A stretch of 64,000 nucleotides of DNA from Massilia solisilvae (GTDB taxonomy: Bacteria; Pseudomonadota; Gammaproteobacteria; Burkholderiales; Burkholderiaceae_D). Position 1 is the stretch's first letter, and each line of letters opens with the position of its first letter. The stretch covers positions 62,001 through 126,000 of the forward strand of contig NZ_JANUGV010000002.1 of assembly GCF_024753215.1 (NCBI RefSeq), in the 5' to 3' direction. The translations under genes were made by a program, and so were the position numbers. The notes below the pieces were generated by a model. The model searched no databases and was not told where the DNA came from. It worked only from the letters and a program-made list of their open reading frames with translations. This document shows, piece after piece, positions 1-64,000 of this stretch.

Positions 1-1729
1 AAAAGTCGAGCAGCACCTGTCCGGCGACTTCGGCGTCGTCGGCCGTCATGGTTTCGAGGGGGTTGTGGCTGATGCCGCCATTGCCGCAGCGTGTGAACAG
101 CATGGCCACATCGGTGATCGCGGCCATTTGCATCGCGTCGTGGCCGGCGCCGGACGGCAGGTCAAAGCGCGGCAGGCCGGCACGCTCGACTGCCGCCCCG
201 AGCTGGTCCATCAGCCGCGGCGCGCACGGCGCCGCCTCCGCTTCCAGCAGCTTGAATACCGACAGGCCAACCTGGCGCCGCGCGCAGATGGCGCTGATCC
301 CGGCCAGCACTTCGTCCACTGCTGCCAGCCGCACCGCGTCATCGGCGGCGCGAATGTCGAGCGAGAGCTTGCACCGTCCCGGCACCACGTTGACCGAGCC
401 GTCCGGCACCTCGAGCTGGCCCACCGTGCCCACCAGCGATGGCGCCTGCGCGCAGCGGCGCTCGACCAGCAGCACGATTTCGGCGGCGGCCGCGGCGGCG
501 TCCTTGCGCATGCCCATCGGCGTGGTGCCGGCGTGGCTGGCCAGCCCGGTCAGTTCCACCAGGTAGCGCGAGCTGCCCGCAATCGCGCTCACCACGCCCA
601 GCGGCAGGCCGCGCTCGAGCAGCACCGGGCCTTGCTCGATGTGCACCTCGACGAAGCCCAGCAGGCGTGCGGGATCGCGCGCGATGGCAGCGATCGCGCT
701 CACGTCATGGCCCGCATCGGCAATCGCCTGGCGCATGGTGATGCCGTCGCCGTCCTGTTGGTCCAGCAGAGCGGCATTGAATCGCCCGGCCAGCGCGCTG
801 CTGCCCAGGAAGGTGCTCTTGAAGCGCACGCCTTCTTCCTCGGCGAAGCCCACCACCTCCAGATGAAAGGGCAGCCGTTCGCCGCGCTCGTGCAGGTGCC
901 GGACCACGGCGACCGGCAGCAGGATGCCAAGCCGTCCATCGTACTTGCCGGCGTTTCGCACGGTGTCGTAGTGCGAGCCGGTGATGAGCGTCTTCGCATC
1001 AGGCGTGGATGAGGCGTAGCGGCCGACCACGTTGCCTACCGCGTCAATGTGCGCCTGCATGCCAGCCTGCCGCATCCACTCCGCCAGCTGGGCTGCGGTG
1101 CGACGGTGCGCATCGGTCATGTAGGCGCAGGTGAGGGCGCCTTCGTCATCGCTCCAGGCGCCGATCTCCTCGGCCCATTGCATTACCTGCGGGCCGAACG
1201 CGAGCTCCACCCCGAGCAGGTCGTTCAGGCGGATCTCGGCGATCCGGTGGACCTGGCGCAGCGCCTCGGCCATCTCGTCGGCGCGCTGGTTCTGCAACCG
1301 CCGCGCGAAGGTGTCGATGATCTCGCGCCGCGTGAGCCCGCGGCCGGTCGGGCCGCGCACCGCGAGGATGAACGGGAAGCCGAACTTGTCGCCGTAGTCG
1401 CGGTTGAGCTGGTGCAGCGTTGCGTATTCGTCGGGGCTGCACTTGTCCAGGCCCGAACTGGCCTGCTCGCCGGTCGATTCGCGCGTGAGCGCGCCGGCAA
1501 TGGCGGCCTTGCCGGCCAGTTCCGGGTGGGCGCGCAGCAGGGACAGCTGCTCGTCTTCGCTCACATCGCGCACCACGTCCTGCAGCGCGAGCTTGAGCGC
1601 GGCCAGCGTTGCGAACGGACGCCGGGCGGCGGCGCGCTGCGCGATCCATGGCGAGTGCTCATAGATGCCGTGCAGGGTGCGGACAAAGTCGCCAGGGCTG
1701 CAGTTACTCAGGTCGGTTAGCGTGGTCAT
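1..1729 (-). CDS. uraD-allC: Fused OHCU decarboxylase / allantoate amidohydrolase (3' end beyond the window)
   Basis: Two purine-degradation enzymes in one frame. Residues about 1-170 are OHCU decarboxylase-like, with the HPELAGK motif (His68, the expected catalytic histidine) and FPFILAVRG. From about residue 175 the chain is an M20-type allantoate amidohydrolase with GSHYDT, AEEEG and EVHIEQGP metal/active-site motifs and a late GGISHNP motif. Known roles: the first domain decarboxylates OHCU to S-allantoin; the second hydrolyses allantoate. The start is the ATG at 1727-1729; the frame stays open to base 1, so the C-terminus is missing. Divergent genes across the LysR regulator (puuD, M20 hydrolase) belong to the same pathway. 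Fusion of the two domains is seen directly; that both are active is inferred from the motifs. Confidence 0.9.
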   Translation of the reverse strand, partial: MTTLTDLSNCSPGDFVRTLHGIYEHSPWIAQRAAARRPFATLAALKLALQDVVRDVSEDEQLSLLRAHPELAGKAAIAGALTRESTGEQASSGLDKCSPDEYATLHQLNRDYGDKFGFPFILAVRGPTGRGLTRREIIDTFARRLQNQRADEMAEALRQVHRIAEIRLNDLLGVELAFGPQVMQWAEEIGAWSDDEGALTCAYMTDAHRRTAAQLAEWMRQAGMQAHIDAVGNVVGRYASSTPDAKTLITGSHYDTVRNAGKYDGRLGILLPVAVVRHLHERGERLPFHLEVVGFAEEEGVRFKSTFLGSSALAGRFNAALLDQQDGDGITMRQAIADAGHDVSAIAAIARDPARLLGFVEVHIEQGPVLLERGLPLGVVSAIAGSSRYLVELTGLASHAGTTPMGMRKDAAAAAAEIVLLVERRCAQAPSLVGTVGQLEVPDGSVNVVPGRCKLSLDIRAADDAVRLAAVDEVLAGISAICARRQVGLSVFKLLEAEAAPCAPRLMDQLGAAVERAGLPRFDLPSGAGHDAMQMAAITDVAMLFTRCGNGGISHNPLETMTADDAEVAGQVLLDF

Positions 1730-1815
1730 GGCAGCGATGATAATGCGCTACTGGGTTGTTGTTATAGCACCTCTGTGATGGTCTCGTTTGAGTTCGCGAT
1801 ATATCAAGCGGCGGC

Positions 1816-1850
1816 TGAACGCGTGGGCAGGAGAACCTGCCCACCCTACG
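1816..1850 (+). repeat. Dispersed palindromic repeat, family 1 (copy A)
   Basis: Unit begins TGAACGCGTGGGCAGG and ends CCTGCCCACCCTACG, so GTGGGCAGG pairs with CCTGCCCAC across a short loop. The same unit recurs near 5419, 7686, 20839, 43187 and 43238. This copy faces an inverted copy at 1869-1902, forming a BIME-like pair between uraD-allC and the LysR gene. Confidence 0.85.
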
Positions 1851-1868
1851 GGAGGCGCCGCTGTTTTT

Positions 1869-1902
1869 CGTAGGGTGGGCGGGTTTCCCGCCCACGCGTT
1901 CA
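1869..1902 (-). repeat. Dispersed palindromic repeat, family 1 (copy B, inverted)
   Basis: Reverse-oriented copy of the unit at 1816. Its leading TGA (1900-1902 on the minus strand) is the stop codon of the LysR regulator gene, so the repeat overlaps the coding end. Loop bases differ (GGGTTTCCC), with compensating pairing in the stem. Confidence 0.85.
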
Positions 1903-2847
1903 ATGTAGGTTACCAGTCCCGAGCGCCCGCGCTGCCGCGCTCACCTGGTCGCGCAGCCACTTGTGCTCCGCCGATTGGTGCACGCGCTCGTGCCACAGCT
2001 GATAAAAGCGCATTGGCGGAAACTTCACCGGCACCGTGAACACCTTCAACGGCAGCGTCTTTTCGTAAAAGCGCAGGAACTGGCGCCCGGTGGTCAGCAC
2101 CAGGTCGCTCTGCGTGAGCATGTACGGGATCAGCCCGAAGTAGGGCGACTCGACCGCCACACGGCGCTGCATGCCCTGCCGGTCGAGCCAGGAGTCGATC
2201 ACGCCAAGGTACCCCGGCAGCATCTGCGACGGCGCCACATGGGGCAGGTTCAGGTAATCATCCAGCGTCATCGCGTCCTCGGGGGTCCTGCGCGCGTAGG
2301 GGCTGTCGGCCCGCATCGCGCACACGATCGGATCCTCGAACAGCTTGGACATGTGCAGGTGCTGCGGCGGCTCGTCCCAGTTCGCGATCACCAGGTCCAT
2401 CTCGCCGTCCGACAGCATCCGCAGGTAGTCCGTGCCAGGGCCCAGGCTGTGGATCGCAACCCGGCTGTTGGGCGCGCCGCGTCGCAGCGCCGCCACCACG
2501 CCCGGCAGGAACTGGGTGTCCAGGTAATCCGGCGCGGCGATGTGGAAGGTGCGCTCGGCCTGCTCCGGCACGAACGGCGACTTCTTCACGAACAGGCCCT
2601 CGGCCTCGTCCAGGATGCGCTTGGCCGGCGCGCGCAGGCTTTCGCCGTGCTGGGTCGGCACCATGCCGCGCGCGCCACGCACCAGCAGCGGGTCACCGGT
2701 CAGCTCGCGCAGCTTGCGCAGCGATGCCGAGATCGACGGCTGCGGCTGGTTCAGCTTGAGGGCGACGCGCGAGACGTTCTTCTCGACCAGCAGCAGGTAC
2801 AGGATGCGGATCAGGTGCAGGTCGAGGTGCTGGGGCAGGCTGGCCAT
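1900..2847 (-). CDS. LysR family transcriptional regulator
   Basis: A 315-aa LysR protein. The N-terminal winged helix covers roughly residues 5-62, with the typical SRVALKLNQPQPSISASL helix-turn-helix, followed by a substrate-binding effector domain. A longer in-frame extension exists, but the ATG at 2845-2847 (MASLPQHLDL) gives the normal family start. The gene is divergent from puuD, with about 100 bp between them, which is the usual arrangement for a LysR protein controlling its neighbour; control of urate catabolism is therefore inferred. Its stop codon lies inside a palindromic repeat. Confidence 0.9.
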   Translation of the reverse strand: MASLPQHLDLHLIRILYLLLVEKNVSRVALKLNQPQPSISASLRKLRELTGDPLLVRGARGMVPTQHGESLRAPAKRILDEAEGLFVKKSPFVPEQAERTFHIAAPDYLDTQFLPGVVAALRRGAPNSRVAIHSLGPGTDYLRMLSDGEMDLVIANWDEPPQHLHMSKLFEDPIVCAMRADSPYARRTPEDAMTLDDYLNLPHVAPSQMLPGYLGVIDSWLDRQGMQRRVAVESPYFGLIPYMLTQSDLVLTTGRQFLRFYEKTLPLKVFTVPVKFPPMRFYQLWHERVHQSAEHKWLRDQVSAAARALGTGNLH

Positions 2848-2867
2848 GCGAGCGTATAAGGTTTCAG

Positions 2868-2880
2868 ATATGTCAAATAT
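2868..2880. promoter_or_regulatory. Possible LysR operator (ATAT-N5-ATAT)
   Basis: A short AT-rich dyad, ATATGTCAAATAT, sits in the divergent region between the LysR gene and puuD and stands out against GC-rich surroundings. LysR sites are usually short interrupted dyads in exactly this place. Assignment is by position only. Confidence 0.35.
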
Positions 2881-2950
2881 ACGGCATTTCTCATGTTGTA
2901 CAAATTGAAATCGGTTTATTGTCAGGCAATCCCGCAACAAGGAACCATGC

Positions 2951-4180
2951 ATGGACGTGTTCGGATATCTCACTCCCTATGTGCTCGAGTGGCTCAACCT
3001 GCTGGTGCGCTGGCTGCACATCATCACCGGCATCGCGTGGATCGGTGCGTCGTTCTATTTCGTGTGGCTGGATAACTCGATCCGCCCGCCCGCACCCGGT
3101 TCCGAGCTCGCGAACAAAGGCGTGTCCGGCGAACTGTGGGCCGTGCACGGCGGCGGCTTCTACAACCCGCAGAAGTACCTGGTCGCGCCCGCGCAGCTGC
3201 CCAAGGAGCTGCACTGGTTCAAATGGGAGGCCTACTCGACCTGGCTGTCCGGCTTTGCGCTGCTCACCATCGTGTACTACCTGAATGCGCAGGCGATGAT
3301 GGTGGACCACGGCGTGGCCACCCTGTCGAGCTGGCAGGCAGTCGGCATTGGCCTTGCGAGCCTGGTCGTGGGCTGGGTGGTGTACGACCTGCTGTGCAAA
3401 TCGAGGCTCGGCCGGCACGACCTGGCGTTTGGCGTGGTCATGTGGCTGTTCCTGGCCGGCTCGGCCTACGTGCTCACGCACCTGCTGTCCGGCCGCGCCG
3501 CGTATATCCAGGTGGGTGCGATGATCGGCACCATCATGGTCGCCAACGTGGCCATGGTGATCATTCCCGGCCAGCGCAAGATGGTCAATGCGATGATGGC
3601 GGGCGAAAAGCCCGACCCGGTGTATGGCATCCGTGGCAAGCAGCGCAGCGTCCACAACAACTACTTCACGCTGCCGGTGCTGTTCATCATGATCAGCAAT
3701 CATTACGCGATGACCTACCGCAGCGCGCATGCGTGGGCGGTGCTGGCGGTGATCATGGCGGCCGGCGCGTTGATCCGCCACTTCTTCAATTTGCGCCACA
3801 GGGGCCGCATCGAATGGAAGTACCCGGCTGCGGGCGTTGCGCTGCTGCTGGCGCTGGCCGTCATGCTGGCGCCGCGTCCGCCGGCAGCGAGCAGGCCGGG
3901 CGCGGACCCGGCCGCACAGTTCGCGCAGGTGCGAACGATCCTCGACCAGCGCTGCGTGGGCTGCCACGCGGCGCACCCGACGCAGCAAGGCTTTTCGACG
4001 GCGCCCGCAGGCGTGGTGCTGGACGATCCGCATGCGATCAGCCAGAACGCGCCGCGCATCTACCAGCAGGCCGTGCAGCTGAAGGCCATGCCGCTCGGGA
4101 ACCTGACCAACATGACGGATGCCGAGCGCGCGCAGGTGGCCGCGTGGTTCGAGTCGGGCGCCAAGACAGGAAACCAATGA
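2951..4180 (+). CDS. puuD: Urate hydroxylase PuuD (membrane urate oxidase with cytochrome c domain)
   Basis: A 409-aa integral membrane enzyme converting urate to 5-hydroxyisourate. The N-terminal part (about residues 15-310) has several hydrophobic spans and the conserved opening WLHIITGIAWIGASFYFVWL. After the last span near residue 300 comes a short periplasmic-type cytochrome c domain with a CVGCH heme motif at residues 335-339. Known PuuD proteins have this architecture, which lets urate oxidation feed the respiratory chain instead of making peroxide. The stop codon is one base before the M20 hydrolase ATG, so the two are almost certainly co-transcribed. Confidence 0.93.
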   Translation: MDVFGYLTPYVLEWLNLLVRWLHIITGIAWIGASFYFVWLDNSIRPPAPGSELANKGVSGELWAVHGGGFYNPQKYLVAPAQLPKELHWFKWEAYSTWLSGFALLTIVYYLNAQAMMVDHGVATLSSWQAVGIGLASLVVGWVVYDLLCKSRLGRHDLAFGVVMWLFLAGSAYVLTHLLSGRAAYIQVGAMIGTIMVANVAMVIIPGQRKMVNAMMAGEKPDPVYGIRGKQRSVHNNYFTLPVLFIMISNHYAMTYRSAHAWAVLAVIMAAGALIRHFFNLRHRGRIEWKYPAAGVALLLALAVMLAPRPPAASRPGADPAAQFAQVRTILDQRCVGCHAAHPTQQGFSTAPAGVVLDDPHAISQNAPRIYQQAVQLKAMPLGNLTNMTDAERAQVAAWFESGAKTGNQ

Positions 4181-4181
4181 C

Positions 4182-5417
4182 ATGGACAAGCAAGTACAAG
4201 AACAACTGACGCGCTGGATCGACGACCACTTCGACGAGGAAGTCGGGTTCCTGCAGCAGGTGATCCGCATCCCGACCGACACGCCGCCGGGGAACAACGC
4301 GCCGCATGCTGAGGCGGTGGCCGGCATGGTCGAGGAATACGGCTGGACCGCCGAAAGGCATGCGGTGCCGCCCGAGCGCGTGCGCGACTACGGCATGGAG
4401 AGCATCACCAATCTCATCATCCGGCGGCCGTACGCCGCGGGCGGGCCGACCGTTGCGCTCAATGCGCACGGCGATGTGGTGCCGCCGGGGGAGGGCTGGA
4501 CCAAGCCACCCTACGGCGGGGTGATCGAGGACGGCTACATCTATGGCCGCGCAGCGGCGGTGTCCAAGTCCGACTTCGCCACCTATGTCTTTGCGGTGCG
4601 CGCGCTCGAGGCGCTGGGCGTCCCGCTCAAGGGCGCGCTCGAGCTGCACTTCACCTACGACGAGGAGTTCGGCGGCCTGCTGGGGCCGGGCTACCTGCTG
4701 GAACAGAACCTGACCAGCCCGGATTATGTGATCGCGGCCGGCTTCAGCTACAACATCGTCACCGCCCACAACGCCTGCCTGCAGCTGGAGATCACGGTGC
4801 ATGGCAAGGCCGGGCATGGCGCAATGCCGGAAACGGCCGTGGACGCGCTGCAGGCCGCCGCGCGCATCCTGAATGCGATCTACGGCCAGCTGCCGGAACT
4901 CAAGAAGATCAAGTCGAACGTGCCGGGCATCGATTCGCCGACCATGCTGGTCGGCCGCATCGACGGTGGCACCAACACCAACGTCGTGCCGGGCAAGGTG
5001 GTGCTCAAGATGGACCGTCGCATGATTCCCGAGGAAGATCCGGCGCAGGTCGAGGCGCAGGTGCGCGCGCTGATCGAGGATGCGGTGCGGGGCATGCCGG
5101 GAATCCGGCTGGAGATCAGGCGGCTGCTGCTGTCGCACGCGCTGCGGCCGCTGCCGGGGGCGGAAAAGCTCGTGGCCAGCCTGCAGCAGCACGGCCGTGA
5201 GGTGATGGGCGAGGAGATTACCGCGCAAGGAACGCCGTTGTATGCGGACGCTCGGCTCTACGGCGAGCGCGGCATTCCGGCGGTGCTGTACGGCGCGGGC
5301 CCGCGCACGGTGCCCGAGTCGAATGCCAAGAAGGCGGACGAGAAGCTGGCGCTCGACGACCTGCGCAAGGCGACCAAGGTGGTGGCGCTGACGCTGCTCG
5401 ATTTTCTGGGCAAGTGA
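4182..5417 (+). CDS. M20 family metallohydrolase (ArgE/DapE type)
   Basis: A 411-aa zinc amidohydrolase. Motifs in order are LNAHGD (His96, Asp98), an Asp at about 131 in GRAAAVSKSD, and YDEEFGG with Glu161/Glu162 as general base and metal ligand. The dimerisation domain runs from about residue 190 (HGKAGHGAMPE). The ATG at 4182 follows the puuD stop by one base; an upstream in-frame ATG would overlap puuD and adds no conserved sequence. The substrate is unknown. Placement after puuD suggests a ureido or N-carbamoyl intermediate of purine degradation, but this is inference. Confidence 0.85.
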   Translation: MDKQVQEQLTRWIDDHFDEEVGFLQQVIRIPTDTPPGNNAPHAEAVAGMVEEYGWTAERHAVPPERVRDYGMESITNLIIRRPYAAGGPTVALNAHGDVVPPGEGWTKPPYGGVIEDGYIYGRAAAVSKSDFATYVFAVRALEALGVPLKGALELHFTYDEEFGGLLGPGYLLEQNLTSPDYVIAAGFSYNIVTAHNACLQLEITVHGKAGHGAMPETAVDALQAAARILNAIYGQLPELKKIKSNVPGIDSPTMLVGRIDGGTNTNVVPGKVVLKMDRRMIPEEDPAQVEAQVRALIEDAVRGMPGIRLEIRRLLLSHALRPLPGAEKLVASLQQHGREVMGEEITAQGTPLYADARLYGERGIPAVLYGAGPRTVPESNAKKADEKLALDDLRKATKVVALTLLDFLGK

Positions 5418-5418
5418 A

Positions 5419-5440
5419 GGTAGGGTGGGCGCCCACCCGG
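5419..5440 (-). repeat. Truncated family 1 palindromic repeat
   Basis: GGTAGGGTGGGCGCCCACCC just after the M20 hydrolase stop is the outer part of the family 1 unit with the centre deleted. It remains self-complementary and could end transcription of either convergent gene. Confidence 0.6.
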
Positions 5441-5449
5441 ACCGAACGA

Positions 5450-7621
5450 TTATCTCGGCACAATGGCAAACTGTGGCGCAGTGCCGTAATCGGGCTTGAC
5501 GCTGCGCGCCATGAACTGCGCCCACGCTTTCCTTCCCGCTTCGCCGCCCGCGTCCGCCGCGTAAGCGAGGGCCGGTTGCATGTTGGACGGGAACCCTGTC
5601 GCCACCGACGAATAGCCGGCCATTTCGCCAATGCCCAGCTTGAGCGCGGCGGCCATCTCCGGCCCGCCGCAGGGCAGGGCCAGGAAGTCGCTCTTGTGGC
5701 TCGCGCGGTAAGCCTCGCCGATGGTGTTGTAGATCGCGCTGCTGGCGCTGTCGCGCACTTTCATCGCGTAGATCGTGCCGTCCACCCAGCACACGCCGGG
5801 GCCGATCATGCGGCCGATCGGGAAGCGCGCTTTCCATTTCAGCAGCGGCGCGGCCTTGTCGAAGCCGAGCTCCCACACGTGGCCCACCGCGGCGGTGAAG
5901 AAGTCGTCCTGCCACGGCGCGAGCGCCGTCTGCTTGTCGTACACCAGCGCGTAGCCGTTGGCGATCACGCCCAGCTTGTTGGCCGACGGGTTGTTCGCAT
6001 AGGTCGCGTTGTACCAGTCGAGGTTGGCGTTGAGGATCTGGACGAAATGGCGCTTGAGCGGGTCGTCGTCAGGCGTGATGTATGCCGCTTCGCCCAACGT
6101 GCGCAAACCCCACGCCTGGCCTCGCACCTGCTCGGGCTTGAGCAGTCCCTTCGCGTTGTCGCGGTAGCCCGGGTTGGATGAGAACACGTCGTACATCGCC
6201 CAGAACTGCAGCTCTTCCAGGTAGTAGCGGTCGCCGGTGACGAGATAGGGCAGGTAGGCGAAAGCGGGCTGGTGCGCAACGTCGTGCACGTACGGGCTCT
6301 TGCAAGCGTCTGGCGCCGCGCAGGGCGGGAAGGCCTCTTGCCGGCGTGTGGCCGGGTTGAGCGTGTCGCCCGGCTTGCCGACGATCGTCATGTACGGGTA
6401 GTCGAGCAGGCTGACTGGCCGTCCCGTGCGCTTGTCGCGGTAGTGAATCGACCAGCTCCCGGCCAGGTCGGCGGTGCCAAGCGTGACCTGCCCGGCGCGC
6501 TGGTCCATCGTCAGCAGGTACATCGTGCCCCAGGCTGGCAGCAGACCGATGTCCGGGCGCCCGCCTGTGGTCGGCATGGCCTGCGCTGCGGCGCCCACGC
6601 CCATCGGCTCGGTGCGCGGCCCGGTCCACTGCGATTGCAGAGCCGCGAGCGCCAAGTCGGGGATGCTCACCGTGCGGTCGTAGTTGGGCAGGGCGCGCGT
6701 GGCGATCAGGTAGTTGGTGTCATGCCGCACGTGGACGGCCGGCGCCGCACCCCACCAGAACAGCTTGCGCCAGCGCGCATGGTGGTAGTGGGTGAGCCCG
6801 TTCTTTGCATAGACCTCCTTGCCGCCAACCGAGACCACGGCATCGTAGACGAAGTTGCGCGGCGACGGCTCGTAGGCCCAGTCGTTTTCAACCGTCACGT
6901 CCACCCGCGCCGCGTGTGCTGCGGGGTACCAGCGGATCGCAAAGCGCGCTGATAGATGTGGGTGGACCTGGCCGTTCGCGCTGGACAAGGGCGCCGCGAC
7001 CTCCCATTCGCTGGCGACGGGACCGGACAGCCAGGTTGCCGGTTTTTGCGCGACCAGCAGCTTGTCAGCCGACGCGGTGTAACGCTCGCCGTCGATGACC
7101 GCGCTGACGGACGCGGTGAAGCCCTGGTCGAGCAGTTGGGCTGGGGCCGGCATGCGGGCGCCGGCGGGTGCCTGTGACCTGACCAGCGCCATGGCAAGCG
7201 GCGCATTCGCAGCCACGCGTGGCAGCACTGCCGAGATGACCGCATGCCGCACCGAGCCGTCGGCGTGGCGTGCCTTCGCGTCCACCTGCAGCGGCACCGT
7301 GCCGCCATCGGCCAGCTTGCCGGCCAGCTGCTCGCCCGGACGCAACGCGCCGGGCGCGAAAACCTGGCCGAACGTGACGGGCACCTGCGCTTGCGTGGTG
7401 CCGGTTTCGAACGTCACGTTGGTGATGCCGCCTGCCGGGGCGGCAGCGGCCGGTCGGACCGGTACCGATATGGGGGATTGGGCGGCATAGCGCTCGGCCA
7501 GCACACGCTGGGGATCGAGTTTTGCGCCCGCGGGGAGCGCGGCCTGCTGGCCTGTGCCTGCGGCATGAAGGTGGACGGCGGCGATTGAAATCAGGAGCAG
7601 GTGGCGCATGCTGCGGCTCAT
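5450..7621 (-). CDS. Secreted protein of unknown function (RIFT-barrel/polysaccharide-lyase-like)
   Basis: A 723-aa protein with a signal peptide (MRHLLLISIAAVHLHAAG). Residues about 50-190 hold a beta-rich region including DGSVRHAVISAVL, reminiscent of the N-terminal RIFT-barrel of YetA/exo-rhamnogalacturonan-lyase-like proteins. The rest is rich in Trp, Tyr and His and probably forms an alpha/alpha toroid, as in many polysaccharide-active enzymes. Two starts are possible (7621, or the ATG at 7609 directly before the signal peptide); neither has a clear ribosome binding site. No catalytic residues could be assigned. It is a single gene, convergent with the M20 hydrolase. The fold suggestion is a weak pattern match. 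Confidence 0.75.
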   Translation of the reverse strand: MSRSMRHLLLISIAAVHLHAAGTGQQAALPAGAKLDPQRVLAERYAAQSPISVPVRPAAAAPAGGITNVTFETGTTQAQVPVTFGQVFAPGALRPGEQLAGKLADGGTVPLQVDAKARHADGSVRHAVISAVLPRVAANAPLAMALVRSQAPAGARMPAPAQLLDQGFTASVSAVIDGERYTASADKLLVAQKPATWLSGPVASEWEVAAPLSSANGQVHPHLSARFAIRWYPAAHAARVDVTVENDWAYEPSPRNFVYDAVVSVGGKEVYAKNGLTHYHHARWRKLFWWGAAPAVHVRHDTNYLIATRALPNYDRTVSIPDLALAALQSQWTGPRTEPMGVGAAAQAMPTTGGRPDIGLLPAWGTMYLLTMDQRAGQVTLGTADLAGSWSIHYRDKRTGRPVSLLDYPYMTIVGKPGDTLNPATRRQEAFPPCAAPDACKSPYVHDVAHQPAFAYLPYLVTGDRYYLEELQFWAMYDVFSSNPGYRDNAKGLLKPEQVRGQAWGLRTLGEAAYITPDDDPLKRHFVQILNANLDWYNATYANNPSANKLGVIANGYALVYDKQTALAPWQDDFFTAAVGHVWELGFDKAAPLLKWKARFPIGRMIGPGVCWVDGTIYAMKVRDSASSAIYNTIGEAYRASHKSDFLALPCGGPEMAAALKLGIGEMAGYSSVATGFPSNMQPALAYAADAGGEAGRKAWAQFMARSVKPDYGTAPQFAIVPR

Positions 7622-7685
7622 CGGTTGGCGGAGCCGTGAGCTTAGCTGCTGGCCGGTTTTGGCGGCGCGCTGTTCAATCGCTTGT

Positions 7686-7721
7686 TGAACGCGTGGGCAG
7701 GAAAACCTGCCCCACCCTACG
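7686..7721 (+). repeat. Dispersed palindromic repeat, family 1
   Basis: Full unit beginning TGAACGCGTGGGCAGG and ending CCCCACCCTACG, with one extra C. It lies between the secreted protein gene and the S9 peptidase, next to a terminator hairpin. Confidence 0.85.
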
Positions 7722-7731
7722 CCTCCAACAA

Positions 7732-7755
7732 GAAAGGCGCCCGCAGGCGCCTTTC
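7732..7755 (-). terminator. Rho-independent terminator of the S9 peptidase gene
   Basis: GAAAGGCGC pairs with GCGCCTTTC around a six-base loop. On the minus strand the stem is followed by a T-rich run, 5 bp past the peptidase stop. Confidence 0.7.
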
Positions 7756-7759
7756 GTGC

Positions 7760-10114
7760 TTACTGCTTGAGCGTGCGCTCGAACAGCTCGAGGATGCGTC
7801 GGTACTCGTCGTACCAGCTCTCCGGCTGCACGAAGCCGTGGCGCTCCAGCGGGTAGCTGGCCAGCTCCCACTTGTCCTTCTTCAGTTCGATCAGGCGCTG
7901 CGCCATGCGCACCGAGTCCTGGTAGAACACGTTGTCGTCCACCATGCCGTGCGCGATCAGCAGGTTGCCGCGCAGGTTCTCGGCATACTCGATCGGCGAC
8001 GACACCTTGTACGCCTCGGGGTCGATGTCCGGGGTGTTGAGGATGTTGGCCGTGTAGCCGTGGTTGTAGCTGGTCCAGTCGCTCACCGGGCGCAGCGCCG
8101 CGCCAGACTTGAACACCTCCGGCGCGCGCATCAGGCCCATCAGGGTCATGAAGCCGCCGTAGCTGCCGCCATAGATGCCCACGTTCTTCGGGTCGCCCTG
8201 CTGGCGGTCCACCATCCAGTGCACGCCGTCGATGTAGTCCTCAAGCTCCGGGTGGCCCATGTTGCGGTAGATCGCCGTGCGCCACTTGCTGCCGTAACCC
8301 TTGGAGCCGCGGTAGTCCATGTCCAGCACCACGTAGCCCTTCTGCACCAGCAGGTTATGGAACATCTGCTCGCGGAAGTAGTTGGTGTAGCGATGATCCG
8401 CGTTCTGCAGGTAGCCGGCGCCGTGCACGAACATCACAATCGGGTATTTCTTGCCCGGTTCGAGCTGGGCCGGGCGGTACAGCTTGGCCCAGATCGGATC
8501 GCCGCCGTGGGTGGACGGCACGGCCACGAACTGCGGCATGATCCACTCGCGCGCCTTGAAGTCGGCGGTGCGGGTATCGGTCAGCTTGACCGCGGCGCCG
8601 CCGCTGGCGGGCACGGTGGCCAGCTGCGCCGGCAGGTAGGAAGACGAGTAGCGCACCAGCAGCTTGCGCTGGTCGGGCGAGATCGCGAAGTTCTCGACGC
8701 CGCCGTCAAAGGCGGTCACTTCACGCGTGGCGCCGTCCTTGCCGGACACCGAGCACACCTCGTAGGTGCCGGGCTGCGCGCGGTTGCACAAGATGTACGC
8801 GGTCGAGCCGTCGGTGGACCATTTCACTTCCGAGGCTTCCCACTTGCCCTGCGTGAGCGCGCGCGCGTGGCCGTTGGCATCGCTCGTGTACAGGTGCGAA
8901 TAGCCGGTTTCTTCCGACAGGTACCACAGCGTGCGGTTGTCCGGCAGCCAGCCGAATTCGCTGTTGTCGTAGTTGACCCAGGCGGGGTCGGTCAGGCGGT
9001 GCACCGGCTTGAGCTTCGCTTGCGCGAAATCGACGGTGGCGATCCAGCGGTCCTTGTTGTCCACCGAACGGATCATGATCGCGGCTTGTGCCCCATCCTT
9101 GGTGAACTGGATCGGCTGCCCGAATTCGGACACCACGTGCACCGCGCGGTTGCCCTTCAATGCGGGCTGCTTGTGTTCGGCGCGCAGCGCGGCCAGCGGG
9201 TCTTCCGCAATGCCGGGCAGGGCGTCGAACGACAGCTCCTGCACCTTGTTGGTGGTCAGGTCCACCAGCTTGATGCTTTGCGAGGCCGGCATGTTGCGGC
9301 CGACGCGGGTGCGCTCGTCCTGGAATTCCTCGTAACCCGATTCGGTCACATAGCGCGGCAGCTTGCCGATGCGGCCCTTGTCGGCGTCCTTCGGCCCGGT
9401 CACCACCAGCAGCCAGCGGCCGCTTGGCGACAGGGCGCTGCCCTGGATCGCGATCTTGTCGCCCAGGTAGATCGGCGCCGGCGCGCGGGTCGCATCGAAG
9501 CGGCGCTCTTCCTCGGCACGCGCGCGGCTGGCGTCGCGCTCGTCCTTCTGGCGCTTCAGGGTCGCGATCAGGCGCAGCTGCATGGCGCGCAGCGCGTCTT
9601 CATCAGGCGCATTCGGATCCTTGGCCGCACGCGGCAGCGCCACCGGCGACACCAGGCGATCGGCGCGGTGCCAGCTGTACCAGTCGTCGCCCATGCGGAA
9701 CTGCACGCTCGTCTCGTCGCTCGAGTATTGCGGCGACGTCACCGGGGTCGCGCTCTTGACGATCTGGGTCAGCGCGCCGGTCTTCAGGTCGCGCTCGAAC
9801 AGGTCGCCGTTGCGCATGATGATGGCGCGGGTGTGCTCGCGGTTGAACACCATGTTCTGGCTGTCGAGCCTGGGCAGCTCGCCGTCCGCCACCAGGTGCG
9901 GCTTGGGCAGCGCGGCCCAGGTGTCGCGCAGCGGCGAGCCGGCGCGCTTCTGCTTGTAGTACACCTGCTTGCCGTCCCAGCTCCACCACGCAGCTTCGGT
10001 CGGGTTGCCGATCCAGTCCGGGTTGGACATCGCCTGGTCGAGGGTGATTGGCGTGCTGGCCGCCGCGGGCAGCGCGATCAGCGCGGCGGTGATGGAAAGG
10101 AGCAGTAGTCGCAT
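7760..10114 (-). CDS. S9 family peptidase (prolyl oligopeptidase / DPP IV type)
   Basis: A 784-aa exported serine peptidase. A signal peptide (MRLLLLSITAALIALPAAAS) precedes a beta-propeller of about 500 residues and a C-terminal alpha/beta-hydrolase domain. The catalytic triad reads as Ser651 in GGSYGG, Asp726 in GMVDDNV and His759 in ERHGF. Known members cleave short proline- or alanine-containing peptides; the periplasm is the likely site here. The ATG at 10112-10114 is chosen over a longer in-frame extension because it starts the signal peptide. Monocistronic, ended by a hairpin. Confidence 0.92.
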   Translation of the reverse strand: MRLLLLSITAALIALPAAASTPITLDQAMSNPDWIGNPTEAAWWSWDGKQVYYKQKRAGSPLRDTWAALPKPHLVADGELPRLDSQNMVFNREHTRAIIMRNGDLFERDLKTGALTQIVKSATPVTSPQYSSDETSVQFRMGDDWYSWHRADRLVSPVALPRAAKDPNAPDEDALRAMQLRLIATLKRQKDERDASRARAEEERRFDATRAPAPIYLGDKIAIQGSALSPSGRWLLVVTGPKDADKGRIGKLPRYVTESGYEEFQDERTRVGRNMPASQSIKLVDLTTNKVQELSFDALPGIAEDPLAALRAEHKQPALKGNRAVHVVSEFGQPIQFTKDGAQAAIMIRSVDNKDRWIATVDFAQAKLKPVHRLTDPAWVNYDNSEFGWLPDNRTLWYLSEETGYSHLYTSDANGHARALTQGKWEASEVKWSTDGSTAYILCNRAQPGTYEVCSVSGKDGATREVTAFDGGVENFAISPDQRKLLVRYSSSYLPAQLATVPASGGAAVKLTDTRTADFKAREWIMPQFVAVPSTHGGDPIWAKLYRPAQLEPGKKYPIVMFVHGAGYLQNADHRYTNYFREQMFHNLLVQKGYVVLDMDYRGSKGYGSKWRTAIYRNMGHPELEDYIDGVHWMVDRQQGDPKNVGIYGGSYGGFMTLMGLMRAPEVFKSGAALRPVSDWTSYNHGYTANILNTPDIDPEAYKVSSPIEYAENLRGNLLIAHGMVDDNVFYQDSVRMAQRLIELKKDKWELASYPLERHGFVQPESWYDEYRRILELFERTLKQ

Positions 10115-10258
10115 CGAGATGGTCCGAGTGAGTGAACGGGAATGCTGTCTAGAAGGAAATGCGACGAGCATTCTAGCTCAGCAACACACGGGGCGGGAGG
10201 TGGCGCAAGGCTTTTCCGCCGCTGGCGATGCGCGCCTGCGTAAGTACGCGCCACCAAT

Positions 10259-10283
10259 GAAAAAGCCCGGCACGGGCCGGGCT
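10259..10283 (-). terminator. Terminator downstream of the small-gene pair
   Basis: AGCCCGG and CCGGGCT arms around a short loop, followed on the minus strand by TTTTTCATT. It lies 23 bp after the stop of the 35-aa gene. Confidence 0.8.
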
Positions 10284-10306
10284 CGGTCTGGAACGCTGGG
10301 TTCGCG

Positions 10307-10414
10307 TCAGGCTTGCTTGGTCAGGCTCTGCGACACGCGCGGGAAGAACAGCGCGATGCGGGCGACGGTGGCGACGATGGCGATGGCGATGGACACGTAT
10401 TCGATAGCGGTCAT
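10307..10414 (-). CDS. Small membrane peptide of the MTAI family, 35 aa (copy 1)
   Basis: Starts MTAIEYVSIAIAIVATVARI and ends SLTKQA: one hydrophobic helix (about residues 5-24) with a basic tail. The ribosome binding site GAGAGGA sits at the end of the upstream 84-aa gene, three bases before the ATG. A paralogue at 20937-21041 shares MTAI, a central I-A-x-x-A-x-V-A-R-x-A pattern and the same GAGAGGA-N5/6-ATG leader. Conservation of start region, length and topology argues that it is real despite its size. Function is unknown. Small hydrophobic peptides of this shape include membrane-stress proteins and respiratory-complex accessory subunits. Confidence 0.8.
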   Translation of the reverse strand: MTAIEYVSIAIAIVATVARIALFFPRVSQSLTKQA

Positions 10415-10417
10415 GAT

Positions 10418-10672
10418 TTATCCTCTCGAAGCAAAATTGCGAAGTTCGTTGGCCAGGCTGGGCGAATGCGCCTCTGCCTGGTTGGCCTGCGACAGCAGGG
10501 CGTCGCGACCCTGCTGCCGGGCGCGGGCGGCAGCCGCGTCGCGCATGGGGGCAAGCCAGCCGCCGTGAGCCGCGTACAGCTGGGCGGCGAAATCGCCAAC
10601 TGTTGCCAGCAGGGCGCTGAAGTGGTGGCGCAATCCCTTGTCGTGCGCCTGGGTGATCGTTGCTGCAGACAT
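10418..10672 (-). CDS. Hypothetical 84-aa helical protein
   Basis: An 84-aa soluble, alanine-rich, probably helical protein (MSAATITQAHDKGLRHHF...). No membrane segment and no recognised domain. It is the first gene of a two-gene unit: its last codons carry the ribosome binding site of the 35-aa membrane peptide, and both end before a clear terminator. Its start (ATG at 10670-10672) is preceded by an AT-rich stretch with possible promoter elements. Function unknown; tight coupling suggests it works with the membrane peptide. Confidence 0.7.
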   Translation of the reverse strand: MSAATITQAHDKGLRHHFSALLATVGDFAAQLYAAHGGWLAPMRDAAAARARQQGRDALLSQANQAEAHSPSLANELRNFASRG

Positions 10673-10856
10673 GTGATTCTCCGATGAATTACTGCGTTAT
10701 GTTGCGGTGCAGTATAGATTCCCCAGAGCTATAACGAAACTTTTGGTTTGTGATAGTCAGCATAAGCGGATCGTATACTTCCGCCGCTGGCGGCAGACCA
10801 CGACAATGGGCGTTTTACCGCCCGGAGGAAGGGCAGGAGTAAGGCGGGGGCCGGCT

Positions 10857-11213
10857 TCAGCCGGCGGATTTGGTGGCTTTGAGCATGCACTGCGACAGCC
10901 GGTCGAAGTGCTGCAGCGCCGCGGGCGTGAGCTCGACCTGCTTGCGCCGGCTGTCCTCGGTGTCGGACAGCTTGATCCAGCCCTTCTCGCGCATCGACTT
11001 CAGGCGCGTGTGCACCGTGGCCGGCGCGCCCAGTTCGTGCCGGGCCATCATGTCGCGCACCGACAGGCGCTGGTGCTCCTGGCCGGCGCGCGCGACCAGC
11101 ATCAGGATGCGCTCTTCGAGCGGATCGAGGTCGGGCAGCGAAGGCAAGCCGCGTACCGCCTCGGCGAGCTGAAGGAAACGCAGGAAGATGTCGGCAGGAC
11201 GTGTGGTTTTCAT
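10857..11213 (-). CDS. MarR-type winged-helix regulator
   Basis: A 118-aa winged-helix protein. Residues about 28-105 hold the MarR fold: LSVRDMMARHELGAPATVHTRLKSM is the recognition helix region, and DSRRKQVELT the wing. The ATG at 11211-11213 is used; the codon before it is TTG. It is smaller than typical MarR proteins (about 140-150 aa), with short dimerisation helices. Divergent from the membrane protein at 11297, its most likely target by position. Confidence 0.82.
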   Translation of the reverse strand: MKTTRPADIFLRFLQLAEAVRGLPSLPDLDPLEERILMLVARAGQEHQRLSVRDMMARHELGAPATVHTRLKSMREKGWIKLSDTEDSRRKQVELTPAALQHFDRLSQCMLKATKSAG

Positions 11214-11296
11214 CAAGAGTAGGTTGCTGAAAGCGACTGCCTTACGTTAAGCTGCACGCCCACCGCGCACAGCCGGGGTGACATTGTAACGCAGTC

Positions 11297-11848
11297 ATGT
11301 TTGTAAAGATGAGTCAGTTAAAATTGAACCTCTCGATGGCTGGCGCCACCGTCATCCTGTTCCTGTTGGCGCTGGCCGCGAACGAATTGCTGCTCTCGCG
11401 TCTTCAATTCGCCGTCGGCGTCAACTGGATCTACCTGCCCGCCGGCGTGCGCCTTCTGTGCACGCTGCTGTTTGCCGAAGCAGGGGCGGTCGGCCTGCTG
11501 GCCGCGTCCTGGCTGGTCTCGTTTCTCTACTTCTTCCCGCATGATCCGCTGCGTGCCTTCGTCGGCGGCATCCTCGCCACCGTGGCGCCCTACGGCGTGT
11601 ACCGCATCGCCCGCCACGCCTACGGACTGGAGGCATCGCTCACCAACCTCACGCCAATGAACCTGCTGCAGTGCGCGCTGATGTTCTCGATCGCCAGCCC
11701 CGCACTGCACCATATGTGGTTCGCGTTCTACGAGCACAAGGCCAACCTGGGCAGCAGTTTTGCCGCGATGGTCACCGGCGACCTGTCCGGCACGCTGATC
11801 GTGCTGTACGCCGCGCGCTTCGTGCTGCTGCGCGCGCCGCGCGCCTAG
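11297..11848 (+). CDS. Integral membrane protein (MASE-like sensor segment)
   Basis: A 183-aa protein with about five hydrophobic spans and almost no soluble part. The pattern NWIYLPAGVRLL...FAEAGAVGLLAAS resembles MASE1-type membrane sensory modules, but there is no output domain attached. A second start (ATG at 11309, MSQLKLN) is possible. It is divergent from the MarR-type regulator. Its end overlaps the convergent gene at 11845 by four bases. Function unknown. Confidence 0.7.
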   Translation: MFVKMSQLKLNLSMAGATVILFLLALAANELLLSRLQFAVGVNWIYLPAGVRLLCTLLFAEAGAVGLLAASWLVSFLYFFPHDPLRAFVGGILATVAPYGVYRIARHAYGLEASLTNLTPMNLLQCALMFSIASPALHHMWFAFYEHKANLGSSFAAMVTGDLSGTLIVLYAARFVLLRAPRA

Positions 11849-12168
11849 CCGCGCCGCTCGGGCACGGTCGCGGCCCGGGCATGCCCTTGCACCCCATGCG
11901 CTGCCGCCGGCGTGGAGCGGAACTGGTCCTGCCGGTCGCCGCGCTCGCCCATGCCCATCGCCAGGCACAGTCCCGCGACACAGAAGATCACGATCGCCGT
12001 GCCGTGCTCGGGCACCAGCATGGCCGGCAAGCGGCGGCGCCAGGCCAGCACCAGCGCCAGGAGGACCAGCAACGCGCTTCCGGTGCCGGCCAACGCATTA
12101 CCGAACAGCCAGCCGCGCACCAGCTCGAAGACGAACGCTCCCACCGCCGGGTTCAACACATCCTGCAT
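11845..12168 (-). CDS. Small membrane protein, unknown
   Basis: A 107-aa product from the ATG at 12166-12168 (MQDVLNPAVGAF...), with two hydrophobic spans (about residues 9-45 and 60-80) and a polar tail. GGAG lies upstream of the start. It follows the TauE gene on the same strand after 72 bp, so it could be the last gene of the sulfide/cyd run or independent. No family recognised. Confidence 0.55.
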   Translation of the reverse strand: MQDVLNPAVGAFVFELVRGWLFGNALAGTGSALLVLLALVLAWRRRLPAMLVPEHGTAIVIFCVAGLCLAMGMGERGDRQDQFRSTPAAAHGVQGHARAATVPERRG

Positions 12169-12240
12169 CCACCGCTCCGCATAACGATACAAATTTTGTA
12201 GCAGTGTAGCGGATGGCCCGCGTCGTTGGCAACCCGGGCA

Positions 12241-13032
12241 TCAGGCCAGTGCGGCCTTCAAGAGCATGGCCAGCGCAACGGTTCCCGCCACGACAGCGTA
12301 ACCGCGCTGCATGGCCGCGCCGCCCAGCTGGTGCGCAACGGCTCGCATCACGAGCATGCCCGCCAGCGCGCCGGCGCAAAAGGGCAGGGCAACCGCCCAG
12401 TTGAAGCCGCCGGACAGTGCGCTTGTCGCCACGCCGGTGGCCGACAGCAGCGCGATCACGGCAAGCGATGTAGCCACGACCGATTGCATTTCCAGCTCGG
12501 TGTAAGCACGCAGCGCCGGCACCATCACGAAGCCGCCGCCCACGCCCAGCAGCCCGGACAAGAGGCCAGCGACGGTGCCGGACAGCGCCAGCACGCGCGC
12601 GCAGGGACGCGTCCAGATGAAGCGGCCGGTGGCAGGGTCGCGCACGCAGTGCCTCAGGCTATGTTCGGTGCTGGGCGGCTGGCCGGCCTGGGTGAAACTG
12701 CGATAGGCAACGTAGGCGAGCACCAGCGCAAAGAGCACTGTGAGCATGCGGTTGTCGATGCGGTGGGCGAGCCACAGTCCAAGCGGCGAGAAGGCCGCGC
12801 CAGCCAGCGCGATCAGCAGCGCGGCGCGGTAGCGCACGATGCCGGCGCGCAGGCCCAGCCCGGCGCCCAGCGCCGCGGCCATGCCCACCGCGAGCAGGCC
12901 AATCGGCCCGGCGGTGGCCATGTCCAGGCGCGCGCCGAACACCAGCAGCGGCACCGCGAGGATGCCGCCGCCGGCGCCGGTGAGCGCGAGGATGGCGCCG
13001 GTCACGAGGCCCAGGAGCAGGTCGACCAGCAT
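12241..13032 (-). CDS. TauE/SafE family anion (sulfite) exporter
   Basis: A 264-aa (incl. stop) membrane permease of the TSUP family with two repeats, each opening on a G-x-G-G-G loop: LTGAGGGILAVPLL near residue 18 and LLGVGGGFVMVPAL near residue 170. TSUP proteins move sulfite, sulfonates or other organic anions. The start (ATG 13030-13032) overlaps the ybgE stop by one base (TGATG), so it is co-translated with the cyd genes. In this operon sulfite made by the persulfide dioxygenase is the obvious cargo; that is inference from context. Confidence 0.9.
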   Translation of the reverse strand: MLVDLLLGLVTGAILALTGAGGGILAVPLLVFGARLDMATAGPIGLLAVGMAAALGAGLGLRAGIVRYRAALLIALAGAAFSPLGLWLAHRIDNRMLTVLFALVLAYVAYRSFTQAGQPPSTEHSLRHCVRDPATGRFIWTRPCARVLALSGTVAGLLSGLLGVGGGFVMVPALRAYTELEMQSVVATSLAVIALLSATGVATSALSGGFNWAVALPFCAGALAGMLVMRAVAHQLGGAAMQRGYAVVAGTVALAMLLKAALA

Positions 13033-13337
13033 CAGCCGCCCCACAGCCGCAGCGCGGCGAGCGCGGCGCAGGCCAGGCACGCCGGGGTGGAGAACACCGC
13101 GCGCCAGGGCTGGCGCCGCGCAACGAAGCCGACGCCGCGCACGAACCCGGCCGACATGGAGGCCATGGCCAGCATGGCCGCCACGTGGTCCGGGCGGCCC
13201 GCGCGCATGGCCAGCTGCGGATAGATGGTCAGCCCCAGCGCCACGGCGCAGGCCAGCAGCAGCGGCAGCAGCGCCATCGGCGCGGCGGGGCGCGCCTGCG
13301 CATCACGTTCCACCGTGGCCCCCGCTGCTTGCGTCAT
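13032..13337 (-). CDS. ybgE: Cyd operon protein YbgE
   Basis: A 101-aa membrane protein with three hydrophobic spans and the family signature FVRGVGF (compare VIHGVGF in the E. coli protein). YbgE is encoded with cytochrome bd; its role is not settled. From this start (ATG at 13335-13337) the gene overlaps cydX by 35 bases in another frame. An internal ATG at 13275-13277 (MALLPLLLAC) would remove the overlap and begin at the first span. Which is used cannot be decided here. Confidence 0.8.
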   Translation of the reverse strand: MTQAAGATVERDAQARPAAPMALLPLLLACAVALGLTIYPQLAMRAGRPDHVAAMLAMASMSAGFVRGVGFVARRQPWRAVFSTPACLACAALAALRLWGG

Positions 13338-13443
13338 CGTTAAAGCCGGTGCGGCGCGCCTCTTCGTGCTCGCCCCACATCGCGTTCAGGATGGCCAGCA
13401 GGACGGCAAAGCCGACCCCCAGCGCCCAGGCGAAATACCACAT
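13303..13443 (-). CDS. cydX: Cytochrome bd oxidase small subunit CydX
   Basis: A 46-aa peptide beginning MWYFAWALGVGFAVLLAILN, a close match to the E. coli CydX opening (MWYFAWILG), followed by the WGEHEEA motif. CydX is a single-span subunit that stabilises the hemes of the CydAB complex. It lies 12 bases after cydB. The chain is longer than the usual 37 or so residues: the extra polar tail (SSGGHGGT) comes from the stretch that also encodes the start of ybgE. Confidence 0.92.
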   Translation of the reverse strand: MWYFAWALGVGFAVLLAILNAMWGEHEEARRTGFNDDASSGGHGGT

Positions 13444-13455
13444 GACGTATCCTCC

Positions 13456-14595
13456 TCAATAAGCCGAATGGTCGTGCTTGCGCACATAGGCCGTCGTCAC
13501 CTTGCCGGACATGACTTTGTAGGCCCAGCTGGTGTAGGCGATCACGATCGGCATGAAGATGAGCGTGGCCCAGAACATGATCCCCAGCGACAGGTGACTG
13601 GACGTGCTGTCCCACACCGTGAGGCTGGAGCGCGGGTCGGACGACGAGGGCATCAGGAACGGGAACATCGAGACGCCTGCGGTGCCGATCACGCCGGCCA
13701 GTGCCAGCGCCGAGCAGCCGAAGGCCGCCAGGGTGTAGCCCGCGCGCAGCCAGGCCAGGGCCGCGAGCACCGCGCAGTAGGCCATGGCCGGCACGGCCAC
13801 GGTGGCCGGGTAGCGGTGGTAGTTGGCCATCCAGGCCCCGGCGCTGCGGACCACTTCCTTGGCGAGCGGGTTGGGCAGGGCGGCGGGGTCCAGTGCGGAA
13901 GCGAGCACGTAGCCGGGAATGCCGCGCGCCAGCCACACGCCGGCGGCGCTGAAGGCCAGCAGCAGCACCAGGCCCGCCCAGTTGGCGGCGCGGCGCGCGC
14001 GCGCCTGGATGTGGCCTTCGGTGCGGTGGGCCAGGTACACGGCGCCGTGGAAGGTGATCATCGCCGAGGACACCACGCCGCACAGCAGCGCGAACGGGTT
14101 GAGCAGGCCGAAGAATGTGCCGGTGTAGGTCGAGCGCAGGTCGTCGTCGAAATGGAAGGGCACGCCCTGCAGCAGGTTGCCGAAGGCGACGCCGAAGATC
14201 AGCGGCGGCACCGCTCCGCCGACGAACAGGCCCCAGTCCCACACCGAGCGCCAGGTGGGGTTGTTTAGCTTGCTGCGGTAGTCAAAGCCCACCGGCCGGA
14301 AGAACAGCGCCCACAGCACCGCCAGCATGGCCCAGTAAAAGCCGGAGAACGCGGTCGCATACACCAGCGGCCAGGCGGCGAAGATGGCGCCGCCGCCGGT
14401 GATGAACCAGACCTGGTTGCCGTCCCAGTGCGGCCCGACGGTGTTGATGATGACGCGGCGTTCGACGTCGCTGCGGCCGGCAAAAGGCAGCAAGGTGCCC
14501 ACGCCCATGTCGTGGCCGTCCATGATGGCGAAACCGATCAGCAGCACGCCGACCAGCACCCACCAGATCAGTTTGAGGGTTGGATAATCAAGCAT
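13456..14595 (-). CDS. cydB: Cytochrome bd ubiquinol oxidase subunit II
   Basis: A 379-aa membrane protein beginning [20 protein letters not shown] and containing [18 protein letters not shown], the hallmark of CydB. With CydA it forms the quinol-oxidising terminal oxidase of the inner membrane. The ATG at 14593-14595 overlaps the cydA stop by eight bases, indicating translational coupling. Length is normal for the family. Confidence 0.96.
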
Positions 14596-16174
14596 GGATT
14601 TCTCCCGAGGCGGTTGCGGCGCCGTGCGCCTTCTCGCCTGCGTAGCGCCCGGTGCCCAGACTGGCCGGGCCGATGCGGGCAAAGCGCACCATCAGGTACA
14701 TTTCCACCACCAGCAGCACCGTGTAAAAGCCGACGAAGCCGGCCAGCGAGCCATACAGCGAGCCCACCGACAGCGTGGACACCGACAGGTGGGTGGGCAG
14801 CACGCCGTAGATGGTCCACGGCTGGCGGCCGTACTCGGCCACGAACCAGCCCAGTTCCGCGGCGATCCACGGCATCGGCAGCGACCACAGTGCGGCCTTG
14901 AGCAGGCGCGGGCTGGTGGAGCAGCGGCCCTTGAGTGTTTGCCAGGTGGCTGCCGCAAACAGCACCAGCATGGCAAAGCCGAATGCCACCATCAGGCGGA
15001 ACGCCCAGAACATCGGCGTCACGCGCGGAATGGTGTCCTGTACCGCCTTCTCGATCATTTCCGGCGTGGCCTCGGCCACGTTGACCACGTACTTCTTCAG
15101 CAGCAGGCCAAAGCCCAGGTCGGCCTTGTGTTCCTCGAACAGCGCGGCGGCCCGTTCGTTATGCCGGTCGCGGCGCATGATCTCGAGCGCGGTCACGGCG
15201 TCGATGCCGGACACGATGCGCGCGCGGTTCCTGGCCTGGATCTCCTTGATCCCCGGGATCTCCTTGCTGATCGAGCGGGTGCCGATCAGGCCCATCACCC
15301 ACGGCACCTGCAGCGCGAAGTCGTTCTTCAGCTCGGCCTGGTTGGGAAGGGCGATCACGTTGAATGGCGCCGGCGCCGGCTCGGTGTCCCACATGGCTTC
15401 GATGGCGGCCATCTTGGCCTGCTGCGCTTCGCCCACGGTGTAGCCGGATTCGTCGCCCAGCACGATCACCGAACAGGCCGAGGCCAGGCCGAAGGCGGCG
15501 GCCACGCGGAAGCTGCGCTTGGCGAACTCCACGTCGCGCCCGCGCAGCAGATACCACGCCGAGATCGACAGCACGAACATGGCGCCGGTCACGTAGCCGG
15601 CCGACACCGTGTGCACGAACTTGGCCTGCGCATCGGGGTTGAACAGCACGGCCCAGAAATCGACCAGTTCCATGCGCATGGTCTCCGGGCTGAACTCGGC
15701 GCCCACGGGGTTCTGCATCCAGCCGTTCGCCACCAGGATCCACAGCGCCGACAGGTTGGTGCCAACGGCCATCAGGATCGTCACCAGCAGGTGCTGGCGC
15801 CGCGAGAGCCTGTCCCAGCCAAAGAAGAACAGGCCGATGAAGGTGGACTCGAGGAAGAACGCCATCAGCCCTTCGATCGCCAGCGGCGCGCCGAAGATGT
15901 CGCCCACGTAGTGCGAGTAGTAGGCCCAGTTGGTCCCGAACTGGAATTCGAGCGTGATCCCTGTGGTCACGCCAAGGGCGAAGTTAATGCCGAACAGCTT
16001 GCCCCAGAAGCGCGTCATGTCCTTGTACACGGTCTTGCCGGTCATGACGTACACGCTTTCCATGATCACCAGCAGCCAGACCATGCCCAAAGTGAGCGGC
16101 ACGAACAGGAAGTGGTACATCGCGGTGGCCGCGAACTGCAGGCGCGACAGGTCAACCAGGTGCTCAGTTCCCAT
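14588..16174 (-). CDS. cydA: Cytochrome bd ubiquinol oxidase subunit I
   Basis: A 528-aa heme-bearing subunit. It opens with the family pattern [21 protein letters not shown], whose histidine (residue 21) matches the axial ligand of heme b595. A later [13 protein letters not shown] segment carries the b558 ligand histidine, and GRQPW lies near residue 447. Overall length fits the long-Q-loop form found in E. coli. Bd oxidases are known for tolerance of sulfide and cyanide, relevant because this gene sits directly behind sulfide-oxidising enzymes. The start overlaps cydP. Confidence 0.96.
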
Positions 16175-16331
16175 GGCGCGCCTCCTGCAGGATATCGGGC
16201 TGTGCGCCCGCCGCTGCGTGGTCGTGGAAGAATGCCTGCCACAGCACGCCCAGGACCACGAGCTTGAAGACGATGGCCAGCGCCAGGTCGCGGACCAGGC
16301 GCCGGTTCAGTACAGCGGGTGAATCGTTCAT
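16164..16331 (-). CDS. cydP: CydP-type small subunit of cytochrome bd
   Basis: A 55-aa peptide ([20 protein letters not shown]...) with a basic N-terminus, one membrane span (about residues 17-34) and a HDH-containing tail. It matches the short protein often encoded directly upstream of cydA in beta- and gammaproteobacteria (putative small subunit CydP). The stop codon overlaps the cydA start by 11 bases. Below the length used by many gene finders, but start, span and position agree. Confidence 0.85.
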
Positions 16332-16344
16332 CGCATCGCCCCTG

Positions 16345-16545
16345 TTACTGCCGCGGGGCTTTGCAGGTGTTCACCCCCAGGACGCTGTAGAGCGGACACC
16401 GCCCGGACAGTCCGGTGAGCAGCGGCACCAGGCCCACCAGTGCCCACAGGCGTACATCCTCTGCCAGGACGAAGTACAACGAAAGAATGACCAGGCCGGC
16501 GCCGATGCGCAGGCCGCTGTCCAATCCGCCTACATTAACTTGCAT
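16345..16545 (-). CDS. DUF2892 (YgaP-type) inner membrane protein
   Basis: A 66-aa protein with a glycine-rich N-terminus and two short hydrophobic helices ending in TGLSGRCPLYSVLGVNTC, the signature of DUF2892. In E. coli YgaP the same membrane domain is fused to a rhodanese, and free-standing copies occur in sulfur-handling operons. The conserved Cys in GRCPLY may bind sulfane sulfur; that is inference. It lies 13-25 bases from its neighbours. Confidence 0.88.
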   Translation of the reverse strand: MQVNVGGLDSGLRIGAGLVILSLYFVLAEDVRLWALVGLVPLLTGLSGRCPLYSVLGVNTCKAPRQ

Positions 16546-16570
16546 GATGAACTCCTTGTCGATAATCGTT

Positions 16571-18259
16571 TCAGGTGGCTGAAGGCGTGCTTACGTCCAC
16601 CAGCTCCGGATGGACCAGCCATTCGCGTCCCTTGAGCATGCCTTCCCAGTACAGCGGGGGCAGGATGCGTTCCTTGAGCAGCCACGCCAGGCGCGACGGA
16701 CGGGTGCCGTCGATCAGCCAGCGCGGGAAGCTGGGCGCGACCTTGCCGCCGTAGGTGAATTCGGCCAGCACGATTTTTCCGCGCTCGACCGTGAGCGGGC
16801 ACGAGCCGTAGCCGTTGTAGCGCGCCTCGCCCTTGGCCTGGCCCAGCGCGGCCAGCACGTTGTGCGCGACCACCGGCGCCTGCGTGCGCGCGGCGGCGGC
16901 GGTCTTGGCGTTGGGCGAACTGCCGGCGTCGCCCAGCGCATAGATGTTGGCGTAGGTCTTGTGGCGCATCGTGGCCTGGTCGATGTCGACCCAGCCGGCG
17001 GCGTCGGCCAGCGGGCTGACACGGATGAAGTCGGGCGCCTTTTGGGGCGGCACCACGTGCAGCATGTCGAACGGCTCCTTCACCAGCTGCTCCGTGCCGT
17101 CTTTCTCGATGTGCCGGAAGGTCGCCACGCGCGCCGGGCCGTCCACCGCCACCAGGTTGTGGCGGAAGTTCAGGCCGATCATGTACGAGCGCACATACTC
17201 CATCAGGGCCGGCACGTAGTCGTTCACGCCGAACAGCACGTCGCCCGCGCTGTAGAAGCGGATGTCGACCTCTTCCAGCACCCCGCTGCGGCGCCAGTGG
17301 TCGGCCGACAGGTACATGGCCTTTTGCGGCGCGCCGGCGCACTTGATCGGCATGGGCGGCTGGGTGAACAGGGCGCGGCCTCCGCGCAGCGACTGCACCA
17401 GCTGCCAGGTGTAGGGCGCAAGGTGGTACAGATAGTTGGAGGTAACGCCGTTCTGGCCCAGCGTTTCGGCCAGGCCGTCGATCGTGTGCCAGTCGAGCTT
17501 CAGGCCCGGGCAGACCACCAGCTGCTTGTACTTGACCACGCGGCAGCCGTCCAGGATGAGGGCGTTGCGCTCCGGTTCGAACGCGGCCACCGCCGCCTTG
17601 ATCCACTTGGCGCCTTGCGGGATAGTGGAGCCCATGGTGCGCGCGGTACGCTCCACCTTGAACGCGCCGCCGCCCACCAGGGTCCAGCCGGGCTGGTAGT
17701 AGTGCACGTCGGCCGGGTCGATGATGGCGATGTCCAGTCCCGGGCTGCGCGCCAGCATGCTGGAGGCGACGGCGATGCCTGCCGCGCCGCCGCCCACCAC
17801 CACCACCTCGTGCTCGGCTTCGGCCACCTCCACCGGCGTGCGGCCGTTGTTGGCGATGCGGCGCACCACGCCTTTCAGGTCGTAGCCCGCGCGCGAGGCC
17901 TTTTCGATGATCTGCGCCAGCGGCAGGCTGCCGGCCTGCGACAGCGCCCACATGGTGGTCGAGCGCATGCCGGTGCGGCAGAAGGCCAGCGCCGGCTTGG
18001 GCAGGGTGGCCAGCAGGGCGCCGAAGTCGCGGCCCTGCTGGTCGGTCACCTTGCCCGATTCGGCCGGCAGGTAGTGCGCTTCCAGCCCGGCCGCGCGCGC
18101 CGCCTGTTCGATCTCGGCGAACAGCGGCTGGTCGTTGCCCTCGCCATCAGGGCGGTTGCAGATCACGGCGCGAAAGCCTTTTTGCTTGAGCGTGGCGATG
18201 TCAATCGCCTGGATCTGGGGCGCGACCGATAGCTCGGCCGTCAGGTAGTGGATGTCCAT
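16571..18259 (-). CDS. sqr: Phosphatase-like (DUF442) domain fused to type II sulfide:quinone oxidoreductase
   Basis: A 562-aa fusion. Residues 1-130 form a DUF442/beta-lactamase-hydrolase-like phosphatase domain with a CRTGMRS loop (Cys94, Arg99). Residues 150-560 are a flavoprotein disulfide reductase starting at GGGAAG (156-161). Cys307 in IKCAGAPQK and Cys487 in GYGSCPL match, with flanking residues, the two redox cysteines of human-type SQR, so sulfide:quinone oxidoreductase activity is well supported. SQR oxidises sulfide to sulfane sulfur and reduces quinone. Located 34 bp after the dioxygenase gene in one operon. Role of the N-terminal domain is unknown. Confidence 0.9.
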   Translation of the reverse strand: MDIHYLTAELSVAPQIQAIDIATLKQKGFRAVICNRPDGEGNDQPLFAEIEQAARAAGLEAHYLPAESGKVTDQQGRDFGALLATLPKPALAFCRTGMRSTTMWALSQAGSLPLAQIIEKASRAGYDLKGVVRRIANNGRTPVEVAEAEHEVVVVGGGAAGIAVASSMLARSPGLDIAIIDPADVHYYQPGWTLVGGGAFKVERTARTMGSTIPQGAKWIKAAVAAFEPERNALILDGCRVVKYKQLVVCPGLKLDWHTIDGLAETLGQNGVTSNYLYHLAPYTWQLVQSLRGGRALFTQPPMPIKCAGAPQKAMYLSADHWRRSGVLEEVDIRFYSAGDVLFGVNDYVPALMEYVRSYMIGLNFRHNLVAVDGPARVATFRHIEKDGTEQLVKEPFDMLHVVPPQKAPDFIRVSPLADAAGWVDIDQATMRHKTYANIYALGDAGSSPNAKTAAAARTQAPVVAHNVLAALGQAKGEARYNGYGSCPLTVERGKIVLAEFTYGGKVAPSFPRWLIDGTRPSRLAWLLKERILPPLYWEGMLKGREWLVHPELVDVSTPSAT

Positions 18260-18293
18260 GTTGTCTCCGGTCTTGTTCGATTGTGGGTGGTGC

Positions 18294-19178
18294 TCACAGG
18301 GCGTTGAGCGGGATCTTCAGGTAGCGCATGCCGTTGTCTTCCGCCTCGGGCAGGTGGCCGGCGCGCATGTTCACCTGCACCGAGGGCAGGATCAGCACGG
18401 GCATATCGAGGGTGGCGTCGCGGCGGCTGCGCATGCCCACGAATTCGTCCTCGCTGATACCGTCGCGCACGTGGATGTTGCTGGCGCGTTCTTCCGCCAC
18501 GGTGGTCACGAACTCCACCGGCCTGCCGTTGGGCTGGTAGTCGTGGCACATGTACAGCTTCGTTTCCGGGGGCAGGCTCAGCACCTTGTTGATCGAACGG
18601 TAGAGGGTGCGCGCGTCCCCGCCAGGGAAGTCGCAGCGCGCGGTGCCGTAGTCGGGCATGAACAGGGTGTCGCCGACGAAGGCGGCCGTCTCCGCCCCAT
18701 CCTCGATCACGTAGGTGACGCAGGCGGGCGTGTGGCCCGGCGTGTGCATCGCTTGCGCGCGCAGGGCGCCGATCGTGAAGTGCTCGCCATCGTCGAACAG
18801 GTGGTCGAACTGGCTGCCGTCACGCGCAAAGCCCGGGCCGGCGTTGAAGAGATTGCCGAACACGCCCTGCACCGTCGTGATGTGCTTGCCGATGCCGACC
18901 TTGCCGCCCAACTTGTCCTTCAGGTAGGGGGCGGCCGTCAGGTGGTCGGCGTGCACGTGGGTTTCAAGAATCCAGCTCACTTTGGCGCCCAGCTCCTTGA
19001 CGCGCGCAATCACCTTGTCGGCGCTCGTGGTGGAGGTGCGGCCGGACTTGTGGTCATAGTCCAGCACGCTGTCGATGATCGCGCACTCCATGCTCTCGCG
19101 GTCCATAACGATGTACGTCACGGTCCAGGTGTGCGGGTCGAAAAAGCCCTCGACCACCATTGCGTTTTGTTTTCCCAT
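18294..19178 (-). CDS. pdo: Persulfide dioxygenase (MBL fold)
   Basis: A 294-aa metallo-beta-lactamase-fold enzyme with THVHADH (His74, His76, Asp78, His79) and the late PGHTPACV, DYGTARCDFPGGDA and CHDY motifs typical of ETHE1-like persulfide dioxygenases. These oxidise glutathione persulfide to sulfite. The ATG at 19176-19178 follows an AGGAGAC-like ribosome binding site. It is the first gene of the nine-gene minus-strand run and has a perfect sigma-54 promoter 45 bp upstream plus a divergent FisR-like activator. A plain MBL hydrolase is the alternative; neighbouring SQR and FisR make the dioxygenase call strong. Confidence 0.9.
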   Translation of the reverse strand: MGKQNAMVVEGFFDPHTWTVTYIVMDRESMECAIIDSVLDYDHKSGRTSTTSADKVIARVKELGAKVSWILETHVHADHLTAAPYLKDKLGGKVGIGKHITTVQGVFGNLFNAGPGFARDGSQFDHLFDDGEHFTIGALRAQAMHTPGHTPACVTYVIEDGAETAAFVGDTLFMPDYGTARCDFPGGDARTLYRSINKVLSLPPETKLYMCHDYQPNGRPVEFVTTVAEERASNIHVRDGISEDEFVGMRSRRDATLDMPVLILPSVQVNMRAGHLPEAEDNGMRYLKIPLNAL

Positions 19179-19222
19179 TGTTGTCTCCTGTATTGCGGCA
19201 GCCATTGCCGTACACGGACATG

Positions 19223-19238
19223 TGCAAGCGCCGTGCCA
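19223..19238 (-). promoter_or_regulatory. Sigma-54 promoter of the sulfide/cyd operon
   Basis: Minus strand reads TGGCACGGCGCTTGCA, identical to the -24/-12 consensus TGGCACG-N4-TTGCA. The inferred transcription start is about 12 bases further, near 19212, giving a leader of about 34 bases before the dioxygenase ATG. Confidence 0.93.
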
Positions 19239-19326
19239 ACCCGCGGCGAGCACAAAAGATCTCTGTAAGTCCTTGAACTGGAATAAATTTTTGGGAGAGG
19301 CCCCGCGCCGGGCGGGCGTCGCGCAC

Positions 19327-19393
19327 TGGCAGGTGGCCCGGCAGTGGCAGTAAATGGCAGAAATTTGGCAGTGCGGTGGCAGTATGCTGGCAG
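19327..19393. promoter_or_regulatory. Helically phased TGGCAG repeat array (probable activator-binding UAS)
   Basis: TGGCAG occurs at 19327, 19345, 19355, 19366, 19377 and 19388, with a near copy CGGCAG at 19339. The last five lie 10-11 bp apart, one helical turn each, so they present on the same DNA face. The array is about 115-180 bp upstream of the inferred start of the sigma-54 promoter, the normal place for an enhancer-type activator site, and ends 22 bp before the fisR ATG, so it could serve both genes. Binding by the FisR-like protein is inferred. Confidence 0.7.
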
Positions 19394-19414
19394 TCGATGC
19401 AGCAGGGGTGCATA

Positions 19415-20776
19415 ATGGACGGGTCATCGTTCAAGGTCCCAGCCATGCCATCCGCTCCGTCCGCCCCCCAGGTCCAGGCCCTCGTCTCATTCCTCGAGCA
19501 CGAGTCCGAGCCTATGATTGTCCTCGACGTTGATTACAACATCCTTGCATCCAACACGGCCTACCAGCGCCAGTTCGGCATCGCCGGGCACAGTGCGGCC
19601 GGGCAGAAGTGTTACCGCGTATCGCACCACTACGATGTGCCGTGCGACCTGGCGGGCGAGCACTGCCCGATGAAAAAGGCGCAGGAAAAGCGCGGGCCGG
19701 ACCGCGTGCTGCACATCCACCACACGCCGCGCGGGCCGGAACACGTGAATGTGGAATTGCGGCCGATCCTGGACGACGCGCACGAGGTCGTGGCTTATGT
19801 GGAACGGCTGGTCACGGTGCGCAATGCATCGGCGCGCACCACCAGCGACGGCCTGGTCGGGCGCTCGCCCGCCTTCGTGCGCGCGCTCGAAGCGCTGCAG
19901 CGGGCCGCGCCGGCCATGCTGCCGGTGCTGCTGCTGGGCGAATCGGGCAGCGGCAAGGAACTGTTCGCGCGTGCACTGCACGAAGCCAGCGACCGCGCCG
20001 CTGGTCCTTTCGTCGTGGTCGATTGTTCAGGTCTCACCGAAACGCTGTTCGAGAGCGAACTGTTTGGTTACGAGAAGGGCGCGTTCACCGGCGCGCAGGC
20101 GCGCAAGCACGGGCTGGTCGAGACGGCGCGCGGCGGCACCTTGTTCCTGGATGAGATCGGCGACGTCCCGCTGGGCATGCAGGTCAAGCTGCTGCGCCTG
20201 ATCGAAAGCGGCACCTATCGCCGCGTGGGCGGGCTGGAGACGCTGCACAGCGATTTTCGCCTGGTCGCCGCGACCCACAAGCCGCTGGCGGACATGGTGG
20301 CGGACGGACGCTTTCGGCAGGACCTGTATTACCGCATCAGCGCCTATCCGATCCACCTGCCGGCGTTGCGCGAACGCGGCGAGGACATCCCGTTGCTGAT
20401 CGAGTCGGTGCTGCAGCGCCTGGCCAAGATGGGGCGGCCGTACCGGGTCACCCCGGAAGCGCTGGCCGCGCTCCAGTCGTACAGCTGGCCGGGCAATATC
20501 CGCGAGCTGCGCAACGTGCTCGAGCGCGCCACGCTGTTTGCGGACGACCGCGTGATCGGGCTCGCGCAGTTACCGGACTTCGTGCTCCACACGCATCCGG
20601 GCTTGCCCGCGCCGGGCTTGGCGACCCGTGCGGTGCCCACCGGCGCAAAGCTCACGGACCAGGCGCTGGCCACCTACGCGGCCGGGTTCGCGGGCACCCG
20701 CGCCGAGCTTGCCCGTGCGCTCGGCATGAGCGAACGCACGTTGTACCGCCGGCTGAAATCACTGCAGCTGGCGTAG
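19415..20776 (+). CDS. fisR: FisR-like sigma-54-dependent activator (sulfane-sulfur sensor)
   Basis: A 453-aa enhancer-binding protein: N-terminal PAS-like sensor (to about residue 140), AAA+ domain with Walker A GESGSGKE (175-182) and the sigma-54 contact loop GAFTGA (222-227), and a C-terminal Fis-type helix-turn-helix (about 430-451). Three sensor cysteines (66, 77, 84) are spaced +11 and +18, the same spacing as Cys53/64/71 of Cupriavidus FisR, which senses sulfane sulfur and activates sqr and pdo. The chosen ATG follows AGGGGTG; 19445 is an alternative. Divergent from pdo, separated by the phased repeats. Confidence 0.9.
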
Positions 20777-20795
20777 CGCGCCAGCTCAAAAATAT

Positions 20796-20829
20796 AAAAG
20801 CCAGGCCCACCTGTTGGCCTGGCTTTTTC
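20796..20829. terminator. Bidirectional terminator after fisR
   Basis: AAAAGCCAGGCC and GGCCTGGCTTTTT arms around an eight-base loop, flanked by A and T runs on either side. It can end fisR from the left and the 34-aa peptide gene from the right. Confidence 0.85.
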
Positions 20830-20838
20830 ATTTTGCCG

Positions 20839-20872
20839 GTAGGGTGGGCAGGTCTTCCTGCCCACGCGTTCA
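20839..20872 (-). repeat. Dispersed palindromic repeat, family 1
   Basis: Inverted-orientation unit: GTAGGGTGGGCAGG, loop TCTT, CCTGCCCACGCGTTCA. It sits directly behind the fisR terminator. Confidence 0.85.
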
Positions 20873-20936
20873 AATCATGCGAGCGTTGCGTTGGCCCCTG
20901 TTCCGGCTGAACGCGTGGACCTTCGTTCAGCTGTCC

Positions 20937-21041
20937 TCAGGCGGTCTGCTGGCCCTTGGCGGCGACGATCACCAGCGATGCGACACGTGCTACCACGGCG
21001 GCGACGGCGATTCCAACAGTGATAAATCCAATAGCAGTCAT
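20937..21041 (-). CDS. Small membrane peptide of the MTAI family, 34 aa (copy 2)
   Basis: Starts MTAIGFITVGIAVAAVVARV and ends AAKGQQTA: one hydrophobic helix with a basic tail, paralogous to the 35-aa peptide at 10307-10414. The same GAGAGGA ribosome binding site precedes the ATG at 21039-21041. Unlike copy 1 it has no 84-aa partner gene upstream; instead it is divergent from nasT. A longer in-frame ORF exists upstream, but its residues show no conservation with copy 1, whereas the region from MTAI on does. Function unknown. Confidence 0.78.
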   Translation of the reverse strand: MTAIGFITVGIAVAAVVARVASLVIVAAKGQQTA

Positions 21042-21167
21042 GATCTTTCCTCTCGATTCAATGATGTTTGGTGCGGTGCTGCGATGAGTTGAAGTATAGG
21101 TAGGCGCCGGGCGCGAGGTAACTTTCCGTTCATGATGCCGACTATCACCTTCCAAAATACTTTGGGG

Positions 21168-21183
21168 TGGCCCGTTTCTTGCG
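21168..21183 (+). promoter_or_regulatory. Possible sigma-54 promoter of nasT-nasS
   Basis: TGGCCCGTTTCTTGCG matches the -24/-12 consensus except at two positions. The inferred start (about 21193) leaves almost no leader before the ATG at 21197, which weakens the call or implies nearly leaderless translation. Confidence 0.4.
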
Positions 21184-21196
21184 TGCGTAAGCGGGC

Positions 21197-21832
21197 ATGA
21201 AATCCGCAATTGCTTCACCCAGGCTGCGCATCGTGGTCGTCATTCCGACCACGGCCACCGACGAAGACGGCTCCGCCGCGGCTCAGGCGCAGCGCGGCGC
21301 GGCCCTGCGCATCGGCTTGCTCGAATCGGGCTACGACATCGTCGCCTCGCTGCCTGCCGATATCTTCCTGCCCGAGCGCATCGCCCAACTGCAGCCCGAC
21401 CTGATCATCGCCGACAGCGAATCGGACGCGCGCGACGTACTCGAACACATCGTGCTGGCCACGCGCGCGGCGCCGCGGCCGATCGTGCTGTTTACCGACG
21501 ACCAGGACGAGTCCAGCGTGGAAGCGGCGATGGCGGCGGGCGTGACGGCCTACATCGTGGCCGGGCTGCAACCCGAGCGCGTCAAGCCGGTGCTCGACGT
21601 GGCGCTGGCGCGCTTCCGGCGCGAGCGCAAGCTGCTCGACGAGCTGTCCGAGACGCGCCAGAAGCTGGCCGAGCGCAAGGTGGTCGAGCGCGCCAAGGGG
21701 CTGCTGATGGCGCGCCACGGGCTGTCGGAAGAGCAGGCCTACCAGAAGCTGCGCAGCATGGCGATGAACAAGAACCTGAAACTGGCCGAGATCGCCCAGC
21801 GCATCCTCGATGTCGAGGACCTGCTGGGCTGA
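21197..21832 (+). CDS. nasT: ANTAR-domain antiterminator NasT
   Basis: A 211-aa response-regulator-like protein. Residues 10-135 form a receiver-type domain that lacks a clear phosphorylation-site pattern. Residues about 150-208 form the ANTAR RNA-binding helix bundle (KVVERAKGLLMARHGLSEEQAYQKLRSMAM). NasT binds paired hexaloop hairpins and prevents termination ahead of nitrate-assimilation genes; such hairpins are present at 23171-23221. It is followed 25 bp later by nasS, its sensor/antagonist. Confidence 0.93.
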   Translation: MKSAIASPRLRIVVVIPTTATDEDGSAAAQAQRGAALRIGLLESGYDIVASLPADIFLPERIAQLQPDLIIADSESDARDVLEHIVLATRAAPRPIVLFTDDQDESSVEAAMAAGVTAYIVAGLQPERVKPVLDVALARFRRERKLLDELSETRQKLAERKVVERAKGLLMARHGLSEEQAYQKLRSMAMNKNLKLAEIAQRILDVEDLLG

Positions 21833-21857
21833 GCGCGGCATTTAAAAGAGGAATCGT

Positions 21858-23036
21858 ATGACTGGCCTGCAAGGCAAGGGCGCGTTCGTCGCCGGATCGG
21901 ATAAACCAGAGCGCAGCACGGTGCGGGTCGGCTTCATGCCGCTGACCGATTGTGCTTCCCTCGTCATGGCGTCGGTGCTGGGTCTGGACGAAAAATACGG
22001 CATCCGGATCGTGCTCAGCCGCGAGCAGTCGTGGTCGGGCATGCGCGACCGGCTGGTGCGGGGTGAACTCGATTGCGCCCAGCTGCTGTATGCCATGGTG
22101 TATGCGGTCGAACTCGGGGTCGGCACTGCGCAGAAGAGCATGGCGCTGCTGATGAACCTGAATCAGAACGGGCAGGCGATCACCCTGTCGCGCGCGCTGG
22201 CGGCACGCGGCGCGGTGGACGGGGCGGGGCTCGCCGCCCTGATGGCGAACGAAGCGCGGCGCTTCACGTTTGCTCACACTTTCCCGACCGGGAACCACGC
22301 GCTGTGGCTGTATTACTGGCTGGCGGCGGCGGGCATCGAGCCGATGAGCGCCTGCCACGTGGCCACCGTGCCGCCGAACCAGATGGCGGCAAACCTTGCG
22401 GCCGGCCACATGGATGGCTTCTGTGCCGGCGAGCCGTGGGGCGAGCGCGCCGTGCGCGAAGGCGTGGGCGTCACCGTCGCCACCAGCCAGCAGGTCTGGC
22501 CCGACCATCCGGGCAAGGCGCTGGCGGCGTGCGCCGACTTCGCGCAGCGCCATCCCAACACCTGCCGCGCGCTGGTGTGCGCGGTGCTGGAAGCCGGCCG
22601 CTGGATCGACGCCTCGGCGGCCAACCGCGAAACGGCATCCGAGGCCATTGCGAGCCCCGCCTTCGTGAACGTGCAACGCGAACTGATTCGCGAGCGGATG
22701 CTGGGCTGCTACAACGATGGTCTGGGCCACAGATGGCACGATCCGCACCGGCTGCGCTTCTATGGCGATGGCGCGGCCACTTTCCCCTACCTGTCCGATG
22801 CGATGTGGTTCATGACCCAGCACCGCCGCTGGGGCCTGCTCGCCTACGATCCGGACTACCGAGCCGTGGCCGAGCGCGTCAACCGGCTGGACCTGTACCG
22901 CGAGGCCGCTGCCGCCACCAACACACCCCTGCCGTCGACCGTGACGCGCAGCTCGCGGCTCATCGACGGCCGTACCTGGAACGGGCGCGATCCGGCGCTG
23001 TACGCGGCATCGTTCGCCGCGTCCAGCCACGCCTGA
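21858..23036 (+). CDS. nasS: Nitrate/nitrite sensor NasS (NrtA/CmpA family)
   Basis: A 392-aa periplasmic-binding-protein fold (RVGFMPLTDCASLVMASVLGLDEKYG...) of the nitrate/bicarbonate-binding family, without signal peptide, so cytoplasmic. Known NasS proteins hold NasT inactive until nitrate or nitrite binds. Conserved contacts such as WPDHPGKALA and NHALWLYYW are present. It forms a two-gene unit with nasT, upstream of the leader-controlled nitrate operon. Confidence 0.93.
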   Translation: MTGLQGKGAFVAGSDKPERSTVRVGFMPLTDCASLVMASVLGLDEKYGIRIVLSREQSWSGMRDRLVRGELDCAQLLYAMVYAVELGVGTAQKSMALLMNLNQNGQAITLSRALAARGAVDGAGLAALMANEARRFTFAHTFPTGNHALWLYYWLAAAGIEPMSACHVATVPPNQMAANLAAGHMDGFCAGEPWGERAVREGVGVTVATSQQVWPDHPGKALAACADFAQRHPNTCRALVCAVLEAGRWIDASAANRETASEAIASPAFVNVQRELIRERMLGCYNDGLGHRWHDPHRLRFYGDGAATFPYLSDAMWFMTQHRRWGLLAYDPDYRAVAERVNRLDLYREAAAATNTPLPSTVTRSSRLIDGRTWNGRDPALYAASFAASSHA

Positions 23037-23142
23037 GCCAGTCCCGCCGCTGGTGCGGCGCGCCGCATCATTTTCGCGCAGGCTGCACCGCCATGAAGCG
23101 CGGCCTGTCCCGCCAGGCGCCCGCTTCCCTGTGCACGTTGGC

Positions 23143-23158
23143 TGGCACGCCTCTTGCA
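23143..23158 (+). promoter_or_regulatory. Sigma-54 promoter of the nitrate-assimilation operon
   Basis: TGGCACGCCTCTTGCA is identical to the consensus TGGCACG-N4-TTGCA. The inferred start (about 23169) falls two bases before the first leader hairpin. A 14-bp palindrome TGCGGCGCGCCGCA at 23054-23067 and nearby GGTGC/GCACC half-sites could be part of the NtrC enhancer. Confidence 0.93.
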
Positions 23159-23170
23159 ACTACCGCTGTC

Positions 23171-23221
23171 GGATCAACGGCGATCCCTTACATTTCATAG
23201 CCGGTCCAACGGCGGACCGGC
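23171..23221 (+). promoter_or_regulatory. ANTAR-target leader RNA: two hexaloop hairpins
   Basis: Hairpin P1: GGATC-AACGGC-GATCC (23171-23186). Hairpin P2: GCCGGTCC-AACGGC-GGACCGGC (23200-23221). Both stems are perfect and both six-base loops are identical, with A at loop position 1 and G at position 4, the published ANTAR-target signature. The linker is 13 bases. NasT binding would stop the following terminator from forming. Confidence 0.93.
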
Positions 23222-23231
23222 ACAGGACAAC

Positions 23232-23290
23232 GGCGTCCGCATTCCCCGGCCAATCACTGGCCCTGGCATGCGGACGCCTTTTTGTTTTTC
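23232..23290 (+). terminator. Attenuator terminator of the nitrate-operon leader
   Basis: GGCGTCCGCAT (23232-23242) pairs perfectly over 11 bp with ATGCGGACGCC (23268-23278), followed by a long T tract (23279-23289). It lies between the ANTAR hairpins and the transporter ATG, so it is the regulated terminator. Confidence 0.92.
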
Positions 23291-23304
23291 CGAAGGGATG
23301 ACAC

Positions 23305-24606
23305 ATGGCCAGCAAAGCAAACCGCATCGCGCTCTTCTCGTTCAGCACGCCACAGATGCGTGCCTTCCACCTTTCGTGGGTCGCATTTTTCGTCTGCTTC
23401 TTCGCCTGGTTCGCCTGCGCGCCGCTCATGCCGGTGATCAAAGGCGAGCTGGCGCTCTCGCCGGACCAGGTGGCGAACATCAATATCGCGGCAGTCGCGA
23501 TCACCATCCTGGTGCGGCTCGCGATCGGCCCTTTGTGCGACCGCTTCGGTCCGCGCAAGGCCTACACCGCGCTGTTGCTGCTCGGCGCGATTCCGGTGTT
23601 CGGCGTCGCGCTGGCGCAGAGCTACGAGAGCTTCCTGCTGTTCAGGCTCGGCATCGGCGCCATCGGCGCGAGCTTCGTGATCACGCAGTACCACACCTCG
23701 GTGATGTTCGCGCCCAAGGTGGTCGGCACCGCCAACGCGGCCAGCGCGGGCTGGGGCAACAGCGGCGGCGGCACCACGCAAGCCGTGATGCCGCTGCTGT
23801 TCAGCGCGCTGGTGATGCTGGGCGTGAGCGAGAGCATGGGCTGGCGCCTGGCGCTGCTGGTGCCGGGCGTGATGATGCTGCTGACCGCTGCGGCCTACTG
23901 GCGCTTCACCCAGGATTGCCCGGACGGTAACTACGATGCGCTGCGCGCGGCCGGGGTTCCCATCGAATCGGGCGGCAAGGGCGGCTGGGCCAGCTTCAAA
24001 TCTGCCTGCGCCAACCACCGCGCGTGGCTGCTGTTCGTCACCTATGGCGCCTGCTTCGGCATTGAACTGTTCATCCACAACATCGCGGCCACGTACTACG
24101 TCGATCACTACGGTCTGTCGCTGAAAGCGGCCGGCATGGCGGTCGGCGCATTCGGCCTGCTGGCGCTGTTTGCCCGCGCACTCGGCGGCTGGGTATCGGA
24201 CAAGGCGGCTGCCAGCGGAGACCTGAACAGCCGGGTGACGGTGCTGTTCGCGCTGATGCTCGGCGAAGGGCTTGGCCTGCTGTGGTTCGCCAATGCGGGC
24301 GCGGTGGACGCAGCCGTGGCGGCGATGCTGTTCTTTGGCCTGTTCACCCACATGGCGTGCGGCGCGACCTATGCGCTGGTGCCCTTCATCGAGCCCAAGG
24401 CCCTGGGCGGAGTGGCCGGCATCGTCGGCGCCGGCGGCAACGTGGGCGCGGTGCTGGCCGGGTTCCTGATGAAAGGGACGGGTGACCTGCACCGCACGCT
24501 GCTGGTGCTGGGCGCGCTGGTGCTGGCATCCAGCCTGTGCGCGCTGGCCGCACGCTTTTCCGTCCGTGCCGGCGAGGCCGCCGGCGCGCCGTCCACGGCA
24601 GTCTAG
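23305..24606 (+). CDS. narK: Nitrate/nitrite transporter (MFS, NarK/NasA type)
   Basis: A 433-aa, twelve-span major facilitator. Family markers are the first-span pattern FHLSWVAFFVCFFAWFA, the GPLCDRFGPRK loop, and the nitrate signature GWGNSGGGTTQ in span 5. It imports nitrate for assimilation. First gene behind the NasT-controlled attenuator and 10 bp ahead of nirB, with a GGAGG ribosome binding site for the latter. Confidence 0.94.
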   Translation: MASKANRIALFSFSTPQMRAFHLSWVAFFVCFFAWFACAPLMPVIKGELALSPDQVANINIAAVAITILVRLAIGPLCDRFGPRKAYTALLLLGAIPVFGVALAQSYESFLLFRLGIGAIGASFVITQYHTSVMFAPKVVGTANAASAGWGNSGGGTTQAVMPLLFSALVMLGVSESMGWRLALLVPGVMMLLTAAAYWRFTQDCPDGNYDALRAAGVPIESGGKGGWASFKSACANHRAWLLFVTYGACFGIELFIHNIAATYYVDHYGLSLKAAGMAVGAFGLLALFARALGGWVSDKAAASGDLNSRVTVLFALMLGEGLGLLWFANAGAVDAAVAAMLFFGLFTHMACGATYALVPFIEPKALGGVAGIVGAGGNVGAVLAGFLMKGTGDLHRTLLVLGALVLASSLCALAARFSVRAGEAAGAPSTAV

Positions 24607-24616
24607 GAGGCCCGCC

Positions 24617-27148
24617 ATGAAAGTCATCGTCATCGGCCACGGCATGGTCGGCCACAAATTCGTCGAAACGCTGGCCTCGGGCATGCCGGGCGCGCAGCTT
24701 ACCGTGCTGTGCGAGGAAGCGCGTCCCGCTTACGATCGCGTGCATCTGTCGGAATATTTTTCGGGCAGGTCGGCGGACGAGCTGACGCTGGTCGCGCCCG
24801 GATTCTTCGAACGCCACAATATCGAGCTCAAGCTCAATGCGCGGGCTGCAGCCATCGACCGCGTGACCAAAACAGTGCGGCTGGCCAGCGGCGAGCTGCT
24901 CGGGTACGACAAGCTGGTGTTGGCAACGGGCTCATCGCCCTTTGTTCCGCCGATCCCGGGGCGCGAGCGTGCCGACTGCTTTGTCTACCGGACCATCGAA
25001 GACCTGGAGGCGATGCAGGAGTGCGGCAATCGCTCGCGCTCGGGCGTGGTGGTGGGCGGCGGGTTGCTCGGGCTGGAATGCGCCAAGGCGCTGCGCGACA
25101 TGGGCCTGACGGCGCACGTGGTTGAATTTGCGCCGCAGCTGATGGCCGTGCAGGTGGACGAACCCGGCGCACGGGTGCTGCGCGGCCGTATCGAAGAGCT
25201 GGGCGTGACTGTCCACACGCACAAGAACACGCAGGAGATCGTCGATGGCGAACAGGCGCGGCACCGGATGCGATTTGCGGACGGCTCGCACCTGGATACC
25301 GACATGATCGTTTTCTCGGCCGGCATTCGCCCGCGCGACGAGCTGGCGCGCTCCGCCGGGCTTGCGACCGGGCCGCGGGGCGGGGTGGCGATCGACGACC
25401 GTTGCCTCACGTCCGACCCGGACATCTACGCCATCGGCGAATGCGCCGCCTGGAACGGCCAGCTCTTCGGGCTGGTGGCGCCCGGCTACGACATGGCGCG
25501 CACCGCCGCGCGCCACCTGGCTGGCCAGGCGGCCGCCTTCACCGGGGCGGACCTGTCCACCAAACTCAAGCTGCTGGGCGTGGACGTGGCCAGCATCGGC
25601 GACGCGCATGGCAGCACGCCGGACAGCCGCAGCTACCAGTTACTCGACGAGCGCAAGCAGGTGTACAAGAAGATCGTGGTGTCCGGCTGCGGCAAGCGGC
25701 TGCTGGGCGCGGTGCTGGTGGGCGACGCTGGCGAGTACGGCACGCTGTTGCAGGCCATGCTGAACCAGACCGAGCTGCCGGAGTCGCCCGAGTTCATGAT
25801 CCTGCCGCAGGCGGACGGCAAGGCCCGGCCGGCGCTCGGCGTGGCGGCGCTGCCGGCGACGGCGCAGGTCTGTTCGTGCAACGATGTCTCCAAGGGGGCG
25901 CTGTGCGCGGCGGTGGCGGACGGAGCGACGACGCTCGCCGCGCTCAAGGCCGCCACCTGCGCCGGCACCACTTGCGGCGGCTGCGTGCCGCTGGTGACGC
26001 AGGTGCTCAACGCCGAGCTGGAAAAGCAGGGCGTGGCCGTGTCCAACCACATCTGTGAGCACTTCCCGTACTCGCGGCAGGAGCTGTTTCACCTGGTGCG
26101 TGTCGGGCGCATCCGCACCTTCGCCGAACTGCTGTCCAGGCACGGGAATGGCCTGGGCTGCGAGATCTGCAAGCCCACCGCCGCCAACATCCTGGCCTCG
26201 ACCTGGAACGATTTCGTGCTCAAGCCCGAGCACGCGGGCCTGCAGGACACGAACGACTACTTCCTCGGGAACATCCAGAAAGACGGGACGTATTCGGTGG
26301 TTCCGCGCATGCCGGGTGGCGAGGTCACGGCCGACGGACTGATCGCAGTGGGCCAGGTCGCCCGCAAGTACGGGCTGTACACCAAGATCACCGGCGGCCA
26401 GCGCATCGACCTGTTCGGCGCGCGGCTCGAGCAGCTGCCGCAGATCTGGGAAGAGCTGATCGCGGCCGGGTTCGAGTCCGGCCACGCCTACGGCAAGGCG
26501 CTGCGTACGGTGAAGTCGTGCGTGGGCTCGACCTGGTGCCGCTACGGCGTAGGCGACAGCGTGGGCTTTGCGATCGCGCTGGAGAACCGCTACAAGGGCT
26601 TGCGCACGCCGCACAAGGTGAAGTTCGGCGTATCCGGCTGCACCCGCGAGTGCGCCGAGGCGCAGGGCAAGGACGTCGGCCTGATTGCCACCGACAAGGG
26701 CTGGAACCTGTACGTGTGCGGCAACGGCGGCATGAAGCCGCGCCATGCCGAGCTGCTGGCCTCCAATCTCACCGAGGATCAGGTCGTGCAGCTGGTGGAC
26801 CGCTTCCTGATGTTCTACGTGCGCACCGCCGACCGCCTGCAGCGCACCAGCACCTGGCGCGAGAACCTGGAGGGCGGGCTGGATTACCTGAAGCAGGTGG
26901 TGGTCGAGGACAAGCTGGGGATCGCGGCGGAGCTGGAAGCGGACATGCAGCACGTCGTGGACACCTATGTCTGCGAGTGGAAGCACGCCGTGACCGATCC
27001 GGCCACGCGCAAGCGCTTCCGCCACTTCGTCAACAGCGATGCGACGGACGCCAACGTGGTGTTCATGCCGGAGCGCGGGCAGGTACGCCCGGCCACGCCG
27101 GAGGAGCGCCAGCGCCGCATCATCCCCATCGCCGCACGTTCGGCCTGA
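24617..27148 (+). CDS. nirB: Assimilatory nitrite reductase large subunit
   Basis: An 843-aa NAD(P)H-dependent siroheme enzyme reducing nitrite to ammonium. Domains: FAD/NAD-binding reductase (1-300), BFD-like [2Fe-2S] domain (about 415-475, CSCNDVSKG...CAGTTCGGC), then the ferredoxin-like and siroheme/[4Fe-4S] parts, whose cluster ligands are Cys635, Cys641, Cys675 and Cys679 (C-x5-C...C-x3-C). The ATG at 24617 follows GGAGG; a longer ORF upstream only overlaps the transporter in another frame. Confidence 0.95.
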   Translation: MKVIVIGHGMVGHKFVETLASGMPGAQLTVLCEEARPAYDRVHLSEYFSGRSADELTLVAPGFFERHNIELKLNARAAAIDRVTKTVRLASGELLGYDKLVLATGSSPFVPPIPGRERADCFVYRTIEDLEAMQECGNRSRSGVVVGGGLLGLECAKALRDMGLTAHVVEFAPQLMAVQVDEPGARVLRGRIEELGVTVHTHKNTQEIVDGEQARHRMRFADGSHLDTDMIVFSAGIRPRDELARSAGLATGPRGGVAIDDRCLTSDPDIYAIGECAAWNGQLFGLVAPGYDMARTAARHLAGQAAAFTGADLSTKLKLLGVDVASIGDAHGSTPDSRSYQLLDERKQVYKKIVVSGCGKRLLGAVLVGDAGEYGTLLQAMLNQTELPESPEFMILPQADGKARPALGVAALPATAQVCSCNDVSKGALCAAVADGATTLAALKAATCAGTTCGGCVPLVTQVLNAELEKQGVAVSNHICEHFPYSRQELFHLVRVGRIRTFAELLSRHGNGLGCEICKPTAANILASTWNDFVLKPEHAGLQDTNDYFLGNIQKDGTYSVVPRMPGGEVTADGLIAVGQVARKYGLYTKITGGQRIDLFGARLEQLPQIWEELIAAGFESGHAYGKALRTVKSCVGSTWCRYGVGDSVGFAIALENRYKGLRTPHKVKFGVSGCTRECAEAQGKDVGLIATDKGWNLYVCGNGGMKPRHAELLASNLTEDQVVQLVDRFLMFYVRTADRLQRTSTWRENLEGGLDYLKQVVVEDKLGIAAELEADMQHVVDTYVCEWKHAVTDPATRKRFRHFVNSDATDANVVFMPERGQVRPATPEERQRRIIPIAARSA

Positions 27149-27167
27149 ATCGAAAGGAGAACAGCTC

Positions 27168-27515
27168 ATGCATCGCGATTTTCAACTGGACCAGTGGACT
27201 CCCGTCTGTCTGCTCGAGGACATCGTTCCCGATACCGGCGTGTGCGCGCTGCTCAATGGCGAGCAGGTCGCCGTGTTCCGCGTCGGGCGCGGCGAGCCGG
27301 ACGTTTTTGCGATCGCCAATTACGACCCGAACGCGCATGCGGCGGTGCTCTCGCGCGGGATCGTCGGCAGCCTGGGCGAGCGCGTGGTGGTGGCCTCGCC
27401 GATCTACAAGCAGCACTTCGACCTGCGCACCGGAGAATGCCTGGAGGCGCCGGAACGCTCGGTTGCCAGCTACCCGGCGCGCGTGGCGGACGGAATGGTG
27501 TGGGTAGCGGCATGA
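27168..27515 (+). CDS. nirD: Nitrite reductase small subunit
   Basis: A 115-aa Rieske-like fold protein of the NirD family (WTPVCLLEDIVPDTGVCALLNGEQVAVFRV...). NirD proteins lack the Rieske cluster ligands, and here too the C-x-H pairs are absent. Partner of NirB. An AAGGAG ribosome binding site precedes the ATG, and the stop overlaps the next gene by four bases (ATGA). Confidence 0.92.
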   Translation: MHRDFQLDQWTPVCLLEDIVPDTGVCALLNGEQVAVFRVGRGEPDVFAIANYDPNAHAAVLSRGIVGSLGERVVVASPIYKQHFDLRTGECLEAPERSVASYPARVADGMVWVAA

Positions 27516-28720
27516 AGCCGGCGCTGGTGGTCGTCGGCAACGGCATGGCCGGCATGCGCACGGTCGAGGAACTGCTCAAGATCGCGCCGCACGCCTACGA
27601 CATCACTGTGTTCGGCGCCGAGCCGCACGGGAACTACAACCGCATCCTGCTTTCGCCCGTGCTGTCCGGAGAAAAGACGGTGGACGACATCATGCTGCAC
27701 CGGCGCGAATGGTACCGCCAGCATGGCATCACGCTGTTCGCCGGCGACCCGGTGGTGCGGATCGACCGCGGCAACCGCACGGTGCACGCCGCATCGGGCC
27801 TGGCGGTGCGCTATGACAGGCTGCTGCTTGCAACCGGTTCCACACCCTTCATCGTGCCGGTGCCCGGGCATGCGCTCGAAGGCGTCATCGGTTTTCGCGA
27901 CCTGGGCGACGTGGACACGATGCTCGCTGCCGCCAGCCAGGGCGGGCAGGCGGTGGTGATCGGCGGCGGGCTGCTGGGGCTGGAGGCGGCCAGCGGACTG
28001 GCGCGGCGCGGCATGCAAGTGACCGTGCTCCACGTTACCGACAGCCTGATGAACCAGCAGCTGGACCGTCAGGCCAGCGCGCTGCTCAAGACGGCACTGG
28101 AGCGCAAGGGCATTCGCATCCTGCTCGGCGCGCAGACAGCCGCGATCGCAGGCGAGGAACGCGCGCAGGCGGTGCGCCTGGCCGACGGCCGCGAGATTGC
28201 GGCCGACCTGGTCGTCATGGCCGCCGGCGTACGCCCGAACATCGGGCTTGCGCGCGACGCCCGCCTGTACTGCGAGCGCGCGATCGTGGTGGACGACACC
28301 ATGCAGACCTACGACCCGCGCATCTATGCCGTTGGCGAATGCGTGCAGCACCGGCGCGCCACCTTCGGCCTGGTGGCGCCGATCTGGGACCAGGCGCGCG
28401 TGTGCGCGGCGCACCTGGCGGGAGCGGGGCATCGGCGCTACGTGCAACAGCCGACTGCCACCCGGCTCAAGGTGACCGGCGTCGAGCTGTTCTCGGCCGG
28501 CGACATCGTTGGCGGCGACGGCAGCGAGGACCTGGTGCTGCGCGACCGTGGAGCGGGCGTGTACAAGCGCCTCGTGCTCAGTGGCGGCCGGCTGGCCGGC
28601 GCCGTGCTGTACGGAGACGTGCAGGACGGCCCGTGGTATTTCGACCTGATCCAGCAGCGCGCCGATGTTTCATCGATGCGCGACACCCTGTTGTTCGGCC
28701 GTGCGCTGTGCGCCGCCTGA
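27512..28720 (+). CDS. NAD(P)/FAD oxidoreductase, probable electron donor of NasA
   Basis: A 402-aa flavoprotein of the NirB N-terminal/rubredoxin-reductase type: VVGNGMAGMRTVEELL FAD motif, LLLATGSTP, VIGGGLLGLEAA NAD motif near residue 150 and IYAVGECVQH. It contains no [2Fe-2S] domain, whereas NasA carries one. In Klebsiella the electron-transfer subunit NasC fills this role; function by analogy. Overlaps nirD by four bases and lies 13 bases before nasA. Confidence 0.88.
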   Translation: MKPALVVVGNGMAGMRTVEELLKIAPHAYDITVFGAEPHGNYNRILLSPVLSGEKTVDDIMLHRREWYRQHGITLFAGDPVVRIDRGNRTVHAASGLAVRYDRLLLATGSTPFIVPVPGHALEGVIGFRDLGDVDTMLAAASQGGQAVVIGGGLLGLEAASGLARRGMQVTVLHVTDSLMNQQLDRQASALLKTALERKGIRILLGAQTAAIAGEERAQAVRLADGREIAADLVVMAAGVRPNIGLARDARLYCERAIVVDDTMQTYDPRIYAVGECVQHRRATFGLVAPIWDQARVCAAHLAGAGHRRYVQQPTATRLKVTGVELFSAGDIVGGDGSEDLVLRDRGAGVYKRLVLSGGRLAGAVLYGDVQDGPWYFDLIQQRADVSSMRDTLLFGRALCAA

Positions 28721-28733
28721 CGAGGAGCCCATC

Positions 28734-31442
28734 TTGAAGTTGTCGACCATTCCGCTGGCGGTGCGCACCACCTGTCCCTATTGTGGCGTTGGCTGCGGCG
28801 TGACCGCAATGGCGCAGCCGGACGGCTCGCTTGCCATCGCCGGCGATACAGAGCACGAGGCCAACCGCGGCCGGCTGTGCGTGAAGGGCGCGGCGCTGGG
28901 CGAAACGCTGGGGCTGGATGGACGCCTGCTGCAGCCCGCGCTGCGCGAGCGCGGCCAGTTGCGCGATGCGAGCTGGGACGAGGCGCTGGACCGTGTGGCC
29001 GCCGGCTTCGCGCGCGCGATCGCGCAGCACGGGCCTGACTCGGTGGCGCTGTACGTGTCGGGGCAGATGCTGACCGAGGACTACTACGTCGCCAACAAGC
29101 TGATGAAGGGCTACATCGGCAGCGCGAATATCGACACCAATTCGCGCCTGTGCATGTCGTCCAGCGTGGCCGGGCACAAGCGCGCGTTCGGCGAGGACAT
29201 CGTCCCCGGCTGTTATGAAGATTTTGAACTGGCCGACATGGTCGTGCTGACCGGATCGAATACGGCCTGGTGCCACCCGACGCTGTTCCAGCGCCTGGTG
29301 CGTGCCCGTGAATTGCGGCCGCAGATGAAAATCGTGGTGATCGATCCGCGCCGCACCGCGACGGTGGAACTGGCCGACATGCACCTGCCGATCAAGCCCG
29401 GCAGCGACGCCTGGCTGTTCAATGGCCTGCTGTGCCACCTGGCGCGGCAGGGAAGGGCGGACCGGGACTTCATCGCCGCGCACACCGAAGGGCTGGACGA
29501 GGCGCTGGCGGCGGCGCACGACACCTGCGGCGACCTGCAGGCGGTCGCGCGTGCATGCCGTGTCGATCCCGCGCTGCTGCTTGCCTTCTACGATGCCTTC
29601 GCCGCGACCACCAAGGTAGTCACGGCATACTCTCAGGGCATCAACCAGTCGTCCTCCGGCACCGACAAGGTCAACAGCATCATCAACTGCCACCTGCTGA
29701 CTGGCCGCATCGGCAAGCCGGGCATGGGCCCGTTCTCGCTGACGGGGCAGCCGAACGCCATGGGCGGGCGCGAGGTCGGCGGCCTGGCCAACATGCTGGC
29801 GGCGCACATGGAGCTGGAGGACCCGGCGCAGCGCGCGGCGGTGCAGACGTTCTGGAATGCCCCGCGCATCGCGCAGCGGCCCGGGCTGAAGGCGGTGGAC
29901 CTGTTCCGGGCAGTGGAAGAGGGCCGGATCAAGGCGTTATGGATCATTGCCACCAATCCGGTGGTGAGCCTGCCCGACGCCGACCAGGCCAGGCGCGCGC
30001 TGGCCAAATGCGATCTGGTGGTGGTCTCGGACATTGTGGCCGGCACCGACACCAACGCCTATGCCGACGTGCTGCTGCCGGCACTCGGCTGGGGTGAGAA
30101 AGACGGCACCGTGACCAACTCGGAACGGCGCATTTCGCGCCAGCGTTCCTTTCTGCCCGCGCCCGGTGCGGCGCGCGCCGACTGGCAGGTGCTGTGCGAT
30201 GTGGCGCGGCGCATGGGCTTTGGCGGCTTCGATTACCAGTCCGTGCACGAGATCTTCGATGAGCACGCGCGGCTGTCTGCGTGGCGTAATGAAGGCGCCA
30301 CGGCACGCATGTTCCGGCTCGACGGGCTGGCCGGCATGAGCAGGCGCGACTACGACGAGCTCGAGCCGATCCAGTGGCCGGTCACGCGTGGAAAAGATGG
30401 CAAGCCGCGTGGCGCCGCGCGGCTGTTCGGCGACGGCCGCTTTGCGCGACCGTCCGGCCGCGCGCGCCTTGTTCCGGTGCTGCCCCGTGGCCCAGCCAAT
30501 CTGCCAGGCGATGACTACCCCCTGGCGCTCAACACCGGCCGCGTGCGTGACCAGTGGCACACCATGACGCGCACCGGCAAGTCACCGCGACTGGCCGGCC
30601 ACGTGCCCGAGCCGTTCATCGACATGCATCCGCAGGACGCGCTGTTGTACGGCGTGCGCGAAGGCGAGCTGGCGCGGGTGACGAGCTGTTGGGGCGCGAT
30701 GGTCGCGCGGGTCGCGCATGGCGGCGGTATTGCGCGCGGCAGCCTGTTCGTGCCGATTCACTGGAGCGGCCAGACGGCCGCGCACGCGCGCGTCGGCGCA
30801 GTGGTGAACCCGGCGGTGGACCCGTTGTCCGGCGAGCCCGAGTTCAAGCACACGCCTGTGCGTGTGGAACCGTTCGGCGTGGCGTGGCATGGCTTCATCC
30901 TGAGCCGGCGCGCGCTTGCGCTCGAGCGCGCGGCCAACTGGACCCGCATCGAGGGCGCAAGCGCGCACCGCTACGAGCTGGCCGGGCGCCAGCCGGTTGC
31001 GCTTGCACCCGGCTGGGCCCGCGAGCTGCTCGAAGCGGTCGACGAGGACGCCGACTGGCTCGAGTACGAAGACCAGGGCGCGGGCCTGTACCGTGCCGCG
31101 CACCTGGTCGATGGACGGATCGAGGCCTGCCTGTTCGTCTCGCGCCTGCCCGCACTGCAGTCGCGCGCATGGCTGGCCGCCCTGTTCGGACAGGAGCGCC
31201 TGTCGGCGCAGGACCGCGCGGACCTGCTGGCGGGGTGTGGGCGGGCGGGCGCCAGCGACACTGGGCCGACGGTATGCTCGTGCTTCGGCGTCGGCCGGGC
31301 CACGATCTGCAAGGCCATCAGCGAACATAAGCTGGTGGATGTGGCGGGCGTGACCGCCTGCGTCAAAGCGGGCGGCAATTGCGGCTCTTGCGTGCCGGAG
31401 ATACGGCAGCTGCTGGCAGACGTCGCGCTTGCGGCAAAGTGA
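28734..31442 (+). CDS. nasA: Assimilatory nitrate reductase with C-terminal [2Fe-2S] domain
   Basis: A 902-aa molybdopterin enzyme. The N-terminal [4Fe-4S] ligands are Cys14, Cys17, Cys21 and Cys49; the Mo-bis-PGD catalytic domain follows, and the last 60 residues form a BFD-type [2Fe-2S] domain with Cys848, Cys850, Cys883 and Cys886. It reduces nitrate to nitrite in the cytoplasm. The start is TTG at 28734, seven bases after GAGGAG, giving MKLSTIPLAVRTTCPYC; the only upstream ATG lies inside the previous gene. Last gene of the nitrate operon. Confidence 0.94.
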   Translation: MKLSTIPLAVRTTCPYCGVGCGVTAMAQPDGSLAIAGDTEHEANRGRLCVKGAALGETLGLDGRLLQPALRERGQLRDASWDEALDRVAAGFARAIAQHGPDSVALYVSGQMLTEDYYVANKLMKGYIGSANIDTNSRLCMSSSVAGHKRAFGEDIVPGCYEDFELADMVVLTGSNTAWCHPTLFQRLVRARELRPQMKIVVIDPRRTATVELADMHLPIKPGSDAWLFNGLLCHLARQGRADRDFIAAHTEGLDEALAAAHDTCGDLQAVARACRVDPALLLAFYDAFAATTKVVTAYSQGINQSSSGTDKVNSIINCHLLTGRIGKPGMGPFSLTGQPNAMGGREVGGLANMLAAHMELEDPAQRAAVQTFWNAPRIAQRPGLKAVDLFRAVEEGRIKALWIIATNPVVSLPDADQARRALAKCDLVVVSDIVAGTDTNAYADVLLPALGWGEKDGTVTNSERRISRQRSFLPAPGAARADWQVLCDVARRMGFGGFDYQSVHEIFDEHARLSAWRNEGATARMFRLDGLAGMSRRDYDELEPIQWPVTRGKDGKPRGAARLFGDGRFARPSGRARLVPVLPRGPANLPGDDYPLALNTGRVRDQWHTMTRTGKSPRLAGHVPEPFIDMHPQDALLYGVREGELARVTSCWGAMVARVAHGGGIARGSLFVPIHWSGQTAAHARVGAVVNPAVDPLSGEPEFKHTPVRVEPFGVAWHGFILSRRALALERAANWTRIEGASAHRYELAGRQPVALAPGWARELLEAVDEDADWLEYEDQGAGLYRAAHLVDGRIEACLFVSRLPALQSRAWLAALFGQERLSAQDRADLLAGCGRAGASDTGPTVCSCFGVGRATICKAISEHKLVDVAGVTACVKAGGNCGSCVPEIRQLLADVALAAK

Positions 31443-31452
31443 GACAGAAAAA

Positions 31453-31624
31453 GGCGCTGTCCGTTAAGTGTGGACCTGAGCACGTCGTCCCCGCGGAGGC
31501 GGGGACCCATACTGAGCACCCTGTCGCGCGGCACGCTCGACAGCCGCAGGGACGCAAACTAAGCATGGGTTCCCGCCTCCGCGGGAACGACGTATTTGTG
31601 TCAACACTTAACGCAGACAGCGCC
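31453..31624. repeat. Composite palindromic element: inverted repeats around a family 2 repeat pair
   Basis: Outer arms GGCGCTGTCCGTTAAGTGT (31453-31471) and the complement of ACACTTAACGCAGACAGCGCC (31604-31624) are nearly perfect inverted repeats. Inside lie two facing family 2 units (31483-31517 and 31563-31592): CGTCGTCCCCGCGG...GGGGACCCAT and ATGGGTTCCCGCC...GGGAACGACG. The whole can fold on itself and resembles a MITE that carries a REP-type core. No ORF inside. Confidence 0.75.
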
Positions 31625-31627
31625 AAG

Positions 31628-31666
31628 AAAAAAGCCAGATCACCTTGCGGTTGATCTGGCTTTTTT
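31628..31666. terminator. Bidirectional terminator between nasA and tRNA-Pro
   Basis: AAAAAAGCCAGATCA and TGATCTGGCTTTTTT arms around a nine-base loop. On the minus strand it follows the tRNA gene; on the plus strand it is behind nasA and the composite repeat. Confidence 0.88.
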
Positions 31667-31674
31667 GTATTCGG

Positions 31675-31751
31675 TGGTCGGGGTGAGAGGATTCGAACCT
31701 CCGGCCTCTACGTCCCGAACGTAGCGCTCTACCGGGCTAAGCTACACCCCG
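31675..31751 (-). tRNA. tRNA-Pro (anticodon CGG)
   Basis: A 77-base tRNA on the minus strand. Acceptor arms CGGGGTG and CACCCCG pair; the anticodon stem CTACG/CGTAG encloses the loop TTCGGGA with anticodon CGG; the T loop carries GGTTCGAATC. The discriminator is A and the CCA end is encoded. It lies 57 bp downstream of ispB on the same strand. Confidence 0.96.
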
Positions 31752-31808
31752 ACTGGTTTGAGATTTTGGCGTTTGCCTCAATCTCGGGAAGGCATAACTA
31801 TAAGGGCT

Positions 31809-32813
31809 CTAGTGGTTCCTGTCAACTGCAAAACTGCAGAGCTGCAGGAGACTTTGCTTGTATTCGCTCTCGGGCAGGTCGGCGATTGCGCTGGCTGCGC
31901 GCTCGGCGGCCACGATCGCTTCGCGGCGCGTGTAGTCCAGCGCGCCGCTCGAGGTCACGGCTGCCAGCACCGCGTCGAAGTGCTGCTCGTCGCCGTTCTC
32001 GATGCAGCTGCGTACCAGTTCGCGCTGTTCCGGCGTGCCATACTCCATCAGGTAAATCAGCGGCAGCGTCGGCTTGCCTTCGCGCAGGTCGTCGCCGACG
32101 TTCTTGCCGATCTCGGCAGCGTCGCCGGCGTAGTCGAGCACGTCGTCGATCAGCTGGAACGCGGTGCCCAGCGAGCGGCCGTATTCACCGGCTGCCTCGA
32201 TCTGCGCGTCGTTCGCGCCCGCCACCAGTGCACCCAGCTGGGCCGCGGCCTCGAACAGCTTGGCGGTCTTGGAGCGGATCACCGTCAGGTAGCTTTCCTG
32301 GGTCACGTCCGGGTCGTGCATGTTCAGCAGTTGCAGCACTTCGCCTTCCGCGATCACGTTGGTGGCGTCGGACAGGATTTGCATCACGCGCATGTTGTTC
32401 AGGCCGACCATCATCTGGAACGAGCGCGAATACAGGAAGTCGCCGACCAGCACCGAGGCAGCGTTGCCGAACATCGCGTTGGCGGTCTGGCGCCCGCGCC
32501 GCATCGACGACTCGTCCACCACGTCGTCGTGCAGCAGGGTCGCGGTGTGGATGAATTCGACCACCGCCGCCAGCTCGTGGTGCGCGGTGCCGCGGTAGCC
32601 GTAGGCGTTGGCCAGCAGCAGCACCAGCACCGGCCGGATGCGCTTGCCGCCGGCACTGATGATGTACTCGGCGATCTGGTTCACCAGGCTCACTTCGGAG
32701 TGCAGCCGCAGGCGGATCACCCGGTTGACGGCCTCCATGTCCGAGACGATGGCGCGGGCGATGTTATTCTGTTGGGCGGTGGGGGTAGCGGCGGACAAGG
32801 CGGAAACCTGCAA
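31809..32813 (-). CDS. ispB: Octaprenyl diphosphate synthase
   Basis: A 334-aa all-trans polyprenyl synthase making the side chain of ubiquinone. Both aspartate-rich motifs are present: LLHDDVVDES near residue 92 and LIDDVLDY near 220, plus GGKRIRP at the N-terminus. Length is normal. It is divergent from rplU-rpmA-obgE, the classical arrangement in proteobacteria. Confidence 0.95.
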   Translation of the reverse strand: MQVSALSAATPTAQQNNIARAIVSDMEAVNRVIRLRLHSEVSLVNQIAEYIISAGGKRIRPVLVLLLANAYGYRGTAHHELAAVVEFIHTATLLHDDVVDESSMRRGRQTANAMFGNAASVLVGDFLYSRSFQMMVGLNNMRVMQILSDATNVIAEGEVLQLLNMHDPDVTQESYLTVIRSKTAKLFEAAAQLGALVAGANDAQIEAAGEYGRSLGTAFQLIDDVLDYAGDAAEIGKNVGDDLREGKPTLPLIYLMEYGTPEQRELVRSCIENGDEQHFDAVLAAVTSSGALDYTRREAIVAAERAASAIADLPESEYKQSLLQLCSFAVDRNH

Positions 32814-32951
32814 TGGTCGTTAAGCGAGTTAAGTGCGCGATTATACGACATGCAAGCAAAAACAGCCCGGTCCAGCTTGCAGGTCCCACAGAGCGGACCG
32901 ACCCCGGTCCGTTGCCGCCAAACCACGCCCCCGGCGCCTTGAACCGGCCTT

Positions 32952-32980
32952 TTGACCCGGCGGGCCGTTCCATGTATAAT
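32952..32980 (+). promoter_or_regulatory. Sigma-70 promoter of rplU-rpmA-obgE
   Basis: TTGACC (32952-32957), 17-bp spacer, TATAAT (32975-32980). The -10 box is perfect and the -35 box differs from TTGACA at one base. The rplU ATG is 83 bp downstream of the -10 box. Confidence 0.88.
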
Positions 32981-33062
32981 CGTGTGTTCTCCCGGCTGTA
33001 CCCACGCTCGACGAGGATGTCGCCGAGGGGATTCTTTTAAACAATTGATGAGGTTTCAAATC

Positions 33063-33374
33063 ATGTACGCGGTCATAAAAACCGGTGGCAAGCAATACAA
33101 AGTTGTCGCTGGCGAAAAACTCAAAGTAGAACAGATACCGGCAGACATTGGTTCCGAAATCACTATCGACCAGGTTCTCGCAGTGGGCGAGGGCGAGAGC
33201 ATCAAATTTGGTGCTCCGCTGGTGGAAGGTGCTTCGGTTCGCGTGACTGTGGTGTCGCACGGTCGTCACGACAAAGTGCGTATCTTCAAGATGCGTCGTC
33301 GTAAGCACTACCAAAAGCGTCAGGGCCATCGCCAGAACTACACCGAAATCCAAGTGGTAGCGATCAACGGCTAA
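33063..33374 (+). CDS. rplU: Ribosomal protein bL21
   Basis: A 103-aa protein beginning [20 protein letters not shown], with the conserved [16 protein letters not shown] basic stretch. 50S subunit component. First gene of the bL21-bL27-ObgE unit with its own strong promoter. An in-frame upstream extension has no family similarity. Confidence 0.98.
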
Positions 33375-33413
33375 TTGCCGCCGGTCCCCAAAGTCATTCA
33401 AAGGAGCATCTAA

Positions 33414-33686
33414 ATGGCACACAAAAAAGGCGGCGGTACTACTCGCAACGGCCGTGACTCAGAAAGCAAACGCCTTGGCGTGAAAGTCTACGGCGGCCAG
33501 GCAATCAACGCCGGCAGCATCATCGTGCGTCAGCGCGGCACCACCGTGCGTCCGGGCACCAACGTCGGCATGGGCAAGGATCACACCCTGTTCGCGCTGA
33601 CCGACGGCACCGTGAAATTCGTCAAGCAAGGCGTGGGCTCGAAGCAGTACGTCACCGTCGTTGCCAACGAAGCGGTAGCAGCGTAA
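33414..33686 (+). CDS. rpmA: Ribosomal protein bL27
   Basis: A 90-aa protein beginning [20 protein letters not shown], the exact family opening, with VRQRGT and GMGKDHTLF following. The N-terminal tail reaches the peptidyl-transferase centre. AAAGGAG ribosome binding site upstream, 39 bp after rplU. Confidence 0.98.
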
Positions 33687-34901
<1,215 letters not shown>

Positions 34902-35312
34902 GTGGCGGCGGCGATCATCACCCGTTGGTCGCTGCGCAGCCAGCTTCTGAAGCTGGTTGCCACTGCAAGCTCGCTGGCCGCGCTCATGGCCATGCTCGAC
35001 CCTGACCGCGTCGCAGCGGCCATGGGCCTGTTCCTCGTTGGCGTGAACGGCTACAGCCAGTTCTACGCCATCTACGTCGGTATGCGACTGGCTACCGCGT
35101 ATCTCGCACTGCAGGCGTCCAAACCGGACGCCCCCTCGGTGCTCGGCGACGTTACCGCGTTGTTCCTCCTCGCTCAACCTGTCGGGCGCTTCGTCGCGGC
35201 TTTCGCGATCGGGCTGCCCACCGGGTTATTATTAGCCGTATGCGGAGTCGAACTGCTGGCGGGACTTTCCCTGTTGGCGTTGCGCCCGCGTGGGAAAGTG
35301 CCGTCTCCATGA
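34902..35312 (+). CDS. Small integral membrane protein (DUF4345-like)
   Basis: A 136-aa hydrophobic protein with about four spans ([22 protein letters not shown] central). It starts with GTG immediately after the obgE stop; an ATG at 34986 would remove the first helix. Its stop overlaps the proB ATG by four bases, so it is translated between obgE and proB. It resembles the DUF4345 group of small membrane proteins, but the match is by pattern only. Function unknown. Confidence 0.65.
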
Positions 35313-36427
35313 AATCCGTCATCCAGCAATCGTCCCGTATCATCGTCAAGGTCGGTTCCTCGCTCGTCACCAACGAGGGCAGGGGCCTGGACCATTCCGC
35401 CATCGCGCGCTGGGCCGCGCAAATCGCCGCGCTGCGCGCACTGGGCAAGGAAGTCGTACTGGTCTCGTCCGGCGCCATCGCGGAGGGCATGCTGCGCCTG
35501 CAGTTCGGCGCGCGCCCGACCGACATCCACGAGCTGCAGGCCTGCGCCGCGGTGGGCCAGATGGGCCTTGCGCAGATCTACGAAACCAGCTTTCGCGCGC
35601 ACGACATCGGCACCGCGCAGGTGCTGCTTACGCACGCCGACCTGGCCGACCGCGAGCGCTACCTGAATGCGCGCTCCACGCTCACTACCTTGCTGCGGCT
35701 GGGCGTGGTCCCGATCATCAACGAGAACGACACCGTGGTTACGGACGAGATCAAGTTCGGCGACAACGACACGCTAGGCGCGCTGGTTGCCAACCTGATC
35801 GAGGCCGACGCGCTGGTGATCCTGACCGACCAGCGCGGCCTGTACTCAAGCGATCCGCGCAAGGACCCGAACGCCTTCCTGATCAAGGAGGCGCAGGCCG
35901 GCGACGAGTCGCTCGAAGCGATGGCCGGCGGCGCGGGCAGCAGCATCGGGCGCGGCGGCATGCTGACCAAGGTGCTGGCGGCCAAGCGCGCGGCGCGCTC
36001 AGGCGCCCATACCGTGATCGCGTGGGGGCGCGAGGAAGAGGTGCTGGTGCGGCTGGCCGGCGGGGAGGCGATCGGCACCCAGCTGACCGCGCCCACCGCA
36101 CGCCTGACCGCGCGCCGTCAGTGGATGATCGACCACCTGCACACCTCGGGCGAAGTGGTGCTGGACGCGGGTGCGGTGCAAAAGCTCACGCAGGAGGGCA
36201 AGTCCCTGCTGCCGATCGGCGTGATCGCGGTGCACGGCCAGTTCCGGCGCGGCGAGGTGATCACCTGCGTCGACGAGAACGGCAGGGCGGTAGCGCGCGG
36301 GCTCACCAACTACACCGGCAGCGAGGTGCGGCGCATCATGCGCCATGCGTCCAGCGAGATCGAGGCGATTCTCGGCTACGTGGAAGGGCCGGAGCTGATC
36401 CACCGCGACAATCTGGTTTTGTTATAA
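35309..36427 (+). CDS. proB: Glutamate 5-kinase
   Basis: A 372-aa enzyme catalysing the first step of proline synthesis. The amino acid kinase domain (1-270) contains [30 protein letters not shown] and [11 protein letters not shown]; a C-terminal PUA domain follows (about 280-368). The ATG at 35309 overlaps the previous gene's TGA; a longer frame upstream reads through that gene. Confidence 0.96.
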
Positions 36428-36539
36428 ACCGTTTAGCTGGTTTCCGTCGAAAGTTCCCCGCGGGCTTGTGCGCCCTGTCGAACCGTGCGCGGTGGATGGC
36501 GATATACTGGGTCCATCAACTTCACGATTGGGGTGCGAC

Positions 36540-36992
36540 ATGAACGAGCCCGGCGATCGGATCGCAAATCTGGAGGCTGCTGAGGCAAAGACGGCAGAGC
36601 GGTTGCTGACGCTGGAACGCGACGCGGGTGTCTTGAAAGCCAGCGGTGCGACAAAAGCGGACATTGCTGAAGCAAAGACCGAAATTCTCGTTAAGGTCGT
36701 TGAAACGGAAAGCAAGCTGAGGACCGAGATCCTCCAGGCAGAAAGCAAGCTGAGGACCGAGATCCTCCAGGCAGAAGGCAAGCTGAGGACCGAGGTCGTC
36801 CGGGCAGAAGGCAAGCTGAGCAATGAGATCGTTCAGGCTGAGGCGAAGCTGAGTGTGCAGATTGACGGGGTGGCAAACCGGCTGCGGGTAGAGGTCGCCG
36901 AAGCGAAGAGCAGCCTGCTCATGTGGGTCGTGACCGCAATCTTCCTCGCACAACTGCTGCCAACGCTATTGAAGCAGCTCGGCGTCGGCTAG
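36540..36992 (+). CDS. Coiled-coil protein with C-terminal membrane anchor (DUF1640-like)
   Basis: A 150-aa protein. Residues about 1-120 form a long coiled coil; residues about 57-110 are 11-residue repeats on the pattern AExKLRTEIxQ. At DNA level a 33-base unit is present as two exact tandem copies (36708-36740, 36741-36773) and one diverged copy (36774-36806). A single span near residues 126-143 ends the protein. It resembles DUF1640/CCDC90-like proteins; function unknown. Single gene between proB and a convergent GNAT. Confidence 0.75.
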   Translation: MNEPGDRIANLEAAEAKTAERLLTLERDAGVLKASGATKADIAEAKTEILVKVVETESKLRTEILQAESKLRTEILQAEGKLRTEVVRAEGKLSNEIVQAEAKLSVQIDGVANRLRVEVAEAKSSLLMWVVTAIFLAQLLPTLLKQLGVG

Positions 36993-36993
36993 G

Positions 36994-37506
36994 TTACTCG
37001 TCCAGCCGCAGCACCATGTGCTCTTCGTCGTAGAAGCGGTCCCCCACGCGCATCGCGCGCGGCTCGACGCCGAAGGACTGGAAGCCGAGTGAGCGATACA
37101 AGGCCCGCGCCGCCGGGTTCTCGGTGGCGACGGCGAGCTGGATCTGCAACAAGCCTTCATCGCGCGCGTGGGTGACCAGGCGCTGCATCACTTTCTTCCC
37201 GATGCCTTCGCAGCGCCGCTGCGGATCGACCGCAACGCCCCACACTGTGCCGCGGTGCGCAATCTGTTCAAGCTTTTCGCGCCGCAGGCCAGCGATGCCC
37301 ACCAGCCGGCCGCCATCGAAGGCGCCAAACACGATCTGATGCGGGCCGGGCTCGATGCGCGACTGCACCTGCTCGGCGGTCAGCGCTTCCTCTTCGGCAC
37401 GGGTAGGCCACAGCGCGAACGGCGCGCTGTCGATGGCCTTGATGCGTAAAGCTTTGAATTGAGCCCAGTTTTCCCTGCCCAGCGTGCAAATCCCCAGTGC
37501 GCCCAT
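36994..37506 (-). CDS. GNAT family N-acetyltransferase
   Basis: A 170-aa GCN5-related acetyltransferase. Core motif A reads WGVAVDPQRRCEGIGKKVMQRL (acetyl-CoA pyrophosphate loop, R-x-x-G-I-G-K form), followed by motif B NPAARALYRSLGF. The ATG at 37504-37506 is used; the longer frame upstream is antisense-like. Substrate unknown. Convergent with the coiled-coil gene, with one base between them. Confidence 0.85.
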   Translation of the reverse strand: MGALGICTLGRENWAQFKALRIKAIDSAPFALWPTRAEEEALTAEQVQSRIEPGPHQIVFGAFDGGRLVGIAGLRREKLEQIAHRGTVWGVAVDPQRRCEGIGKKVMQRLVTHARDEGLLQIQLAVATENPAARALYRSLGFQSFGVEPRAMRVGDRFYDEEHMVLRLDE

Positions 37507-37591
37507 CGGTGTCGTCTTTCCGTAGAAATAGCGGCCAATGTTTCTGATCGTACATGAACCCGGCAGGCTGCGCCAGAGGCCGGCAGGCGGC

Positions 37592-38257
37592 TCAGGCTTG
37601 CGTGTCAGGCACCAATCCCGGTGGCGGCGGGGTTTTTTGTTTGTACTCGCACAGGTCGGCGATGAGACAGTTCCAGCACTTGGGCTTGCGCGCGACACAG
37701 GTGTAGCGGCCATGCAAAATCAGCCAGTGGTGGGCGTCGTGCAGGAACTCCTTGGGCACGACCTTGAGCAGCTTTTGCTCGACCTCGTCCACGTCCTTGC
37801 CGGGCGCGATCCTGGTGCGATTGGAAACCCGGAAGATGTGCGTGTCCACGGCAATGGTCGGGTCGCCAAACGCCGTGTTGAGCACCACGTTGGCGGTCTT
37901 GCGACCAACGCCGGGCAGCGACTCGAGCGCCTCGCGCGAGTGCGGCACCTGGCCGCCGTACTGGTCCACCAGGATCTGGCAGGTGGCGATGACGTTCTTC
38001 GCTTTGTTGTTGTACAGCCCGATGGTCGAGATGTAGCTCTTCAGTTCGTCCAGCCCCAGGTCGAGGATCTGCTGCGGCGTATTTGCCACCGCGTACAGCC
38101 GGCGCGTGGCCTTGTTCACGCCCACGTCGGTGGACTGGGCGGACAGCAGCACCGCGATCAGGAGCTCGAACGGCGTCGTGTATTCCAGCTCGGTGGTCGG
38201 CTTGGGGTTGGCTTCGCGGAAGCGGCGGAAGATCTCGAGGCGCTTGGCTGGGTTCAT
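37592..38257 (-). CDS. nth: Endonuclease III
   Basis: A 221-aa base-excision repair glycosylase/AP lyase. Helix-hairpin-helix LPGVGRKTANVVL carries the catalytic lysine, AVDTHIFRV the catalytic aspartate, and the C-terminus has the [4Fe-4S] spacing C-x6-C-x2-C-x5-C. It follows rsxB on the same strand, an arrangement shared with many proteobacteria. Confidence 0.96.
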   Translation of the reverse strand: MNPAKRLEIFRRFREANPKPTTELEYTTPFELLIAVLLSAQSTDVGVNKATRRLYAVANTPQQILDLGLDELKSYISTIGLYNNKAKNVIATCQILVDQYGGQVPHSREALESLPGVGRKTANVVLNTAFGDPTIAVDTHIFRVSNRTRIAPGKDVDEVEQKLLKVVPKEFLHDAHHWLILHGRYTCVARKPKCWNCLIADLCEYKQKTPPPPGLVPDTQA

Positions 38258-38279
38258 CGGCTTTGTCGTGGTGCGAAGA

Positions 38280-38969
38280 TCAGTCTTTTTTCTCGGACGG
38301 CGGCGCATTTCCGGCGGCACGCAGCCGCGCGCGTTCCATGGCGGCGGCGATGATCGCGCGCTTGCGCTCCTTTTCCGCCAGTTCCTCTGCCGTGTTGGTC
38401 GGCTCGGCCGTCACCGCGCGCATCTTCTCGATCGCCTTCGCGGCCAGGCGGGCATCGTTCTCCTCGCGCTCGCGCTGCAGCCGCGCGTTGCGGAAATCGT
38501 GGCGGGCGCGCGCGGCGTCGGCCTGTTCCTGCGTCCACGCGGCCCAGCCGGTCAGTTCACCCGTCACCGGGATCATGCTGATGCAGTCCACCGGGCAGGG
38601 CGCCACGCACAGGTCGCAGCCGGTGCACAGGCTCGGCAAAATCGTGTGCATCTGCTTGGCCGCGCCAATGATCGCGTCCACCGGACAGGCCTGGATGCAC
38701 AGCGTGCAGCCGATGCACAGCGACTCGTCGATGAAGGCGACAGGACGCGCTCGTTCGACGCCGTTGGCGGGGTTGATCGGGATTACCGGACGGCCCGTGA
38801 GCGCCGACAGCCGCCGCACCCCTTCGATACCGCCGGGCGGGCACTGGTTGATCGGGGCGTCGCCGCGCGCGATGGCCTCCGCGTACGGACGGCAGGCCGG
38901 ATAGCCGCATTTGGTGCACTGGGTTTGCGGCAGCAGGTCTTCGATCTGGTCGGCGAGAGTCTTGGTCAC
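38280..38969 (-). CDS. rsxB: Electron transport protein RsxB/RnfB family
   Basis: A 229-aa iron-sulfur protein. N-terminal 4Fe-4S domain ([16 protein letters not shown]...QCPPGG), then two ferredoxin-type motifs ([28 protein letters not shown]), then a charged helical tail of about 80 residues. The membrane span present in E. coli RsxB is absent here, as in other betaproteobacterial versions. Rnf/Rsx partners are not nearby; linkage to nth is conserved. Confidence 0.9.
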
Positions 38970-39130
38970 GATGGTCGGCGATGCGGTAAAGCAGTCATTA
39001 TATTAGACGTGCAAGCTGCTGGCCCGCGGCAGCGCCTTTCTGAAGGTAAGTGTCCCATCGAACAGAGGTAGTTGTTGAACGGTGGTCTACTCGAAGCCTG
39101 AATGACGCTTGCCGATGAAGGGAGGACAGC

Positions 39131-39622
39131 ATGAGCAAGAAAATTTTCGTGCCGGCGCTGGTCGCCGCAATGCTTTCAAGCAGTGTTTCGGTCATGGCGC
39201 AGGAGCGCGGCTATCACAACGAGCGCGACAACAGCTGGCAGCAGCGCGACGAGCGCTACCAGCGCAATGATGAGCGCTACGAGCGCAACGACCAGCGCTA
39301 CCAGCGCGACGACGATCGCGACCGGCGCGACGCGCGCATGCGAGGCGATCGCCGCGATGAGCGCCACGACGGCGCGCGCGGCGGGTGGGGCCGGACAGAA
39401 AGCTTCAGTTCAGGGTACGACGGCTACGGGCCGGACCACGACCTGCACCGTGGCGAGCGGCTGCCGAGCCGTTATCGCACCCACCAGTACGTCGTGGACA
39501 ACTGGCGCGCGCATCACCTCACGCCGCCGCCGCGCGGACATCGGTGGGTGCAGGTTGGCGCCGACTACGTGCTGGTCGCCGCGGCGACCGGGCTGATCGT
39601 GTCGGCGGTCAGCGGACAGTAA
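39131..39622 (+). CDS. RcnB family periplasmic protein
   Basis: A 163-aa protein with a signal peptide cleaved near residue 23. A highly charged Arg/Asp/Tyr/Gln region follows, made of near-7-residue repeats (QRDERY, QRNDERY, ERNDQRY, QRDDDRD). The C-terminal RcnB domain carries RTHQYVVDNWRAHHLTPPPRGHRWVQVGADYVLVA. RcnB proteins are periplasmic and affect nickel/cobalt handling; that role is not tested here. GGAGGAC ribosome binding site at 39120. Confidence 0.88.
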   Translation: MSKKIFVPALVAAMLSSSVSVMAQERGYHNERDNSWQQRDERYQRNDERYERNDQRYQRDDDRDRRDARMRGDRRDERHDGARGGWGRTESFSSGYDGYGPDHDLHRGERLPSRYRTHQYVVDNWRAHHLTPPPRGHRWVQVGADYVLVAAATGLIVSAVSGQ

Positions 39623-39786
39623 AAGCAAGGGCCCGGAGCACCAGCGGGCCCGCCCGGGCCAGTGTCGTCAGTTGACAGCCGGCTTGTCAGCGGCAGCGGT
39701 GTCGGGGCCGTGTTCGCTCGGCACCAGAGATGCCAGTGTGCGTTACCCGGTCCCCCGGCTATTGCCCATGATTAACATTTGAGGCG

Positions 39787-39815
39787 AAAAAAATGCCGCA
39801 GGAAGCTGCGGCATT
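39787..39815 (-). terminator. Terminator of phaZ
   Basis: AATGCCGCA and TGCGGCATT arms around GGAAGC, followed on the minus strand by TTTTTTCGCC. It lies 20 bp after the phaZ stop. Confidence 0.88.
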
Positions 39816-39835
39816 GTGCGGTCCCGCGTTGCGGA

Positions 39836-41071
39836 TCAGGAGTACTTCTTGATGAACTCGCCAATCTTGGGCGCCACCTGTTCGCGCCAGCGGCGGCCCG
39901 AGAAGATGCCGTAGTGGCCGCACTTGGGCGCGACGAAGTCGTACTGCATGTCGGCCGGAATACCGGTGCACAGCTCGTGCGCGGCCTGGGTCTGGCCGGC
40001 GCCGGAGATGTCGTCCAGCTCGCCCTCGACGGTGAACAGCGCGACCGTCTTGATGTCCTGCGGGCGCACCAGCTGGCCGCCCACTTTCCACGTGCCCTTG
40101 GGCAAGCGGTGCTCCTGGAACACGGTCTTGATGGTGTCCAGGTAGTATTCGGCCGGCATGTCCAGCACCGCGTTGTACTCGTCGTAGAACTGGCGGTGGC
40201 TTTCGGCCGAGCTGTCGTCGCCGCGGATCAGGTGCTGATAGAACTCGCGATGGCTCTGCGCGTGGCGGCCCGGGTTCATCGCGATGAAGCCGGCGTGCTG
40301 CAGGAAGCCCGGGTACACCTTGCGGCCAAAGCCCGGGTAGTTGCCCGGCACCGAGTAGATCACCGTGTTCTCGAACCACGAGAACGGTTTTTCCACGGCC
40401 AGGTCGTTGACGGCGGTGGGTGACTTGCGCGGGTCGATCGGGCCGCCCATCATGGTCATGGTTTTGGGCAGCTTGGGGTCGTTGTTGGTTGCCATTAGCG
40501 AGATGGCGGCCAGCACCGGCACCGTCGGCTGACAGACCGAGATGACGTGCAGGTTCGGCGCCAGCAGGCGCATGAAGTCTTGCACGTAGTAGATGTAATC
40601 GTCCAGGTGGAACGGCCCCTCGGACAGCGGCACCATGCGCGCATCGGTCCAGTCGGTGATGTACACGTCGTGGTCGGGCAGCAGGCCGCGCACCGTGTCA
40701 CGCAGCAGCGTGGCGTGGTGGCCCGACAGCGGGGCGACCAGCAGCACCTTGGGCTGCTTGAGCGCTTCGATCTTGCGGTCGTTCAGGTCTTTCTTGAAAT
40801 GCAATAGCTTGCAGAACGGCTTGGTGACAACGGTCCGCTCCATGATGCCGACCTTTTCACCATTGACCAGGGTCGAGTCGATGCCGAACGCGGGCTTGGT
40901 GTACTCCTTGCCGAGCCGGTACATCAGTTCGTAGCCGGCGGCGATCCTTTGGGAGAACGGCGTGTGCGCGAAAGGCGAGACCGGGTGCGAAAAAAGTTTC
41001 GACGAGGCATCGGCCCAGTGCATCAACGGCGTCAGGAAGGAGCGTTGCATCTCGTGCAGTTGGTAAAGCAT
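39836..41071 (-). CDS. phaZ: Intracellular polyhydroxyalkanoate depolymerase
   Basis: A 411-aa intracellular PHB depolymerase of the PhaZ1/i-type: MLYQLHEMQRSFLTPLM opening, VSVCQPTVPVLAAI with the cysteine nucleophile (about residue 180) in a lipase-box-like position, and C-terminal VEGELDDISGAGQT and APKCGHYGIFSG with the other triad members. It mobilises stored PHB. A second PHA protein is encoded at 45229. Monocistronic, ended by a clear hairpin. Confidence 0.94.
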   Translation of the reverse strand: MLYQLHEMQRSFLTPLMHWADASSKLFSHPVSPFAHTPFSQRIAAGYELMYRLGKEYTKPAFGIDSTLVNGEKVGIMERTVVTKPFCKLLHFKKDLNDRKIEALKQPKVLLVAPLSGHHATLLRDTVRGLLPDHDVYITDWTDARMVPLSEGPFHLDDYIYYVQDFMRLLAPNLHVISVCQPTVPVLAAISLMATNNDPKLPKTMTMMGGPIDPRKSPTAVNDLAVEKPFSWFENTVIYSVPGNYPGFGRKVYPGFLQHAGFIAMNPGRHAQSHREFYQHLIRGDDSSAESHRQFYDEYNAVLDMPAEYYLDTIKTVFQEHRLPKGTWKVGGQLVRPQDIKTVALFTVEGELDDISGAGQTQAAHELCTGIPADMQYDFVAPKCGHYGIFSGRRWREQVAPKIGEFIKKYS

Positions 41072-41256
41072 AAAAAATCCTTCATGTGGTACTGCGCGCG
41101 TCGCAGCGTTTGCGCAACTAATCTAGATCAATTATAGGTTATTTGCCTTGACGTTGGGAAAGAGCCTCCGGCAGCCCACGGGAAACGACCGATGCTTCGT
41201 TACACCTGTTGTATCACTTTTGGCATGGCGCCGTTGGTGCTCTGCTCCACACATGG

Positions 41257-41316
41257 AAGAAAATGCCCCGGTTGGCCGGGCAGCGTGGCGCGCGGGTTAC
41301 GGAACGGCTGAGTCGG
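41257..41316. repeat. Diverged copy of the ferredoxin-reductase gene 3' end and terminator
   Basis: This 60-bp stretch matches 41367-41426 at most positions (AAATGCCCCG, GTGGCG, TTACGGAACGGCT, AGTCG shared). The partner includes the true stop codon and terminator of the reductase. The rest of the 347-bp gap 41072-41418 holds the phaZ upstream region and no other gene. Confidence 0.65.
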
Positions 41317-41368
41317 CGGCAGCATCGTGCGTGCGCACCGGCATGTTTGCTAATCGGGTCGCAGAAAA

Positions 41369-41395
41369 GAAAATGCCCCGCGGTGCGGGGCATTG
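41369..41395 (-). terminator. Terminator of the ferredoxin-reductase gene
   Basis: AATGCCCCG and CGGGGCATT arms around CGGTG, followed on the minus strand by TTCTTTTCT. It lies 23 bp past the reductase stop. Confidence 0.85.
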
Positions 41396-41418
41396 TGGCG
41401 TACAGCTTACGGAACGGC

Positions 41419-42516
41419 TTAGTCGAACACCGGCGTCTCGACACCGAGGATCTTGTGCAGCTTCGGCGAGGTCGTCGTGTACTGCATGTGGATCTTCTTG
41501 TCCGGGAAGATGTACGGCGCCGCGCCGAACGCCGCCAGCGCGGCTTCGTGGAAGCCCGACAGGATCAGCTTCTTCTTGCCCGGGTAGGTGTTGATGTCAC
41601 CCACGGCGAAGATGCCCGGCACGTTGGTCTCGAACTTTTCGGTGTCCATGACCTTGAGCTGGCGGCGCTCGATGTCCAGGCCCCACTCGGCGATCGGGCC
41701 GAGCTTGGGCGACAGACCAAAGAACACCAGCAGCATGTCCAGCGGCACGCGGCGGGTGACGCCGTCGGCGCCCGTGACCTTCACTTCGGTCAGCTTGCCG
41801 TCCTTCTCGTCAAAGCCGGTTACCTGGCCGGTGATCAGCTGCATTTCGTATTCGTCGCACAGGGCCTTCATCTTGGCCACCGATGCCGGCGCTGCGCGGA
41901 AGTCGTCGCGGCGGTGCACCAGCACGACCGACTCGGCCTTGCCGACGAAGTTCAGGGTCCAGTCCAGGGCCGAGTCGCCGCCGCCGCAGATGACCAGGTT
42001 CTTGCCTTCGAACAGTGCCGGGTCCTTGACGCGGTAGAACAGCTGGCTGCCTTCGAATTTCTCGATGCCGTCCACCTTGATCGTGCGCGCCTGGAACGAG
42101 CCGACGCCGGCGGCGATGAAGATGGTCTTGGTGATGAAGCGGGTGCCGATCGAGGTCTCGACGTTGAAGCGGCCGTCTTCGCGGCGCTGCACGACGGTCA
42201 CTTCCTGACCCAGGTGGAAGGTCGGCGAGAACGGTTCGATCTGCTTGAGCAGGTTGTCGGTCAGTTCCTGGCCGGTGCACACCGGCACGGCCGGGATGTC
42301 GTAGATCGGCTTGTCCGGGTACAGCTCGACGCACTGGCCGCCGACCGCCGGCAGGGAATCGATCACGTGGGCCTTGATTTCGAGAAGGCCGAGTTCGAAC
42401 ACCTGGAACAGGCCGACCGGGCCGGCGCCAATGATCACGGCATCGGCGTCGATGGCGCCCGCGAACGAACTGTTGGGAGCGATGCTGCCCGCATCGTGGG
42501 TGGCACTGATAGTCAT
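41419..42516 (-). CDS. Ferredoxin--NADP+ reductase (thioredoxin-reductase-like type)
   Basis: A 365-aa flavoprotein with [14 protein letters not shown] (about residues 28-41), [19 protein letters not shown], a second dinucleotide motif [12 protein letters not shown] and [10 protein letters not shown]. The CxxC of thioredoxin reductase is absent, which places it with the FNR/YumC type. The ATG at 42514-42516 is the first in frame with similarity. It follows fdxA by 112 bp on the same strand, so the two are a likely electron-transfer pair. Confidence 0.92.
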
Positions 42517-42628
42517 GCTCTTACTTCCTGTTGATTTTGAAATGGATGCGCTGCGCTGGCCGCGCGGCGGCGCCAGGGCGCGCGCACGGGCGCGGCTGCG
42601 GCAGGCAGCCGGCACCCGGTGGCAAAGG

Positions 42629-42952
42629 TCAGCGCTTGAGCTGGTCGAGCTTGTTCTTGACGTCTTTCCACTCTTCCGCGTCGGGCAGGGCCGCCTTGGT
42701 TTTGGTGATCGACGGCCACGCGCGCGCCAGTTCAACGTTCAGCTTGATGAATTGCTGCTGGTCCGACGGCACGTCTTCCTCGGCAAAGATGGCGTTCACC
42801 GGGCATTCGGCAACGCACACGGCGCAATCGATGCACTCGTCCGGGTCAATTGCGAGGAAATTGGGGCCTTCCCGGAAACAATCTACCGGGCATACATCGA
42901 CGCAGTCAGTGTAACGGCAGCGGATGCACGATTCGGTGACAACGTGGGTCAT
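42629..42952 (-). CDS. fdxA: Seven-iron ferredoxin FdxA
   Basis: A 107-aa ferredoxin with a [3Fe-4S] region ([17 protein letters not shown]) and a [4Fe-4S] region ([16 protein letters not shown]). The C-terminal helix (residues 75-107) is the usual extension of this family. The ATG at 42950-42952 opens [12 protein letters not shown], the family consensus start. Upstream partner of the reductase at 41419. Confidence 0.95.
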
Positions 42953-43186
42953 AACAGTCCTATCTGAGGTGAGGTGCCGCGGGCGTCTTGAAGACCAGGC
43001 TGGCCCGCCGATCAATCTATGGCAAAGCACTGTATTTTAGGGCAATTCGACCGTTCTCACAAATCAGTCTTATACACAATCCACATAAGCAAATGTGATG
43101 ATCTTTGATTTATTGATGGCGAAATATCAGTTTTTTTGCGTGATTTCCTTGATGTGGATTCGCGTTTTCGAAAAATTAACCAGGGG

Positions 43187-43220
43187 CGTAGGGTGGGCAG
43201 GTTTCCTGCCCACGCGTTCA
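43187..43220 (-). repeat. Dispersed palindromic repeat, family 1 (inverted copy)
   Basis: CGTAGGGTGGGCAGG, loop TTTC, CCTGCCCACGCGTTCA. Forms a facing pair with the plus-oriented copy at 43238-43271, in opposite order to the 1816/1869 pair. AT-rich DNA without ORFs lies between this and fdxA. Confidence 0.85.
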
Positions 43221-43237
43221 GGCAGCGCGCGCCAAGT

Positions 43238-43271
43238 TGGACGCGTGGGCAGGAGAACCTGCCCACCCTAC
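43238..43271 (+). repeat. Dispersed palindromic repeat, family 1
   Basis: TGGACGCGTGGGCAGGAGAA then CCTGCCCACCCTAC. The leading TGAAC is changed to TGGAC. It ends four bases before the emfourin stop codon on the opposite strand. Confidence 0.85.
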
Positions 43272-43274
43272 CTG

Positions 43275-43556
43275 TCAAACGGTATTGCGCAGGTGCTCGA
43301 GCAGGCTTTGCCACCCCGGCCCGCCCGAGGCGCCGTCCTCCCATACCGTGACCGTGCGCTGGCGCGGCCCGTCGTCCACCGTGATTTCCCAGCGCCGGAT
43401 GTCGGCCCCGGCCCCGCAAGCCGGTTCGGCGCCGAAAAAATCGATCCGGTGCAGCAGGTCCTCGACCGATTTGCCATTGGCGCTGCGGTCGGTGTCCAGT
43501 TCGTAGCTGTCGGTGCGGCCGGCGATGCCGCCGCAGGCTTTGGCGCGGATCTTCAT
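43275..43556 (-). CDS. Emfourin-like metalloprotease inhibitor
   Basis: A 93-aa protein. The pattern MKIRAKACGGIAGRT...YELDT and the closing PGWQSLLEHLRNTV match emfourin, the known inhibitor of protealysin-like M4 peptidases. It has no signal peptide. Its ATG overlaps the stop of the metallopeptidase gene by four bases, so the pair is translated together. Inhibition of the neighbouring peptidase is the natural inference. Confidence 0.82.
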   Translation of the reverse strand: MKIRAKACGGIAGRTDSYELDTDRSANGKSVEDLLHRIDFFGAEPACGAGADIRRWEITVDDGPRQRTVTVWEDGASGGPGWQSLLEHLRNTV

Positions 43557-45046
43557 GGCTGCACCTGCGTCTGCGAACCACCGCCCGCCGGGCCCGGATC
43601 GGCGTTGGGCTGCTCGCCGGCCGGCGCATTGCGCCCGTGTTCGGCGCACCAGCGCGCCAGCGCCTGGGCCTCGGCGTCCAGCACGTTCTCGATGTGGTAG
43701 TACTCGGCCAGGTTCATGGTGCCGCAGCAGGTGCGGCGGTCCTGCACGGCGCCTGGCAGGTCGCGCACCTTGGGCGCCAGGCGCAGGGCCGGTTCGTGGT
43801 CCTCGGTGAGCGGCACCGGCGATTCGATCACTTCGCGCTGCGCGAACCGGTTGCGGATGAAGTTGGCGTAGTCGATCGGCTTGCCATCCTGGGTGACGAT
43901 GCGCAGCATCTCGTTGACCACGTCGGCATAGGTGGCGGCACTGTCGGGGGCGGCGATCAGGCCGCGCAGCACCAGCCCGCGCAGGTAGGCGGCCACCCGG
44001 TGCAACAGCGCAGCGTCATCCTCCAGAGCCGGGTTGCGCTCGAACGCGAACAGGTCGGCCAGGATGTCGTACACGGCGCCGGTGAACACCTGCGAGATCG
44101 CGTGCACCTCGGTGCCGGCGTCGGACAGGGTAAGGTCGTTGTCGGCGTTGCGCAGCCCCGTGGTGCTGCCCAGCGCCAGGCCGAACTGTTCGGCGATGTC
44201 GGACAGGAAGGTCTTGTCGTGCAGGTGCGCCTTGGTCTGGGCGATGACCGCCTCGCACTGGTCCAGTTGCGACAGCGCCAGGAAAATGGCGGTCAGGTCG
44301 CCGAACGACTCGTGCAGGCCGCCGGTCTGGGGCGGGTTGTCGGCCTGCAGCCACTGCGGCTTGAGGCCGTCGAGCACGGCGTGGGCGGTTTCATGCGAGA
44401 CGATGTCGAACGAGCGGCAGGTGTAGATGCGCTCGGACTGCCCGCTGGGCACGAAGTCGCCGAACTTGAGGCAGCTTTGCGCGCGGCTGTAGAAGGCGTT
44501 CATCACGTTCGGCAGCCCGTAGGGGAACACCTGCAGCGGGGCGGTGTCCACACTGCTGTTCCACTGCCAGGGCAGGGGCATCTCGGCGCCGGCGGAGGAC
44601 AGGGCGCGCTGGTACATGGTGAGCGTCTGGCGCACCACGGCAAAGGTATGGACGGCGTCGAATTGTGGCGTATCGGGCTGGGTGACGAAGTCGCCGAAGG
44701 CATTCGGGCTGACCGCGGTGATGCCCGGCTCGCCGGAGACGATGCGCGCGTCGCGCGGGCCGGCCAGCACGATGCCCGGAAGGAAGGCCTTGCGGGTACC
44801 GATTTCGGCCACCGACGGGTCTTGCTTCCACATCAGCACGCGCGCGCCGAACGCGTAGGGCAACGGCACTTGCTGCGGCTCGGGCTGCGGCGTGCCGGCC
44901 GGCACCGGCGGGCCGGGCTCGTCGAGCAGCTGGGCCGTCTTGCGGTGCTTGCGATAAGGGGCGCTGGGCGTGGGAACGTAGCCCACCGGGGGCTGCGCGT
45001 GCTGGGTGGCGGCGTCATCATGCGGCGGCGTGGCGCGAGGTTCCAT
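43553..45046 (-). CDS. M4-like gluzincin metallopeptidase
   Basis: A 497-aa putative zinc peptidase. HETAH (residues 218-222) supplies two zinc ligands and the general base; HESFGD (245-250) stands where thermolysin has its NEAxSD segment, so Glu246 is the likely third ligand. About 75 proline-rich residues lead the chain, and no signal peptide is visible, unlike secreted M4 enzymes. The C-terminus is hydrophilic and Gly/Gln/Pro-rich. Paired by four-base overlap with an emfourin gene. Start by the ATG at 45044-45046 preceded by GGGAGATA. Too divergent for a firm family name. Confidence 0.78.
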   Translation of the reverse strand: MEPRATPPHDDAATQHAQPPVGYVPTPSAPYRKHRKTAQLLDEPGPPVPAGTPQPEPQQVPLPYAFGARVLMWKQDPSVAEIGTRKAFLPGIVLAGPRDARIVSGEPGITAVSPNAFGDFVTQPDTPQFDAVHTFAVVRQTLTMYQRALSSAGAEMPLPWQWNSSVDTAPLQVFPYGLPNVMNAFYSRAQSCLKFGDFVPSGQSERIYTCRSFDIVSHETAHAVLDGLKPQWLQADNPPQTGGLHESFGDLTAIFLALSQLDQCEAVIAQTKAHLHDKTFLSDIAEQFGLALGSTTGLRNADNDLTLSDAGTEVHAISQVFTGAVYDILADLFAFERNPALEDDAALLHRVAAYLRGLVLRGLIAAPDSAATYADVVNEMLRIVTQDGKPIDYANFIRNRFAQREVIESPVPLTEDHEPALRLAPKVRDLPGAVQDRRTCCGTMNLAEYYHIENVLDAEAQALARWCAEHGRNAPAGEQPNADPGPAGGGSQTQVQP

Positions 45047-45228
45047 GTTCAGTATCTCCCGTCGTTGTCGAGTGGCTTGAACGGAAATACTCCGCTGCCG
45101 CGCAAAGTCGGCATTGACGCTCGTCAATAGCTAGCGCTCGGGGCCGCGCCGGCGACAGAGGCTGGCATTGGACGCGCCCGGCTGGCATGATGGCGGTTTT
45201 TGGTTAATGGAACAGGAAGGAAAGCCCG

Positions 45229-45504
45229 ATGGCGGACATCAACATCGTCCAGGAACACAGTCTGAGCAATGAGGCCGCGCGGGCGGCGGCACAGAAGGTG
45301 GCCGACCGGCTGGCCGGCGAGTACGGGCTGGCGTGCCGCTGGGATGGCGACGTGCTGCGCTTTGCCAGGAGCGGCGTGGAGGGCGCGCTGACGCTGGGCG
45401 AGCAGCGCGCGGCAATGCGCATCAAGCTGGGATTCTTCGCCAGCGCGTTCGCCCCGACGATCGAGGCGAAGGTGGCGGAGAGCATGCGCAAGGTGTTCGC
45501 TTAG
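45229..45504 (+). CDS. Polyhydroxyalkanoic acid system protein (PHA_gran_rgn)
   Basis: A 91-aa protein matching the PHA granule-region family (INIVQEHSLSNEAARAAAQKVADRLAGEYGL, then LGFFASAFAPTIEAKV). Found near PHA genes in proteobacteria; role not known. GGAAGGAAAG ribosome binding site. Its stop overlaps the convergent acyl-CoA-binding gene by four bases. Confidence 0.88.
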   Translation: MADINIVQEHSLSNEAARAAAQKVADRLAGEYGLACRWDGDVLRFARSGVEGALTLGEQRAAMRIKLGFFASAFAPTIEAKVAESMRKVFA

Positions 45505-45755
45505 CCCTTCAGCTCTTCGATCAGGTCGATGTACTGCTGCATCGCCTCGTCTTGCGACATGCCCTTGAGCTGGTCCCAGGCGTCGTACTTGGCGCGGCCG
45601 ATCATGTCGGTAAAGCCGGGCCGTTCGCCGGTCACGTCGCCGCTCGAGCCCTGCTTGTACAGCGCGTAGATCTTCAGCAGGGTCATGTTGTCGGGGCGCT
45701 CGGACAGGTTCTTCGAGTCGATCTGTGCCTGGGCGAACTGTTCCTGCAAACTCAT
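45501..45755 (-). CDS. Acyl-CoA-binding protein
   Basis: An 84-aa four-helix ACBP: LSERPDNMTLLKIYALYKQGSSGDV and FTDMIGRAKYDAWDQLKGMSQDEAMQ contain the conserved Tyr, Lys and Trp of the acyl-CoA site. It binds medium and long acyl-CoA in the cytoplasm. The ATG at 45753-45755 follows AAGGAGC. Confidence 0.94.
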   Translation of the reverse strand: MSLQEQFAQAQIDSKNLSERPDNMTLLKIYALYKQGSSGDVTGERPGFTDMIGRAKYDAWDQLKGMSQDEAMQQYIDLIEELKG

Positions 45756-45957
45756 GGGATGCTCCTTGTATTCTTGTCTGTTGACCTTGCCGATGCGGCA
45801 AGCAGCGGCCATCTTAGCGCAACACGGGCGCAAGGCCGCGCAAATGACGGGAAATTAGAAGGAATGCTCGAGGCATAACTGCCATGGCCGCGCTCCCCTG
45901 TCCGCGTCATGCAGACGAACGCCGGGATTTATGCTGAGCGTGCTATTTCGGATCGTC

Positions 45958-45989
45958 CGCATGGGTCCCGGCTTGCGTCGGGACGACGG
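45958..45989 (-). repeat. Family 2 palindromic repeat (single unit)
   Basis: GCATGGGTCCCGGCTTGCGT then CGGGACGACGG, the same unit as at 31563 and 58614. Here it is solitary, just after the lipoprotein stop. Confidence 0.75.
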
Positions 45990-45993
45990 CGTG

Positions 45994-46203
45994 TTACTTC
46001 TTGGTGTTGTCGCTGTCGCTGCTGCGGAACGGGTAGGTGGCGACATTGACCGCGCCCTTGCCGACCGCGACCCCGGCATCGACCGCGGTGCCGGCGACCG
46101 TGACCGCGCCGCCCACCACCGCGCCGCCGACCGCCATGGCCATGCAGCCGCCCAGCGCCGGCAATAAGGCGGCCACAAGCGTCAACCGCAGGAGCGGGCG
46201 CAT
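45994..46203 (-). CDS. Small glycine-rich lipoprotein (NF038104-like)
   Basis: A 69-aa lipoprotein. The signal peptide ends in a lipobox LGGC (Cys20), followed by a Gly/Ala/Val-rich stretch (VGGAVVGGAVTVAGTAVDAG) and the closing YPFRSSD segment typical of this family. Outer- or inner-membrane attachment cannot be told. Starts two bases after the FKBP stop, so co-transcribed with it. Confidence 0.85.
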   Translation of the reverse strand: MRPLLRLTLVAALLPALGGCMAMAVGGAVVGGAVTVAGTAVDAGVAVGKGAVNVATYPFRSSDSDNTKK

Positions 46204-46205
46204 CG

Positions 46206-46562
46206 TTATACCGCCAGCAGTTCGACGTCGAAGATCAGCGTTGCGTTCGGCGGAATCACGCCGCCCGCGCCGCGCGCGCCGTAACCCAGGCTGGCCGGGA
46301 TGACCAGGCGGCGCGCACCGCCCACCTTCATGCCCTGCACGCCTTCGTCCCAACCGCGGATCACATGGCCGGCGCCGAGCGGAAACTGGAACGGGTCGTT
46401 GCGGTCCTTGCTCGAGTCGAATTTGGCGCCGGTGGTGCCATCGTCGTTGCGCAGCCAGCCAGTGTAGTGGACGGTGACGAAGTTGCCGGCCTGGGCTTCG
46501 GGGCCGTTGCCGACCACGGTGTCTTCGTATTGCAGGCCGGAATTGGTGGTGATCAGGGACAT
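46206..46562 (-). CDS. FKBP-type peptidyl-prolyl isomerase
   Basis: A 118-aa single-domain FKBP. Active-site residues in VTVHYTGWL, FDSS, FQFPLGAGHVIRGWDEGVQGM, GYGARGAGGVIPPNATLIFDVEL are all present. No signal peptide, so cytoplasmic. The ATG at 46560-46562 follows AAGGAAAAC; the longer in-frame ORF upstream is not conserved. Confidence 0.94.
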   Translation of the reverse strand: MSLITTNSGLQYEDTVVGNGPEAQAGNFVTVHYTGWLRNDDGTTGAKFDSSKDRNDPFQFPLGAGHVIRGWDEGVQGMKVGGARRLVIPASLGYGARGAGGVIPPNATLIFDVELLAV

Positions 46563-46739
46563 GGTTTTCCTTAGATTGCTGAGGTTCGAACGGCGATTGT
46601 AGTGCATGCCCTGCAAGGGGTCCATGGCCGGTCTTTTCATTGTGTTGCGACGGCGCGCCGAATCTGTGTAATGCCAGTCATCGGGCCGTCATTTTCCACG
46701 TAGAATATGTGTTCTGTTCCCTCGGGCCAACAAATCTTT

Positions 46740-47711
46740 ATGCTCCGCAGTTTCCGTAAGCTCGTTCTCTCCAGTTTTTGTCTGCTGTCGGCCCAGCCGG
46801 CGGCGCAGGCGAACGTGGTGGTGATCCTCAACTCGCGCGACGCGACAGTCCAGCTGCTGGACCAGGCCAGCGGCGCCGACCAGGGCACGTTTGCAGTCGG
46901 CAAGGAGCCGCACCACCTGATGGCCACGCCGGACAACAAGTCGCTGATCGTGGCCAGCTCGGTCGGCAACGAGCTGATCTTCCTGGATCCGCTCACCGGC
47001 AAGATCCAGCGCAAGCTGTCGGACGTGCTCGACCCCTACCAGATCGGCTTTTCGCCGAACCAGAAGTGGTTCGTGTCGGCGTCGCTGCGGCTGGACCGCG
47101 TGGATATCTACAAGTACGACGGCGCCAACCTGGCGCTGGCCAAGCGCATCCCGCTGCCGCGCCTGCCCAGCCACATCGCCTTCAACGCCGACAGCACGAT
47201 GGCCTTCGTCACCCAGCAGGGCAGCGACCAGGTCAGCGGCATCGACCTGAACACGCAGACGGTCAAGTGGACCATCCCGGTCGGCAAGCTGCCGGCGGGG
47301 ATCGTGATGACGCCGGATAACAAGTACCTGCTGGTCGGCATCATGGGTTCGGACTACGTCGAGGTGATCGACTGGCGCACCCAGAAGACGGTCAAGCGCA
47401 TCAAGGCCGGCGACGGCACCCACAACTTCCGCTCGCTGGGCGACAAGCGCCACGTCTTCGTGTCCAACCGGGTGTCCAACACGATCAACATCATCGACAC
47501 CGTGACCCTGGAAAACGTGGGCACCATCAACGTGCCGGGCGGCCCGGACTGCATGGAACTGACCAACGACGGCAAGACCCTGTGGGCGACGCTGCGCTGG
47601 ATCAAGAAGGTCGCCGTGATCGACGTCCAGTCGCGCAAAGTGATCAAGCTGATCCCGGTGGGCCGATCGCCGCACGGCGTGTTCTTCGCCAACGCCGCAC
47701 CGAGGTCGTGA
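46740..47711 (+). CDS. YncE-like beta-propeller protein, exported
   Basis: A 323-aa protein with a signal peptide (MLRSFRKLVLSSFCLLSAQPAAQA) and a seven-bladed beta-propeller of YVTN/YncE repeats (VGKEPHHLMATPDNKSLIVA, SHIAFNADSTMAFVTQ, PAGIVMTPDNKYLLVG and so on). Periplasmic. Partner unknown. Start chosen at the ATG 46740 that opens the signal peptide. It overlaps the deacetylase ATG by one base and begins a run of tightly packed genes. Confidence 0.85.
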   Translation: MLRSFRKLVLSSFCLLSAQPAAQANVVVILNSRDATVQLLDQASGADQGTFAVGKEPHHLMATPDNKSLIVASSVGNELIFLDPLTGKIQRKLSDVLDPYQIGFSPNQKWFVSASLRLDRVDIYKYDGANLALAKRIPLPRLPSHIAFNADSTMAFVTQQGSDQVSGIDLNTQTVKWTIPVGKLPAGIVMTPDNKYLLVGIMGSDYVEVIDWRTQKTVKRIKAGDGTHNFRSLGDKRHVFVSNRVSNTINIIDTVTLENVGTINVPGGPDCMELTNDGKTLWATLRWIKKVAVIDVQSRKVIKLIPVGRSPHGVFFANAAPRS

Positions 47712-48487
47712 TGCGCGCGCGGCGGCGTGCGGTTGCCTGCGCGCTCTTGACGTTGGCATCCACCAACGCGGCGCTGGCCGCCGCCAGCCCGGCGGCGTGC
47801 CACGGCACCATTTACCTGACCTTCGATACGGGCAGCCAATCGCAGGCCGAGTTCATCGCCGGCGTATTGCGCAAGCACGCGATCCGCGCCACCTTTTTCC
47901 TGGCGAACGAAAAGACCGTGCGCGGCGACTGGTCGCTCGATCCGTCCTGGGCGCCGTTCTGGAAGCGGCTGGCGGCCGAGGGGCATGCCTTTGGCGCCCA
48001 CACTTTTGATCACGTTTACTGGCAGCGCGACCTGGCGGACGGCAAGATGGTGGTCAAGCCGCAGTTCGGTGCGCAGGCCGGCCGCAAGCTCACCTGGGAC
48101 GCGCGCCAGTACTGCGACGAACTCAAGCTGGTGGACGCGCGTTTTGCCGAATTGACCGGGCGCCACCTCGACCCACTGTTTCGCGCGCCGGGCGGCCACA
48201 CCTCGCCCAACGTGCTGGCGGCGGCGCGCGCCTGCGGCTACGCGCACGTGGGCTGGGCCAAGGCCGGCTTCTCGGGCGACGAGACGCCGTCCGAGACCTA
48301 TCCGAACGCCATGCTGCTCAAGCGCGCGCTCGACAACCTCAAGGACGGCGATATCTTCATGGCCCACCTTGGCATCTGGTCGCGCAAGGACCCGTGGGCG
48401 CCCGCCGACCTTGAACCCTTGATCGAAGGGCTGGAGCAGAAGGGCTTCTGCTTCGCCACGATACCCCAACACCCGGCGTATAAATGA
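47711..48487 (+). CDS. Polysaccharide deacetylase (NodB domain), exported
   Basis: A 258-aa protein with a signal peptide and a NodB homology domain. The first motif reads YLTFDTG (usual TFDDG, with the second Asp replaced by Thr), the metal motif is HTFDH (His97, His101), and a later motif RAPGGHTSP is present. Substrate is probably an N-acetylated glycan. The Asp-to-Thr change affects a metal-ligand position in some enzymes. Four-base overlap with the next gene. Confidence 0.88.
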   Translation: MRARRRAVACALLTLASTNAALAAASPAACHGTIYLTFDTGSQSQAEFIAGVLRKHAIRATFFLANEKTVRGDWSLDPSWAPFWKRLAAEGHAFGAHTFDHVYWQRDLADGKMVVKPQFGAQAGRKLTWDARQYCDELKLVDARFAELTGRHLDPLFRAPGGHTSPNVLAAARACGYAHVGWAKAGFSGDETPSETYPNAMLLKRALDNLKDGDIFMAHLGIWSRKDPWAPADLEPLIEGLEQKGFCFATIPQHPAYK

Positions 48488-49482
48488 TCCAGCATTTCAT
48501 CGATTGGTTCGGCGTCGTCCAGGGCTGGCTGTTCCAGGCCGTGGTCGAGCCCTTCCTGTTCGTGACCGGCCTTGGCGAGTACACCGAGGACGCGTTCGAA
48601 GGCGTGGAGTGGTTCCTGGCCGGCCTGTGCGAGCTGGTGGTGCTGTTCGCCGTGCTGCGCCCGCTCGAATCCTTGATCCCGGTGCACGAGATCACCGACA
48701 AGCGCGCCCGCTGGAACGACTTCATCTACACGATCATCAAGCGCGCCGGCCTGTTCTCGATGGCCGTGTTCTTCACGCTCGACCCGCTGATGGACCACGT
48801 GGCCGGCCTGTTGCGCTTCGAGGGCGTGCACCCGTTTAACCTGGAATCCTTGACCCCGGGCATGCCGCCGGCCGCGAGCTTTTTGCTGTACCTGGTGGTG
48901 CTCGACTTCTTCGAATACTGGTTTCACCGCGGCCAGCACAAGCTGCGCTGGTGGTGGGGCCTGCACAGCCTGCACCACAGCCAGCGCAACATGAACCTGT
49001 GGACCGACGACCGCAACCACCTGCTGGACGACCTGCTGCGCGACGTGTACCTGGCGGCGATCGCGCTGGCGGTGGGCGTGGCGCCGGCGCAGTACGTGCT
49101 GCTGGTGTCGGTGTCGCGCGCGCTGCAAAGCCTGCAGCACGCGAACGTGCGCATCCACTTCGGCTGGCTGGGCGAGCGCCTGCTGGTGTCGCCGCGCTTT
49201 CACCGCCTGCACCATGCGATCGGCGTGGGCCACGAATCGAAGGGCAAGGACTCGCTGGGCGGCTGCAACTTCGGCGTGCTGCTGCCGTGGTGGGACATGT
49301 TGTTCGGGACCGCGCGCTTCACGCCCGAATTTGCCGCCACCGGCGTGCGCGACCAGCTGCCGCGCCAGGATGCCGTCGGCAACCTGGTCCCCGGGCGCGA
49401 CTACGGCCGCGGCTTCTGGCGCCAGCAGTGGCTTGGCCTGGTGCGCATGGTCGAATTCTCGCGCAGGAAGCCGGTTCGATGA
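48484..49482 (+). CDS. Sterol desaturase / fatty acid hydroxylase family protein
   Basis: A 332-aa membrane di-iron protein with the histidine boxes HRGQH (148-152), HSLHH (161-165) and HRLHH (240-244) and several hydrophobic spans. Members hydroxylate or desaturate lipids. The bacterial substrate is unknown; neighbours point to the envelope. Four-base overlaps on both sides. Confidence 0.92.
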   Translation: MIQHFIDWFGVVQGWLFQAVVEPFLFVTGLGEYTEDAFEGVEWFLAGLCELVVLFAVLRPLESLIPVHEITDKRARWNDFIYTIIKRAGLFSMAVFFTLDPLMDHVAGLLRFEGVHPFNLESLTPGMPPAASFLLYLVVLDFFEYWFHRGQHKLRWWWGLHSLHHSQRNMNLWTDDRNHLLDDLLRDVYLAAIALAVGVAPAQYVLLVSVSRALQSLQHANVRIHFGWLGERLLVSPRFHRLHHAIGVGHESKGKDSLGGCNFGVLLPWWDMLFGTARFTPEFAATGVRDQLPRQDAVGNLVPGRDYGRGFWRQQWLGLVRMVEFSRRKPVR

Positions 49483-50285
49483 ACATGATCGCCCGCGCCT
49501 GGAGCCGCGCGCTGCGCTCCCAGTTTTCAGGGCGCATCCTGCTGCTGTCGCTGCTGCCGCTGGCGCTGTCGGTGGTGCTGTGGGGCGGCCTGTTGTGGAT
49601 GTACCTGCAGCCGCTGCTCGACTGGCTGCACGCGCTGTTCGCCGACTACGGCGGGTTCGCCGCCAGCGGCAGCATCCTGTCCATGCTCGGGCTGACCATG
49701 CTCAAGGCGATGGTGGTGCCGATCGCGGCGATGCTGCTGCTCCTGCCGCTGATGATCGTCACCTCGCTGCTGTTCATGGGCGTGGTGGCGATGCCGGCCA
49801 TCGCGCGCCACGTGGCGCGGCGCCAATACCCCAACCTGGAGGCCAGGCAGGGCGGCAGCCTGCTCGGCAGCCTGGGCGTGAACCTGTTCGCGATGGTCGT
49901 GTTCATTGTGCTGTGGCTGGTGTCGCTGCCGCTGTACGCGGTCCCGCCGCTGGCGCTGGCGGCGCATGCGCTGCTGTGGGGCTGGCTGACCGCGCGCGTG
50001 ATGGGCTATGACGCGCTGGCTGCCCACGCCAGCGTCGAGGAGCGCCACGAACTGCTGCGGCGCCACCGCGGCCAGCTGCTGGCGATCGGCACGCTGTCGG
50101 GGCTGGCCGGGGCGTTGCCGGGCATCGCCTGGATCGGCGGCGCAGTGCTTTCGGTGGTGTTGTTCCCGCTGCTGGCGATGTTGGCTATCTGGCTCTACAT
50201 CGTGATCTTCCTCTTCACCGGCTTGTGGTTCCAGTATTTCTGTCTGGAAGCGCTGGCCGCACTGCGGGCGGAGTCCGCGGGTTGA
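49479..50285 (+). CDS. EI24 domain-containing membrane protein
   Basis: A 268-aa membrane protein with about six spans and the EI24/CysZ-like pattern. CysZ members import sulfate, but this branch has no assigned substrate. It starts inside the stop codon of the desaturase gene. A sulfur-related role would be speculation. Confidence 0.85.
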   Translation: MNMIARAWSRALRSQFSGRILLLSLLPLALSVVLWGGLLWMYLQPLLDWLHALFADYGGFAASGSILSMLGLTMLKAMVVPIAAMLLLLPLMIVTSLLFMGVVAMPAIARHVARRQYPNLEARQGGSLLGSLGVNLFAMVVFIVLWLVSLPLYAVPPLALAAHALLWGWLTARVMGYDALAAHASVEERHELLRRHRGQLLAIGTLSGLAGALPGIAWIGGAVLSVVLFPLLAMLAIWLYIVIFLFTGLWFQYFCLEALAALRAESAG

Positions 50286-50366
50286 CCTTAATCCCTTGAC
50301 GCCGCGCCAGCCAGCGCGGCCGATTCATGGCAAACTGACTATCCTGTTTTACGTTCTGGAGCGCAC

Positions 50367-51152
50367 ATGGCAATCGGCCTCATTATCATCGGCGACGAAA
50401 TCTTGTCCGGCAAGCGGCGCGACCAGCACTTTCCCAAGGTGGTGGAGCTGCTGGCCGAACGCGGGCTGCAGCTGGCCTGGGCCGAGTTCGTCGGCGACGA
50501 CCGCGAACGCATCACCGCCACGCTGCGCCGCACCTTTGCCGGCGGCGACATTGTGTTTTCGTGCGGCGGCATCGGCGCCACGCCCGACGACCACACGCGC
50601 CAGTGCGCGGCGGCGGCGCTGGGCCGGCCGCTGGTGATGCACCCCGAGGGCCGCGCCAACATCGAAGAGCGCATCCGCGAGACCGCCCGCGAAGCCGGGG
50701 GCGAGGCCGACATGAACGCGCCGGACAACCTGCAGCGCCTGAAGATGGCCGAGTTTCCGGAAGGCGCCAGTCTGATCCCCAACCCGTACAACCGCATTGC
50801 CGGTTTCACGGTCGGCCACCACCATTTCGTGCCGGGTTTTCCGGTCATGGCCTGGCCCATGATCGCATGGGTGCTCGACACGCATTACGCCCACCTGTTC
50901 CACCAGGAGGCGCGCGCCGAGCGGGCGCTCCTGGTGTACGGGCAGGCCGAGGCCGCGCTCACGCCGCTGATGGAGCTGCTGCAGGTGAGCTACCCCGGCG
51001 TACGCGTGTTCAGCCTGCCCAGCGTGGGCGACGCCACCACGCGTCGTCACATCGAACTGGGCGTCAAGGGCAACCCCGAACAGGTCGAGCGCGCGTTTGC
51101 CGCCATGTGCGCCGAGCTCGACCGTGTAGGCGCGGAATACCAGCGCTTGTAG
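50367..51152 (+). CDS. Molybdopterin-binding domain protein (CinA N-terminal type)
   Basis: A 261-aa protein with the MoCF-biosynthesis fold (GLIIIGDEILSGKRRDQHF, SCGGIGATPDDHTR). It has the N-terminal CinA-like domain but no nicotinamide-nucleotide amidase domain. Similar stand-alone proteins are common in betaproteobacteria and have no settled role. Downstream 51153-51418 contains no gene that I can see. Confidence 0.88.
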   Translation: MAIGLIIIGDEILSGKRRDQHFPKVVELLAERGLQLAWAEFVGDDRERITATLRRTFAGGDIVFSCGGIGATPDDHTRQCAAAALGRPLVMHPEGRANIEERIRETAREAGGEADMNAPDNLQRLKMAEFPEGASLIPNPYNRIAGFTVGHHHFVPGFPVMAWPMIAWVLDTHYAHLFHQEARAERALLVYGQAEAALTPLMELLQVSYPGVRVFSLPSVGDATTRRHIELGVKGNPEQVERAFAAMCAELDRVGAEYQRL

Positions 51153-51418
51153 GTGCAAATGCCATCGGGTAAACGCAGCCGTTGTTTTTTTGCGAAAATT
51201 AAACATCATCAGCGTTTTTGTTGAACAGCGTTTCGTGCGCAACCTGTTGATGTGGTGGAATGGTGTCAAGCGGAACGGCAACTTGTCGCTGTGCAGTACG
51301 CCTTTCGCCGTATGAAACAAATGACGCCCTCGAGCAGTCGAACAGACCAGCAGCACTGGACGGCGAGCAGGTCGGTGACGGGTTCGCAGGGTTATTGATT
51401 CACACCAGTTGAGCCATC

Positions 51419-54400
51419 ATGGAAAGTATTCGCCGTTCTTTGCGGCCTCTCGTCGAGCGCGCCGCGCGCCTGCTGCGCCCCAGCGCCGTCTTTGTCCACG
51501 CCAGCGCCGGCCCGGTGCCGGTGGCGATCATGTCGCAGGGCGCAGTGCCGCAGGAAAAATTTCCCAAGCCCCAGTTGTCGGTGATTCCCGGCGGCCCCGA
51601 CGCGCCGCCGCCCGATGGCGCCAGCCCGCAACCGGGCAAGAAGCGTAAAAAGGGCCGCATCACGCGCATCCTGCTGCTGGCCTTCATGGTCATCTTCGTG
51701 GTGTTTGCGTGGCTGGTGTACGAGGAGACGCGCACTTCGGCCCTGCAGGCGAAGTTCTTTGCCGACCTGGTCGGCAAGCTCCATTACCGGGTCGAGCCGG
51801 GGCCGAGCGACGCCATCCGCTTCCCATCCGACAGTCCGTATGACGAGCGGCTGGGCTACGCCAACCTGCCCGACTACCTGGGCAAGCTCAAGACGCGCGA
51901 CTACGTGGTCGATGCGCAGGCGCGCATCTCGCCCAAGATGGTCGAGATGGCTGACCTGGGCCTGTTCGCGACCTATCCCGAAAAGACCCGCGTGGGCCTG
52001 GACATCCTCGACCGCAACGGCCAGATGCTGTTCTCGGCGCGCTATCCCGAGCGCACCTATGCGCGGTTTGACGACGCACCCTCGCTGCTGGTGCAAAGCC
52101 TGCTGTTCATCGAGAACCGCGAGCTGCTCGACCCGGCCTACCCCAAGCGCAACCCGGCGATCGAATGGGACCGCTTTTCCAAGGCGGTGTTCGACAAGAC
52201 GCTGCATTCGGTGGGCCTGGGCGGCGGCGGGCGCGTGGCCGGCGGCAGCACGCTGGCCACCCAGATCGAGAAGTACCGCCACTCGTCGGAAGGGCGCACT
52301 TCCTCGCTGACCGACAAACTGCGCCAGATGGCATCGGCCACGCTGCGCGCCTACCAGGGCGGCGAAGATACCACCGACGCACGGCGCCGCATCGTGCTCG
52401 AATACCTGAACACCGTGCCGCTGTCGGCCAAGGTCGGCTACGGCGAGGTGAACGGCATCGGCGATGGCATGTGGGTCTGGTACGGCCACGATTTCGCCGA
52501 GGTCAACCGCCTGCTCAACGCCCCCAAGTGGACGCCCGAAGCCGTGGAGGCCTACAAGGAAGCGCTGTCGCTGATGATCGCGCAGCGCCGCCCGGCATAC
52601 TACCTGGGCGCTGGCGCGCAAGACCTGCAGGTGCTCACCGACAGTCACCTGCGCGTGCTGGCCCAGGCCGGCGTGATCACGCCGCAGATCCGCGACGCCG
52701 CGCTCGCGGTCAAGCTGCAGCCGTCCGCCGCGTCGGGCGTGGCGCCGCCTGCCGCCAACGCCTTCGTCTCGCGCAAGGCCGCCAACGCGGTGCGCAATCA
52801 CCTGGCCACGCTGCTGGGCGACTCGCGCCTGTACAACCTCGACCGCCTCGACCTGTCGGTCAAGACCACGCTCGACGCCGACGCGCAAAAGGCGGTGACG
52901 GCGATGCTGCGCAAGCTCTCCAGCGCCGAGGCGGCCGAACAGGCCGGCCTGACCGGCAAGGGCATGCTCGGCAACGGCGACCCGTCCAAGGTGGTGTACA
53001 GCTTCACGCTGATGGAGCGCGGCAAGGATGTTAACTACCTGCGCGTGCAGACCGATAACTTTGACCAGCCGCTCGACATCAACGAGGGCGCCAAGCTCGA
53101 CCTCGGGTCCACCGCCAAGCTGCGCACGCTGGTGACCTACCTCGACATCATCGACCAGCTGCACCAGCGTTACGGCCAGATGAGCCGCGAAGAGCTGGCC
53201 CAGGTGCACATCGACCCCAAGGACCACCTGTCGCAGTGGGGCGTGGACTACTTCCGCCAGTTGCCCTCTGGCGCCGACCGCGGCCTGCCCGCGATGCTCG
53301 ACGCCTCGCTCGAGCGCAAGTACTCCGGCAGCCCGGGCGAAGCCTTCTTCACCGGCGGCGGCGTGCACACCTTCGGCAACTTCAGCAAGCTGGACGACCA
53401 CCGCATCCTGACCGTGCGCCAGGCGCTGCAGAACTCGACCAACCTGGTGTTCGTGCGCCTGATGCGCGACGTGGTGCGCTACTACATGTTCCAGTTGCCC
53501 GGCTCGTCGGCGCAGCTGCTGGCCGATGCCGATGACCCGCGCCGCGCCGAATACCTGGCGCGCTTTGCCGACCGCGAAGGGCAGACCTTCCTTGCCAAGT
53601 TCTGGAACAAGTACAAGGGCAAGTCGTTCGCCGAGGCCGAGAGCCTGCTGCTGTCGGGCCTGCACCTGACGCCGGCCCACCTGGCCGCCGTGTACCGCTC
53701 GATCCATCCGGACGGCACGCTGGCCCAGTTCGGCGCCTACATCAACGACAACCTGCCGTCCAAGAACGAAGTCGAGGACGACAAGCTGGCCAGGATGTAC
53801 GAGACCTACGACCCGGCCAACATGTCGCTGGCCGACCGCGGCTATGTCTCGTCGGTGCACCCGCTCGAACTGTGGCTGGTGGACTACCTGCGCACGCATC
53901 CAAAGGCGGGCTGGGACGAGGTGGTGAAAGCCTCGGTCAACGAACGCCAGGAGGTCTATTCGTGGCTGTTCAAGACCCACCGCAAGCATGCGCAGGACAA
54001 GCGCATCGCCGGCCTGATCGAGGTCGAGGCCTTCCTCAAGATCCACGCGCAGTGGAAGAAGATGGGCTACCCCTTCGATTCGCTGGTGCCGTCGTACGCG
54101 ACCACGCTGGGCGCATCGGCCGACCGGCCGGCCGCGCTGGCCGAGCTGATGGGCATCCTGGTCAACGGCGGCGTCAAGAAGCCGGTCGAGCGCATCGACT
54201 CGCTGCATTTTGCCGCGTCCACCCCGTACGAGACCCTGGTCAAGCGCGCACCCAAGGTGGAGGGCGAGCGTGTGCTGTCGGCCGACGTGGCGCGCGCCAC
54301 GCTGGACGCCATCCGCGGCGTGGTGGCCGAGGGCACGGCCAAGCGCGCGAAGAACGCCTTCGTGCAGGCCGACGGCAAGGTGATCGCCGTGGGCGGCAAG

Positions 54401-55096
54401 ACCGGCACCGGCGACCAGCGCTTCGACGTGTTCGCCAAGGGCGGGCGCCTGATCGAGTCGCGCTACGTGAACCGTTCGGCGACCTTCGTCTTCAACATCG
54501 GCGAGCGCTTCTTCGGCACCATGACCGCCTACGTGCACGGGCCCGAGTCGGCCAACTATGACTTCACCAGTGCGCTGCCGGTGCAGCTCCTGGTGACGCT
54601 GGCCCCCAGCCTGATGCCGATGATCGAACCGAACCACGCGGCGCTGCTGGCGGCCAAACAGCAGGCGGCCGAGGCCGCGCAGGCCGCTGCCGAGGCGCCG
54701 GACGCGCTGGCTACTGCGGCGCAGGCAGCGGCCGCCCCGGCTGCCCCTGCGGCGGCGCCGGCTGCTGGCCCCAAGGCCAACGTGGTCGAGGTGGACGAGA
54801 AATCCGTGGCCGCTGCCGTGGCGGCGAAAAAAGCGGCCGATACGGCGCGCACGACCGCCAAGCCTGCGGCACCGGCGGCCGAAGCGCCGAAAGCGCCGGC
54901 CGCGAAACCGGTGGACCAGGTGGCAGCGCAAAAGCCGCGTGCGCGTGACGAGTCCGCAGCCGCCAAACCTGCCGCGCATCCGCGCGCGGCCGACGTCGAT
55001 GCGGCCAAGCCTGCGCCCAAGCGTCCGGCCAGGGTGCGCGAGGAGCAAGCGCCCGCCAAGCGGGAAAAGCCGGTCGAAGGGAACCCGCTGTTTTGA
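51419..55096 (+). CDS. Class A penicillin-binding protein-like transglycosylase/transpeptidase
   Basis: A 1225-aa protein. A Pro/Lys-rich cytoplasmic part (1-80) and one span (about 83-103) precede a GT51-like transglycosylase (FIENRELLD near 229, GGSTLATQIEKY near 275), then a transpeptidase domain with SxxK in GSTAKL (about 560), SxN in NSTNLV (about 670) and KTGTGD (about 992). An Ala/Pro/Lys-rich tail of some 150 residues ends it. Longer than usual class A PBPs, and the GT motif ENRE departs from EDxxF, so activity of that domain is uncertain. The start at 51419 is the first ATG; M38 (MSQGAVPQEK) is an alternative. Confidence 0.85.
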   Translation: MESIRRSLRPLVERAARLLRPSAVFVHASAGPVPVAIMSQGAVPQEKFPKPQLSVIPGGPDAPPPDGASPQPGKKRKKGRITRILLLAFMVIFVVFAWLVYEETRTSALQAKFFADLVGKLHYRVEPGPSDAIRFPSDSPYDERLGYANLPDYLGKLKTRDYVVDAQARISPKMVEMADLGLFATYPEKTRVGLDILDRNGQMLFSARYPERTYARFDDAPSLLVQSLLFIENRELLDPAYPKRNPAIEWDRFSKAVFDKTLHSVGLGGGGRVAGGSTLATQIEKYRHSSEGRTSSLTDKLRQMASATLRAYQGGEDTTDARRRIVLEYLNTVPLSAKVGYGEVNGIGDGMWVWYGHDFAEVNRLLNAPKWTPEAVEAYKEALSLMIAQRRPAYYLGAGAQDLQVLTDSHLRVLAQAGVITPQIRDAALAVKLQPSAASGVAPPAANAFVSRKAANAVRNHLATLLGDSRLYNLDRLDLSVKTTLDADAQKAVTAMLRKLSSAEAAEQAGLTGKGMLGNGDPSKVVYSFTLMERGKDVNYLRVQTDNFDQPLDINEGAKLDLGSTAKLRTLVTYLDIIDQLHQRYGQMSREELAQVHIDPKDHLSQWGVDYFRQLPSGADRGLPAMLDASLERKYSGSPGEAFFTGGGVHTFGNFSKLDDHRILTVRQALQNSTNLVFVRLMRDVVRYYMFQLPGSSAQLLADADDPRRAEYLARFADREGQTFLAKFWNKYKGKSFAEAESLLLSGLHLTPAHLAAVYRSIHPDGTLAQFGAYINDNLPSKNEVEDDKLARMYETYDPANMSLADRGYVSSVHPLELWLVDYLRTHPKAGWDEVVKASVNERQEVYSWLFKTHRKHAQDKRIAGLIEVEAFLKIHAQWKKMGYPFDSLVPSYATTLGASADRPAALAELMGILVNGGVKKPVERIDSLHFAASTPYETLVKRAPKVEGERVLSADVARATLDAIRGVVAEGTAKRAKNAFVQADGKVIAVGGKTGTGDQRFDVFAKGGRLIESRYVNRSATFVFNIGERFFGTMTAYVHGPESANYDFTSALPVQLLVTLAPSLMPMIEPNHAALLAAKQQAAEAAQAAAEAPDALATAAQAAAAPAAPAAAPAAGPKANVVEVDEKSVAAAVAAKKAADTARTTAKPAAPAAEAPKAPAAKPVDQVAAQKPRARDESAAAKPAAHPRAADVDAAKPAPKRPARVREEQAPAKREKPVEGNPLF

Positions 55097-55109
55097 ATAG
55101 CCCGCGCTC

Positions 55110-56450
55110 ATGCAGCCAGTGCGCCGCGTAATGTCGAACGTGCGCAAGTTCAGCACGATCTCGCTGCGCGACATGCTGGTGGCGCTCGGCCCGACCGTGG
55201 TACTGGTGATCGCGGCCTGCGTGGCCGCATGGCTGCTGGTCGATCCCGCGCCGCCGCGCCAGGTGGTGCTCGTCACCGGTCAGGAAAACAGCGCCTACGA
55301 GGAGTTCGGCCGCCAGTACGCCAAACTGCTGGCCAAGAACGGCATTCAGGTCACGCTCCAGCGCTCGCTCGGTTCGCAGGAAAACCTGCAGCGGCTCGCA
55401 GAAGGCCGCGCCGACATCGGCTTCGTGCAAAGCGGCTCGACCAACGAGGCGCAGGCCGAGCGGCGCGGCCTGGTCTCGCTGGGCAGCCTGTTTACCGAGC
55501 CGGTGTGGCTGTTCCTGCGCGACCCGGTCAAGGTCGACAACCTCACCCAGTTGCGCGGCCTGACCATCAACGTCGGGCCCGAGGGCACGGGCGTGCCCAA
55601 CCTGTTCCGCCAGATCCTTTCCGTGAACGGCGTCGAGCCGGGCGAGCTGCGCCTTGGCGCGCTGGAAAACACGCCCGCCACCGTGGAGCTGCTGGCGGGC
55701 CGCATCGACGGCCTCGTGTTCAGCTCCGCGCCCGAAGCGCCGCTGATCCAGATGCTGCTGCAAACGCCCGGCATCAAGCTGTTCGACTTTACCCAGGCCG
55801 AGGCCTACACGCGGCGCCTGCCGTTCCTCACTCACGTGGTGCTGCCGCGCGGGATCGTGGACCTCGGGCGCGACATCCCGTCCAAGGACTACCAGCTGAT
55901 CGCGCCCACCGCCACCCTGGTCGCGCGCGAGGGCCTGCATCCGGCGCTGATCGATCTGTTCGTGCAGGCCGCCACCGAGATCCACGGCGGCGCCGGCTGG
56001 TTCCAGCAGCAGGGCCAGTTCCCGACCCCGCGCTATACCGAGATCCCGGTCGCGCACGAGGCGGCGCGCTTCTACCGCGACGGCCCGCCGCTGCTGCAGC
56101 GTTACATGCGCTTCTGGCTGGCCAATCTGTTCGAACGGATGTGGGTGGTGATCGTGCCGCTGCTGGCGCTTTTGATCCCGCTGTCGAAGGTGGTGCCGCC
56201 GCTGTACGTGTGGCGCATCCGTTCGCGGGTGTACCGCTGGTACGGGCAGCTGCGCGCGGTCGAGCAGGCGCTGGAGGCGGCGCAGGCGGACAAACGCCCC
56301 GAGGCGCTGCCCGACCTGATGCGCCGACTCGACGATATCGAGCGGCGCGTCAACCAGACCAGCATCCCGCTGGCCTTCGCCGATGCGCTTTATGAGCTGC
56401 GCAGCCACATCAACTTCGTGCGGCAGCGGGTGAGGGCGGCGCTGGCCTAG
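55110..56450 (+). CDS. TAXI-family solute-binding protein, membrane-anchored
   Basis: A 446-aa protein of the TRAP-transporter TAXI binding-protein family (VLVTGQENSAYEEFGRQYAKLL..., GSTNEAQAERRG, INVGPEGTGVPNLF). An N-terminal span near residues 23-45 anchors it, a second span near 345-365 is followed by a cytoplasmic helical tail (about 370-446). Unusual: typical TAXI proteins are free periplasmic proteins, and no TRAP permease gene lies nearby. Possible sensor rather than transporter. Immediately follows the PBP gene. Confidence 0.82.
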   Translation: MQPVRRVMSNVRKFSTISLRDMLVALGPTVVLVIAACVAAWLLVDPAPPRQVVLVTGQENSAYEEFGRQYAKLLAKNGIQVTLQRSLGSQENLQRLAEGRADIGFVQSGSTNEAQAERRGLVSLGSLFTEPVWLFLRDPVKVDNLTQLRGLTINVGPEGTGVPNLFRQILSVNGVEPGELRLGALENTPATVELLAGRIDGLVFSSAPEAPLIQMLLQTPGIKLFDFTQAEAYTRRLPFLTHVVLPRGIVDLGRDIPSKDYQLIAPTATLVAREGLHPALIDLFVQAATEIHGGAGWFQQQGQFPTPRYTEIPVAHEAARFYRDGPPLLQRYMRFWLANLFERMWVVIVPLLALLIPLSKVVPPLYVWRIRSRVYRWYGQLRAVEQALEAAQADKRPEALPDLMRRLDDIERRVNQTSIPLAFADALYELRSHINFVRQRVRAALA

Positions 56451-57253
56451 CCGGCAGCGCGGCCGGCGAACACAAGGCTGGTGAGCTCGCCCTGCGGCAG
56501 CAGCTCGGAAAAGCCGCCCGAGAATTCGCGGCACTCCTTGATCAGGTGGCTCTGGTCGTAGTAGCCGCAGGCCGCCGCCAGGTCGGCAACCGAGCTGGCC
56601 TGGCCGATTTTTCCCAACATGCGGTGAAAGCGCGCAAGCCGCGCAAATTTTTTTGGCGAGATGCCGACCGCGCGCGTAAAGCGCCGTTCGAGCTGGCGTT
56701 CGCTCACGTGGTGTGCCGCGGCCAGCCGCGCGATCGACACCTCGCCGCCATGCCGTTCGATGACGGCGGCAGCGCGCCGCGCGAGCAGGTCGGCCGCCTG
56801 CTCGGTGCGCAGGCGCGTGAGGAAGCGCTCCACCGCGGCCACCTTCGCGCCGTCTTCGCGCGCGCGCGACAGCGCCTCTTCGATGCGTTCCTGTTCGCCC
56901 GGCGGCAGCAGGTCCGACAGTTCCACGTTCAGGTGCAGGAGCTCGTGCGCGCCGAGCCGGAAGAACTGGCCGACGGCCCCCGCGCGAAAGGTGACCAGCA
57001 CGATGCCGACCTGGCCGTCGGTGCCATAGGTGCGCGGCGCGGTGTGCATGCCGGTGAGCGCGCTGCCGACCGCGTCGGTCTGGCTGCGGTAGCCGGCCAG
57101 CACGCGGCCGCCGTAGTGCAGGCACAGCGAGATCGACAGGGGCGGCAGCATGCGCAAGGGCTGCGCTGCCGTGCCCTTGTCCATTTCGAGCAGGGTGTAT
57201 GCCTCGACCGCGTCGTCGAGCGCGACGCCCGGCAGGTAACGCCTCACACGCAT
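56447..57253 (-). CDS. AraC family transcriptional regulator
   Basis: A 268-aa protein with a variable N-terminal domain (about 1-155) and two AraC helix-turn-helices (VSIARLAAAHHVSERQLERRF and SVADLAAACGYYDQSHLIKE). Start at the ATG 57251-57253 (MRVRRYLPG). Overlaps the TAXI gene end by four bases, convergent. Upstream gene on this strand (57312) is a plausible target; not shown. Confidence 0.9.
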   Translation of the reverse strand: MRVRRYLPGVALDDAVEAYTLLEMDKGTAAQPLRMLPPLSISLCLHYGGRVLAGYRSQTDAVGSALTGMHTAPRTYGTDGQVGIVLVTFRAGAVGQFFRLGAHELLHLNVELSDLLPPGEQERIEEALSRAREDGAKVAAVERFLTRLRTEQAADLLARRAAAVIERHGGEVSIARLAAAHHVSERQLERRFTRAVGISPKKFARLARFHRMLGKIGQASSVADLAAACGYYDQSHLIKECREFSGGFSELLPQGELTSLVFAGRAAG

Positions 57254-57311
57254 GGTTTCCCCCTTGTGTGACCAATTGTAGACGTCCTGCGCCGGCCTGT
57301 GCAAACGAGCG

Positions 57312-58526
57312 TCATGGCACGCATTCGGGCGCGCCCTGCATGATCGCGCCCAGGTTGGCAGGGTCGAAGAACTCCGGCACGGTCACGGAACCGGCCATCA
57401 CGCCGAAAAAGCGCGCCAGCGCCCGTGGCTGGCTTTGCATGGCCTGCGCCAGCGCCCGCATCTCGGGCGGTGGGCTGGTGAGCTGGGCCAGCGTGCAGGT
57501 GTAGTCGAACATCGGCGCGATGGTGCGGTTGCGCGCGGCCTCGTAGGTGCTGGCAGCGGTGTCGAGGTTGGCGCCGCTGGTGAGCGAGATCGCATCGGCC
57601 AGCATCTCGGCGTCGCGCAGCGCGTCGGCCATGCCTTGCGCCGTGACCGGGTCCTTGTGGCAGCCCGCGTCGCCGATGAGGGCCCAGCCCGGCCCCGCCG
57701 ACTGGCGGATGAAGTTCGGATTCTTCACCAGCCCCTGCAGGCGCGGTTCGCGAGTGGCGCCATCGAGTTTTTCCCACAGGCCGGGCAGGGCGCGCAGCGT
57801 GGCCAGGTAGGCGCCTTCGATGTCGCCGCGCAGGCGCTCGTGTTCCTCCTGCGGCCAGGCCACGTTGATGATGGTGGCCCCGTCGTTGGTGGGCGCTGCC
57901 ACCGCAAAGCGGCGTACACCGTCGCCGCGCACGTACAGCTCGGCCCTGCCCAGCTCCAGGCCATCCCAGTAGCTGTAGTAATTGCAGGCGTAGCTGGGCC
58001 GTTCTTCGAGCATGCGGGCACCGGCCAGGCGCGCCACGGTGGACTGCATGCCGTCGGCGCCCACTACCAGGCGCGCGTTCCATTCGAGCCGCTCGCCGGT
58101 GCGCGAGCGCCCGACGACGCCCCGCACGCGCTCGGCGTCGCACAGCAGGCCGTCCACCCGCACGCCCGTGTGCACATGTGCGCCCGCCGCGCGCGCCTGC
58201 TCGAGCAGCCAGCTGTCGAACAGGTGGCGGCGCGGGCAGAACGCAAAGCGCTCGCCGTCCACGGCCAGTGGCTCGCCCTCCAGCACCACGCCGTCCAGGT
58301 CCAGCAGCATGCCCTGCAGGGCGGGCGCGCCCAGCGCGGCCAGGCCGTCGCGCAGGCCCCAGCCTGCCAGGCGCGCGACCGCGCACTGGTGCAGGTAATG
58401 GCCGGACAAGGTATCGCTGGGGAATTCGTCGCGGTCCAGTACCGCGACGGTCATGCCGCGGCGCGCGAGCAGCAGCGCGAGGGCGGCGCCGGCGCAGCGC
58501 GCGCCGACGATCACTACGTCGTACAT
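57312..58526 (-). CDS. FAD-dependent oxidoreductase (PHBH/GR2 type)
   Basis: A 404-aa flavoprotein monooxygenase-like enzyme: VVIVGARCAGAALALLLARRG FAD motif (first 25 residues), DG motif VVGADGMQS near 165, and GDAGCHKDPVTAQGMADAL near 288. The ATG at 58524-58526 is chosen; the upstream frame has no similarity. Substrate unknown; related enzymes hydroxylate or reduce aromatic and isoprenoid compounds. Divergent from the CocE hydrolase. Confidence 0.88.
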   Translation of the reverse strand: MYDVVIVGARCAGAALALLLARRGMTVAVLDRDEFPSDTLSGHYLHQCAVARLAGWGLRDGLAALGAPALQGMLLDLDGVVLEGEPLAVDGERFAFCPRRHLFDSWLLEQARAAGAHVHTGVRVDGLLCDAERVRGVVGRSRTGERLEWNARLVVGADGMQSTVARLAGARMLEERPSYACNYYSYWDGLELGRAELYVRGDGVRRFAVAAPTNDGATIINVAWPQEEHERLRGDIEGAYLATLRALPGLWEKLDGATREPRLQGLVKNPNFIRQSAGPGWALIGDAGCHKDPVTAQGMADALRDAEMLADAISLTSGANLDTAASTYEAARNRTIAPMFDYTCTLAQLTSPPPEMRALAQAMQSQPRALARFFGVMAGSVTVPEFFDPANLGAIMQGAPECVP

Positions 58527-58560
58527 GGTCGATCTCCTGTTGTAAGCAATGCGTGTCGAA

Positions 58561-58646
58561 CCGTCGCCCCGGCGAAAGCCGGGGACCATGCACAGCTCGC
58601 GACTTCGGGAACTCAGCATGGGTCCCGGCTTGCGCCGGGACGACGG
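58561..58646. repeat. Family 2 palindromic repeat pair
   Basis: Facing units CCGTCGCCCCGGCGAAAGCC (from 58561) and CAGCATGGGTCCCGGCTTGC (from 58614 to 58646) with the same pattern as 31483-31592. Located between two divergent genes. Confidence 0.8.
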
Positions 58647-58758
58647 GGTAGTGGGGAGATCGTACTGACAGCGGGTACCTGCCCGATTGTAAAAATCCGA
58701 CGACTTCCGGTGATTGGATTTACACTGGCGGCTTTCTTTTTATTAATCAAAGGAAATC

Positions 58759-60708
58759 ATGCCCCGCCTGCCTTCCGTCCTTGCCCTGAGCCTTGCGCTG
58801 GCGTTTGGCGTCGCCCATGCGGCCGCCGTCGATGCCGTCCACGCCGATGCCCCCGCCGCCAAGCGCAGCCTGCGCGAGACCTACACCAAGTACGAATTCC
58901 GCATCCCGATGCGCGACGGCGTGCGCCTGTTCACGACCGTGTACGTACCCAAGGATTCCTCGCGCCCGTACCCGTTCCTGATCAACCGCACCCCGTACAG
59001 CGCGGGTGTGCAGGCCGAAGGCGAGCTGCATTACGGCGAGGACTGGGTACCGGAAGCGATCGGCCCGTCGAAGGAGTTCGAGGATGCGGGCTACATCTTC
59101 GTCAAGCAGGACGTGCGCGGCCGCTATATGTCGGAAGGGAAGTGGCAGGAGATGACGCCGCACGTCAATGCCAAACTGGCGGCCGGCGAGGGCACCGAAA
59201 GCCAGGACATGCACGACACCGTCGACTGGCTGCTCAAGCACATCCCCAACAACAACGGCAAGGCCGGCATCTACGGCATCAGCTATCCCGGCTTCTACAC
59301 GGCCGCCAGCATCATCGACTCGCACCCGGCGATCAAGGCGGCCTCGCCGCAGGCGCCGATCGCCGACCTGTACATGGGCGACGACTCCTATCATGGCGGC
59401 GCCTTCATGCTGGCCGCGAACTTCGGCTTTTACGCCGCGTTCACGTCCGCGCAAAACCCGACCGCGCTGCCGAAGAAGTGGGAAGGCTTCGACTACGGCC
59501 AGGCCGATGGCTACGACTTCTTCCTGCAGCACCTGACGCTGCCGAACATCCTGTCCACCATGACCGACAAGCAGCGCGCGCTGCTGGTGCCGACTATCGA
59601 GCACGACACCTACGACGAGTTCTGGAAGATCCGCGCCATCGCCCCGCACATGAAGAACGTGAAGGCCGCCGTGCTGTCGGTTGGCGGCTGGTTCGACGCC
59701 GAAGACCCCACCGGCCCGTTCAGCATCTACCACGCGGTCAAGAAGTACAACCCGGCCACCTTCAGCGGCCTGGTGATCGGTCCGTGGGTGCACGGCGGCT
59801 GGGCGCGCGGCGAAGGCAAGAGCCTGGGCCACGTGCAGTTCGACAGCAAGACCTCCGAGTACTTCCGCAAGGAGATCCAGTTCCCGTTCTTCGAGGAGCA
59901 CCTCAAGGGCGCCAAGCCGGCGCGGCCGATCGCCGAAGTGACCGCGTTTGAAACCGGCTCGAACATCTGGCGCCGCTACAGCGCCTGGCCGCCGGTGCAG
60001 GCCAAGCCGCGTACGCTGTACTTCGGCGCCGACGGCAAGCTCAGCTGGCAGCAGCCGGCGGCCGGCAGCGCGTACGACGAGTACGTGTCCGACCCGAGGA
60101 AACCGGTTCCTTACATCGGCTATGCCACCACCGACGTGCCGCAGGAGTATCCGGTGTCGGACCAGCGCTTCGCCGCGCATCGCCCTGACGTGCTGGTGTA
60201 CCAGAGCGAGGTGCTGGAAGAGGACCTGACCATCGCCGGCCCGGTCAGGCCGCAGCTGTTCGTCTCGACCACCGGCACCGATTCGGACTGGGTGGTCAAG
60301 CTGATCGACGTGTACCCGCAGGAGTACCCGGGCTCGGGCGAGCAGCACGGCCGCCGCGGCGACGTGCCGCCGCCGTCAACGACGATGGCCGGCTACCAGA
60401 TGCTCGTGCGCGGCAATCCGCTGCGCGGCAAATTCCGCCACAGTTTCGAGAAGCCCGAGCCGTTCACCCCGGGTAAAGTGGAGGAGATCAATTACGACAT
60501 GGGCAACGTGAACCACTCCTTCCGCCGCGGCCACCGCATCATGGTGCAGGTGCAGAGCTCGTGGTTCCCGCTGATCGACCTGAACCCGCAGACCTTCACC
60601 TCGATCCCGCAGGCGAAACCGGAAGACTTCAAGAAGGCGACCCAGCGCGTGTACCACGCACCGGGCACGCCGTCCGGCCTGCAGGTGCTGGTGATGCCGA
60701 CGCCGTAA
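58759..60708 (+). CDS. CocE/NonD family hydrolase, exported
   Basis: A 649-aa protein with a signal peptide (MPRLPSVLALSLALAFGVAHA). The alpha/beta-hydrolase core has GIYGISYPGFY (serine nucleophile), a lid and a C-terminal jelly-roll domain (from about 400). Family members act on esters or peptides: glutaryl-7-ACA acylase and X-Pro dipeptidyl peptidase are relatives. Substrate unknown. Starts 10 bp after an AAAGGAAATC ribosome binding site. Confidence 0.92.
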   Translation: MPRLPSVLALSLALAFGVAHAAAVDAVHADAPAAKRSLRETYTKYEFRIPMRDGVRLFTTVYVPKDSSRPYPFLINRTPYSAGVQAEGELHYGEDWVPEAIGPSKEFEDAGYIFVKQDVRGRYMSEGKWQEMTPHVNAKLAAGEGTESQDMHDTVDWLLKHIPNNNGKAGIYGISYPGFYTAASIIDSHPAIKAASPQAPIADLYMGDDSYHGGAFMLAANFGFYAAFTSAQNPTALPKKWEGFDYGQADGYDFFLQHLTLPNILSTMTDKQRALLVPTIEHDTYDEFWKIRAIAPHMKNVKAAVLSVGGWFDAEDPTGPFSIYHAVKKYNPATFSGLVIGPWVHGGWARGEGKSLGHVQFDSKTSEYFRKEIQFPFFEEHLKGAKPARPIAEVTAFETGSNIWRRYSAWPPVQAKPRTLYFGADGKLSWQQPAAGSAYDEYVSDPRKPVPYIGYATTDVPQEYPVSDQRFAAHRPDVLVYQSEVLEEDLTIAGPVRPQLFVSTTGTDSDWVVKLIDVYPQEYPGSGEQHGRRGDVPPPSTTMAGYQMLVRGNPLRGKFRHSFEKPEPFTPGKVEEINYDMGNVNHSFRRGHRIMVQVQSSWFPLIDLNPQTFTSIPQAKPEDFKKATQRVYHAPGTPSGLQVLVMPTP

Positions 60709-60747
60709 GCGCGGGCAGGGCGCCTGCGCCGCGCCCTGGCGCGCAGC

Positions 60748-61206
60748 TCAGGCGCCGATCCAGGGCAGCCCGTGCTTGCACCAGCCGCCGACGGTCTTGC
60801 GATGGCCGTCGGCGTCGCGGTCGCCCTCGAAACCTTCGAGGATGTCGAACGCGTTCGGGTAGCCGATCTCGGTGGCCACACGCGCCGCGTGGCGCGAGCG
60901 CACGCCCGAGCGGCACAGGAACAGCAGCACGTCGTCGTGCCGGGCCACCTGCGCCAGCTGCTGCGCGAACTCGGGGTTGGGCACGCCGCCCGGGTACAGG
61001 TTCCACTGCACCGCGGCGTGCTGCGCCTCGGGCACGGCCGGGCGGCCCACCCAGTCGCGCTCGGCATTGGTGCGCACGTCCACCAGCTTGACTTTGGGGT
61101 CGGCCTGCAGCAGCGCATACGCCTCTTGCGGCGTGACGGCGCCCGCATACGGCTGGCCCGGGGCGCGGGTGCGGGCCTCTTCCAGGATGTGTTCGATAGT
61201 GCTCAT
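60748..61206 (-). CDS. Rhodanese-like sulfurtransferase
   Basis: A 152-aa single-domain rhodanese. The active-site loop LFLCRSGVRSRHAA has the catalytic cysteine. N-terminal helix and DVRTNAERDWVGRP strand pattern are normal. Start at the ATG 61204-61206. It is divergent from glnA, and the NtrC-like sites lie 40-85 bp upstream of it. Confidence 0.9.
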   Translation of the reverse strand: MSTIEHILEEARTRAPGQPYAGAVTPQEAYALLQADPKVKLVDVRTNAERDWVGRPAVPEAQHAAVQWNLYPGGVPNPEFAQQLAQVARHDDVLLFLCRSGVRSRHAARVATEIGYPNAFDILEGFEGDRDADGHRKTVGGWCKHGLPWIGA

Positions 61207-61245
61207 GTCGGTTCCCTGAGTGGATGCTGCGCGGCAGTGCACGGC

Positions 61246-61290
61246 GCACCATTTTGGTGCTGCGTCAATAAATTGCACCAATTCAGTGCA
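61246..61290. promoter_or_regulatory. Two NtrC-type binding sites upstream of glnA
   Basis: Site 1 GCACCATTTTGGTGC (61246-61260) is a perfect dyad with a five-base centre. Site 2 TGCACCAATTCAGTGCA (61274-61290) matches TGCACY-N5-RGTGCA. Both resemble the known NtrC consensus and lie about 110-150 bp upstream of the sigma-54 promoter. Confidence 0.85.
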
Positions 61291-61396
61291 TGCACCGCCA
61301 TGGCGCACGCTTCATTTTGTAAGGTGACGCAAAGATTTTATGGGTAAACTGCACGGTTTCCAAAGACAGATTGCGCATTTATTCATGCGCGATGGC

Positions 61397-61412
61397 TGGC
61401 ACGGAACCTGCT
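61397..61412 (+). promoter_or_regulatory. Sigma-54 promoter of glnA
   Basis: TGGCACGGAACCTGCT: the -24 half is perfect and the -12 half has one C for T. Inferred start about 61424; the glnA ATG is at 61487. Confidence 0.85.
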
Positions 61413-61486
61413 TTAGTTCAGGCAGTCAACAGTCGCCCGTTGGACCCCGCCTCAGGCTGACACCCGTTTTCACTTAGGAGATACGA

Positions 61487-62902
61487 ATGGCAAAGACCGC
61501 CGCAGACGTAATGGACATGGTTAAGGAGCACGAAGTCAAGTTCGTGGATTTCCGTTTCGCGGACACCCGCGGCAAAGAGCAACACGTGACCGTTCCCGTG
61601 TCTCACTTCGACCTGGACAAGTTCGAGTCCGGCCACGCCTTCGACGGCTCGTCGATCGCCGGCTGGAAGGGTATCGAAGCATCGGACATGCTGCTGATGC
61701 CGGACCCGTCCACCGCCAACATCGACCCGTTCATGGAAGAGACCACCCTCTTCATGCAGTGCGACGTGATCGAACCGTCGGACGGCAAGGGCTACGACCG
61801 CGACCCGCGCTCGATCGCCAAGCGCGCCGAAGCCTACCTGAAGTCGTCGGGCGTGGGCGACACCGCCTACTTCGGCCCGGAACCCGAGTTCTTCATCTTT
61901 GACTCGGTGCGCTGGAAGATCGACATGTCGGGCTGCTTCGTCAAGATCGATTCGGAAGAGTCGTCGTGGGCCACCGACAAGGAAATCGAAGGCGGCAACA
62001 GCGGCCACCGTCCGACCGTCAAGGGCGGCTACTTCCCGGTCCCGCCGGTCGACAGCTTCCAGGACATGCGCTCGGAAATGAGCCTGATCATCGAATCGAT
62101 GGGCATCCCGGTCGAAGTGCACCACCACGAAGTGGCCGGCGCCGGCCAGAACGAACTGGGCACCAAGTTCTCGACCCTGGTCGAGCGCGCCGACTGGACC
62201 CAGACCATGAAGTACGTGATCTGGAACGTGGCCCACAGCTACGGCAAGACCGCCACCTTCATGCCCAAGCCTATCGTGGGCGACAACGGCTCGGGCATGC
62301 ACGTGCACCAGTCGATCTGGAAGGACGGCAAGAACCTGTTCGCGGGCGACGGCTATGCCGGCCTGTCCGAGACCGCGCTGTACTACATCGGCGGCATCAT
62401 CAAGCACGCCAAGGCCCTGAACGCGATCACCAACCCGGGCACCAACTCGTACAAGCGCCTGGTGCCGGGCTACGAAGCGCCGGTCAAGCTGGCCTACTCG
62501 GCCCGCAACCGCTCGGCCTCGATCCGCATCCCGCACGTGGCCAACCCGAAGGGCCGCCGCGTCGAAGTGCGCTTCCCGGACCCGCTGGCCAACGTCTACC
62601 TGTGCTTCGCCGCGCTGCTGATGGCTGGCCTGGACGGCATCCAGAACAAGATCCACCCGGGCGAGGCGGCATCGAAGGACCTGTACCACCTGCCGCCGGA
62701 AGAAGATGCAAAGATCCCGACCGTGTGCGCATCGCTGGAAGAAGCGCTGGCTGCACTGAACGCGGACCGCGAGTTCCTGACCCGCGGCGGCGTGTTCACC
62801 GACTCGATGATCGACGCTTACATCGAGCTCAAGATGCAGGAAGTGCAACGCATGCGCATGACCACGCACCCGGTTGAATTCGACATGTACTACTCGTCGT
62901 AA
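61487..62902 (+). CDS. glnA: Glutamine synthetase, type I
   Basis: A 471-aa GSI-beta enzyme: [18 protein letters not shown] opening, [28 protein letters not shown], and the adenylylation tyrosine Tyr400 in DLYHLPPEE, so activity is probably controlled by GlnE. Sole glutamine synthetase visible. NtrC sites and a sigma-54 promoter are upstream; glnL follows after one gene. Confidence 0.98.
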
Positions 62903-62920
62903 TCGCCACGCGCATGTGCG

Positions 62921-62960
62921 AAAAAACGGGGAGGGCCGGCAGGCTTTCCCCGTTTTTTTT
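62921..62960 (+). terminator. Terminator of glnA
   Basis: AAAAAACGGGGA and TCCCCGTTTTTTTT arms around a short GC-rich loop, 19 bp past the glnA stop. Confidence 0.93.
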
Positions 62961-63023
62961 CGTGGATGCGGTATATTCGGGCTGGTTCGAATTCATGCAC
63001 GGGTTCGCCGTGCCGCTTGACAG

Positions 63024-63554
63024 ATGGGAATGACAACACTGATGCGCCGCCTGCCTGGCGCCGCGCCGCTGCTGGCGGCCGGGCTGTTCGCGCTCGTTCC
63101 GGCGCAGGCCCAGTCGACGGTGTACAAGTGCGTCGACGAGCGCGGCCGCATCGAGTTCACCGACACGGCCAAGCGCGGCTGCAAGCCGCTCGACCTGCCG
63201 GGCTTCATCTCCGCGCCGCCGCTGCGCCAGGCGCCCGCGCGCCAGGCCGGCAACGGCCGCCCGGCGGCAACGCCGCCCGCGGCCAGCAGCCCGGCCAGCT
63301 TCCCGCGCGTGAGCAGCTACGAACAAAAGGCACGCGACGACGATCGCCGCGGCATCCTCAACGAGGAACTGCGCAACGAGGAGAAGAAGCTGGCCGACCT
63401 CAAGCGCGACTTCAACAATGGCGAGCCCGAGCGCCAGGGCAACGAGAAGAACTACGCCAAGTACCAGGAGCGCGTGGCCCAGATGCGCGACGATATCGCG
63501 CGTTCCGAGCGCAACGTCGAAGCCTTGAAGCGCGAGATCGCCAACATCAAATGA
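63024..63554 (+). CDS. DUF4124 domain-containing exported protein
   Basis: A 176-aa protein with a signal peptide and a short DUF4124 domain (VYKCVDERGRIEFTDTAKRGC), a Pro/Ala-rich linker, and a C-terminal coiled coil (about 110-175, ending MRDDIARSERNVEALKREI). Commonly encoded between glnA and glnL in this group of betaproteobacteria. Function unknown. Confidence 0.85.
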   Translation: MGMTTLMRRLPGAAPLLAAGLFALVPAQAQSTVYKCVDERGRIEFTDTAKRGCKPLDLPGFISAPPLRQAPARQAGNGRPAATPPAASSPASFPRVSSYEQKARDDDRRGILNEELRNEEKKLADLKRDFNNGEPERQGNEKNYAKYQERVAQMRDDIARSERNVEALKREIANIK

Positions 63555-63561
63555 TCATCCA

Positions 63562-64000
63562 ATGAGCGCACCCGACCCGGCCCCCGGCCGCTTCAATGGC
63601 CTCGAACTGCTGGCCTCCGCCGTGCTGCTGGTGGACGGCGAAGGCGCGGTGCGCTACGCGAACCCGGCTGCCGAAAACCTGATCGAAACCTCCCAGAAGC
63701 AGCTCACGCGCTCGACCCTGCTCACACTGTTCACCAACGGCGCCGAGCTGGCCGACCTGTGCCGCGAGGCGCTTGCGCACCGCTGGTCCGACCGCCGCCA
63801 GGACCTCACGCTCGAGCGCACCGGACGCGAGCCGCTGCACGTGCACACGATCGTCTCGAGCGCGGGCGAGAACGAGGTGGTCATCGAGCTGCGCGAGAAC
63901 GTGCAGCAGAAGAAGCTCGACCGCGAGGAGCGCATGCTCGACCAGAGCCAGGCCAACAAGGAGCTGATCCGCAACCTGGCGCACGAGATCAAGAACCCGC
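63562..64000 (+). CDS. glnL: Nitrogen regulation sensor kinase NtrB (partial, continues past the window)
   Basis: The first 146 residues of a histidine kinase. A PAS domain (ELLASAVLLVDGEGAVRYANPAAENLIE) is followed by the H-box NLAHEIKNP at the right edge. Start ATG at 63562, eight bases after the DUF4124 stop. With glnA and the NtrC sites upstream this is NtrB; the response regulator should lie just beyond. Confidence 0.93.
   Translation, partial: MSAPDPAPGRFNGLELLASAVLLVDGEGAVRYANPAAENLIETSQKQLTRSTLLTLFTNGAELADLCREALAHRWSDRRQDLTLERTGREPLHVHTIVSSAGENEVVIELRENVQQKKLDREERMLDQSQANKELIRNLAHEIKNP

Follow-up and report, generated by a model that had tools for sequence, protein, structure and literature searches.

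Between the divergent genes fisR and pdo in the 64,000-nucleotide stretch of Massilia solisilvae DNA analysed here (the window), a single hexamer recurs at steps close to one helical turn, raising the question of what protein this array might serve and how. Six exact copies of TGGCAG occur on the + strand in 19327-19393, starting at 19327, 19345, 19355, 19366, 19377 and 19388. The five proximal copies (19345..19393, +) form a core array of proposed FisR half-sites, with start-to-start steps of 10, 11, 11 and 11 bp; to their left lie the remaining exact copy (19327-19332) and a one-mismatch copy, CGGCAG (19339-19344), which together make up a distal pair (19327..19344, +). The sequence thus bears out both the five stepped copies and the two further ones, one of them imperfect, described in an initial sequence-only reading of this DNA.

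TGGCAG is not abundant in its surroundings: 43 exact copies on both strands of the window, including the six in the array, compare with a shuffle mean of 55.3, so the background of this word is not raised. When chains of any hexamer at steps of 9-12 bp were sought, the longest in the window was a run of TGGCAG with five copies. Among 150 randomized windows from a third-order Markov model the longest chain was two in 113, three in 36 and four in one; because a five-copy chain of any hexamer appeared in none of the 150, the array is beyond chance. Over the entire 5.2-Mb genome, three TGGCAG copies with N4-5 between them are unique to the array, and pairs with N3-6 between them occur at 11 places, four of these inside the array, as compared with four in a reversed control.

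The gene to the right of the array, fisR (19415..20776, +), was assigned from domain profile matches (PAS_4, Sigma54_activat and HTH_8) as encoding a PAS domain, an AAA+ sigma-54 activator domain and a Fis-type helix-turn-helix (HTH); PF00158 was matched, and PF02954 scored 22.8 bits relative to a cut-off of 22. The GAFTGA loop is invariant in the aligned sequences, and cysteines C66, C77 and C84, which we take to be the sensing cysteines of the Cupriavidus FisR, are invariant in 19 aligned sequences. The product and its locus therefore show the features by which FisR, a sigma-54 activator responding to sulfide and sulfane sulfur, is recognized: an AAA+ domain with GAFTGA together with an HTH, N-terminal cysteines, and a divergent pdo-sqr pair with a sigma-54 promoter. 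Among 62 genomes of the genus, fisR was found at E 1e-100 or better in four, the other three products being 98% (sister species, G531), 68% and 66% identical to that of the window; this patchy distribution suggests gain and loss, or transfer.

On the opposite strand, pdo (18294..19178, -; Lactamase_B) encodes a metallo-beta-lactamase-fold persulfide dioxygenase that aligns to the dioxygenase part (140-423) of model NF040641 with 394 bits, below the full-length cut-off of 625. The adjacent gene (16571..18259, -) encodes an sqr-like flavoprotein that carries a sulfur-transferase domain at its N terminus (TIGR01244, above cut-off) and scores 174.7 bits with the SQR model NF049943, short of the 525 that this model requires. 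At this locus the bifunctional Blh model NF040641 is split in two, its N-terminal sulfur-transferase half being fused to the sqr-like protein and its dioxygenase half constituting pdo. These two genes, followed by those for a YgaP-like membrane protein (16345-16545, -) and CydP (16164-16331, -), and by cydA and cydB, lie in series on one strand with small gaps (13456-19178, -), and because of this arrangement the sigma-54 promoter facing pdo may also serve the bd-oxidase operon. Bd oxidase is an enzyme resistant to sulfide, and it may be produced jointly with the sulfide-oxidising enzymes.

That promoter, TGGCACGGCGCTTGCA (19223..19238, -), has no mismatch to the sigma-54 consensus and is one of six exact matches in the genome. 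Sites within one mismatch number 40, compared with 43 in a reversed control, so most of these are attributable to chance. Another perfect promoter, at 23143-23158 (+) between genes for an SsuA-like protein and a transporter-like protein, has no exact TGGCAG or CTGCCA within 300 bp upstream; an ANTAR-domain gene occupies 21197-21829. Measured from the near end of the motif facing pdo (19238-19223, -), the two edges of the array lie at 104 and 171 bp, inside the interval of roughly 80-200 bp upstream in which sigma-54 enhancers are placed; such distances are ordinary for enhancers of this promoter class, in keeping with the position originally proposed. On the strength of this perfect promoter 104-171 bp away and the domain make-up of FisR, we consider it highly probable that the array is the FisR enhancer (upstream activating sequence) and that TGGCAG is the FisR half-site.

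The array also adjoins a candidate sigma-70 promoter for fisR itself, CTGGCA-N18-CATAAT (19387..19416, +; 9/12 positions), which overlaps the last repeat and represents one match compared with a shuffle mean of 0.1. Translation may begin at ATG 19415 or ATG 19445; if the candidate promoter is used, the start must lie beyond ATG 19415, and ATG 19445 is then the simplest and more likely choice. The suggested autoregulation of fisR is compatible with this overlap. In the sister species the CATAAT is retained with a spacer of 19 bp instead of 18, and in 10 of 38 fisR upstream regions from relatives (defined below) TTGAC[A/G] stands 3-5 bp ahead of a TGGCAG, again linking the array with a possible -35 element of fisR.

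Conservation in the sister species lends further weight to the enhancer reading. The corresponding stretch of G531 contains five TGGCAG copies with spacers of N4, N5, N5 and N5, the layout of the window; all 30 hexamer positions and 9 of 19 spacer positions are alike, and, the hexamers having been the search target, the telling feature is that number and spacing are unchanged although the spacers have diverged. The two distal copies (19327 and 19339) have no counterpart in G531, and their importance for the array is for that reason doubtful. These data bear equally on the idea that the array is a tandem repeat without function. Triple TGGCAG with N3-6 between copies occurs in 13 of the 62 genus genomes, three with fisR (the window's own, the sister species and G553) and 10 without, and seven of these 10 have identical spacers, as such a repeat would; the triple of G553 is likewise a simple repeat, located elsewhere than its fisR. 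Against this, the spacers of the window's array are all different, in contrast to a recent tandem duplication, and have diverged from those of the sister species with hexamers and spacing unchanged. We rejected the functionless repeat on this divergence and regard it as extremely improbable.

To survey the motif more broadly we used 38 fisR upstream regions, comprising that of the window (L084), nine named loci with at least 64% identity (L004-L012, of 80), L132, L161 and L162, and 25 of 39 family matches (L085-L109); L013-L022, L110-L113 and L133-L160, though read, and L023-L083 are outside these counts. No two regions are identical, yet they are related rather than independent events, and species may overlap between the two sources. 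Within 230 bp upstream of fisR they contain 153 copies of TGGCAG/CTGCCA (105 forward, 48 inverted), compared with a mean of 9.5 and a maximum of 19 in 200 dinucleotide shuffles. At least two copies are present in 35 regions and at least three in 33, so that the repeat first seen in the window, together with its counterpart in the sister species, proves to be conserved in close relatives. Exact hexamers were the search target, making core identity partly a matter of construction; when all hexamers were ranked by the number of regions with at least two copies, TGGCAG/CTGCCA came first (35), the next-ranked words overlapped it, and the first that did not, CGGCGC, reached seven regions. One-mismatch copies adjoining exact ones numbered 39, compared with 6.4 on average and at most 14 in 200 shuffles. 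When these are counted as rungs, 15 of the 38 regions have five and 10 have six, the rest ranging from none to nine.

Spacing in the family follows the helix, as had been supposed from the window alone. Neighbouring forward copies no more than 30 bp apart form 61 pairs, of which 41 are separated by 9-12 bp and 14 by 20-22 bp; the best period tried for same-orientation distances was 10.5 bp, with a value of 0.65 where the uniform null reached at most 0.31. Inverted-forward pairs (n = 32) fall at 8 bp in 14 cases and at 10 bp in seven, with a best period tried of 10.75 bp. The five Burkholderia-type loci have constant spacing, and 12 to 17 of 18 spacer bases are alike in their ten pairwise comparisons. 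The base immediately following TGGCAG is T in 63%.

Orientation is another matter. The contrast drawn at the outset between a direct array and the usual dyad stands at the window's site, where no exact CTGCCA lies near the array as a dyad-type enhancer in the style of NtrC, NorR or GcsR would have it, and CTGCCA-N0-7-TGGCAG occurs nowhere in the genome; it fails for the family, in which an inverted copy is present in 33 of the 38 regions, and we abandoned the idea that the family as a rule uses direct repeats alone. Layouts seen include RFFFF, RRFFF, RRFrF, rRFfF and FFFFF (F forward, R inverted, lower case one mismatch). At least three forward copies with no exact inverted copy were found only in the window, the sister species and L010, and the window is the all-direct extreme of the family's mixed-orientation arrays.

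The same variation bears on whether the array could instead consist of overlapping sigma-54 promoter elements that hold sigma-54 RNA polymerase facing fisR. In TGGCAG-N5-TGGCA, GG and GC are as far apart as in a -24/-12 promoter, steps of 11 bp suit GG-N10-GC spacing, and 19334-19349, the closest sigma-54 match toward fisR, has two mismatches. That match lies outside the conserved core, however, the -12 half would read TGGCA and not TTGCW, and in relatives the steps are often 9, 10 or 12 bp, with one copy in three inverted. Given this varying orientation and spacing, and a best match to TGGCAC-N5-TTGCW with two mismatches, we set the array aside as a series of sigma-54 promoters and judge this explanation very unlikely.

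In the relatives, further clusters near fisR accord with the enhancer reading, and the promoter counts weigh against it. Only 18 of the 38 loci have a sigma-54 match of at least 9/12 at 59-122 bp by a stricter scoring rule, and 25 have one by a looser count in which some matches overlap the array itself. Behind fisR, at a distance of up to about 450 bp, 13 of the 38 loci have half-site clusters, and in nine of these a sigma-54-like site follows 97-134 bp further on; the loci are of unequal length, so that little can be read into the absence of such a cluster. In Cupriavidus metallidurans CH34 the copies before fisR read R-F-F-F and those behind it R-R-R-F-F, no sigma-54 match of at least 10 being listed there, and L005 has a cluster 1.6 kb behind fisR. 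Exceptions likewise count against the enhancer reading: L101 and L103 have one half-site each, and L087 (FisR 76% identical) has none in the 230 bp upstream of fisR, its array not being found in genome G097. In L133-L160, whose FisRs are about 55% identical, TGACA/TGTCA words occur at least twice in 21 of 28 regions, a count made without a shuffle control, and may represent a changed half-site.

Elsewhere in the window's genome, at least two exact half-sites within 300 bp upstream were found at two of 30 sigma-54-like sites examined (of 40), both exact promoters: that of pdo and C27:174994-175009. The latter precedes a gene whose product matches DUF3149 (23.7 bits, cut-off 23.2) and a second CcoG-like gene, coding for a 4Fe-4S protein (L129/L193, C27 about 173756-175090). 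That a second half-site array also precedes a perfect sigma-54 promoter, and that clusters recur behind fisR, adds to the case for an enhancer. The second array reads R0 R8 f19 F28 F37 and, in the sister species, R0 r8 F19 F28 F37, exact copies being located by search and the one-mismatch copies (f19, r8) assigned by eye. Its inverted copies further restrict the direct-repeat description, and since the pdo array reads entirely as CTGCCA toward its promoter and the second array ends in TGGCAG, a fixed half-site direction toward the sigma-54 promoter was excluded within this genome. Of 25 CcoG-like loci in 23 of 30 genus genomes, only those of the window's genome and the sister species have both array and promoter; Counting against the enhancer reading, G553 and G139 possess fisR and no array-bearing CcoG-like gene.

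Because we infer the binding of FisR, the array might also be the site of another regulator sharing the intergenic region. The three remaining fisR-less genomes with triple TGGCAG (G550, G552 and G554) have unequal spacers, as this would allow; when triple contexts were read (G546, G550, G552, G553 and G554), two of these three appeared to lie inside coding sequence. The motif, moreover, tracks fisR over many genera and adjoins sigma-54 promoters, and the mixed-orientation pattern CTGCCA-N2-5-TGGCAG-N3-5-TGGCAG was found in one of 62 genus genomes, at the fisR of G553. The shorter CTGCCA-N2-5-TGGCAG occurs at six places in G097, three in G125 and one in G139, and in six such places examined a nearby sigma-54-like site was present only beside fisR in G125. 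We think another regulator unlikely.

Returning to FisR as the probable occupant, the array would act as follows. A series of some five half-sites, spaced by one helical turn and on one face of the DNA, would hold FisR subunits side by side; with sulfane sulfur acting on the N-terminal cysteine domain, the AAA+ ring could then assemble; and the DNA would loop, bringing the ring to the pdo promoter roughly 100 bp off, where it could remodel sigma-54 RNA polymerase. Bound FisR would also limit its own synthesis, an autorepression expected from the overlap of the last repeat with the candidate fisR promoter. An AlphaFold2 model of FisR without DNA (mean pLDDT 83.2, pTM 0.57) contains a three-helix HTH at 415-449 preceded by a weakly predicted stretch (391-410), and is compatible with HTH heads able to turn on that stretch. 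We tentatively advance, as a possibility short of probable, that the FisR enhancer is generally a ladder with some five rungs, each a single half-site that engages one HTH head per turn in either orientation, with no need for dimers paired on dyads; the window and sister species would then represent its limiting form, all five rungs pointing one way. If so, the enhancer grammar of ring-forming sigma-54 activators would lie in pitch and rung number and not in palindromes. The natural orientation series (FFFFF, RFFFF, RRFFF and others) at near-constant pitch should be informative on how such an activator with a Fis-type HTH loads onto DNA. The proposed half-site would also make FisR regulons predictable from sequence, and already points to the CcoG-like target and to the bd oxidase as a possible partner of the sulfide-oxidising enzymes.

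These features may be set beside systems already described. That FisR is a sigma-54 activator which switches on pdo-sqr upon sulfide induction is established (PMC7315123), and Cupriavidus pinatubonensis (Li et al. 2017, as cited in PMC7315123) and Acinetobacter baumannii likewise have divergent fisR and pdo-sqr with a sigma-54 promoter. For A. baumannii, FisR is described as having no regulatory cysteines (PMC7315123), whereas they are present in that of the window. The accessible part of that account gives no FisR binding site, and the literature searched, in the portions available, yielded no stated half-site, though one may already be in print. Multi-site enhancers are in themselves ordinary, as Nla28, NorR and GcsR each have such sites. 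NorR/norVW resembles the present locus in pairing a sensor sigma-54 activator with a divergent detoxification operon and in using several enhancer sites to scaffold ring assembly, as proposed here for FisR (PMC2941729); it differs in having three separate enhancer sites, where the window has single half-sites at helical pitch in one direction. Nla28 of Myxococcus xanthus is likewise a sigma-54 activator with clustered direct half-sites, three to five in number and imperfect, but their spacing is wider and looser (searched up to 25 bp apart), the 8-bp word is nearly the same on both strands, and no helical ladder is reported in the available part of that study (PMC9765219). GcsR of Pseudomonas aeruginosa similarly has tandem sites, three for one sigma-54 activator, although each consists of two 7-bp arms around N4 and so forms a dyad, unlike the half-sites of the window (PMC4894688). 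What sets the FisR arrays apart is accordingly a variant on these arrangements: a directional half-site employed in both orientations at helical pitch and, in the window, entirely as direct repeats.
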